36,780 nt of DNA from a virus. Below the pieces are notes generated by a model. That model was not told where the DNA came from. It ran no database searches and was given only the letters and a program-made list of their open reading frames with translations. The stretch spans positions 1-36,780 of the IMG/VR virus record IMGVR_UViG_3300017757_000044. One strand, 5' to 3'. Each line of letters starts with the position of its first letter. Position 1 is the stretch's first letter. Made by a program: the position numbers and the translations under genes. Positions 1-36,780 of this stretch are shown piece by piece.

Positions 1-429
1 ACCAATTTCTTCGTCGACAGCAAGTGAAAGTAATTCTTCGTAAATTAATTTTCCGAATTGCCATAATCTAACACCTTTATCTTCTTCTCCTCTAACAATT
101 ACAGGAGCAAAAATACGTGTTTTAGGGTCTAGTTTCTTAGCTAAAACATAATTTTCTTTATTATATTCTTCTCTAAGTTTACTAGCAAATGAAGCTATAG
201 GGTCTTTATCACCGAAATTAAGTGGTGAAATCATAACTTTATTTGTAATACCATAATAGAACTTAAGTTCTGTAAATGGGTTGTTAGAATTGAAAGCACT
301 AGGCACAATTCTGATCTGTTGTTTACCTACAGTAGGTCTCCAAAATGTCAAACTATAATCTCGTTTTTGACCTTGTGGTTGTTTTTGTTGGAGGGTGTCC
401 AACTTCTGTTTAAGCATTGATAAATCCAT
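1..429 (-). CDS. gp32-like single-stranded DNA-binding protein, C-terminus cut off by window edge
   Basis: The frame opens with ATG at 429 and stays open to base 1, giving 143 codons of a longer protein. Segments such as WRPTVGKQQIRIVPS, SPLNFGDKDPIASF and PVIVRGEEDKGVRLWQFGK follow the core pattern of T4-type gp32 proteins, which coat ssDNA and organise the replisome. The zinc-binding Cys/His cluster of T4 gp32 is not visible in this part, as is common in marine T4-like relatives (family knowledge). A host-type promoter lies directly upstream, and the family A polymerase gene is two genes away, so this is the replication end of the window. The family call rests on motif pattern alone, and the acidic tail cannot be seen. 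Confidence 0.75.
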   Translation of the reverse strand, partial: MDLSMLKQKLDTLQQKQPQGQKRDYSLTFWRPTVGKQQIRIVPSAFNSNNPFTELKFYYGITNKVMISPLNFGDKDPIASFASKLREEYNKENYVLAKKLDPKTRIFAPVIVRGEEDKGVRLWQFGKLIYEELLSLAVDEEIG

Positions 430-457
430 AATTTTATAACTTTTTTTTAATGTAACT

Positions 458-489
458 ATAATATACGAACCAGAATTTGGGTATCCAAA
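458..489 (-). promoter_or_regulatory. Host-type (Bacteroidota sigma) promoter for the ssDNA-binding protein
   Basis: On the minus strand TTTG (489-486) is followed by exactly 20 bases and then TATATTAT (465-458). This resembles the Bacteroidota -33 TTTG and -7 TAnnTTTG elements. The box is preceded by CG, as in the two other promoters of this class here. The -33 element begins right after the stop codon of the upstream gene, and the leader to the ATG is about 28 bases. Confidence 0.65.
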
Positions 490-957
490 TTATAGTTCAA
501 TTATTTTGTGAATTTTTGTATTTAATTGATTTAACTCATTATGTTGAGTTAATAAAATACAATTTTTATAATGTTGCCAATTTACTTGATAAGAAGAATC
601 TACAACACCACCATTTAATTTTTTAATTAATTCATTTAAAGCATTAATGGTGTAAAGAGTATTCGACTCTTTTTTTCTGTGGACTAAAATTGTATTATCT
701 GGGATAGTGTGAACGTTACCTTGGTCTACATTATATGTAATGACATACTCATCCTTACCAGCTATTTCAAGAACAAATAGTTTGTTATATATGATAACAT
801 ATTTACTTTTGATTTCCTCTAATAGGCCATCTAAGTTATCTAGGTCAGTAAATGTACAGAATAGTTTATTATTCAAATCTCCAACGGTTTTGATGTCAGT
901 TACAACATCATAATTCGCGTTATACGTATTTGTTTCTTTATCTAAAGTCGTAATCAT
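490..957 (-). CDS. Hypothetical protein in the replication cluster
   Basis: 155 residues, function not recognised. The start overlaps the 3' end of the polymerase gene by 20 bases, so the two are probably translationally coupled. The sequence is mixed alpha/beta with no signal peptide, membrane segment or obvious catalytic motif. A central stretch (roughly residues 88-115) carries the sequence VHRKKESNTLYTINALNELI, which looks like a conserved core. Its place between a DNA polymerase and a gp32-like protein suggests a replication accessory role, but this is inference from neighbourhood only. Confidence 0.6.
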   Translation of the reverse strand: MITTLDKETNTYNANYDVVTDIKTVGDLNNKLFCTFTDLDNLDGLLEEIKSKYVIIYNKLFVLEIAGKDEYVITYNVDQGNVHTIPDNTILVHRKKESNTLYTINALNELIKKLNGGVVDSSYQVNWQHYKNCILLTQHNELNQLNTKIHKIIEL

Positions 958-2206
958 AGCCCTGTTTTATTTTTGTGTTAAATTTGTATTTAGTAAATAT
1001 ACTATTAATTGATTCCATAACCTCGGTTTCATCTTCACTATAATCGAATAAGAATGAATCATATGTATATAATATTAATTTTGTTTTTTTACCTCTTAAT
1101 TCCTTTAATATATCCCACAGTATACGAACATTCATTGACGTCTCCAAGTTTTGTAGCAAATAATTAAATAATTTTTGCGGATTCATTTCCTTATAATAAT
1201 CTTTTTGATAAACGTAATTTGAAATCGGACACACAATATCCTCTCCTTGATAAAAATCGAGCCACATATTATGTATATACTCTTTTATTTTTTGAAAGTA
1301 TTCCAGATGTTCATATTTTTTAAATACTCCTCCATACAATTGTTTAAATGTTAACTCTTTTGATTCTTTATAACTTACTCCGTAAAGTTGTTGTAAATGA
1401 CTATGAATATCACTAGTGGGGAAATTATAATCGATGAGACGACAAGACAAACTAGGATGGTAAGCACTAATATCAATTTCATAAAGAATATCATTAGACG
1501 GTATAAAAGATTTTCTACATCCATTTTCTTTGTTAAGTGCTGCATAATTTACTCCTTTAAATTTATTTGATGGTCTTGTAGTTAGTGTTTTTAAGTTGTA
1601 CTGACTGTAGACTCGTTTACTATCAACGGGATGGAAGTGTTCTTCGAATTTAGGTACGTGTATTTGTAATCCATTTCGCTCGATAGCGTTGAATACCACG
1701 GATACTTTATTGTTAAAGAATTCATCATATTTAGTTGGTTTATTGTTAATATTCGTTTTTAAATTTTCAAAAATGGTTTCACACAATTCATAGTGTTTTA
1801 CTATAGGGACTACCTCATTTATATTTGGTTTATCCTTGTTTTTATAATATAGTATTTCATGTGCTTTAGTTAATTCCGGTATATACGTATTAGGTGGTGT
1901 GTTTATGTCATAAAGAGCTTTGTTTGGAAAATAATGTAATGTTTCTTTTTTATCTCTACAATATAAAACCTCGAATTTATCTACGATTTCGTCTATACGC
2001 GTTTTTAACACACCTAAACTTTCACTATGTGTAATACATAACATATAGCCTTTATGTGCTTTTAACGGTCTAATATACACTAAACTTACGCTATTTAGCG
2101 TAGGGTGCACATTATGACTACTCGGTATTACTTCAATGAATGCTTTTTTATAACCACTATTTAATAAAACCTCGAGTTGACTATCCTCCTCTATTAACCA
2201 ATACAT
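938..2206 (-). CDS. Short family A DNA polymerase
   Basis: 422 residues. The C-terminal 220 carry the three palm/finger motifs of Pol I-type polymerases. Motif A is EIDISAYHP, with the likely metal-binding Asp at 245. The motif B region is KELTFKQLYGG (residues 284-293; compare RxxxKxxxFGxxYG). Motif C is LYTYDSFLF, with Asp at 383. Upstream, TTRPSNKFKGVNYAALN resembles the TGRxSSxxPNLQ segment of Pol I. The N-terminal 180 residues show no clear DxE or other 3'-5' exonuclease motif, and the protein is far shorter than E. coli Pol I (928) or T7 gp5 (704). It could be a stripped polymerase or one with a degenerate exonuclease domain. T4 itself uses a family B enzyme, so this is a divergent replication module. 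Confidence 0.7.
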   Translation of the reverse strand: MYWLIEEDSQLEVLLNSGYKKAFIEVIPSSHNVHPTLNSVSLVYIRPLKAHKGYMLCITHSESLGVLKTRIDEIVDKFEVLYCRDKKETLHYFPNKALYDINTPPNTYIPELTKAHEILYYKNKDKPNINEVVPIVKHYELCETIFENLKTNINNKPTKYDEFFNNKVSVVFNAIERNGLQIHVPKFEEHFHPVDSKRVYSQYNLKTLTTRPSNKFKGVNYAALNKENGCRKSFIPSNDILYEIDISAYHPSLSCRLIDYNFPTSDIHSHLQQLYGVSYKESKELTFKQLYGGVFKKYEHLEYFQKIKEYIHNMWLDFYQGEDIVCPISNYVYQKDYYKEMNPQKLFNYLLQNLETSMNVRILWDILKELRGKKTKLILYTYDSFLFDYSEDETEVMESINSIFTKYKFNTKIKQGYDYDFR

Positions 2207-2241
2207 AAAACCTTTTTATTTGCCGTAATATAATAAAAAAA

Positions 2242-3078
2242 CTAGTAACCTCCACTTGATCCTCCACTTGTTGTTGTAGGATTTGTATTTTCTTTTACTA
2301 CTTGATTTATTCTTTCCATTGAGCCACTTATAGGTACTAGTAAATCATGTGGTGTTAAAACATGTTTTGCCCCAACCATAGGTCCTTTATCAGGGTGAAC
2401 ATGATATAGTCCAACATATTCTTTACCTGTTTTTCTTACTATAAATTCTCCTCCTTTTGTCTCTAAATTATTTGCTGCTGTAAATTTAAAATATTGTGAA
2501 AATTGTTTTTTAAAGTAATTAGTAAAACCATATATGTTGTTTCTAGTTTCTACTAGTTCAACTATATTTTTATTTACATTATAAACTTCTTTTTCTTTTC
2601 CTGTTAAAATCCAATTAATAGAAATTGGAAAGTAAAAATCCCACTGTACCGAATTATTTTTAGAATTAAATATTTCATATTCTTCTTTATTTACCTCCAT
2701 ATAAATAAATTCATTACTTTTTAATAAAAAATACCTTTGGAACTCTCCTAATTTATAGTCTGATTTTGTTGGGAAGGGAAGAGATGATAGAGGAGGTCTA
2801 GGTGATTTAGCATTTATATTTCTACCTTTTGAATGATAATAAGCATCATTAATAATATAATAAGATTCAGGTAATGGTTCACTATCTTCTGATTTTTCAG
2901 GTGGTGCATTTTCTACTAATAGTTTATTAGGTTTATCTTGAGGGTTTTTACCTGTGTAAAATTCTCTATCAGAGGTTTCAAAATAAGGACCGATATATTC
3001 TTTACCAGTAGATGGGTCAAATAACTCACCTGAGTTAGCGTAAAGATTTTCTATTATTTGTGATTTTGGATAGTACAT
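2242..3078 (-). CDS. Hypothetical virion-region protein with internal duplication
   Basis: 278 residues, function not recognised. The start directly abuts the stop of the hub gene. Two related segments are visible. Near the N-terminus (17-54) is GELFDPSTGKEYIGPY with a downstream LL. Near the C-terminus (210-248) is GEFIVRKTGKEYVGLYHVHP followed by MVGAKH and TPHDLL. Only the second copy carries the histidines (226, 228, 239, 244). The tail is Ser/Gly/Thr-rich and ends in GGSSGGY. No signal peptide or membrane segment is seen. Being downstream of the hub gene suggests a baseplate or host-contact role; this is inference. Confidence 0.6.
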   Translation of the reverse strand: MYYPKSQIIENLYANSGELFDPSTGKEYIGPYFETSDREFYTGKNPQDKPNKLLVENAPPEKSEDSEPLPESYYIINDAYYHSKGRNINAKSPRPPLSSLPFPTKSDYKLGEFQRYFLLKSNEFIYMEVNKEEYEIFNSKNNSVQWDFYFPISINWILTGKEKEVYNVNKNIVELVETRNNIYGFTNYFKKQFSQYFKFTAANNLETKGGEFIVRKTGKEYVGLYHVHPDKGPMVGAKHVLTPHDLLVPISGSMERINQVVKENTNPTTTSGGSSGGY

Positions 3079-6000
3079 TTATGATAATTTAGTATTTTGT
3101 GTATCCCAATCTTTTTGTGGTTTACCTGGGTTATCATTTTCTGCATTTTCTAATGCTACATCTCTATTAAATTGTACAAAGAAATGAACAGCATCTACAT
3201 AACCTCCAAAATCACCACCCCACATTAATCCAGCTTTTTGTGCTTCAGATACTATACCTTGTGAAATCCACGGGTTTCTTTCTTTCTTTTTCATCCATCT
3301 ACCTTTTGGATCTACAACACTAATGTCAGCCCCCGCAGCATAATTATGAACTGATTTTCCTGGTGCTGCGTTTTTAGGATTTTCTGCTCTTAGTTCTACT
3401 GATCGAGAAAATGGTCTAAATACAGCATTTATATAAATTTTATAATCATTATATCCTCCATTTAACATATTAGTATACCAAGTTCTAAAAGTATTTTGTA
3501 CGTTTACATTCATATAACTTACAGCAGTTTCTAAAGAAATCTTTTTCCCATAAGTACTACTATTAACAGGAATACCATTTATATCTCTATTATCAAAAAA
3601 TTCTAAGGGATCATCAGTTAAAAGACCAGAAGTATCTGATAGACCACCGGGATCAATTGGTCCTGTATTTGCTGCAACATCTGCTTCACCATCATTAATA
3701 CTTACAGCTGACATATTTGTAAATGGAGTTTTAGGTTTATTTTCAACATCAGGAACAGCTAAAGTACCAATTGAAGTTGACCAATTATTATCACTAATAC
3801 TATGGTCTACTTTATCAATAATAAATTTTAATGCTTCATTATATGCTGGAGGTAGGAATTGTTGTCTTAATGACATACCATTGTAAATTTTAATACCAGA
3901 CATACCTTCAAAGGTTATACCTAATTTTATAGGAATAAAACCTGATTTTGGGGAAGGTCTATTAGTTTCAGCAAATATTCTTTCATTTAATAAATTAGCA
4001 AACCCATTAAAACATTGATGTCCTTCACTAATAAAATCATCAGACATATTAGTGTATAAAGCATTACGAGTTTTAACTGTAATAGTTTTAAAATCTGATT
4101 TTTCAGCATCCATTGGAATTTTAGCTTCACCACCAAAGGCTCTTACTAAATAAAGATCATAATTTGAAGCATATTGTTCAGATTCATCATACATATACCT
4201 TTGTATAGCTGATATGAATTTTCCTGTAGGTGTTTTTGATACGAAATCTGTTATAAAATCTTTAACTATTAATGCGGCATTTAATCCTTTAGATAAAGTT
4301 AAAAATGTATAATAAGTAACATTAGCAAATCTTACACCTTTATAAGTTACATTTTTTCTAACATTAATTGCTTTACTAAATTCATCTTGACTATTTCCTA
4401 AATTTTGCCCAGATTGTAATTCTGCTTCAGGTAGAGAAGTACTTTTTTTACTAAAAACTAAATTTAGTACTTCTCCTCTAACTTTTTCATTAGCTAAACC
4501 TCCAAATAAAAAGTTTGATACTTTTGCACCTGTGGTTTCTTCTCCTTCATCCCAAGCTTTATCTTGTTCTCCTGTTCCTTCATTAGTGTAATCAAAACCA
4601 GGGGAATCAATAATTGATGGGTTTGTTCTGTCCATTAAACCTATATTCCATTTTGAAAAAGCAGTTGCATCTGTATTTTTAGTTGAACTTCCTTGTGCTG
4701 TTGCTCCAATAGAAATTTGGCTAGAAAGTTCAGGTGTTATATTAGTTTCAAAACTAAAATCAGTAACAAAATTAGAAGAACCAGAAGGACTATAACCAAA
4801 TATTTCAAATGAATCTCTTTTTATTAAACCTAAATTAGCAATTGGATTATTATCAATTATAGTAACAGTAATATCATCTTTCATTATTACTTCTAATTCC
4901 ATTATATTACCTAATGCTTTATTTATACCTCCTACTATTCTTGTTAAAAATTCAAAAAGGTTTAATTCTCCTTTTTTATCTGTTTGTTGTAAAATTTCAG
5001 CTATAAATTCAAAGTTAACATAAATATTCATTACCCTACCATAATAACAATCGCCTTTATTATAGGTAAATTCTTTTAAATCATTTAAATACCCCGGATA
5101 TTTTAATTCTTCTAATTGGCTATCTGCTGTTTGAAAAAATTGGGGTTTGATTAAACATACTTTAGGGTCTAATGAAATTAAATTTGGATATGAATTACAA
5201 ATATTAGATTCTTCTTGATAATCAAAATCTAATTGTACTTCTGGGTTTGATTTCATTATTAAAGGAGCAATTTTTGTTTGAACTGCTTCCATTAATTTTC
5301 CTAAAGTCATATAATAATTAAAATTAGGTAAATCAATTGAAGGATAATTATCTGAATTTCTAGCCCATGATAAACCATCATAGTGTTCTCTAGAATGTTC
5401 CCATGAAAAATAAGGACCTTTTACACTTGCATTTACACCTTCACTGCTTCTATCTGCCCATTTAATATCTCTTACTTTTTGATACATAAAATAAGAAATT
5501 TGGGAATCTCCAGCTGTACCTACAATAGCAGAATCTTCAATTTCACCAAGCCCTTTTGCACCTATACCAAAAAATCCTGATTGGCTATCTATATCATCTA
5601 ATTTTTGTTGGGCTGATAAAGCTAATACCTTATTTCTTGCACTAATAGATTCAATAACATCTCCTAAAGTTATTAAATCAATAGAAATATCATAAGTTCC
5701 ATCAGGATTAAAACTCCAATCAAAATTTGTTACTTTTCCAAAAAAACCATCATAATTATAGGAACACTTTCTTCTTTTGTCATTAATCTTTTGTAGCATT
5801 GATTTTTGGGTTTCTTTTGCTGTCTTAAAAAATGCATCTTCTATTACTGTAGTACCTACTTTTTGTATATTACCTTCTCCATCTAAGTATTTATCAAACC
5901 CCCATTCTAACATCATTGTATAACCTAATCTTAGATATAATAACTCTATTAATTCAAATTGAAATTTATTATAAGCTTTTAAAGAAACTTTAGCTTTACG

Positions 6001-6561
6001 AATAGAACCCCTATTTATACATTCAACACTAGCCTCAATTAATCCAGGTGCTGGTGAAAGACCAAAATCTGAACCACCTAAACCATAAGAATTGTTTGAA
6101 TTCCAAAGACTATTATTTTTAGTAACACCAGATCTTTGATTATATTTTAAAAATTTACCTCCTTCATCAAATACTGCTTCTGATAAAGTATTAAATAAAA
6201 TACATTTTTCTGCTAATTGGTTACCTACAAAATTTTCAGTATCTTGAAGACCTATATTTTTTAATCTTTGTATTCCATCTGGTATTCCATCTTTATCAGC
6301 ATCAATTGCTCCTGCTTCAAAAACTTTAGTTCCCTCAGCGGCATTAGTTCCAGCGGCTTGTGCTTGAAAATCTGCTTTAGTATTTTCACCAAGTATATAA
6401 ACAGAAGATGCTAGCTTTAACCAAGCATTTCTATTATTTAAAAATTGAATTTGTTGTGGGGTCCTTTTATTAAGGTATCCACTTCCATGTGTTTTTTGTC
6501 TATTTTGGATTTCTAAATAAACACCCTCTTCAAATTGTTCCCCAATTATATTTCCAGTCAT
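3079..6561 (-). CDS. Baseplate hub/spike protein with C-terminal M15-type peptidoglycan peptidase
   Basis: 1160 residues, the largest protein here. Residues 1070-1128 match the zinc peptidase pattern of M15 enzymes (VanY, L-Ala-D-Glu endolysins). SVHNYAAGAD supplies His1072 and Asp1079, and MWGGDFGGYVDAVHFF supplies the third zinc ligand, His1126, with Asp1123 nearby. The enzyme would cleave peptide cross-links of peptidoglycan at the tail tip during DNA injection, as the lysozyme of T4 gp5 does by a different chemistry. The rest (1-1000) has no named domain but is beta-rich, as expected of a hub. Residues 87-95, DADKDGIPD, form a calcium-binding loop of the thrombospondin type-3 kind. The gene follows a LysM-like baseplate gene after 5 bases. 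The peptidase call is firm; the hub role comes from size and position. Confidence 0.75.
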   Translation of the reverse strand: MTGNIIGEQFEEGVYLEIQNRQKTHGSGYLNKRTPQQIQFLNNRNAWLKLASSVYILGENTKADFQAQAAGTNAAEGTKVFEAGAIDADKDGIPDGIQRLKNIGLQDTENFVGNQLAEKCILFNTLSEAVFDEGGKFLKYNQRSGVTKNNSLWNSNNSYGLGGSDFGLSPAPGLIEASVECINRGSIRKAKVSLKAYNKFQFELIELLYLRLGYTMMLEWGFDKYLDGEGNIQKVGTTVIEDAFFKTAKETQKSMLQKINDKRRKCSYNYDGFFGKVTNFDWSFNPDGTYDISIDLITLGDVIESISARNKVLALSAQQKLDDIDSQSGFFGIGAKGLGEIEDSAIVGTAGDSQISYFMYQKVRDIKWADRSSEGVNASVKGPYFSWEHSREHYDGLSWARNSDNYPSIDLPNFNYYMTLGKLMEAVQTKIAPLIMKSNPEVQLDFDYQEESNICNSYPNLISLDPKVCLIKPQFFQTADSQLEELKYPGYLNDLKEFTYNKGDCYYGRVMNIYVNFEFIAEILQQTDKKGELNLFEFLTRIVGGINKALGNIMELEVIMKDDITVTIIDNNPIANLGLIKRDSFEIFGYSPSGSSNFVTDFSFETNITPELSSQISIGATAQGSSTKNTDATAFSKWNIGLMDRTNPSIIDSPGFDYTNEGTGEQDKAWDEGEETTGAKVSNFLFGGLANEKVRGEVLNLVFSKKSTSLPEAELQSGQNLGNSQDEFSKAINVRKNVTYKGVRFANVTYYTFLTLSKGLNAALIVKDFITDFVSKTPTGKFISAIQRYMYDESEQYASNYDLYLVRAFGGEAKIPMDAEKSDFKTITVKTRNALYTNMSDDFISEGHQCFNGFANLLNERIFAETNRPSPKSGFIPIKLGITFEGMSGIKIYNGMSLRQQFLPPAYNEALKFIIDKVDHSISDNNWSTSIGTLAVPDVENKPKTPFTNMSAVSINDGEADVAANTGPIDPGGLSDTSGLLTDDPLEFFDNRDINGIPVNSSTYGKKISLETAVSYMNVNVQNTFRTWYTNMLNGGYNDYKIYINAVFRPFSRSVELRAENPKNAAPGKSVHNYAAGADISVVDPKGRWMKKKERNPWISQGIVSEAQKAGLMWGGDFGGYVDAVHFFVQFNRDVALENAENDNPGKPQKDWDTQNTKLS

Positions 6562-6566
6562 AACTT

Positions 6567-6887
6567 TTATATTTCATTTAATTCATTATAACTAGATATG
6601 ATAGATCCTACTTGAGATGGTATTCTTAATTGAATACCCGGGGTAATAAAATAAGAACCTTGGTTTAATGAATTATTAGCAATTGATATAATCCACCATA
6701 AAGATGAATCACCATAATATTGTTGAGCTAGTTGATCAAATCTATCTCCTATTTCAGCATAAACATAAGTATCTTCATAATTTAAAGGAACATTAGGATA
6801 TTTAGTTGTACCATAATATCTTTTGCCTTTTAAAGTTTTATATTCATTACTTTTTTTAAATACGGGAATATTAGTATATCTAGCCAT
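6567..6887 (-). CDS. LysM-like baseplate wedge protein (gp53-like)
   Basis: 106 residues. The core from about 44 to 92 contains YAEIGDRFDQLAQQYYGDSS, then LWWIISIANN and ITPGIQLRIP. This is a LysM-like arrangement as found in T4 gp53 and the XkdP-type baseplate proteins of other contractile tails, where it holds the wedge or hub together rather than binding sugar. The start overlaps the previous stop by one base (TAATG), so translation is probably coupled. T4 gp53 is longer (196 residues), so this is a minimal version. Family-level confidence is good; one-to-one equivalence with gp53 is inferred. Confidence 0.65.
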   Translation of the reverse strand: MARYTNIPVFKKSNEYKTLKGKRYYGTTKYPNVPLNYEDTYVYAEIGDRFDQLAQQYYGDSSLWWIISIANNSLNQGSYFITPGIQLRIPSQVGSIISSYNELNEI

Positions 6888-8944
6888 TATGTAGTATCTT
6901 GTGGTTTTTGAGGAACATAATTGTTTTTATCGTAATTATTATTACGTCCATTATTTAATGATATATATCTTTCTTTTCCATAATTTGAAATAAAGTTTCC
7001 ATCAGCACCTAAATAATCTGTTTGTTTAAAAGAATTTTGTTGTATTCTAGGTACAAAATCATGTATTGGTACAAAGTTAAATCCAGACACTTTTATAATC
7101 ATAGGTAATTCTTTAACTGTTGGGTCTGAACCTCCCTCATCATTGATACTAATATCCCAAGGTGAATCATCAGGCACATCTAAAGACATACCAGTTATTA
7201 ATCCAGGTTGTTCATAAAACCAACCACCCATTGTTAATGTAATAAGATTTCCTTGCATATACCCGGCATCTGAATAATCTGGTGCTAAAGATGAAGCTAA
7301 ATAGTTTAACTTTTGATACATTGGAATTAATTCATTCTTAGATTGTGCAGCTACTGTCCATGCTAAAGAAACTGTTCTATCAAACCCTTGGTATTTATAG
7401 TAATTTTCAGCTCTGCCCATAAATTTCTGAGTCATCCAATCAGCAGAATAACTATCACTCATACTGTCAATAAAAGCTCTAAAATGAATGTAAGTTTTAT
7501 TATTTGGATCATCATTATTTATTATACCAATTCTAAACTTAACTAAATCATTTTTAATACCAAAGCCATCATTACTATTACTTGAAATTACATTAGCTGA
7601 ATTATATAAAGGTAAAGCATTTAATTTATCTAAGGGTTCAGATTTATTATTACCTGGTATTATTTTTCCTGCTGTATAACTTTTAATATTTCCTCTAGCA
7701 GATGGATTTCCTAAGTTTACTCTTTGTTCTATATTTTTTGTTACATAATCAGGTGAAGCTGGTATGATTGGGGAATCATTAATTAAAGTTTTCCTAAAAT
7801 CAGGTTTAATTCCTGTTGCTGTTCTTTCCTGATTTTGTATGTTATAATAGTTTTCTATTTGTTGTTGATTAAATGCAGCAAAACCAAGAGAAACTCCACT
7901 AGTACTACCTGATAGTATTAAATTATTGGGAGAAAAATAAACTGGTGCAGCTGAACCACTTTGATTTGTAACATTATTATTATAAACAGATCTAACTCCA
8001 AATAAAGAATCTAAAGGATTAAATGAACCAGAAAGATTAATTACATTTTTGTCAATAAATTGAGTTAAACTAGTTAAACTTGGATTACTACCAATATTTA
8101 AGGCTGATTGAGCTGCTTTTGCTAAAGGTGGTAAAGGAAACAAATCTGTAAATGAGCCAGTTAATTGAATGGTGTTTGGCAAAAAAGTTATAGTTCCAGT
8201 ATTACCTTCTTGATTAATACCAGTTCTTTGGTCATTAAGCATATTAATTGTAGTTGTACCAACTCCTAAAGTTGATCCAGGACCACCTGTATACTTATAA
8301 AGAATATTATCTCCTTGTTTCGAATTAATCTTAGGTAAAAATCCTAATAATCTACTTCTTTTACCATCAGGTCCTCCGTCTGTAATCTCAATATAAGTTG
8401 GTAATGTTAATCCTTTAGGTTGAGTTTGAACATCACCAGGCTCTCCACCTAACATTGGATTAAATGGATTTAATCCTTGTTTATTTGGATGAACGCCAAC
8501 ACCTGTTCCTACTACAGAAGCTATTGTTGATAAAGGAGTATAAATTCCTTGATTTAATGCTAAATTATCAGCAATAAACTGTCCGATAGCAGATAAAGGA
8601 TCACCAGATGGTGTATTATCAGGTTCATTTTTATATTTTATGTAACCTGTATTTGTATTTACATTTGAAAGGGAAAGTGCATTTTGTTTTGCAATAAATA
8701 AAGGACCATTAGGACTACGAAAATCGAATAACATTTGTGTCATTCGAGATACGTCGTTAACAATAGCTTTAGGAAATAGTGTACCTCCTCTTAATAAAAA
8801 ATCTGGTCCTCCAGTTCGTCCTACATCTTGAAAACTAGAGGGAATATCTTTTACTATATAGGGTTGGTTACTATTACCACCACCAACTAAATCTTTACCA
8901 AACTTAATTGATTTTAAGTCCGTCCTAAGATCAACTAATCCCAT
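6887..8944 (-). CDS. Baseplate or tail-tip structural protein
   Basis: 685 residues, no family recognised with certainty. The N-terminal part is Gly/Asn/Ser-rich and of low complexity in places. The C-terminal 220 residues look folded: VKFRIGIIN, then IHFRAFIDSMSDSYSADW, MGRAENYYKYQGFDRTVSLA, and ELIPMYQKLNYLASSLAPDY. This pattern of a described deformation, a strain-like term and LNYLAS resembles tube-initiator proteins of contractile tails (T4 gp48/gp54 position). It lies between the tape measure and LysM-like genes, where baseplate inner-ring proteins are expected. No enzyme motif, signal or membrane segment is visible. Confidence 0.55.
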   Translation of the reverse strand: MGLVDLRTDLKSIKFGKDLVGGGNSNQPYIVKDIPSSFQDVGRTGGPDFLLRGGTLFPKAIVNDVSRMTQMLFDFRSPNGPLFIAKQNALSLSNVNTNTGYIKYKNEPDNTPSGDPLSAIGQFIADNLALNQGIYTPLSTIASVVGTGVGVHPNKQGLNPFNPMLGGEPGDVQTQPKGLTLPTYIEITDGGPDGKRSRLLGFLPKINSKQGDNILYKYTGGPGSTLGVGTTTINMLNDQRTGINQEGNTGTITFLPNTIQLTGSFTDLFPLPPLAKAAQSALNIGSNPSLTSLTQFIDKNVINLSGSFNPLDSLFGVRSVYNNNVTNQSGSAAPVYFSPNNLILSGSTSGVSLGFAAFNQQQIENYYNIQNQERTATGIKPDFRKTLINDSPIIPASPDYVTKNIEQRVNLGNPSARGNIKSYTAGKIIPGNNKSEPLDKLNALPLYNSANVISSNSNDGFGIKNDLVKFRIGIINNDDPNNKTYIHFRAFIDSMSDSYSADWMTQKFMGRAENYYKYQGFDRTVSLAWTVAAQSKNELIPMYQKLNYLASSLAPDYSDAGYMQGNLITLTMGGWFYEQPGLITGMSLDVPDDSPWDISINDEGGSDPTVKELPMIIKVSGFNFVPIHDFVPRIQQNSFKQTDYLGADGNFISNYGKERYISLNNGRNNNYDKNNYVPQKPQDTT

Positions 8945-8947
8945 TTA

Positions 8948-9157
8948 TTACTCAGGTAAGTTATTCACGTACTTACTACTTTCTTTAATAGAAGCAGCTA
9001 ACTGAGTAGGACTTGGTAAATTATTCATAAATGGTTTTCCATCTAATGAATATTCATTATGTAAAGTAGATAATGCTTGATCCACTATTGGTGGAGAATT
9101 ACCATCTAAACCTGTTAGTGAAGATTCACCCGCTTTTAATTTATTTAATAGACTCAT
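8948..9157 (-). CDS. Small hypothetical tail-region protein
   Basis: 69 residues, not recognised. The sequence begins MSLLNKLKAGESSLTGLDGN and is polar, with Pro/Asn-rich stretches and no membrane segment. It has its own copy of the ATATTTATAA motif 15 bases upstream, and its stop is 3 bases before the next start. That arrangement supports a real, expressed gene in the tail operon despite its size. Confidence 0.55.
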   Translation of the reverse strand: MSLLNKLKAGESSLTGLDGNSPPIVDQALSTLHNEYSLDGKPFMNNLPSPTQLAASIKESSKYVNNLPE

Positions 9158-9172
9158 AATTAATTATTTTTA

Positions 9173-9182
9173 TTATAAATAT
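9173..9182 (-). promoter_or_regulatory. Candidate late promoter (ATATTTATAA)
   Basis: An exact 10-mer on the minus strand, 15 bases upstream of the 69-residue gene start at 9157. It is one of twelve identical copies; see the finding on the repeated motif. Confidence 0.5.
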
Positions 9183-9186
9183 TGTG

Positions 9187-11589
9187 TTATTGAACTGAAT
9201 ATAAACCTACTGGTGATATTTGAGGTTTTTTATTATTTTGTTGTACTAATGTAGCTAATAAGGCATTTGTTTTACTATTATCATTCATTGCTACTGTTCC
9301 TGCTGGTGAAGAAACAACATCATTACCCCTAGGAAATAAATTAGTTCCGGCAATAATAGTATCTTTGTTATTTAAAGAAATTGCACCTTCAGGTCCAAAT
9401 AAAGTTCTATCACCATAACCTGGTCTTCTTGTTGGGGATGAAACCATATCATCTGCAGTAGCTAATCTTTTTAGCATACCCGCCCCTGCTAATGTAGCTG
9501 CAGTTGCTAAGGCAAACCCAGCTGGTCCCATAAATGAGAAATTTTTATAGGCATTACTTGCTATATCAACAATAGCAGTTGCAATCGATTTTGCAAACAC
9601 AAGTCCTAAAATTGTAACAATACCACCTAATACTGGTAATATTAAAGTTAATCCATCTAACATTAATTTTACAGCAGCTGCAATACCATTAAAAACAGGA
9701 AGTAAAATATTAACAACTGGTTCAACAATTTCCATTACTACACCTGCAATACCCATAAAAGAATCTAGTACTTTTTTAATTGTTTTTTCAAATCTTTCTG
9801 ATACACTAGCTTGGTCTTCTAAAGTCGATAATCCATCTTTAGCAATTTCTTTTTGGGCTTGAGCTAAACCAACTTCTTCTATTCTTTTATCTAATATAGC
9901 TTGCCTTCTTTCTGCTTCTTCTCCTGTTGCTCCCGCTAATTGTTCTTGAACAAATAAAGTTTGAGCAATATCTTCTCTACTCATTCCTAAAGATTTAGCT
10001 AAAGCATCTTGTTGGATTCTATTCATTTTAGAAAATTCAGCTGATGATCCAACTTGTGTTGATATTTCTTTTGCTAAAGTTGCTAAATCATTATCTAAAG
10101 CTGCTTGTCTTGCTTTTTCTAAATTAATATCTTTACCTAATAATAATTCAGCTTCTAATTCATTAGCAATAGAACTTTCAAAATCAAGTAAACTATCGGC
10201 TATTGCTTCTACTTGATCTAATTCCATACCTAATGCCTTTGCTGAAGCAACAGCATCAGCAATTAAAGCTGGATTTTTCCCAAATGATAGAGTTGTTGCA
10301 GCTGAAACATTAGCTATATCTTTTAATAATTCTTTTTCATTAAGTAGTACACCATTTTGCATTGCTGAAACTTTAGCTTGAGCTAAAAATTCTCCTGTGT
10401 TTTCTTTTAAAGATTGTCCATTTGCTAAAGTTAATGATTGGATACCCATTAACTCTTCATTAGTAAAACCAGCTGCTTCTCTTAATTTAGTAAACGTAAT
10501 TAAATCTTCTTGATTCAACATTACATTAGTACCTAATGTTTTATTAATTTCTTGTAAGCTTTCTAATAACCCTTGAGAACTAACTAATGAACTTTTTAAT
10601 TCACCAGAAGATAAACTTGCAAAAGATCTTTGTAAGTCTCTTGCTTCACCCACTGTCATATTTAAATTCTTAGCAACTTCCCCCGATGTTTTATCTAACA
10701 TCGTTACTGTTTTTACAATAGCAGTAAAAACTGCAGCCGCAATATTAGCTGGTTTAAAGGCATTAAGTAATTGTGCACCTAATACTTTAGCACCTGCAGC
10801 CATACCAGCTAATCCACTACCAGTTTTCATAGTAGCTTCCTTAGCAGCCTCTAAAGCTTCTTCAGCATCTATAACATCACCAAGAAGGGGTATTTTAGAA
10901 ATACCTTTTAAAACACCACCAAAAATTCCTAGCTTACTTTCTGCATCTTCAATTGCTTTCTTTTGTGCTAATCTTTTTTTATTTTCTTCTTCTAATAATT
11001 TTAAGTTTTGTTCAGTAAATAAAGCTTGTTGTTGAGCAGTTGATAAACCTTCTACTTGTCTATCTAGAGTAGCATTTCTTGTTTTTAATTCTTTTTCAAT
11101 TGATGATAATCTTTTTTCATCAAATTTTTCTCCTCCTTCAGCAGCTTCAAGAATAGCTTCTCTTTCCTTTTGCAACTTAGACATATTAGTTAAAGTTGCT
11201 TTTACATTAGCTACCTCTGCTCTTCCCTGTTTTCCAATATTAGTTCTAAGACTATTTTTTACTTTTTCAGCTTTAAGAATTGCTTCTTCATTTGCTAAAA
11301 TTTGTTTATCTAAAGATTTAATATCATTTAAACCAGTTTTTTGGTTTAAAATTTCTTTGTTAATTTTTTTATTTACACTAAGGAGATTTGAATCAAATTG
11401 ATTAACTTTAGATTTGATTCCAACAGATTCTTTTAAAACTTCAATTATACCTGAAGAAATACCAAGATCATCTTCTTTTACAGCATTACTCCTTTGACGA
11501 GCAGCAGTTAGTTCTTTTTCAAGTCTAATTTCTTCTTGTTTGGCAGCATTAATTTGGTCCTGCCTTTTTAATTCTTCTTTTGAAGCCAT
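9187..11589 (-). CDS. Tail tape measure protein
   Basis: 800 residues. The first 230 are charged heptad-like coiled coil, followed by Ala/Gly-rich hydrophobic stretches (about 260-300) and a long hydrophobic block around 615-690 with several potential membrane-spanning helices. This is the classical layout of tape measure proteins, which set tail length and enter or cross the host membrane during injection. The C-terminus holds a compact segment, GYGDRTLFGPEGAISLNNKD then TIIAGTNLF, which looks like a conserved domain. The gene follows the chaperone pair and precedes baseplate genes, the expected place. Its T4 counterpart by function is gp29, but direct similarity is not claimed. Confidence 0.8.
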   Translation of the reverse strand: MASKEELKRQDQINAAKQEEIRLEKELTAARQRSNAVKEDDLGISSGIIEVLKESVGIKSKVNQFDSNLLSVNKKINKEILNQKTGLNDIKSLDKQILANEEAILKAEKVKNSLRTNIGKQGRAEVANVKATLTNMSKLQKEREAILEAAEGGEKFDEKRLSSIEKELKTRNATLDRQVEGLSTAQQQALFTEQNLKLLEEENKKRLAQKKAIEDAESKLGIFGGVLKGISKIPLLGDVIDAEEALEAAKEATMKTGSGLAGMAAGAKVLGAQLLNAFKPANIAAAVFTAIVKTVTMLDKTSGEVAKNLNMTVGEARDLQRSFASLSSGELKSSLVSSQGLLESLQEINKTLGTNVMLNQEDLITFTKLREAAGFTNEELMGIQSLTLANGQSLKENTGEFLAQAKVSAMQNGVLLNEKELLKDIANVSAATTLSFGKNPALIADAVASAKALGMELDQVEAIADSLLDFESSIANELEAELLLGKDINLEKARQAALDNDLATLAKEISTQVGSSAEFSKMNRIQQDALAKSLGMSREDIAQTLFVQEQLAGATGEEAERRQAILDKRIEEVGLAQAQKEIAKDGLSTLEDQASVSERFEKTIKKVLDSFMGIAGVVMEIVEPVVNILLPVFNGIAAAVKLMLDGLTLILPVLGGIVTILGLVFAKSIATAIVDIASNAYKNFSFMGPAGFALATAATLAGAGMLKRLATADDMVSSPTRRPGYGDRTLFGPEGAISLNNKDTIIAGTNLFPRGNDVVSSPAGTVAMNDNSKTNALLATLVQQNNKKPQISPVGLYSVQ

Positions 11590-11601
11590 TAAGGTATTTT
11601 A

Positions 11602-11611
11602 TTATAAATAT
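11602..11611 (-). promoter_or_regulatory. Candidate late promoter (ATATTTATAA)
   Basis: Exact 10-mer 12 bases upstream of the tape measure start at 11589, just before the end of the upstream chaperone extension (stop at 11614). Confidence 0.5.
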
Positions 11612-11613
11612 TA

Positions 11614-11988
11614 CTATTTAAAACTACTTTTACCTTTGAATTTTTTAAGGTTTTGTTCTGCGGTTTTGTATTGGTGGGAAGTTTTAGCAAATTCTGGGGC
11701 ATTTACTTTACCATCTGAGGAAACTAATGTTTGTTTACCTTTACCCTCGGATGCTTCTTTTTGTTTTTTATTTTCTTCTTTATAGTAATTATCAATTTCA
11801 GAAAATGTAAATTTTCTTAACCAAATCGGCATATTATAAATGGTTTCAAAGTCATAACCACCTTTACCGTGAAATAAAATATTATGGATTTGAGTAAATA
11901 AACTCTTCCTGACTAGGGGTGCTGCATTAGGCGTCAGGCCAAAAAAAGTTAAGCCCAATGGGCACTGCGACCTCCTCCCCGCTATCAA
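11614..11988 (-). CDS. Second part of the tail assembly chaperone, probably made by frameshifting
   Basis: An open frame of 124 codons lying in the +1 (equivalently -2) frame relative to the preceding gp26-like gene and overlapping its end by 62 bases. It has no credible start of its own: the only upstream option is a TTG at 11988 right after a stop, and the first in-frame ATG is deep inside. From the slip site at 11941-11947 it adds 108 residues, beginning GLTPNAAPLVRK and including YDFETIYNMPIWLRKFTFSE and a Lys/Glu-rich tail. T4 gp51-type hub assembly proteins or GT-type chaperone extensions are the nearest functional idea. A frameshift would yield a fusion of about 346-347 residues. A homopolymer sequencing error is the alternative. 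Confidence 0.6.
   Translation of the reverse strand: MIAGRRSQCPLGLTFFGLTPNAAPLVRKSLFTQIHNILFHGKGGYDFETIYNMPIWLRKFTFSEIDNYYKEENKKQKEASEGKGKQTLVSSDGKVNAPEFAKTSHQYKTAEQNLKKFKGKSSFK
11908..11947 (-). promoter_or_regulatory. Candidate programmed frameshift site: T7 run plus downstream stem
   Basis: On the minus strand AAC is followed by seven T (11947-11941), then GG, then a perfect 6-bp stem CCTGAC/GTCAGG (arms 11938-11933 and 11913-11908, loop 19). The zero frame reads TTT TTT TGG and stops 12 bases later. Poly-U lets tRNA-Phe re-pair after a +1 or -2 slip, entering the long downstream frame. Confidence 0.55.
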
Positions 11989-12655
11989 CTACATAAGTTA
12001 AGTCAATATCTGGCTGTGTTTTTTTAACATGCTCTCTAAAACCACGAGAATCACGAGCCAATAAATAATTATCTACAAATTCTCTAATATCTTTTTTTTC
12101 TTCATTTCCATCTATTGATAGAATCATATTTTTTAATCTAGTAGTTAATTCAGGAGATGAATCTTTATTAACTTTTTTTAACCCATTAATTTCTCTATCA
12201 ATTGCTTTTTCATCTTTTCCAGTAAGTAATTTATAAGTTAATACTGAACCATTAGAAGGTAAAGTATAAGAAAACTCATTTTTACCTTGTTCTATAGAGG
12301 ATTCATCAAATGGTTTATTTTCTAAAGTACTTAAATCAATAGTGTAATTACTACCACCTATTGTTACTTCATAATCTTTTCCATATCCTAAAATTCTACA
12401 TCCTACTAATAAAGCATTTTTATCACCTACTACTAAATCATCAATATTAATTTTTGAATTAATAATTAATGATTTTAATAATTTATCTAATACAATACCT
12501 TTTTGGATATATGATTGATTAGTTAATATATCTTCTTGTTTAGCAGTCATATATTTCATTTCTACTTTCCCAGAAGATAATGGGTTTTCTTTTGGATATA
12601 CTTTTCCTTTTGAAGGTAAGTCTATCTCTTCAGTGGGGAATTTAAAATCAGCCAT
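11927..12655 (-). CDS. gp26-like baseplate hub / tail assembly chaperone (zero-frame product)
   Basis: 242 residues. The N-terminal half matches the T4 baseplate protein family (gp26; Pfam T4_baseplate) as I know it. It contains LPSKGKVYP, MKYMTAKQEDILTNQSYIQK, VGDKNALLVGCRILGYG and LPSNGSVLTYKLLTGKDE. In this genome it sits between the tail tube and tape measure genes, the slot of the G/GT chaperones in long-tailed phages. It ends LNFFWPDA, with the FF encoded by the T7 slip site. The predicted role is to bind the tape measure and help the tube polymerise around it. A strong terminator separates it from the tube gene, consistent with lower expression. It has no obvious promoter of either class. 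Confidence 0.75.
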   Translation of the reverse strand: MADFKFPTEEIDLPSKGKVYPKENPLSSGKVEMKYMTAKQEDILTNQSYIQKGIVLDKLLKSLIINSKINIDDLVVGDKNALLVGCRILGYGKDYEVTIGGSNYTIDLSTLENKPFDESSIEQGKNEFSYTLPSNGSVLTYKLLTGKDEKAIDREINGLKKVNKDSSPELTTRLKNMILSIDGNEEKKDIREFVDNYLLARDSRGFREHVKKTQPDIDLTYVVDSGEEVAVPIGLNFFWPDA

Positions 12656-12694
12656 AGTCTTTATTTAATAACGTTTGTTAATACATATCAATAT

Positions 12695-12721
12695 AAAAAA
12701 AAAGCTTGGCGGAGCCAAGCT
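12695..12721 (-). terminator. Rho-independent terminator after the tail tube gene
   Basis: On the minus strand an 8-bp stem AGCTTGGC/GCCAAGCT with loop TCC is followed by nine T. It lies about 27 bases after the tube stop and would insulate this abundantly needed gene from the chaperone gene. Confidence 0.85.
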
Positions 12722-12747
12722 ATTTTTAATATTTCTTTAAACTTGTA

Positions 12748-13236
12748 TTAGAAGTTTAAGATACAATAATCAGGTTGTACGGTTAATGATAATTCTTGCG
12801 CAGCATTTTCATTATCCCAGTTATAATCACCAAATCCAGCTTCTGTAATTAAAGCTCCTTTAATAATCCATTCAGAAACAATATCACCTACTGGTCCTAA
12901 TACATTAAATGTAAGATCTTTTTTATAAAAATCACTGTATCCATCTCTACCAGTTACTGATTCGTGATGTAATCTAACCCATTCCATTACCGCTTGAGCT
13001 CCTGACGGTGTAATAGGATCAAATAATGTCATTGAAACTGTATTCCAAAGAGTTTTTCCTTTTACGTATCTTGCAACGTTGATGTGGTTTAATTGAACTG
13101 TACCTTGTGTTAGTGAAACAGCTCCAACTCCTTTAATCTGGTAAGAAGGAATTCCATCAACATATAAGATAAATCTATTTTGTTGCTTTGGCTCAAAAGC
13201 TGTGTAAAATATTTCGTTTGGGTCTAATATTGCCAT
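12748..13236 (-). CDS. Tail tube protein (gp19-like)
   Basis: 162 residues, the usual length of T4 gp19 (163). Features of the family are visible: a short N-terminal lead (DPNEIFYTAFEPKQQNRF), ILYVDGIPSYQIKGVGAVSL, MTLFDPITPSGAQAVMEWV, the central KDLTFNVLGPVGDIVSEW, and a C-terminal strand pattern ELSLTVQPDYCIL. Hexamers of this protein stack into the inner tube. It directly follows the sheath gene, as in T4, and has its own upstream ATATTTATAA motif and a strong terminator, so it is probably a separately boosted transcript. Confidence 0.9.
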   Translation of the reverse strand: MAILDPNEIFYTAFEPKQQNRFILYVDGIPSYQIKGVGAVSLTQGTVQLNHINVARYVKGKTLWNTVSMTLFDPITPSGAQAVMEWVRLHHESVTGRDGYSDFYKKDLTFNVLGPVGDIVSEWIIKGALITEAGFGDYNWDNENAAQELSLTVQPDYCILNF

Positions 13237-13258
13237 TTTATCTAATTATTTATTCTTG

Positions 13259-13268
13259 TTATAAATAT
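13259..13268 (-). promoter_or_regulatory. Candidate late promoter (ATATTTATAA)
   Basis: Exact 10-mer 22 bases upstream of the tail tube start at 13236, in the short gap after the sheath gene. Confidence 0.5.
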
Positions 13269-13283
13269 TCTATTTTTATTTTT

Positions 13284-15065
13284 TTACGCTGGGAATTCAA
13301 CTCCTGTTGGCAGTACGTTGAAATCCAAAATTATAAATTCAGCTGTTTTAGTTGGTTGTAAATAAATCGCACCTACTAATTCGTTTCTATCAATTACATC
13401 TGGTGTATTGTTAGTTTCATTCATTACAACTTTAAACGCGTATAATCCTTGTCTTTGTTGTACTGATTCTAAGTATGGGTTAACTTGGCTTAAGAAATTA
13501 TTTCTTGTAGCTATTGTATTTTGTTCAAATACTAAGTTATCTGATACTTGAGTTATGAAGCTTTTTAAAGTAATTAATAATCTTCTAACATTTACTCTAT
13601 CTAAAGCACTTGCTTTAACTTGTAATGTTTTTTGTCCAAATACTACAACTCCTCTTCCTGGGAATGTAGCTATTGGATTTACATTTGCAGTGTATAAAGT
13701 ATCTCTATTACCTGATGTTAATTTTCTCTCGGCTCTAATTACGTTACCTAGCGATCCTCTAATTAAACCTGCTGGAGCGAACCATGGTTCCGATGAAGCA
13801 TCAGTGAATGAATATACACCCGGTATAAACGCAGAAGCTGGCGACCAAACCGTTTGTCCACTAGTTGGATCTATTGATTGTAGCCAAGGCCAATAAGTAG
13901 CAGCATAACTTGAATCAAATGCTGTTGAACTATTAACTGTTGCAGAAACTGTGCTTCCATATTTTGAAACATCTATTACTGCTATACAATCTTGTCTATT
14001 TTCTGCTAATGCTACTAATGAATTAACTTGAACAATATGTGCTGCATATGTTGAGTCAGCTATTAGTCCTGGTGTTACTATTACATTAAAATTATATTCG
14101 TCTTGATTATTTAATAATGAAATTGATTGTGAATAATCTGTAGCAGTTAATCCTTGAATATTTGTGTTAGAAATATCTTGATTAAATTTCATTGGTGACG
14201 TTGCAGCTTGTACATTGTATCCTAAAGCACCTGTAAATGATCCCGAACCTGCTACTGGGATAAATTCATGATAAGAAGTTAAAACTCCATTAAATGAACC
14301 ACTTGAAGCAACTCCATTATTATCAAAGAAATTTGGTGTTGGAAGGTTTACTTGTTTTACTGATATGTATTTACTTTTATTTACATAGCTTCCTGAAGCT
14401 TGTACATAATAATCGGCACCATCTTGTCTAATATTGTAACTTTGGTTACCTATCACTTTTTCAATATAGTTGGCAGCAAACGGATCAAGTGATAAATTAT
14501 TCCAAGTTTCTAAAATTGATTTTTGATTTGATGTATCATTACCTTGTCTTACTATAATAGAAAAGATACCTGAACCAGTGTTAACACCACTAATTTCCCA
14601 TCTAACATTATCTAAAGATCCTGAATCTAAAGTACCACCAGACGAATCTGCAGCTTGAAGATTATTCATTATAGCACCTTCTGAAATCGTTTGTATTTGT
14701 AGTGATTCTGAAGTAGCTACATTCATTATACCTGAATTACCTGAACCGGCTGTACTACCTGAAGTAAATGCAGGTGTGAACTCACCATGAGTAACTCTAG
14801 TAACTAAAAGGGACGTGCCTCCTTGTCTAAAATAGTTATTTGCTGTAGCCGATGTCAAATATCCATACTCTCTAGAAGCACTTTCTACTGTGGTACCAAA
14901 TATTGCTTGATATTCACTAAAAGAAGTAACTAGTGTAGGTATTTCAACTGGTCCTTTTACAGCTGGTCCTATAATAGCGGCACCAAATTCGACGGGATTT
15001 TGCTGGATAAATGATTGGTCATTTTCTCTTGCTAATACACCTGGAGATATTAATGTTTCTGCCAT
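13284..15065 (-). CDS. Tail sheath protein (gp18-like)
   Basis: 593 residues (T4 gp18 is 659). The N-terminus has the sheath signature ISPGVLARENDQSF, then AAIIGPAVKGPVEIPTLVTS and NNYFRQGGTSLLVTRV. The conserved C-terminal domain is clear: RVNVRRLLITLKSFITQ, LVFEQNTIATRNNFLSQVNP and NELVGAIYLQPTKTAEFIIL. The middle (about 100-330) is a Gly/Ser/Asn-rich variable outer domain. The protein forms the contractile tube that drives the tail needle. The gene precedes the tube gene and has its own ATATTTATAA copy 33 bases upstream. Confidence 0.95.
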   Translation of the reverse strand: MAETLISPGVLARENDQSFIQQNPVEFGAAIIGPAVKGPVEIPTLVTSFSEYQAIFGTTVESASREYGYLTSATANNYFRQGGTSLLVTRVTHGEFTPAFTSGSTAGSGNSGIMNVATSESLQIQTISEGAIMNNLQAADSSGGTLDSGSLDNVRWEISGVNTGSGIFSIIVRQGNDTSNQKSILETWNNLSLDPFAANYIEKVIGNQSYNIRQDGADYYVQASGSYVNKSKYISVKQVNLPTPNFFDNNGVASSGSFNGVLTSYHEFIPVAGSGSFTGALGYNVQAATSPMKFNQDISNTNIQGLTATDYSQSISLLNNQDEYNFNVIVTPGLIADSTYAAHIVQVNSLVALAENRQDCIAVIDVSKYGSTVSATVNSSTAFDSSYAATYWPWLQSIDPTSGQTVWSPASAFIPGVYSFTDASSEPWFAPAGLIRGSLGNVIRAERKLTSGNRDTLYTANVNPIATFPGRGVVVFGQKTLQVKASALDRVNVRRLLITLKSFITQVSDNLVFEQNTIATRNNFLSQVNPYLESVQQRQGLYAFKVVMNETNNTPDVIDRNELVGAIYLQPTKTAEFIILDFNVLPTGVEFPA

Positions 15066-15098
15066 TTTCTTATATTAAAAATTTTGTTATTTATTTTG

Positions 15099-15108
15099 TT
15101 ATAAATAT
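15099..15108 (-). promoter_or_regulatory. Candidate late promoter (ATATTTATAA)
   Basis: Exact 10-mer 33 bases upstream of the tail sheath start at 15065, within a 62-base A/T-rich gap. Confidence 0.5.
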
Positions 15109-15127
15109 GAAAAATTATTTCAAAAAT

Positions 15128-15376
15128 TTAATTTTTTGAGATTATTTCTTTTGTTTCTAAATTTATACTACCACTACCATATTTCTCTTCTAATTCTTTG
15201 GCAGTATTGTTTTGTTCTTTTTGAAGTTCTTTAAATACTTTAAATAACTCCTCTTTTTGTTCGTTTTGAACCATCTTATTTAATTCGATGTTTCCTAAAC
15301 TAAATATTATATCACTATTTCGTTGTTGATAACTTTTTAATAATGAAACTTCTTTTTCTGATAACTGTTTTGACAT
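15128..15376 (-). CDS. Small helical protein in the tail region
   Basis: 82 residues, function not recognised. It is almost entirely predicted helix with heptad-like spacing (LSEKEVSLLKSYQQRNSDII, then EELFKVFKELQKEQNNTAKE), ending in a short strand-like KYGSGSINLETKEI. Such small coiled-coil proteins are common between neck and sheath genes in marine T4-like phages, and an assembly-factor role is plausible. It has its own ATATTTATAA motif 16 bases upstream. Confidence 0.6.
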   Translation of the reverse strand: MSKQLSEKEVSLLKSYQQRNSDIIFSLGNIELNKMVQNEQKEELFKVFKELQKEQNNTAKELEEKYGSGSINLETKEIISKN

Positions 15377-15392
15377 AATGCTTTATATTTGG

Positions 15393-15402
15393 TTATAAAT
15401 AT
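15393..15402 (-). promoter_or_regulatory. Candidate late promoter (ATATTTATAA)
   Basis: Exact 10-mer 16 bases upstream of the 82-residue gene start at 15376. Confidence 0.5.
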
Positions 15403-15420
15403 ATTAGAAATATGTTAAAA

Positions 15421-16365
15421 TTAATTTCTTTTTCTACCATCTAATGTAGGATTCCTTATCGGGTTTAAATCCCTCATATCACGTACAACTTCATTAGTTA
15501 TTGTAACTTTAGCTCTAGAATTATATTTTTTCATTGATTTTAATTCTTTTTGAATTGTATCAGGTATTATATAACCCCTCATTCTTATACCAAAAGTACC
15601 TTTTACTAATCTATCTTGATTTTGTACTAATTCTGTTGCAGTAGTAAATTGATCTATAAAAGCTCTAAATTTAAATCTTTCTGGATTACCCCAATATGCA
15701 TCTGATGCATATTCACATGCTTCTATTATTTTATTTAATTGAGACATATAATAAGTCTGTATTAAGCAACTATATTCTAAGGTTACATAATCAGGTTGAG
15801 CAACAGCATGAAATACATCAACGGGTTTTCTATTATTTAATGTGTAAAAATTATCATAAAAGTTTTTTGAACTATAACTTTTTTGCCAAACACCATATAA
15901 ATTAGGTTGATTTGCATCTAATTTATTTGCAACTGATCTATCTTTTGATATTGTATCCCTTTTAATTACTATAATAGGTAACATTATTGCACCTTGTTTA
16001 TCTCTATAATAACCATCTCTTTGGAATGATTTCCATCTTTCAGGAGCACCATATATAACAGGTACTTCTCTTCTAACTCCATTTTGTATTACAAAGGGTT
16101 TAATAATATTTTGAAAATAATAAAAAACAGCTTCATCTAAATCTTGTATACCAACAGAATATTGTTTAGTATCATCGTCTTTCATACTCATTTGAGTAGA
16201 CCTATTAAATTCTATTCCTGTTGCTTGGGAATTAGCATTAATATTTTCATCAGCAAAATTTGGGTTGCCTACATCTCCTCTATTTTCAATGCCTTTAAAA
16301 GCAGTTTGTTTTTCAACACTTAATTGTCTTTGTGTTTTCGGTATGGGTTTTCTAGGTTTTGCCAT
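15421..16365 (-). CDS. Putative tail completion / sheath terminator protein (gp15-like position)
   Basis: 314 residues. The first 75 are basic and polar, probably flexible. A folded part begins near IQDLDEAVFYYFQNIIKPFV and continues VPVIYGAPERWKSFQ and then GAIMLPIIVIKRD. The order of a helix, a VPV-YG-PERW segment and a LP-I-I-RD strand resembles tail completion proteins gp15/gp3 of T4-like phages, which cap tube and sheath and join tail to neck. The gene's place between neck and sheath genes supports this. Its start overlaps the previous stop by one base (TAATG). The assignment is by pattern and position, not by certain homology. Confidence 0.5.
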   Translation of the reverse strand: MAKPRKPIPKTQRQLSVEKQTAFKGIENRGDVGNPNFADENINANSQATGIEFNRSTQMSMKDDDTKQYSVGIQDLDEAVFYYFQNIIKPFVIQNGVRREVPVIYGAPERWKSFQRDGYYRDKQGAIMLPIIVIKRDTISKDRSVANKLDANQPNLYGVWQKSYSSKNFYDNFYTLNNRKPVDVFHAVAQPDYVTLEYSCLIQTYYMSQLNKIIEACEYASDAYWGNPERFKFRAFIDQFTTATELVQNQDRLVKGTFGIRMRGYIIPDTIQKELKSMKKYNSRAKVTITNEVVRDMRDLNPIRNPTLDGRKRN

Positions 16366-16880
16366 TATATTCTTTCTCTATATGGTGAAATTGCTACTTT
16401 ATCTGCTGGTATGTAGTAAGTAGAAACTAATACTGATAAATTATTACCAAAATTTTCTAATCCCGGATTTAATGGGTTTACGTTATTAGGATATGATGGA
16501 TTTTTACCTCCCCAATATTGATTAGCAACTGTACTTTGTACACCGTAATAAGCTTCTTGATATAAAATAATATCACCAACTCTAATTAAAACATCAGCAT
16601 CTTTTATATCATCTCTAAAGAAATAAAATTCAATTGGCTGACCAAATTGTACACCTTCAATATTTTCAGCATATTGCTCATTTGTTCTATTTATAAGAAC
16701 ATTAAAAATAAAAGGACCATCATAATATTTTTCTGCATCTGCTTCACCATATAAATTAACTTTTGTTTCTTCTAATTTAAATTGGTAAACAGAACATTGT
16801 TGAGTAATAATATTACCCATTAATTCTCTGTTTAGTTTCCTAACCAGAGACATATCCCTTTGTGTGGTAAACATTGCCAT
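16365..16880 (-). CDS. Neck protein (gp14-like)
   Basis: 171 residues. The pattern RDMSLVRKLNRELMGNIITQ, then VYQFKLEETKVNLYGEADAE and FYFFRDDIKDADVLIRVGDI resembles gp14-type neck proteins of T4-like phages. These join the portal vertex to the tail after packaging. It is shorter than T4 gp14 (256). It lies one base after the gp13-like gene, matching the T4 order 13-14. The two genes and the next one are stacked with 1-base overlap or gap, so they are probably co-translated. Confidence 0.6.
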   Translation of the reverse strand: MAMFTTQRDMSLVRKLNRELMGNIITQQCSVYQFKLEETKVNLYGEADAEKYYDGPFIFNVLINRTNEQYAENIEGVQFGQPIEFYFFRDDIKDADVLIRVGDIILYQEAYYGVQSTVANQYWGGKNPSYPNNVNPLNPGLENFGNNLSVLVSTYYIPADKVAISPYRERI

Positions 16881-16881
16881 A

Positions 16882-18363
16882 TTATCCTATATAAACTGTG
16901 TAAGGAACCTGTTGTAACTCAGTCATTTTAGCTTCTGCTTCAGATGCCCTACGATTTAATAATGCTTGTCTTGATGTTTCATCAAGATAATTTCTTAATC
17001 TTTCTAATAATGCTGTTTTTTCTGCTGTAGCAGCTGATATTAAATCTCCTTGATTTAAATTTACTTCTGCATTTGGTATTGGTATGCTTGAATATTTACC
17101 TCTTACATATCCTAACATTTCTTTAGAAAGTGCTAAAGTATATTCAAATACCCATTGTCTACCAATTGAATTAATATAATCATAATTTGGATTAGCATAA
17201 GGTGCATTTGAAACATTTGTTACTCTATCAGGTAAATTTCTAACTGATCCTTTAATTCTTTCATCTCTAATTATATATTCAAACCAAAGATTACCTGCAC
17301 CACAGGTATACTGAATATCATTGTTGCTTATTTTTATTGTAACATCATTTGATACAGTTCCAAATCCTGCTGTTTGTAGTGATTGTGAAGTAACAGTTAT
17401 TATATCATTTTGAACATAATCACTACCTGTTGCTACAACAGTTACTTTTGTGATTTTATTATTAGCTGATGTAAATGTACCAGTAGCGCCACTACCTGAT
17501 ATACCTGTTAATGCTAACGCCGCAGACGTTTGATCAACTGTAGTAGTTGGGATTGATCCACTTATTGTTAAATTTCTATTTATTCTTAATTGACCTGTAT
17601 AATTTTTATCTCCATTAGCTTGAGGTATTGGAAATACTCTTAATTTATCTTTATGAATTTCAAAACTATAATTACTTCTTCTTACCATTTGGTTCATACC
17701 AATAGCTTGAATAACTTGTAAATCATAATTTAAAGGCATCATTAAAAATCCAAAATCACCTCCAAATCCACCTACACCAGCAATACCTGCTGCTATAGCA
17801 CCTCCAAATCCAAATCCATTATATGGGGATAAAAATAAAGCAGATGCAGGATATGGTGGTTGATAAAATACTCTTTTTACCTCGATACCAAATTCAGCTG
17901 CTGAACCTGTAATATCGTTATCATTCATAAAAGTAGTAAAATTATAATCTTGTTTACCTGCTTCTAAAGCAAAAGAACCTGAATACCAGGGAACATTACC
18001 TCCTGAACCAGCTTCAGCACCATACATTTCTGTAAGTCTTACTATTGGTTCAAAACTTGGTGTTATTAAAGATTGAGTTAATACAGAGCTAGTTGGTAAA
18101 CCTTCTAAAGTTAATTGATTATCTCTTACTTTATAGGCATATAACTCATTACCATATGTAGTAACAGCTTCTTCAAATGCCGTATAAAAAGATCCTGATT
18201 GTAATTCAACATCAACTAAAGGGTAGCCTAATCTATTTGCACAAAATACAGCTACTTTATCTGCATCGTTTTGAAAATCGGTTTGTGCGTCATAAAATCC
18301 AAATGGTGTATCTCCAGAACCTGAAGCAAAAGAACTTGAACCTGGCCAAATTGGTACATTCAT
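16882..18363 (-). CDS. Neck protein (gp13-like) with an inserted beta domain
   Basis: 493 residues, clearly longer than T4 gp13 (309). The flanks look gp13-like. Near the N-terminus is CANRLGYPLVDVELQSGSFY with a helical TAFEEAVTTYGNEL. The C-terminus has WVFEYTLALSKEMLGYVRGK, then SIPIPNAEVNLNQGDLI and a helical Glu/Lys/Arg-rich end. Between them lie a Gly-rich stretch (183-205) and a Thr/Ser/Gly-rich strand-forming segment (about 276-350), containing ITKVTVVATGSDYVQNDIIT, that looks like an inserted beta domain. The protein probably forms the ring under the portal. Two ATATTTATAA motifs lie upstream, right after the capsid gene terminator. Confidence 0.65.
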   Translation of the reverse strand: MNVPIWPGSSSFASGSGDTPFGFYDAQTDFQNDADKVAVFCANRLGYPLVDVELQSGSFYTAFEEAVTTYGNELYAYKVRDNQLTLEGLPTSSVLTQSLITPSFEPIVRLTEMYGAEAGSGGNVPWYSGSFALEAGKQDYNFTTFMNDNDITGSAAEFGIEVKRVFYQPPYPASALFLSPYNGFGFGGAIAAGIAGVGGFGGDFGFLMMPLNYDLQVIQAIGMNQMVRRSNYSFEIHKDKLRVFPIPQANGDKNYTGQLRINRNLTISGSIPTTTVDQTSAALALTGISGSGATGTFTSANNKITKVTVVATGSDYVQNDIITVTSQSLQTAGFGTVSNDVTIKISNNDIQYTCGAGNLWFEYIIRDERIKGSVRNLPDRVTNVSNAPYANPNYDYINSIGRQWVFEYTLALSKEMLGYVRGKYSSIPIPNAEVNLNQGDLISAATAEKTALLERLRNYLDETSRQALLNRRASEAEAKMTELQQVPYTVYIG

Positions 18364-18377
18364 ATTAAATTATTTTG

Positions 18378-18387
18378 TTATAAATAT
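18378..18387 (-). promoter_or_regulatory. Candidate late promoter (ATATTTATAA), proximal copy
   Basis: Exact 10-mer 14 bases upstream of the neck gene start at 18363. A second copy lies 17 bases further upstream. Confidence 0.55.
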
Positions 18388-18404
18388 TAAAAATAGTTTT
18401 ATTA

Positions 18405-18414
18405 TTATAAATAT
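18405..18414 (-). promoter_or_regulatory. Candidate late promoter (ATATTTATAA), distal copy
   Basis: Exact 10-mer that begins directly after the T-tract of the capsid gene terminator, in tandem with the copy at 18378-18387. Two promoters right behind a strong terminator would restart transcription of the neck and tail genes. Confidence 0.55.
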
Positions 18415-18442
18415 AAAAAAAAAGCCCCGCTATGCGGGGCTT
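18415..18442 (-). terminator. Rho-independent terminator after the major capsid gene
   Basis: On the minus strand a perfect 9-bp, GC-rich stem AAGCCCCGC/GCGGGGCTT with loop ATA runs into about nine T. It lies some 28 bases after the capsid stop. Confidence 0.9.
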
Positions 18443-18469
18443 AATTTAATAATTAAAATTAATTATGGA

Positions 18470-20200
18470 TTAAAGAGTATTTAAACCACTAACTTCAATT
18501 TTACCATAGAATTCAGGACGAACCATTTTCTTAGCATATCTAGTCAATAGACCTTTTCTAGGCACAAATGTGTCTGGATCATATACTAATGGAGTCATGA
18601 TTAATGGAATATAAGGAGCAAATACAGCACCGCTTTCAAGGAATTGACCTCCTCTAAATCCTAATAAGATAACGTTAGTTGTCATATATGGATTTTTGTA
18701 TACTTTATATCTACCATTTAATTGGCCGACTTTTTGTACACCGAAAGCATAACTTGCTTTAGCAGCATCCCCATCTGAATCAGCAGCAAATCCTGGAATT
18801 GATTCTAAGATTGTAGCTACAGTTGGAGAACATACTAAGAAGTTAGCACCACCTCTAAGAGTTTTCTGGTGAATGATGTTACTTAACTTTTGGATTTTAG
18901 TTCCTAAAGTTTGGAACCATTGTCCTTGAGAGTTATAGAACCCTAAGTCAGTAGTTACACCATTACCTGCTTGAGAAGTAAATGCAACGTTGTTTTGAGC
19001 AGACCATACTTCAGTTCCAGCTCCAGCAGCATTAATCAACATACTTAAGATTTCTAAGTCAATTTCTAACGAAATGTACTCACTTAAGATTGAAGTTAAT
19101 TCAGCTTCAGCATCTAATGCATGGTAAGCGTTAAGATCTTGAGCGAACTCAGGAGTCCAAACAGCTTTTAGCTTTTTAGTTTTTGCTACGATAGCAGATG
19201 ATTTCATCTGTACGTTAATTTCAGGAATAACCTGATCTGGGCAGCAACCAACTCCACCTGATCCAGTAATAGCACCATTAGCACCGTTACCACCATCATT
19301 GTTTACGTTAGGTTTTGGATTTCCAGCTTCAAAATCACCTCTGTATTTATCAGTAGGTTGTAATGAAGAAGATACAGTACATAATGTAGTTGTATCATTT
19401 CCTGGCCAGTAAGAAGCAGAAACTACAAATGCTATTGTAGCACCACCACCATATCTACTAAATGCAGGTAATTGCATTCCACCATCTCCAGCTCCACTTA
19501 TTGTATATTCTGAACCAGAATACAAACCAAATGACTTAACAGCCCATGGATCAATATAAGGAATACTTGAAGTGTTGAATGTTACTACTCTCCAGTCAGC
19601 AGCTATTTGAGCAGCAGACGCAGAATATGTTGAATCGAAGTCGAAATCCGACCAAGATCCTGATACTACATTCACAGAATTTATAATGGAAGCTGTAGTT
19701 TGAGTAGAATATGAAAATCTACCTGCACCATAAAGTCCACCTTGTGAATCATTTCCAAATGGATTCAAAGCATCGCTACTATTACCGTAAAGGCTATCGC
19801 CTGCGGAAAAAGGAGCTTTGTTTGTACCATATTGGAAGTCTAAGAAGAATACTAAACCAGAAGGAAGATTCATTGGTTGAACGCTAACAAATTCCTTTGC
19901 AGCGATTTGACCAAATACTTTTCTTACTAATGGAAGAGCAACTCCAGCCCATTGACCACCGATATTAACGGCAGTTTGGCTTTGGAAAGTACCAGAGGAA
20001 GCAGAACCTCCACCTGTTTGAGAACTTTCCACAACAAGTTGCTTAGCTTGGTTTTCAAGAATAATACCCATGTTATTTTTATGAGCACCATCTAAACCTT
20101 CTAATAAACCTGTCTTTTCCCATTTACCAGCTAATTTAGCTGCATCACTCTGCATAGAGTGATATGGGTTAGCGCTTTCTAATAAAGAATTTAAACTCAT
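18470..20200 (-). CDS. Major capsid protein precursor (gp23-like)
   Basis: 576 residues (T4 gp23 is 521). T4-type signatures are present: PLVRKVFGQIAAKEFVSVQP with MNLPSGLVFFLDFQYG, KLKAVWTPEFAQDLNAYHAL with DAEAELTSILSEYISLEI, a C-terminal LNGRYKVYKNPYMTTNVILL, and VFAPYIPLIMTPLVYDP. The N-terminal 58 residues resemble the gp23 delta segment that the gp21 protease removes. Candidate cleavage sites of the I/L-x-E type are ILE49 and VVE58. The centre (about 290-325) is Gly/Asn-rich and includes a CC pair. The gene follows scaffold and protease genes as in T4, has no ATATTTATAA copy directly upstream, and ends in a strong terminator. Confidence 0.95.
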   Translation of the reverse strand: MSLNSLLESANPYHSMQSDAAKLAGKWEKTGLLEGLDGAHKNNMGIILENQAKQLVVESSQTGGGSASSGTFQSQTAVNIGGQWAGVALPLVRKVFGQIAAKEFVSVQPMNLPSGLVFFLDFQYGTNKAPFSAGDSLYGNSSDALNPFGNDSQGGLYGAGRFSYSTQTTASIINSVNVVSGSWSDFDFDSTYSASAAQIAADWRVVTFNTSSIPYIDPWAVKSFGLYSGSEYTISGAGDGGMQLPAFSRYGGGATIAFVVSASYWPGNDTTTLCTVSSSLQPTDKYRGDFEAGNPKPNVNNDGGNGANGAITGSGGVGCCPDQVIPEINVQMKSSAIVAKTKKLKAVWTPEFAQDLNAYHALDAEAELTSILSEYISLEIDLEILSMLINAAGAGTEVWSAQNNVAFTSQAGNGVTTDLGFYNSQGQWFQTLGTKIQKLSNIIHQKTLRGGANFLVCSPTVATILESIPGFAADSDGDAAKASYAFGVQKVGQLNGRYKVYKNPYMTTNVILLGFRGGQFLESGAVFAPYIPLIMTPLVYDPDTFVPRKGLLTRYAKKMVRPEFYGKIEVSGLNTL

Positions 20201-20231
20201 TGTTTTAAATTTAGATTGGTTAATAAAATTT

Positions 20232-21662
20232 TTAAATTAATCCCGCAAGCTTACGCATACGGTTGTAAACATCATTTGACTCAATGATAGGTTGTTTTGA
20301 AGCTTTAGGTTCTAAACCTGTAGCCTTACTTGCAGATCCTTTAATTGATTCATTAATTGGAGATTTATCTAGTAAACCTTCAGATAATGTTTCAAAAATA
20401 GTTTTAGCTTGTCTTACATCCTTAGCTTTGTCAAATGCTTTTAATACCTTAACTTTTTTACTTTCAGTTAAGTTTTTAGCTTTAAAGATTTTGTTTGTGT
20501 AAAGAAGTTTAGCGTTCAATAAATTAACCTCATTAAGTTCACCTTTTAATTCATTTACTGAATTAATGGCTTCCTCAAGATCTTCTTCCATTTTACGCAT
20601 TTTCTCGGTTTCACGTTCAGGCTCTGATTCAGCGGAAAACTTTCCACCTTTTCTTCTTTCAGAATCACCTTTACGTTGTACTGGATTGGACATTTCTTCT
20701 TTTTTCATGTCGTCTTCTTCGTACTTTTTGCCGTAGCCTTCTTTCACATCCTCGTCTTTTTTGGCTTCGTCGATTTCTACGTCTACGTCAATAGAGTCTT
20801 CGACTTCCATGTCGTCAACATCTACAACTTCAACTTCGTCCTCAACAAAATCGTCGCCTGGCTCAATTTCGCCATCGACAACCATGTCTTTAATGACATC
20901 CTCGATAAATCCTTTAAGGTCGTCTTCCGACATATCTTCAAGGTCAATGTCCTTGTCATCCATGTCTTCTTTTTCGTCCTTTTCTCCATCCAGGTAACCT
21001 TCTTCTTCAGCGTCAGTACGAGCATCTTCTTTAACGTCTTCTTTGTCTTCAGCTTTCGCTTCATCCATTTTCTTGTCGTCTTCGTCTTTTGCTTCGTCTA
21101 AATCTCTTGTTTCTGATTCATTAACATCTTTTTTTTCATCAGCTTTTAATTTAGCTAATTTCTTTTCGTTGTCTTTGATATCACCTTCAAGATCTTTAAT
21201 GTGGTCTCTATCATCTCTGATAGCGCCTTCCATCTTTTTCTGTTCTTCTTTGTTACCTTTCTTAGAATCTTCGAGTTCAGCAAGTAACTCATCTAAATTG
21301 ATTTCTTCATCCATATCTTCTTTCTCTTCTTCTTTAATGTCCTTCATTACGCTTGCTTTATCAGCATAGCTTTTAGAAGTACTTTTCCCGACCTTTTTCG
21401 GTTCAGGGTCTAAAGTAGGTCCAGCAGTTGGATTAGCATAATCATAAAGAGTAGTTTCGCTGTTTTCGTCAACTTTCTCTTCTTTTTCTTCTTTCATATC
21501 ATCATCTTTTTTATCCATTTCATCTAACTTTGCAGCTAGCATAGATTTAAGATGTGGAGTGAAAGCTTCTTCAAGAGCAAGTTTAGCATTTGCGATAGCA
21601 GTTTCCTTAACGGCTTTTGCATCTGCAATTGCTTCAGTTAGCAAATCTCTGTTTGTTGCCAT
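20232..21662 (-). CDS. Prohead scaffold protein (gp22-like)
   Basis: 476 residues, extremely charged. Residues about 50-350 are dominated by Asp, Glu and Lys (runs such as KMDEAKAEDKEDVKED), with almost no aromatic residues. The last 120 are predicted helix, ending VYNRMRKLAGLI. Composition, helical end and position between protease and capsid genes fit the T4 gp22 core protein, which is assembled inside the prohead and then degraded by gp21. It is longer than T4 gp22 (269), mostly through the acidic repeats. The N-terminus MATNRDLLTEA offers an L-x-E type cleavage site. The charged codons also create long false open frames on the other strand. Confidence 0.8.
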   Translation of the reverse strand: MATNRDLLTEAIADAKAVKETAIANAKLALEEAFTPHLKSMLAAKLDEMDKKDDDMKEEKEEKVDENSETTLYDYANPTAGPTLDPEPKKVGKSTSKSYADKASVMKDIKEEEKEDMDEEINLDELLAELEDSKKGNKEEQKKMEGAIRDDRDHIKDLEGDIKDNEKKLAKLKADEKKDVNESETRDLDEAKDEDDKKMDEAKAEDKEDVKEDARTDAEEEGYLDGEKDEKEDMDDKDIDLEDMSEDDLKGFIEDVIKDMVVDGEIEPGDDFVEDEVEVVDVDDMEVEDSIDVDVEIDEAKKDEDVKEGYGKKYEEDDMKKEEMSNPVQRKGDSERRKGGKFSAESEPERETEKMRKMEEDLEEAINSVNELKGELNEVNLLNAKLLYTNKIFKAKNLTESKKVKVLKAFDKAKDVRQAKTIFETLSEGLLDKSPINESIKGSASKATGLEPKASKQPIIESNDVYNRMRKLAGLI

Positions 21663-21686
21663 AATCCCAAAATTTAGTTTGTGAAA

Positions 21687-21707
21687 TACGCTTATTCATG
21701 AAGCGTA
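21687..21707 (-). promoter_or_regulatory. Inverted repeat in the leader of the scaffold gene
   Basis: A perfect 7-bp stem TACGCTT/AAGCGTA with a 7-base loop, 24 bases upstream of the scaffold start. It lacks a T-tract, so an mRNA-stabilising or processing hairpin is more likely than a terminator. Confidence 0.35.
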
Positions 21708-21729
21708 ATAGAAAATTATACATTATTGA

Positions 21730-21751
21730 ACACCATATAGAATGATGGTGT
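21730..21751 (-). promoter_or_regulatory. Second inverted repeat in the 123-base gap before the scaffold gene
   Basis: A perfect 7-bp stem ACACCAT/ATGGTGT with an 8-base loop. A degenerate copy of the late motif (ATACGTATAAC, 21768-21758) lies just upstream. The gap otherwise contains only A/T-rich sequence, so it probably holds the control elements of the scaffold-capsid transcript. Confidence 0.35.
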
Positions 21752-21785
21752 ATTACGGTTATACGTATATGAATATTTATTAAAG

Positions 21786-22406
21786 TTACACTATAGGGCA
21801 AGAACCCTTAGAACAAAGTATTTCTGTTATTATTTGATTTGTTCTTGTGTAATCGTATATTTGTGGTGCTTTACCCTCTTTAAGTATTTCATGCATGTAT
21901 GAACCTGGGTTTGATGGTGTTGAAACAAAATCCCAACATAATAATTCAAAGTCATCTTGTACTTCCATTACTCCACCAATATCTTGTAAAGAACCCATTC
22001 CTCTAGATGAAACACCTACTGTTATTCCATTTTTAATAAGTTCCTTTAATATATTACCTGAGGGGGTTGGTAAAATTTCTATTTTACCTAAAATGTTATC
22101 TCCATCCCACCAATAGTCACTAATAAGATGTGATACATTTTTTAAATTAACAACTGAAGATTCTGGGTGGTCTAATTCTCCCATTGAACGTCTTTGTTCA
22201 ATAAGTTCATCATATTTAGCCATTTCTCTATCCCATAAATCTTTTGAATAATAACGACCATTACCATTCTTCACTTCAGCCGTAGCTAAAATGCCTTCTA
22301 CCATTAAATTTCCATTTTCCTTACTAATATTTTCCGTTAGTTGGGATGGTGAAATTTTAACAGTATGGGTTTCTATAAGTAATTGTTTATTACTCATTCT
22401 CATCAA
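21786..22406 (-). CDS. Prohead maturation protease (gp21-like)
   Basis: 206 residues, close to T4 gp21 (212). The serine protease motifs of the family are visible: GELDHPESS with catalytic His80, and GITVGVSSRGMGS with the nucleophile Ser at 133-134. The N-terminal VEGILATAEVKNGNGRYYSK and the FELLCWDFVSTPSNPGSYMH segment also fit. It cleaves scaffold, capsid and core proteins during head maturation. The start overlaps the previous gene by 17 bases; the third Met (22397) is an equally possible start. It lies upstream of scaffold and capsid genes as in T4. Confidence 0.9.
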   Translation of the reverse strand: MMRMSNKQLLIETHTVKISPSQLTENISKENGNLMVEGILATAEVKNGNGRYYSKDLWDREMAKYDELIEQRRSMGELDHPESSVVNLKNVSHLISDYWWDGDNILGKIEILPTPSGNILKELIKNGITVGVSSRGMGSLQDIGGVMEVQDDFELLCWDFVSTPSNPGSYMHEILKEGKAPQIYDYTRTNQIITEILCSKGSCPIV

Positions 22407-23778
22407 CTACTTCTTGTTTACTATATTTTTTTCCGCATGATTTTTCATACAACTTTTCCATTTTAGCTTTTCTTTTTTCTAAAAGCTTAATTTCTTTTTG
22501 CATTAATTTCATTTTAGATCTATCAACTAATTTTTTTAAATTATCATCTTCATTAATTGAATTAACTCTATCTACTTTTTCTGCTATATGATCGTGTAAA
22601 AAGTCTAATTGAGCTTCTAATTTTACGGCTTCAGCTTCTTTTCCAATTTCAGCTAATTTACTATCAATTGATTCTTTTTTCATTTTTTTCTTTGATTTTT
22701 TATCTTTAAGAGCTTTTTCCATTGATTCTTCTTTATCACCATCTCCATCTACATCCGGATAATCTGGTCTTGCTTCTTCTTCCATACCTGCCGCATCTTG
22801 AGATGCTTCAATTGCTGCTTGTCTAGCTTCTTCTACATCTTTTTCTTTTTCTTCAGAATAAATAGTATCATTATATTGTGATTCTTCATCTACTGGCTGA
22901 GATTGCATTGGAGCTTGTGTTTCAAAATCATCTAATCCTTCTTCTTTAAGCATTTTGTTTATTACTTGGCCTGACATAGCAGCAAAACTATTTGGGTTTC
23001 CTGTGCCTACAACATAACTTTCATTAACTTGTTTTTTTACTGCTTCCTTAACTACTTGCCATTTATTATCAGAATCTTTTAATTTATCACTAAATCCACT
23101 ACCACCATATGTTTTACCATTATTTTCTTGGACAGAGGGTTGTTGATAACCTAAACCTTCAACACCAAATTGACCATTTTTAACATAATGCATAGGGTCT
23201 TTAGCTAAATTAGCAATTACTTTAGCTTGTGCCTCTTCTAATGTTAATTTAGGGTTATTTTTTACTTCAGCATAAACTCCTACTTGTAATTCTTGAGCAT
23301 TAACATTATTAATGTTATCTACTTTAGGTGAATAATCGTAATTATGTGATGCAATATTTTCTACACCATCAGAAACATTTTTATATGAACCATAAGAACC
23401 ATTTTCTATTTCAAATTTGTATTTTGGATCAGCTGATACTTTTTCATCTTGTTCCTTAGTATTATATTTTATAGCTAAATCATTTTTATCTCCACGATTA
23501 ACAATAGGATTTAATGATGCTTCACCTGCTTCATTAAGGAAGTTATTAAATTTTTCTTCCCAACCTGCTTTAGGAGTTGGCTCAATAGTATTTATTGGTT
23601 TTAAATCAATATAGTTTTCACTAATTACACTTCTTTTTTTAAGAATATGTGTTGCTTGATCATAAGTAGCTGCTTTATTAATCATATTAGGAAATTTAGT
23701 TTTAGCTTCCTTTAAGAAAACACCTTTATGGCCTTTTCCTTCTTTGATTAAATTATACTGTTCTTGTAATGTTTTCAT
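22390..23778 (-). CDS. Putative prohead core / head protein with acidic calcium-loop motif
   Basis: 462 residues, no firm family. The N-terminus MKTLQEQYNLIKEGKGHKG and the following FLKEAK offer I/L-x-E sites that a gp21-type protease could cut. The middle is polar and Asn/Gln/Tyr-rich. At about residues 340-350 YPDVDGDGDKEESME forms a DxDxDGDxxE loop like that of EF-hands or dockerins, followed by a very Lys-rich stretch. The last 110 residues are helical coiled coil ending near EKSCGKKYSK. Position before the protease gene matches the T4 core genes 67/68, and a core role is inferred. The stop overlaps the protease start. Confidence 0.55.
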   Translation of the reverse strand: MKTLQEQYNLIKEGKGHKGVFLKEAKTKFPNMINKAATYDQATHILKKRSVISENYIDLKPINTIEPTPKAGWEEKFNNFLNEAGEASLNPIVNRGDKNDLAIKYNTKEQDEKVSADPKYKFEIENGSYGSYKNVSDGVENIASHNYDYSPKVDNINNVNAQELQVGVYAEVKNNPKLTLEEAQAKVIANLAKDPMHYVKNGQFGVEGLGYQQPSVQENNGKTYGGSGFSDKLKDSDNKWQVVKEAVKKQVNESYVVGTGNPNSFAAMSGQVINKMLKEEGLDDFETQAPMQSQPVDEESQYNDTIYSEEKEKDVEEARQAAIEASQDAAGMEEEARPDYPDVDGDGDKEESMEKALKDKKSKKKMKKESIDSKLAEIGKEAEAVKLEAQLDFLHDHIAEKVDRVNSINEDDNLKKLVDRSKMKLMQKEIKLLEKRKAKMEKLYEKSCGKKYSKQEVVDENE

Positions 23779-23780
23779 AA

Positions 23781-24020
23781 TTATTTTTCTAATAATGTTT
23801 CAATATCTTTAATATAGTCTGTTATTAAATCAGTTCCGTATTTTACAGAATAGCTTTTTGGTTCATCCTGTCTATAATATTTTATAGTATCAATTTTAGC
23901 TTGTCTTAACTTTTTAATGATAATATCTAGTTTATTTTCAATATCATCAAAAGCATCAATACGACCTTGTTGAAATACTTCTAATCTATCTTCTTCTTCT
24001 TTAATTCTATTGCTATTCAT
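23781..24020 (-). CDS. Small helical head-region protein
   Basis: 79 residues if started at the ATG at 24020. A start at 24083 is also open but would overlap the upstream gene by 47 bases and would place the ATATTTATAA motif inside the coding sequence. The ATG at 24020 follows the motif after one base. The product is helical and charged (MNSNRIKEEEDRLEVFQQ, then DIENKLDIIIKKLRQAKI). It is not recognised; the position between portal and protease genes suggests a head-assembly role, like the small T4 genes 67/68. Confidence 0.55.
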   Translation of the reverse strand: MNSNRIKEEEDRLEVFQQGRIDAFDDIENKLDIIIKKLRQAKIDTIKYYRQDEPKSYSVKYGTDLITDYIKDIETLLEK

Positions 24021-24021
24021 G

Positions 24022-24031
24022 TTATAAATAT
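24022..24031 (-). promoter_or_regulatory. ATATTTATAA motif one base from a start codon
   Basis: Exact 10-mer followed by C and then ATG (24020). If it is a promoter like the others, the transcript would start at or inside the start codon, so either the mRNA is leaderless or the motif acts for a later start. Confidence 0.4.
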
Positions 24032-24036
24032 TAAAC

Positions 24037-24933
24037 TTATCCCCAAAGTTTACGAACTGGTAAAGTTGAACCTTTTTGGACATAAGTACCCTTTTTATTT
24101 TTAGGAACTAATTTATATTTAAATGCTTTTACATAATAATTATCCTTAACTCCATCAGGACCTGCTTTTGGGCCTGGACCTAATGTTGCTCCCGGATCTT
24201 GACTTTCTTGTACTGGTACTACTCTATCACTATCAAATTTTTTAATGGTATTACCATCAAATCTTACCCATGTTTTATCTTTTTCTACTTTTACTACTGA
24301 ACCTGTACCATATAATGAACCATCAGGTTCTTTAACATGAACTAAATCAACTATTTCATCTATCTTTACATCATCTTCCTCATAATACCCTAATGATCTA
24401 CCTCCTGCTGAAAAATTTTCTTTAACTGGTTTGTATCCTAATTCTTTATAAGCTTCATCGTCTGCTTTTTGTCCTTTTTTTCTAAAAGCATAAGGTGTTA
24501 AATAAGCACCTGCAGCTCCTGACATAGATACTTCATCTACTTCTTCTTCAGCTATTCTAGTAATTCTTTTATATTGTTCTGGGTATTCATTTCTTAAATG
24601 AGTTCTTACTTTATTTCTTAATTTACGAACATCATCATAAATTTCCCTAAATTTTTGATCATCCTTAGTTTTAACATAAACTCTTTTAGCTGTATCTGTT
24701 AAATCATCAATATCATCATATAATAAATCAAAACCAGGTAATTGTTCAATTTTCCAAGCTACGGCACCAGTTTCAGGGTTTATACTAGTAACTGTAGATT
24801 TTCTTTGACCATCATCACTATAACTAACTTGACCGACTTTAAATCTTTCTTTAGGGATACCTAATTCTTTTTCTGCTTCTTCAGGTGAAGCAGTTTTAGA
24901 CATTTCATTAAGTTTATACTTGTACTTTGCCAT
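24037..24933 (-). CDS. Hypothetical head-region protein
   Basis: 298 residues, not recognised. The start overlaps the previous gene by 20 bases. The N-terminal part is charged and helical, with a central Arg/Glu-rich helix (about 90-125). Around 130-150 lies EEEVDEVSMSGAAGAYLTPY, a distinctive Gly/Ala segment that looks conserved. The C-terminal third is beta-like (LVHVKEPDGSLYGTGSVVKV then EKDKTWVRFDGNT), possibly a small SH3-like barrel. It lies between the portal and protease genes, where T4 keeps prohead core genes. No enzyme motif is seen. Confidence 0.55.
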   Translation of the reverse strand: MAKYKYKLNEMSKTASPEEAEKELGIPKERFKVGQVSYSDDGQRKSTVTSINPETGAVAWKIEQLPGFDLLYDDIDDLTDTAKRVYVKTKDDQKFREIYDDVRKLRNKVRTHLRNEYPEQYKRITRIAEEEVDEVSMSGAAGAYLTPYAFRKKGQKADDEAYKELGYKPVKENFSAGGRSLGYYEEDDVKIDEIVDLVHVKEPDGSLYGTGSVVKVEKDKTWVRFDGNTIKKFDSDRVVPVQESQDPGATLGPGPKAGPDGVKDNYYVKAFKYKLVPKNKKGTYVQKGSTLPVRKLWG

Positions 24934-25777
24934 TTGCTACTTGAATTTCTTTTACTAGTTCATAATATTGTAACAAATCAACTAAATTATCATTATCAAT
25001 TTTGTCAGTTTTATCTAATTCAGTTAATAATTTTGCTACTTCATTAATTTTAATTTTAGTAGCTTTATCTTTAATATTTTCAGATTGTTCTGTTAAGATA
25101 TTTTTTAAGGCATTTACTTTTTTATTATAAAATTCTCTTAATGATGGTGTAGAATCTACTGAATATATAAATTCTTTAAGTATTTCTTTTTGCTCTATAC
25201 TTAAACTATCATATTTGTCATTAAATTTTTCTAATAATACTCTATAAGTTAATTGTCTTAAATCTTTATCATAAGAAGAAAATTCTTCAATTAATTGATC
25301 TTTTGGTTTAGATACTGGTTTTTTAGTAAGAAATTCTAATAATGTTACTTTATTATCATTAATTTGACTAATGTCTGTAACGTCTTTAGCATTATAACTT
25401 TCTATTAAAGTATAAACTGAAGCTATTTCTTTATAATTTTTTATTTTAGAACCAAAAAAGGATTCTAAATTATAATGTTTTTTAATTTCATTAATTAAAC
25501 TATATTTTTGTCTTTTCAATGAAGTTCTATTGAACTTTCTTGAATTTTCAAGTATTGTTGATATTAATGAATTAGCTTTACCCTCAGATATAACTTTTGA
25601 TTTTAATATTAATTCATATAACTTGTATTCTCTACCCAATCCCGTTTTTACAAAGTAATTTTTTAGTAAATCGATTGCCGGAGAATCATCACCTTTTAAA
25701 GTATCAGCTGTTATTTGCCTAACTAGTAATTCAAATAATATACCAGTGTTTTTATACTTAGAATGTTTTATTTTCAT
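24914..25777 (-). CDS. Hypothetical helical protein downstream of the portal gene
   Basis: 287 residues, almost all helical and Lys/Glu/Leu/Ile-rich, with no membrane segment or signal. The N-terminus KYKNTGILFELLVRQITADT looks like a conserved motif; the rest is variable. It follows the portal gene with its own ATATTTATAA motif 15 bases upstream. Position suggests a prohead initiation or core component, but no homologue can be named from sequence alone. Confidence 0.55.
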   Translation of the reverse strand: MKIKHSKYKNTGILFELLVRQITADTLKGDDSPAIDLLKNYFVKTGLGREYKLYELILKSKVISEGKANSLISTILENSRKFNRTSLKRQKYSLINEIKKHYNLESFFGSKIKNYKEIASVYTLIESYNAKDVTDISQINDNKVTLLEFLTKKPVSKPKDQLIEEFSSYDKDLRQLTYRVLLEKFNDKYDSLSIEQKEILKEFIYSVDSTPSLREFYNKKVNALKNILTEQSENIKDKATKIKINEVAKLLTELDKTDKIDNDNLVDLLQYYELVKEIQVANGKVQV

Positions 25778-25792
25778 TAAAAATATATTTAT

Positions 25793-25802
25793 TTATAAAT
25801 AT
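25793..25802 (-). promoter_or_regulatory. Candidate late promoter (ATATTTATAA)
   Basis: Exact 10-mer 15 bases upstream of the gene start at 25777, between the portal stop and the next gene. Confidence 0.5.
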
Positions 25803-25809
25803 GTATAAA

Positions 25810-27696
25810 TTAGTTACTCTTCAACTGAGAGTCATCTAATAGTTTAGAGTCGTCTTTGTCTTCTTCAAAGATCAACTTTTTCTCGTTCATTGATTTAAAA
25901 ATGTCTTTATTCTTTAAATAAGTAACGTGAGGACTTTCAAATTCTGATAATGGTCTACTGCCTTCATTTTTATCAGTGTCTTTCATTCTTTTAACTCCTA
26001 GTGGATCTTTACCAAAATTATTATCTTGTTTACCCCTATTAGTAATGCTATCAACTGGTCGGCCTGCTTTAGGATTATCATCTTTATAACCATCAGGTAC
26101 ATTACCTGGGTCAGAATACATTCTACCTTTACCATATAATGAAGCTAAATCATGAGGAGTACCATATGATTTACCAGTAGTAACTGGATCATTACCTTCT
26201 GCTTTTATTTGGTCTAATCTAAATTGACGTTTAGCATCTTCTCTAGCTAAATCTCTATACTCATCATATTGGTCTTCACTAAAGTGATAAATGTTATGGT
26301 AAATCCAATCAGATGGAACTAAACCTTGTTCTAATAAAGTACCAGCTAATTCAGCTTTAGATTTAAGTAATTCAATTCTTTCTTGATCATAAATTATCGA
26401 TGGAGTAGTCATTGATAATTCAAAATTTGTCATACTTTCAGCTGTATAGCCTTGGGTATATAGGTGAACTAGTGCAATTTTATTTAATTCAGATAATATA
26501 ATTCTTTGTATTCTATCAATTGTACGTGCAAATCTAATATCTTCTGCTGCTAGTGTAGCCTTACCTTCTATATTTTCATCATATCCTAAAAATGCTTTTG
26601 GTATTTTTAACGCAGCAAATAATTTATCTCTTAAATACTCAACATCTTGAATACCATCATATGATAAACCTGGTGTTGTATCAATTTTAGTTGCATTGTC
26701 ATTTCCTCTTACTGGTATGTAAAAGTCTTCTAACATATTTTGCATATTATATCTTAAATTATACTCACCCGTTTTTTCATCCATATAAGGAGTACGTTTC
26801 ATATTTGATATAGTTTTTTGCATAAATGCTTCTACTTCGTTTGGAGGTATAGCTCCAACATTTACATAAAATATTCTTTTTTCTGGTGCACGAGCAATTC
26901 TATGAATTAACATTGCATCCTCCATTAAAGTATATTGTTTAAATAATTTTCTAGCGGGTTCAATATAAGCTCTACCATAAGGAAGATAATTTACATCTGT
27001 AACCATTCTAAAATGAGCCATTTCATAATTATCATAAGTTATACCTGTGTTATCATTATCTGTTTGATTTGGTACACTGTAATAACCATAAGAACTACCA
27101 GCAAAACCTTCAGGATTCCATCTATATTTTATTTCTGATGGGTTATCTGGGTTTTGTCCTTCTATTCTTTCAATGTGATATGCTGTATAAGGGATTACAT
27201 TATAAACTCCAAATTTTTCAGCTATTTCTAATTTTAAGAAAAAATCACCATACTTACACATTTGGCGAATCCACATCCATAAATTAAATTCTACATTTAA
27301 AACATCATAAAATAAATTATAAAGTATTTTTTGTATATCTTCATTAGAACTTCTAATTTGAAGCACTTCACCCATATCATTTTTAAGTGTAGATTCATCT
27401 GATAGAATATCTAGTGCTGATGCTATAATAGCATCTTGATCCATTACATCATATTCTGAATATAAAGTTGTTCTTAAATATTGATAATTTAAGTTAAATT
27501 GAGCACCATATAATGAAGAAGGTTGTGTAGTATAAATTCTATTGAATCTATCTACTAATGCATTTGTTTCATACTTACCACTACTTTGTATGTGATCAGT
27601 ATCTATGGTTTTAATTTGATTTCCTCCAACATTACGAATAATAACATCAGTTGAAAATAATCTTTTTAATCTTGAAAATACGCTTGTATCTGCCAT
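25810..27696 (-). CDS. Portal vertex protein (gp20-like)
   Basis: 628 residues (T4 gp20 is 524). Family segments include LNYQYLRTTLYSEYDVMDQD then AIIASALDILSDEST, FNLWMWIRQMCKYGDFFLKL, MLIHRIARAPEKRIFYVNVG, FIQ-type helices before GEYNLRYNMQNMLEDFYIPV, and KAFLGYDENIEGKATLAAED. The C-terminal 120 residues are charged and disordered. The dodecameric portal is the prohead initiation point and DNA channel. It lies directly after the large terminase gene, as expected, with an ATATTTATAA motif that overlaps the terminase stop codon. Confidence 0.92.
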   Translation of the reverse strand: MADTSVFSRLKRLFSTDVIIRNVGGNQIKTIDTDHIQSSGKYETNALVDRFNRIYTTQPSSLYGAQFNLNYQYLRTTLYSEYDVMDQDAIIASALDILSDESTLKNDMGEVLQIRSSNEDIQKILYNLFYDVLNVEFNLWMWIRQMCKYGDFFLKLEIAEKFGVYNVIPYTAYHIERIEGQNPDNPSEIKYRWNPEGFAGSSYGYYSVPNQTDNDNTGITYDNYEMAHFRMVTDVNYLPYGRAYIEPARKLFKQYTLMEDAMLIHRIARAPEKRIFYVNVGAIPPNEVEAFMQKTISNMKRTPYMDEKTGEYNLRYNMQNMLEDFYIPVRGNDNATKIDTTPGLSYDGIQDVEYLRDKLFAALKIPKAFLGYDENIEGKATLAAEDIRFARTIDRIQRIILSELNKIALVHLYTQGYTAESMTNFELSMTTPSIIYDQERIELLKSKAELAGTLLEQGLVPSDWIYHNIYHFSEDQYDEYRDLAREDAKRQFRLDQIKAEGNDPVTTGKSYGTPHDLASLYGKGRMYSDPGNVPDGYKDDNPKAGRPVDSITNRGKQDNNFGKDPLGVKRMKDTDKNEGSRPLSEFESPHVTYLKNKDIFKSMNEKKLIFEEDKDDSKLLDDSQLKSN

Positions 27697-27713
27697 TTAA
27701 TATATAATTATTG

Positions 27714-27723
27714 TTATAAATAT
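27714..27723 (-). promoter_or_regulatory. Candidate late promoter (ATATTTATAA)
   Basis: Exact 10-mer 17 bases upstream of the portal start at 27696. Its first A is the last base of the terminase stop codon. Confidence 0.5.
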
Positions 27724-29297
27724 TACCTTAAGAGCCATCCAATGTCTTCTTTGCCCTTATCTGTTTTAATGTGATAAGGATTATCAACACCTTTTGAAAA
27801 CCCGTAACCACCTTGGTATTGAGTTCGACTAACGCCCATATTATTTAAGGCTTGTTTTGTTATATCTATTCCTCTTTGTCTAAACTTTAATGCGGTATCT
27901 CTAATATACATAGCGATACCAAATGCCATAACTAAATCATCATTGTAACCTGATTGAGCTTCTGGTCTTCCATTTCTCCAAATAAAAGTTTTCATTTCTT
28001 CTATTAATCTTTTAGATTGAATAGTAACTCCTTGATCACTAATGTATTCTTGAAATTTACCTATAACCATAGGTCTAGTTCTTGAAGACATAGTAAAACC
28101 AGGAACCATTTTTGAATGATCTTGATATTTGTCAAAATATGAATTAACGTTTGGTTGGTCACTTTTTTGTGAATAATATAAATTTTGATAATTTCTATCA
28201 ATCGCAACTTGTATTGTTGCCCAACCAACATTAGCATTTTCTATAATTAACATAGCTTCATTATATTCTGAAGCAATACCAACTAATAAATGCCCATAAT
28301 CTTTTGTATTAATTTGTCCTTTATATTCTGCTACTTGAACATTATTTTCTACATCAATAACATGAAATGCAGAATAATCTTTTCCATCTCCTCTAGAAAC
28401 ATCAGCTACTACAATATAAGATCTTGTATAGTCTGGGGTTTCCCAAACCCATAAATTTTGATCTACCCCTCTTCTTTCTAAAGGGTCTTTAATAAAAGAT
28501 TTTTCATAGTATTCCATATATTCATTATAAAATACAATATCACCAGAAGTACTAAAATCACAATCACATTCTTGAGCAGCCATTCTAGGATCACCTAATA
28601 ATTCATCTTGTTTTTTTCTCCATGCTTCATCTCTTTCAGGATGAACATACCAAGGTAATTTAATAGGTAAAAAATCATTTTCTGTAGCTTCCGCCCTTGT
28701 CCATGTTTGGTGAAACCAATTACCTGTACCATAAGGTGTACTTAAAGCAATACAACCACCACCTGTAGCTAGAGTTTGTTGAGCTGATGCCCATATTTCA
28801 ACTATATTATCAATAAAAGCTGCCTCATCAATTAACAATAAAGATACTGCTTCTGATCTACCTGCATCACTACTTGCTGATGTTGCTTTAATTTGAGAAC
28901 CGTTATCAAGCCTTAAATTTAATTTGTTATTTTCAGCTGCATTTATTTTAAGCCATGAAGGTAAATTTTCATACATAAATTTTACCTTAGTAACCATGTT
29001 TTTAGCTGTCTCTTGTTTAGTTGCAATACAAAGAATATTTTTATCTTTATGGAATGTCATTAACCATAAAGAATAACCAGCAGATAAGGTAGAAATTCCT
29101 AATTGCCTAGATTTTAAAACTATAGAATAAGGGTTATCTCTCCATAATGTTAGTACTTTATCTTGAAATGGATATAAATTAAATTGTATACGCCCCCTTT
29201 GTGGGTGCTGTATATAACAGTACTTACGCATAAAATGTGTTGGATCTTGAGCACATTTTAAATATTCTTGCCTTATTACTTTTTTTAAGTCAGCCAT
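27723..29297 (-). CDS. Large terminase subunit (gp17-like)
   Basis: 524 residues (T4 gp17 is 610). The ATPase half has a deviant Walker A, KSRQLGIST (62-70), and a Walker B, LLLIDEAAF, with Asp157-Glu158. A coupling motif LSTPYGTGNWFH follows. The nuclease half carries VVADVSRGDGKDYSAFHVID (Asp299), LIIENANVG (Glu353) and GYNDDLVMAFG (Asp453/454). These match the D-E-D triad of T4 gp17 (401, 458, 542). It cuts concatemeric DNA and drives packaging through the portal encoded next. The canonical P-loop Lys is replaced by Ile68, with a Lys placed earlier at 62, as in several phage terminases. Confidence 0.95.
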   Translation of the reverse strand: MADLKKVIRQEYLKCAQDPTHFMRKYCYIQHPQRGRIQFNLYPFQDKVLTLWRDNPYSIVLKSRQLGISTLSAGYSLWLMTFHKDKNILCIATKQETAKNMVTKVKFMYENLPSWLKINAAENNKLNLRLDNGSQIKATSASSDAGRSEAVSLLLIDEAAFIDNIVEIWASAQQTLATGGGCIALSTPYGTGNWFHQTWTRAEATENDFLPIKLPWYVHPERDEAWRKKQDELLGDPRMAAQECDCDFSTSGDIVFYNEYMEYYEKSFIKDPLERRGVDQNLWVWETPDYTRSYIVVADVSRGDGKDYSAFHVIDVENNVQVAEYKGQINTKDYGHLLVGIASEYNEAMLIIENANVGWATIQVAIDRNYQNLYYSQKSDQPNVNSYFDKYQDHSKMVPGFTMSSRTRPMVIGKFQEYISDQGVTIQSKRLIEEMKTFIWRNGRPEAQSGYNDDLVMAFGIAMYIRDTALKFRQRGIDITKQALNNMGVSRTQYQGGYGFSKGVDNPYHIKTDKGKEDIGWLLR

Positions 29298-29299
29298 AT

Positions 29300-29704
29300 T
29301 TATTTTGCTAATATTGCTACAGCTAGAACTGCTACTATACCAACACCACCCATTAATTTAGTTTTAAATTTTTGTTTTTTTAAATCTTTTTCTAACCTTT
29401 TAGATAATTCTTGGGATAGTGACAATTGGTTTGATTTTGATAATAAAATATTATCGAAATTACCTACTTGTTCATTTAATGACAATATAACACTATCTTT
29501 TAAAGATACTTTATTCTCTAATAGACTTATTTTTTTTATATTTAAAGCTAATTCATTATTAGCTCCATCACCTTTTATCAGATCTTTAATTACTAGACGT
29601 GCTATCGGTTTTTTCAGCTGAATCGATGTAGTATCGATAACGTTCTGTGAAAAACCTTTCAAGCTCATCATCATTAAAAAGATCAACACGCTTAATTTTT
29701 TCAT
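29300..29704 (-). CDS. Exported small protein with signal peptide and C-terminal membrane segment (spanin partner candidate)
   Basis: 134 residues from the ATG at 29704; an upstream ATG at 29755 is open but would put a charged 17-residue tail before the signal peptide. MKKLSVLIFLMMMSLKGFSQ is a clean signal peptide of the Bacteroidota type (ending in SQ, no lipobox Cys). A coiled coil follows (residues about 60-110), then a hydrophobic C-terminal segment GGVGIVAVLAVAILAK. The gene begins inside the preceding gene in another frame, overlapping it by 119 bases, much like Rz/Rz1 spanin pairs. It stops 3 bases before the terminase start. The lysis role is inferred from architecture. Confidence 0.55.
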   Translation of the reverse strand: MKKLSVLIFLMMMSLKGFSQNVIDTTSIQLKKPIARLVIKDLIKGDGANNELALNIKKISLLENKVSLKDSVILSLNEQVGNFDNILLSKSNQLSLSQELSKRLEKDLKKQKFKTKLMGGVGIVAVLAVAILAK

Positions 29705-29969
29705 TTGTTTTCTTTTTAAGTGTGAAAATTTGTTTATCTTGTTTATTAATTTCATTATCTAAAGTAACAATTTTGTTATTTAAAGTATCAATTTTAAAAA
29801 CAAGATCATCATTAATAGTATGGAGAGAATCAATTTTTGAATTTAATGCATTAATCTGATCCTGATATTGATCTACGTATACTTCATCCTTATCAAGTAA
29901 AAACCAAATAATAATAGTAATTAATACTAATATTTTAGCAATGTAAAATATTCTTTCTTTAGATTGCAT
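29586..29969 (-). CDS. Membrane-anchored coiled-coil protein (inner-membrane spanin candidate)
   Basis: 127 residues. An N-terminal signal anchor (IAKILVLITIIIWFLL, about 10-25) is followed by a periplasmic coiled coil with regular Ile/Leu spacing (INALNSKIDSLHTINDDLVF and DTLNNKIVTLDNEINKQDKQ), then LFNDDELERFFTERYRYYID and a Ser/Thr-rich end. This is the plan of Rz-type inner-membrane spanins, which connect inner and outer membrane in the last lysis step. The 3' third overlaps an exported protein in another frame. No holin or endolysin gene was identified next to it, so the role is tentative. Confidence 0.6.
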   Translation of the reverse strand: MQSKERIFYIAKILVLITIIIWFLLDKDEVYVDQYQDQINALNSKIDSLHTINDDLVFKIDTLNNKIVTLDNEINKQDKQIFTLKKKTNEKIKRVDLFNDDELERFFTERYRYYIDSAEKTDSTSSN

Positions 29970-30345
29970 CTTTTTCTAATTTAGCAACTAAGGATTCTAA
30001 CTCCTTTTTTTTAGGTGTTTTGTCTCTTAAAACATCCTTAATTTTTTCTTTTTCAGTGTCATCAGCTTTACTGTATTTTCTAGCTAATGATTTCATTTCA
30101 GTTTCTATATTTTTTAACGCTTTAACGGCTAAATCTAATTTTTTAAATTTACCTCTTGCACCCATAGCACCTTTAACAGCATCAGTATCATCATCATCAT
30201 CCATTTCAACTACTTTAATGATATCATCATCCTTAGCAACAGCTTTAACTTTTGCTATATTCTCAGGGGATGTTTCAATTGTAGCTTCAGATAAAGTCTC
30301 AATTATATTTTCTTTAATAAATTCTTTTAATTCAGATTTTTTCAT
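29959..30345 (-). CDS. Small acidic protein with possible capsid-targeting N-terminus
   Basis: 128 residues. The N-terminus MKKSELKEFIKENIIETLSE is an amphipathic helix with I/L-x-E sites (IKE, LSE) like those cut by gp21-type proteases in T4 internal proteins. An acidic run DDDDDTDAV follows at about 50-58, then a Lys-rich helical half. No signal peptide or enzyme motif is seen. It has an ATATTTATAA motif 15 bases upstream, and its stop overlaps the next start by 11 bases. It could be an internal head or core protein; this is inference. Confidence 0.5.
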   Translation of the reverse strand: MKKSELKEFIKENIIETLSEATIETSPENIAKVKAVAKDDDIIKVVEMDDDDDTDAVKGAMGARGKFKKLDLAVKALKNIETEMKSLARKYSKADDTEKEKIKDVLRDKTPKKKELESLVAKLEKDAI

Positions 30346-30360
30346 TGTAATTAAATTTTA

Positions 30361-30370
30361 TTATAAATAT
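30361..30370 (-). promoter_or_regulatory. Candidate late promoter (ATATTTATAA)
   Basis: Exact 10-mer 15 bases upstream of the gene start at 30345, one base after the stop of the kinase-like gene. It marks the return to late-type control after the inserted cassette. Confidence 0.5.
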
Positions 30371-30371
30371 G

Positions 30372-30902
30372 TTAAGAATTAATAACATTTAACATTTGTT
30401 CAATTCGCTCTTCTGTAGTACCTTTTATAGTTTCTACATTTTTCATCATATATGCATATTTTTTAATAAAACTCATAATAGTAAAATCTATAACATCTCT
30501 ATAGTGTTCATCTGTTTCACGTACTCCATTATCTTCAATAGGCAAGCCATCAGGAGAAATATAAAAAATGTAATCATATTCTCTAATAAATTCTTTCGCA
30601 TATTCTATAAATTTATCTTTATCTTGGTAAGGTATGGACTTAGCATTTTGAGTAAATGACATTACATCTATTATTGTTCTATCTGTAATAATATCATCAT
30701 GCATTAATTCAGCACAACGTTCAGCTAAAAACACTGTTTGTCCTTTTAGGGTAGAATCCGTATTTAATGGAATGCCTAAACCATTTAAATATTTACTACG
30801 TTCTGTAGCAAAATTATAATTATTAAATTTTGGTAATTGTTTTAGGGCATTAACCAATGTTGTTTTACCTACACTCATTGTGCCACATAATCCTATTTTC
30901 AT
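30372..30902 (-). CDS. P-loop kinase/ATPase of the NadR-like AAA type
   Basis: 176 residues from the ATG at 30902, chosen because the Walker A then sits at the N-terminus (MKIGLCGTMSVGKTTLVNAL, Lys13) and the upstream gene stops one base earlier. A start at 31037 is open but overlaps that gene. A DR motif (IITDRTIIDVMSF) and an Arg-rich lid-like GVRETDEHYRDVI resemble nucleoside or nucleotide kinases and the NadR ribosylnicotinamide kinase fold. Substrate cannot be read from sequence. It is the last gene of the cassette with host-type promoters, in the same direction as an FAD enzyme. Confidence 0.65.
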   Translation of the reverse strand: MKIGLCGTMSVGKTTLVNALKQLPKFNNYNFATERSKYLNGLGIPLNTDSTLKGQTVFLAERCAELMHDDIITDRTIIDVMSFTQNAKSIPYQDKDKFIEYAKEFIREYDYIFYISPDGLPIEDNGVRETDEHYRDVIDFTIMSFIKKYAYMMKNVETIKGTTEERIEQMLNVINS

Positions 30903-30903
30903 A

Positions 30904-31161
30904 TTAATTCCTGTGGTTTTGTCCTTTAGGTGCTGGTTGTTTATACCAAGGCAATCCTGTTTGGTTTCTAATTGCTTCTTTATGATCTTCTTTACTGTAT
31001 TGAATACCATATAAATGATATTCTGCTTTCTTTTCATTCCCTTCAGGAATTAAAGCTGGTCCATCCCAGTTATGTAATTTACCATCCCAAATATAAGCAA
31101 TAGTTCCGTCTGCTTTTTTTAATCTTTGGCTTGCTGGCCACTCGTTTTGTTTTTTTCCCAT
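30904..31161 (-). CDS. Small hypothetical protein with DGKLH-WDGPA motif
   Basis: 85 residues, function unknown. The core ADGTIAYIWDGKLHNWDGPA, followed by EYHLYGIQYSKEDH, has the repeating G-x-L-H-x-x-DGPA / Y-x-x-G pattern seen in many small phage and bacterial proteins of unknown role. No signal peptide. A host-type promoter ends 3 bases before its ATG, so the mRNA may have almost no leader. Its stop is one base before the kinase gene, forming a two-gene unit. Confidence 0.6.
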   Translation of the reverse strand: MGKKQNEWPASQRLKKADGTIAYIWDGKLHNWDGPALIPEGNEKKAEYHLYGIQYSKEDHKEAIRNQTGLPWYKQPAPKGQNHRN

Positions 31162-31164
31162 ACT

Positions 31165-31196
31165 ATAATATACGTAATTTATTGTTATTCTCCAAG
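31165..31196 (-). promoter_or_regulatory. Host-type promoter within the cassette
   Basis: Minus strand CTTG (31196-31193), exactly 20 bases, then TATATTAT (31172-31165), preceded by CG. It matches the promoter before the ssDNA-binding gene across the whole -7 box. The -33 element lies in the last codons of the SGNH hydrolase gene. Only three bases separate the box from the ATG at 31161. Confidence 0.55.
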
Positions 31197-31874
31197 GCTT
31201 TTTGTAAGTTTTATTTTATTAAGTATAAACGTTGAAAACTGTTTATGTCCTAACCAACTAAAATGTCCATCACTTAAATTTTCATCTATATCAGCTATTA
31301 TACTATATTTACCTAAAAACCATTCTTTATAAGACCAAAAATAAACTTTAATATTTCTATTAATTAATTCTTTTGATAATGATTTAACTTGATTAAAATA
31401 CCATTCTGACCATTTATCTTGGTATGGGGCAAAATATTTTTTAGAATAATCTACCGCAACCATTTTACTTTCATCATCACTCCAACCTAAATAATCATGC
31501 CAAGATGTTTGTTGGTGGAGATGATTTTGTTCTTTACCATATTTTTTATCAAAAAAAGTACCGGAATTTAAGCTACCTATTTTATTTCTTTTTTTATCAT
31601 ATGCTAATACACCATCTGGGTTAGAGTCAGATATTATAACAATATCATTATTTAACATATTAGGTATTTCATTAATAAATAAACTTAATAAATAAGGATT
31701 AGCACCCATCCCATATTTAGGATTTCGTTTTTGATTTAAATTTAATTTTTCAGATACTATATCAACCCAAAGTTTATCATTATCTTTAGGTGGATATAAT
31801 TTATAATACTCATCTTCTGGTCTACAGCCAGTGCCATGAGTAAATGAATCACCAAAAAACCAAATATTATTCAT
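31185..31874 (-). CDS. SGNH/GDSL-type hydrolase
   Basis: 229 residues. Block I is at the very N-terminus, WFFGDSFTHGTG, with the nucleophile Ser10. A Gly block is suggested by KYGMGANPYLLSLF, and a strand before NPDG (VIISDSNPDG) may hold the Asn block. Block V is DGHFSWLGHKQFS with Asp202 and His204. SGNH enzymes are esterases or acetyl-hydrolases; in phages they can deacetylate surface polysaccharide or act in the cell. There is no signal peptide or tail-fibre domain, so an intracellular enzyme is as likely as a virion one. It overlaps the oxidoreductase gene by 8 bases, so the two are coupled. Confidence 0.7.
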   Translation of the reverse strand: MNNIWFFGDSFTHGTGCRPEDEYYKLYPPKDNDKLWVDIVSEKLNLNQKRNPKYGMGANPYLLSLFINEIPNMLNNDIVIISDSNPDGVLAYDKKRNKIGSLNSGTFFDKKYGKEQNHLHQQTSWHDYLGWSDDESKMVAVDYSKKYFAPYQDKWSEWYFNQVKSLSKELINRNIKVYFWSYKEWFLGKYSIIADIDENLSDGHFSWLGHKQFSTFILNKIKLTKSLGE

Positions 31875-33174
31875 TTTTTAAAATGTTTTCAGCAACAAAT
31901 GTACCGTGAGCTCCCGATACCGAAATACCTCTTGCAGAAAGGGCATCTCCTACAAAGTGAACATTTGGGTATTTAGTTAATGAAAGGTCATTATAATTAA
32001 CCAACGGTTCAGGAGCCAGATATTTTACCTCAGGTACATAGATTCCCCAATCATCTTTCAATGTAGGAAATACTAACTTCATGTCATTGATAAAATCCTC
32101 AATGTATTTGTAATATCCTTGAAATGCATCTTTAACTACATCTAAATTTTCTATTTTGGTTGATGATACATCTACTCCTTCTGATGTTGTAGATGGTTCT
32201 CTACTTGGACTATAAAATAAACCTGTACTATTTTCTTGTACTTTACCTACTAATTCTCTAGCCCATTTAAATGGTTTATCTATACCTTGTACTTCCATTA
32301 ATATACCAAAATTAGTCATATCATTTCTAAATGCTTCATCTTTTTTAGCGTGACCATTATAACTGTGGTCTCCATATGTTTCTTCTACTGCTACATATGC
32401 AGCATTATTATTTGTACAAAATGATCTTAATGATACACCTTCATTATCAAATTTTCTATATAATTTAAAATCGTAAGCTACATCAATTAACTTTTGAAAG
32501 TGTTTTTGTGGTGCTTCAAATCTAACACCTACTTGAGCTGGTTTTTCTTCTGTTGGTAAATCATATCTTTGCATTATTTCAGAAGTAAAATCAATACCTG
32601 ATTTACCTACACCAAAAATAAGTTTATCATATATTAAACCTTCTACCATTGGTTGGAAATTATCTTGATAATATACTATTTGATCTTTAAAATCTATATC
32701 ATTAACTTTAGTTTCCCAAATAAAATCTACACCTTTACTAACTAAATAATCATACCAACTTTTACCAATTTCATGTAAATAATCAGTACCAATGTGCCAT
32801 ACTGGAAATAATCTTAACCCAAAGTATGGTTTAATAAAATCTGGTTCTTCATCAGGTGAAGATAATATAATTTGCTCTGGGTGAGGGTGAAATCTAGTAA
32901 AATTATCTACTACTTGCTTCATAAGCTCCATTGCTTTTTCATCACCTACATATTTAGATAATTGTCCACCAATTTGAGTAGAATATGTTAATTTACCATC
33001 TGACCAACCACCTGCTCCTAAGTAACCTGTCATTACCTCTTCATATGGTCTTAAATATGGATCTTTACCCATATCTATAATTGTTATTTTACCATCAAAG
33101 TTGTTGTCAACTAATTTTGTAGCTGCATTTACTCCTGCTACTCCTGCTCCTATTATTACTATGTTTTTGCCCAT
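31867..33174 (-). CDS. FAD-dependent oxidoreductase
   Basis: 435 residues from the ATG at 33174. An earlier ATG at 33225 lies inside the terminator and upstream of the promoter, so it is rejected. The N-terminal Rossmann motif NIVIIGAGVAGVNAATKL (G9, G11, G14) binds the ADP part of FAD, and the C-terminal YPNVHFVGDALSARGISVSG is the second FAD contact (GD box). The middle part (VGVRFEAPQKHFQKLID, then FYSPSREPSTT) resembles uncharacterised NAD(FAD)-utilising dehydrogenases. Substrate is unknown. Such a full-length flavoenzyme inside a late structural region is unusual and suggests an auxiliary metabolic gene. It has its own host-type promoter. Confidence 0.8.
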   Translation of the reverse strand: MGKNIVIIGAGVAGVNAATKLVDNNFDGKITIIDMGKDPYLRPYEEVMTGYLGAGGWSDGKLTYSTQIGGQLSKYVGDEKAMELMKQVVDNFTRFHPHPEQIILSSPDEEPDFIKPYFGLRLFPVWHIGTDYLHEIGKSWYDYLVSKGVDFIWETKVNDIDFKDQIVYYQDNFQPMVEGLIYDKLIFGVGKSGIDFTSEIMQRYDLPTEEKPAQVGVRFEAPQKHFQKLIDVAYDFKLYRKFDNEGVSLRSFCTNNNAAYVAVEETYGDHSYNGHAKKDEAFRNDMTNFGILMEVQGIDKPFKWARELVGKVQENSTGLFYSPSREPSTTSEGVDVSSTKIENLDVVKDAFQGYYKYIEDFINDMKLVFPTLKDDWGIYVPEVKYLAPEPLVNYNDLSLTKYPNVHFVGDALSARGISVSGAHGTFVAENILKNE

Positions 33175-33194
33175 TCTAGAATTTAATTTATGTG

Positions 33195-33226
33195 TAAATA
33201 TACGAAAAAAAAATGTGACCTCCAAA
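33195..33226 (-). promoter_or_regulatory. Host-type promoter for the oxidoreductase cassette
   Basis: Minus strand TTTG (33226-33223), exactly 20 bases, then TATATTTA (33202-33195), preceded by CG. The -33 element is the loop and closing base of the preceding terminator hairpin, and the T-tract forms part of the spacer. The leader to the ATG at 33174 is about 20 bases. Confidence 0.65.
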
Positions 33227-33236
33227 TGGAGGCCAC
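33205..33236 (-). terminator. Rho-independent terminator after the three paralogous genes
   Basis: Minus strand stem GTGGCCTCC/GGAGGTCAC (9 bp with one G-T pair), loop ATTT, followed by nine T. It ends the transcript of the three tandem paralogs and overlaps the next promoter. Confidence 0.85.
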
Positions 33237-33296
33237 AGATCTCTTAATTTAATTTAAATAATCGTTCGGCTATGAATCGAACTATATGTGTTACTT

Positions 33297-33806
33297 TTAA
33301 CTAGCTCTTAATGCTGAGATAGTTGTTGCTGTTGCTAATGAAATATCAAACATTGCTGATGAATTAGCTGCTACTACTGCACTACCTACTACTGTTACTC
33401 CTGAACCACCTACTAATGTGATTGCGTAAGTTGCAGCTGCTGCATTAACTATATGTAATTTATACATTTCATATAACTCATGAGATGCTGTTCCACTAGT
33501 TCCACCAAATAATCCGTCAATAATTACTGCTGCTGTAGAAGTTGTGAAATTTCTAGCTGCTGTTGGTGTACACACAATAATTTGTTTTTTGATTATTGTT
33601 GGTGTAACCGTTAAAGCAGCATCTGCCGCTGCTTCGTGAGATGGTTGGTGATTTATAGGTGTAACAACATTTTGAAAGCTATAAACTATATCGTTTGCTT
33701 TTAATACTTGGCTGTTCCAGATATATCTTTCACCACCACTAAATGTTTTTTCAATTCCGTAGTATAAATCTGCTACGTTTAATTGTTGTCCTCTTGTTCC
33801 TGCCAT
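33297..33806 (-). CDS. Tandem paralog 3, putative virion (decoration-like) protein
   Basis: 169 residues, no named family. It shares a plan with the next two genes: an N-terminal aromatic motif (GGERYIWNSQVLKANDIVYS), a variable middle, and a C-terminal beta domain (YKLHIVNAAAATYAITLVGG then SGVTVVGSAVVAANSSAMFD). The C-terminal strands and Ala/Ser/Gly-rich composition suggest a small exposed beta-sandwich, as in head decoration proteins. It is the last of the three and is followed by a terminator. Confidence 0.55.
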   Translation of the reverse strand: MAGTRGQQLNVADLYYGIEKTFSGGERYIWNSQVLKANDIVYSFQNVVTPINHQPSHEAAADAALTVTPTIIKKQIIVCTPTAARNFTTSTAAVIIDGLFGGTSGTASHELYEMYKLHIVNAAAATYAITLVGGSGVTVVGSAVVAANSSAMFDISLATATTISALRAS

Positions 33807-33827
33807 GGTTTTTTATTTTTATTTAAA

Positions 33828-34334
33828 TTAAATTCTTATTAATTGTCCAGCATAAGTTCCTGCTGATACGTTTGAAGCATAAACTCTAAATCTTGCTGTA
33901 GTTCCTCCTGCAATTGTCATTAATCCAACATCTGTTATTCCAGCACCACTTGATACTGTAATTACATTTCCTCCTGATAGGTTAGTATATGAAAATTCAA
34001 AATAATCTCCTACTATCATACCAAATCTTACAATTATAACTTCCGCTGATGGGATAGCTACTCCAATTGCTCCTCCTGGTGTTTGACCTTGATGTTGTTG
34101 AAACTGTGCGTTAGGATCATTAGATAAATTATATAAATCATCTGCTGTTATTGCAGTATCTCCTGCTGCTAATCCATGTTGGTTACCACCGAATGTAGAT
34201 GGTTCTATTCTATTTACCCAAGACCATAAGAATCTATCTGCTTGTAGTACTCTATTGTCCCAGTAATAATGACTAGCTCTTACTACTTGTTGAGCTAACA
34301 TTTGATCCGTTGTTAATACATTTCCGTATGCCAT
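33828..34334 (-). CDS. Tandem paralog 2, putative virion (decoration-like) protein
   Basis: 168 residues. The N-terminal motif ASHYYWDNRVLQADRFLWSW aligns with WNSQVLKANDIVYS and WNSRTLDSKDFLYS of its neighbours. The C-terminal half (FEFSYTNLSGGNVITVSSGA then GITDVGLMTIAGGTTARFRV) repeats the same strand pattern. The middle holds a Gln-rich patch QFQQHQGQ. No signal peptide or membrane segment. A virion role is inferred from composition and position. Confidence 0.55.
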   Translation of the reverse strand: MAYGNVLTTDQMLAQQVVRASHYYWDNRVLQADRFLWSWVNRIEPSTFGGNQHGLAAGDTAITADDLYNLSNDPNAQFQQHQGQTPGGAIGVAIPSAEVIIVRFGMIVGDYFEFSYTNLSGGNVITVSSGAGITDVGLMTIAGGTTARFRVYASNVSAGTYAGQLIRI

Positions 34335-34354
34335 AATTTTTTTCTTTTTTTAGG

Positions 34355-34810
34355 TTATAATGAATATAAAGTACAAGTTGTTGCAGATGCTCTTCTTAAT
34401 CTAAATCTTCTACTTCTGTTAACAGGTATAACTAAGTTACCTAATGCTGTTACGCCTGATCCTGCTGCTATAGTTAATACATTAGCTGTACTTCCGTTGT
34501 TAATTACAACATCAAATGAATCACTATCTACAGTAAATCCTAAATTTGCAATTAAATTTGGTGCTGTATCTGTTGTTAAAGTGTTTGTATTTGCGTTAGC
34601 ACATGATCCATATTCTGCTAACCAAAGTGATGAGCCAATTACACCATCCGCGTCTGCGATAGTTACTGGTTCCATCATTTGCATAGGTTTGTTTTTTGCT
34701 ACGTAGCTGTATAAAAAATCTTTAGAATCTAAAGTTCTTGAATTCCAATATTCGTGACCTGGTCTATTTACTAGTTTGTCTAACCAAGCGCTTGCTGCTA
34801 ATATTCCCAT
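34355..34810 (-). CDS. Tandem paralog 1, putative virion (decoration-like) protein
   Basis: 151 residues, the shortest of the three. The N-terminal GHEYWNSRTLDSKDFLYSYV and the C-terminal FDVVINNGSTANVLTIAAGS with GVTALGNLVIPVNRSRRFRL define the shared plan. The three genes are separated by only about 20 bases, so they are one transcription unit that probably arose by duplication. An ATATTTATAA motif lies 64 bases upstream, further than usual, with a hairpin in the leader. Confidence 0.55.
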   Translation of the reverse strand: MGILAASAWLDKLVNRPGHEYWNSRTLDSKDFLYSYVAKNKPMQMMEPVTIADADGVIGSSLWLAEYGSCANANTNTLTTDTAPNLIANLGFTVDSDSFDVVINNGSTANVLTIAAGSGVTALGNLVIPVNRSRRFRLRRASATTCTLYSL

Positions 34811-34835
34811 AATGTTTGCTGTCTTTTTTAATTAT

Positions 34836-34859
34836 TAAAAAGCTGGTATCTCACCAACT
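34836..34859 (-). promoter_or_regulatory. Hairpin with short T-tract in the leader of the paralog operon
   Basis: Minus strand stem AGTTGGT/ACCAGCT (7 bp including one G-T pair), loop GAGAT, then five T. It lies between the late motif (34875) and the start codon (34810). It could be a weak terminator, an attenuator or an mRNA-stabilising hairpin. Confidence 0.35.
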
Positions 34860-34874
34860 ACAACTGTTTGTTTA

Positions 34875-34884
34875 TTATAAATAT
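34875..34884 (-). promoter_or_regulatory. Candidate late promoter (ATATTTATAA)
   Basis: Exact 10-mer in the longest gene-free gap of the window (34811-34998, 188 bases). It is 64 bases upstream of the first paralog. The rest of the gap is A/T-rich with no other element recognised. Confidence 0.5.
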
Positions 34885-34998
34885 ATGATAATCTATTAAG
34901 GTTACGAAGTGCAACACTTACTGTCACACCACTTTAAACATATTTTATTAAATGTTATCTTGCAAATAAAGTTACAAATTTTTTCTTTCATATTTAAT

Positions 34999-35634
34999 TT
35001 AATTTAATTGTAATTCAAAAATATCTTCAATATCACTAAAATCTACATCTGCCATTACGTCTTCGTTTTCAGTAAACATTCCTTTAACAGCACTTGTACC
35101 TTTACGAATATTAGCTATAGCCTGTAGAGCATACATAACTAATTTTAGTACTACTAAAAATATACCAATATTAAGTGCAGTACTTGGGTCACCCCAAACA
35201 ATATCTTTACTTAACCCCCAAAATCCACTACTTGCTATAGACGTACCTGCAATTACTTGATAGGCAGCTCCTAAAAGAGTACCTATAGCAGTTGTTTTTA
35301 GTCCTGGTATGAATTTTTGTATAGCTTTTAAACCATCAGGATCACCAGTTGCTTTATCTGCTACATTTTTTATTCCATTATATGCTTTAGAAATAACACC
35401 TAAAACTTTTTCTGCATTTTCTGGGTCTGTAACTTCTTTTTTTACTACATCATATACTTGTTTTGATTTAGATTTACCAGCTGAAAATATTTTTTCTAAT
35501 GCTGGTTTGATTTTATCACCTAAATCTTGAAGAATACCTTCGTCTAAAAGAATAGAATTTTCTCTATACAACATTACACTATTAGGTGTAAGTTGGTTTT
35601 CAGCTAAATATTTTTTTAAATCAAAATTATCCAT
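34999..35634 (-). CDS. Membrane protein with possible capsid-targeting N-terminus
   Basis: 211 residues. The N-terminus MDNFDLKKYLAENQLT is an amphipathic helix containing LAE, a gp21-type I/L-x-E site. The middle is Lys-rich and helical. Two hydrophobic segments follow: TTAIGTLLGAAYQVIAGTSI (about 115-134) and ALNIGIFLVVLKLVMYALQA (about 153-172). The C-terminus is acidic. It might be an internal head protein ejected with the DNA that inserts in the host membrane, or a host-directed membrane protein. The start overlaps the cupin-like gene by 8 bases. Confidence 0.5.
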   Translation of the reverse strand: MDNFDLKKYLAENQLTPNSVMLYRENSILLDEGILQDLGDKIKPALEKIFSAGKSKSKQVYDVVKKEVTDPENAEKVLGVISKAYNGIKNVADKATGDPDGLKAIQKFIPGLKTTAIGTLLGAAYQVIAGTSIASSGFWGLSKDIVWGDPSTALNIGIFLVVLKLVMYALQAIANIRKGTSAVKGMFTENEDVMADVDFSDIEDIFELQLN

Positions 35635-35875
35635 TTATTCTAATTTTTAAATCAGTATTTCCTTTGTGTACTCTATGTATTTCTCCTTCAGCTATAAATA
35701 TACGATTTCCTGGTTTCATCATACGGGGTAACATATTATCTTTTTGTATACTCCATCCTTCTCCTTCTAATACTTCAATTTCCCTATCTTCAGCATCTTG
35801 ATGCCAAACCAATTCTTCTGGGTTTACATCTTTTGAAAACGTTCTAATATTACCTTTATTTGTGTATGGGTTCAT
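35627..35875 (-). CDS. Small cupin-like protein
   Basis: 82 residues. The strand pattern EELVWHQDAEDREIEVLEGE, then GWSIQKDNMLPRMMKPGNRI and FIAEGEIHRVHKGNTDLKI, follows a minimal cupin barrel: a strand pair with an H, a GE turn, a PG turn, and a returning E-x-HRV strand. Possible metal ligands are His25 and the His of EIHRV, but the full cupin ligand set is not present. Similar short proteins are common in marine T4-like phages (recalled, not searched). Function unknown. It starts one base after the previous stop and overlaps the next gene. Confidence 0.5.
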   Translation of the reverse strand: MNPYTNKGNIRTFSKDVNPEELVWHQDAEDREIEVLEGEGWSIQKDNMLPRMMKPGNRIFIAEGEIHRVHKGNTDLKIRING

Positions 35876-35876
35876 C

Positions 35877-36780
35877 CTACCAAAAAGTATTCATGTTAGC
35901 ACCTAAACCTAGCTGACTTGCATATCTAGGTAAATTACAAGACCAATATCCTGCTTTAGTTCTATCTTTTTTATTTTTACAATTATGTCTTGCAGCAAAT
36001 GCTTTACGTGCTTTAGGGTTTCTAATTTTAGCTCTTAAACCACCTGATCCAAATGATACTTTTTTAACTTTTTTAGTTTTAGGATCACGTACATAAACAT
36101 AATATGCTTTAGAACCACCACGTTTTGGTTTTCCAATTGGTGGGTCTTTTTTTTCTTTTTTCTTTTTCTTTTTAGCTTCGTCTAATTGGCTTCTTAAAAG
36201 TGGTTTCCAATTAACCATTACTTGAGCTACTCCTTTTATAAATTCAGGATTTTTTAAATCACCTTTAAATTTACCAAATAATGCTCTTAAATCTTCTGTA
36301 AATTCCGATACTGATTTTGTTGGTTTAAATGGTTCGGAATCTGGATCTTCTGGGTTTCTATTGAAACCACTATAACGAGTGACTTCTTCTAATGGTAATA
36401 AAATATAATCACCATCTCTATGTTTTTTAACACTAGTCATATTTTTAAGAAGAGCAACTACTTCATCTTCTTTAAATCCTAGTTTAACTAATTCTTTAAC
36501 TAATGGTTCTAAACCAGCAGCACCACCTTCTTTAGATAATGTTGCTTTTATTACTTCAATACCTTTAGCAAAATTGGCTGATGATACTTCTTCTCTCATA
36601 CTCATATTATCTATTTCATCACGCACCCATTCTTTTTCATTTGAACCTAACTGGTCGTAATCCATACCAAATTCTTCATTTGCTATTTCATCTTCTATAT
36701 CCATTTGTTCTTCTAACATTGGTAGATCTAATGGTACAATTTCATTTTCATATAAATCGAATTCACCAATATGTGTTTCC
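35877..36780 (-). CDS. Structural or head-region protein with Cys/His C-terminal domain, N-terminus cut off by window edge
   Basis: The first ATG in the window is at 36719, but the frame is open for the 20 codons before it to the right edge (ETHIGEFDLYENEIVPLDLP), so the gene probably starts outside. At least 300 residues. The N-terminal part is acidic, and a Lys-rich linker follows at about residues 180-200 (counted from 36719). The C-terminal domain contains KAYYVYVRDPKTKKVKKVSF, then RKAFAARHNCKNKKDRTKAG and YWSCNLPRYA. Its Cys and His residues could bind metal. I recall this tail domain in proteins of T4-like marine phages, but no function is established here. Confidence 0.6.
   Translation of the reverse strand, partial: ETHIGEFDLYENEIVPLDLPMLEEQMDIEDEIANEEFGMDYDQLGSNEKEWVRDEIDNMSMREEVSSANFAKGIEVIKATLSKEGGAAGLEPLVKELVKLGFKEDEVVALLKNMTSVKKHRDGDYILLPLEEVTRYSGFNRNPEDPDSEPFKPTKSVSEFTEDLRALFGKFKGDLKNPEFIKGVAQVMVNWKPLLRSQLDEAKKKKKKEKKDPPIGKPKRGGSKAYYVYVRDPKTKKVKKVSFGSGGLRAKIRNPKARKAFAARHNCKNKKDRTKAGYWSCNLPRYASQLGLGANMNTFW

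Follow-up and report, generated by a model that had tools for sequence, protein, structure and literature searches.

A core flavoenzyme unit in the virion-gene region of putative T4-like phages of Bacteroidota is preceded by a pseudoknot that overlaps a terminator

The window, that is, the whole stretch of DNA analyzed here, is the IMG/VR record IMGVR_UViG_3300017757_000044, with a length of 36,780 bases. By its packaging terminase (TerL), the closest isolate is the Flavobacterium phage immuto (Immutovirus), with a TerL identity of 60%, and two relatives were derived from Flavobacteriales MAGs. Based on these matches, the window probably represents a fragment of a phage from a T4-like lineage of aquatic Bacteroidota. 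A search of an annotated phage collection retrieved no isolate of this lineage. The relatives used for comparison are metagenomic contigs, some of which overlap. In the late virion region of the window, four genes on the minus strand form a compact unit, in which neighboring genes overlap or lie no more than about 25 nt apart (Table 1). The terminator, the two host-type promoters, the four packed genes, and the late motif at 30370 that had been listed in the initial annotation are all present in the sequence. The program-made open reading frame of the FAD gene begins further upstream, at a TTG within the terminator; the start used here is the ATG. Next to the unit, at 34810-33297 on the minus strand, three consecutive genes encode related small proteins with a weak match to PHROG 673 ("head scaffolding"; C-terminal part, E ~1e-5), which resemble a tandem family of virion decoration or fibre proteins.

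Table 1. Features of the flavoenzyme unit and of its boundaries (positions in the window).
Feature	Position	Strand	Remarks
RNA element (pseudoknot and terminator), directly upstream of the FAD gene	33282-33205	-	conserved in relatives
P1 hairpin, GTTCG - loop ATTCATAGC (33277-33269) - CGAAC	33264..33282	-	5 bp, covariation
P2 helix, loop UCAUAG (33275-33270) with CUGUGG (33238-33233)	33233..33275	-	6 pairs
Intrinsic terminator, TGTGGCCTCC-ATTT-GGAGGTCACA and T-run	33205..33237	-	predicted to compete with P2
Host-type (early-class) promoter, TTTGG-N19-TATATT	33197..33226	-	before the FAD gene
FAD-dependent dehydrogenase, COG2509/VP0956 type (by profile and fold), 435 aa	31867..33174	-	core gene; ATG at 33174
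SGNH/GDSL-like hydrolase, 229 aa	31185..31874	-	accessory insertion; motifs, sub-threshold Pfam match
Second host-type promoter, CTTGG-N19-TATATT	31167..31196	-	before the 85-aa gene
85-aa protein, HNWDGPA-type motif	30904..31161	-	core gene; 32/32 TerL-seeded loci
P-loop nucleoside/nucleotide kinase (AAA_28)	30372..30902	-	core gene; 32/32 loci; PF13521
Late-promoter motif, ATATTTATAA	30361..30370	-	exact copy, 25 nt before the gene at 30345

Conservation of the gene order was analyzed in 32 loci that were seeded with a TerL pattern and have at least 3 kb before TerL; this seeding was chosen so that the FAD gene would not be selected for, but the TerL alignment itself came from FAD-bearing loci. 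The FAD gene was found in syntenic position upstream of TerL in 31 of the 32 loci, and the 85-aa gene and the kinase gene in all 32, whereas the SGNH-like gene was found in none. The core synteny was also present in 115 of 115 loci that contain both the FAD gene and TerL. In addition, the divergence of the FAD protein keeps pace with that of TerL, for example with identities of 72-75% where TerL is 65-75% identical. The FAD gene, the 85-aa gene, and the kinase gene thus constitute a core frame with two internal exchange sites. Immuto is not among the records with an FAD homologue, and no convincing match to the RNA element described below was found in its first 150 kb, so that "core" applies to the sampled lineage, and not to all relatives.

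The initial annotation had interpreted the unit as moron-like, with an effect on the metabolism or surface of the host. As a moron, it would be an accessory cassette that is transferred horizontally. Indeed, the unit has its own promoters and terminator, the SGNH-like gene is sporadic, and exchangeable genes for cupin, FkbM methyltransferase, and nucleotidyltransferase proteins occur in the gap before the kinase gene. However, of the four genes only the SGNH-like gene is present or absent at the same site among relatives, as would be expected for a moron, while the other three are core and syntenic and the FAD gene is as conserved as TerL. The moron interpretation is thus largely refuted for three genes, survives for the SGNH-like gene, and appears very improbable for the unit as a whole. 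Core, syntenic genes with late expression had been named beforehand as the observation that would speak against it; the synteny was largely found, for three of the genes, while late expression is not supported (see below).

Eight IMG/VR loci were found to carry the SGNH-like gene, which lies directly downstream of the FAD gene in all seven in which the latter is visible; it is the only one of the four genes that behaves as an accessory insertion. The motifs GDS ... DGHxxWLGH are conserved in the aligned homologues, the match to Lipase_GDSL_2 (E 0.017-0.07) is below the Pfam cut-off, and the AF2 model (pLDDT 40) was too poor for a structure search. The motif of the 85-aa protein was recognized in an alignment of relatives. 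Between its gene and the kinase gene, 81 of 186 distinct modules contain inserted genes, most commonly of the cupin/FkbM and nucleotidyltransferase types. Alternative inserts at this site encode, for example, a 140-aa cytidylyltransferase-like protein (L020:7177-7599), a cupin (L009:9708-10810), and an FkbM methyltransferase (L018:4372-4851), which suggests sugar or nucleotide-sugar chemistry. Five distinct modules carry a gene between the FAD gene and the 85-aa gene that was judged by eye to be GIY-YIG homing endonuclease-like (e.g., L123:6858-7535).

The FAD protein has the N-terminus of an FAD-binding Rossmann fold and matches Pyr_redox_2 (1.3e-7). VP0956 (PDB 3nlc) is the closest solved structure in profile searches (E 3.6e-8) and also the top fold match of the confident AF2 model (pLDDT 88.5; Foldseek E 8e-22, TM 0.72/0.60), and a phage protein annotated as COG2509 is 45% identical. 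Profile and predicted fold thus identify it as an FAD-dependent dehydrogenase of the COG2509/VP0956 type. COG2509 comprises uncharacterized FAD-dependent dehydrogenases, VP0956 has no assigned function, and our literature search retrieved neither a characterized member of this type nor a paper on this enzyme in phages. Campylobacter phages carry a distant relative (23-25% identical) annotated as "NAD(FAD)-utilizing dehydrogenase", which in phage NCTC12673 is located near the endolysin and dUTPase genes. In contrast, the FAD gene described here is the first of three genes in a conserved unit before TerL and is equipped with its own promoter and an RNA element. An origin of the FAD gene from the host was rejected, because none of 197 further genomes of the class has a homologue at E 1e-15, a cut-off that distant cellular COG2509 members could miss.

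The kinase had been called NadR-like, and together with the flavoenzyme it had been taken as a hint at NAD chemistry. It matches the broad family AAA_28 (PF13521, 5.9e-9), but its PHROG match to phrog_2107, thymidylate kinase (1.2e-26), is far better than that to NadR (4e-6), and its best solved relative by profile is the deoxyguanosine kinase 2jaq (E 1e-4, versus 0.7 for NadR). By sequence comparison, the kinase thus resembles deoxynucleoside or thymidylate kinases more closely than NadR. In addition, neither NAMPT nor NAPRT was found in nine large relatives. A role in NAD metabolism was therefore dropped; of the names given initially, that of the FAD enzyme is sound, SGNH reflects motifs and a sub-threshold match, and NadR-like has to be replaced by the broader family. 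Immuto encodes a kinase with 30% identity, which is located in a 7-deazaguanine gene cluster.

Both promoters of the unit consist of TTTG or a close variant, about 20 nt, and TATATT, which we take to be the Bacteroidota promoter type. In relatives, comparable sites precede the FAD gene in 64 of 79 and the 85-aa gene in 57 of 99 distinct upstream regions, and TerL in none of 115 upstream regions. The distribution of this promoter class was analyzed in a near-complete relative of 164 kb, in which all 192 called genes are on one strand. TTTGG-N19-TATATT has 17 copies on the coding strand and none on the opposite strand (0.25 expected), and 15 of the 17 are in the first 75 kb, among replication genes. 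Only two copies are found in the structural half, and one of these belongs to the FAD unit. The late motif has 24 coding-strand copies in the same genome, 17 of them beyond 75 kb. In the window, its 9-mer ATATTTATA has 13 coding-strand copies, and 11 of these are followed by a gene start within 70 nt. Neither the window nor any of the 75 distinct relatives checked has the exact motif in front of the FAD gene, and control of this gene by a late promoter was therefore rejected. The terminator, the host-type promoters, the missing late motif, and the prevalence of this promoter class in the replication half all support the earlier suggestion that the unit is expressed outside of the late program; expression probably takes place early in infection. 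Another strong TTTGG-N19-TATATT site is present near the window end (489-460, minus strand), behind the gene at 957-490.

The terminator that precedes the FAD gene is part of a larger RNA element. Its order is a short hairpin (P1), an A-rich linker of mostly 19-25 nt, the terminator's 5' arm (CTGTGGC), a T-run, and the promoter. All five pairs of P1 have changed on both sides, as seen in 63 aligned relatives and in 49 distinct cores, and the P1 loop is nearly invariant; P1 pairing was a criterion for the collection of the elements, so that the percentage of paired P1 positions is inflated, whereas P2 pairing was not such a criterion. The promoter lies behind 182 of 228 distinct elements, with a spacing of exactly 20 nt after TTTG in 177 of them. 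It is also retained where the terminator and the -33 box are separate (L143, L145, L152) and where the hairpin has been lost (L334). In a few relatives (L063:395, L067:895, L295) the linker is about 68 nt long and contains extra hairpins between P1 and the terminator. The positions just before the hairpin (33290-33283, minus strand) are also conserved in relatives (consensus AACATATAG), with no obvious role.

Base pairing is possible between the P1 loop and the terminator's 5' arm and would generate a second helix (P2) and thus an H-type pseudoknot. RNAalifold, applied to the full alignment, found only P1. The terminator stems are of different length and cannot be aligned, and gap-free cores were therefore used to test P2. 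Over 49 distinct sequences, 99.7% of the P2 cells were paired, and three pairs had changes on both sides. When the partner was shifted, pairing dropped to 25-68%; in shuffled controls, three double-changed pairs were reached in one of 500 cases, and the number of double-changed cells was never reached. Examples of such variants are informative: the loop ATTCACATC pairs with GATGTGG, ATTTATAGC with GCTGTAG, ATCTATAGC with GTTGTAG, and ATTCATTGC with GTAGTGG, and pairing is kept in the variant loops of L117/L338, L409, L396, L425, and L363/L364. Most P2 positions are nearly invariant, and the double changes stem from about four lineages. Covariation in the aligned sequences thus supports both helices of the pseudoknot.

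The terminator in the window has a stem of 10 pairs at 33237-33214, followed by the T-run, and is one of the features that had been correctly noted from the start; that its 5' arm doubles as one half of a pseudoknot had been missed. Terminator-like sites are enriched, with nine found and 2.5 expected in shuffles. As the 3' strand of P2 is the 5' arm of the terminator, the two structures are predicted to be mutually exclusive. In the window, the predicted energy of the terminator changes from -17.7 kcal/mol to -8.1 kcal/mol when the P2 bases are sequestered; the mean is -18.0 kcal/mol without and -6.9 kcal/mol with sequestration, and the loss amounts to half or more of the predicted energy in 114 of 148 distinct terminators. 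The P2 duplex itself has a predicted energy of only about -4.5 to -7.4 kcal/mol, and the terminator is thus predicted to be far more stable, so that switching would need a stabilizer.

A form of the hairpin defined by a 20-mer occurs in at least 120 IMG/VR stretches. All 75 newly fetched loci with this form have the FAD gene downstream, 72 of them within 400 nt, and the loop hairpin was present in all 23 TerL-seeded loci in which this could be checked. A search for the element (R1) in nine large records gave one standout match in each, with rough E-values of at most 1e-7 in eight and of 0.001 in the ninth. Where checked, the best match was the copy at the FAD unit, and the secondary matches that were inspected cover only the terminator/promoter half. 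The element is thus present essentially once per genome, at the FAD unit.

The predicted mutual exclusion of pseudoknot and terminator is best explained by a switchable terminator that guards a unit with an early promoter. We hold with moderate confidence that a core three-gene unit, embedded in the late virion region and driven by early-class promoters, is preceded by a pseudoknot/terminator switch. Early in infection, the early-class promoter would transcribe the flavoenzyme unit. The boundary would be a composite of the H-type pseudoknot, whose second helix is drawn from the 5' arm of the terminator, and the early promoter immediately behind it. Late in infection, transcripts coming from the upstream virion genes would fold the element; by default the terminator would win and the incoming transcript would stop, while stabilization of the pseudoknot by a ligand or a protein would sequester the terminator arm and allow read-through into the unit. 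More specifically, we tentatively propose a new class of phage pseudoknot switches in an abundant aquatic lineage, acting by ligand- or protein-controlled antitermination and present about once per genome, that gate late transcription into the core flavoenzyme unit beside an independent early promoter.

As the promoter follows directly after the terminator, read-through would be only partly necessary, and the pseudoknot could instead serve the 3' end of the upstream transcript. It would then be a stabilizer, a processing signal, or the source of a small RNA of the late mRNA and would not regulate the flavoenzyme unit. Indeed, transcription of the RNA precedes the FAD promoter, a terminator forms its end, and termination is the predicted default. 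However, the element remains with the FAD unit even though the genes upstream of it differ from one relative to the next. In addition, no pseudoknot is present in other terminator/promoter composites of these genomes, and P2 is built from bases of the terminator stem itself. A pure 3'-end function seems rather unlikely to us.

Alternatively, the element might be a ligand-sensing riboswitch of the H-type, like preQ1-I or SAM-II, for a metabolite that the flavoenzyme unit produces or consumes. PreQ1-I is an H-type pseudoknot with a short P1, an A-rich linker, and a P2 that feeds into a terminator. The element described here shares this architecture, but its conserved sequence differs, its P2 is longer (6 pairs), and so is its linker. 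The small size, the nearly invariant loop, and the single copy before a metabolic gene are also in line with a riboswitch. However, no Rfam family, riboswitches included, matched at its gathering score in the window, and no QueF was found above the cut-off in nine large relatives, so that preQ1 is not indicated. Sensing of preQ1 or queuosine was rejected, also because preQ1-I was not even among the weak Rfam matches at the element. A riboswitch for a metabolite of the unit is thus an unlikely option. A match to L20_leader (25 bits, versus a gathering score of 58.7) was judged to be a chance match to a terminator shape, and a tRNA remnant was rejected because ARAGORN found none in the window.

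The pseudoknot is previously unclassified, and no description of it was found in the literature. Among the closest known cases are the manA and wcaG RNA motifs, structured RNAs that precede metabolic genes in marine T4-like cyanophages (PMC2864571). Here, too, a structured RNA of a presumably T4-like phage precedes a metabolic gene, but the hosts and genes are different, and an H-type pseudoknot overlaps a terminator. Structured phage RNAs that control metabolic genes are few, and most of them have no known trigger. As the element is short, has a nearly invariant loop, is tied to one unit, and is predicted to exclude the terminator, it is directly testable in vitro. In addition, an early and a late promoter class have been identified for largely uncultured phages. 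An uncharacterized flavoenzyme, as conserved as the packaging terminase, is a core gene in a widespread lineage of aquatic phages.
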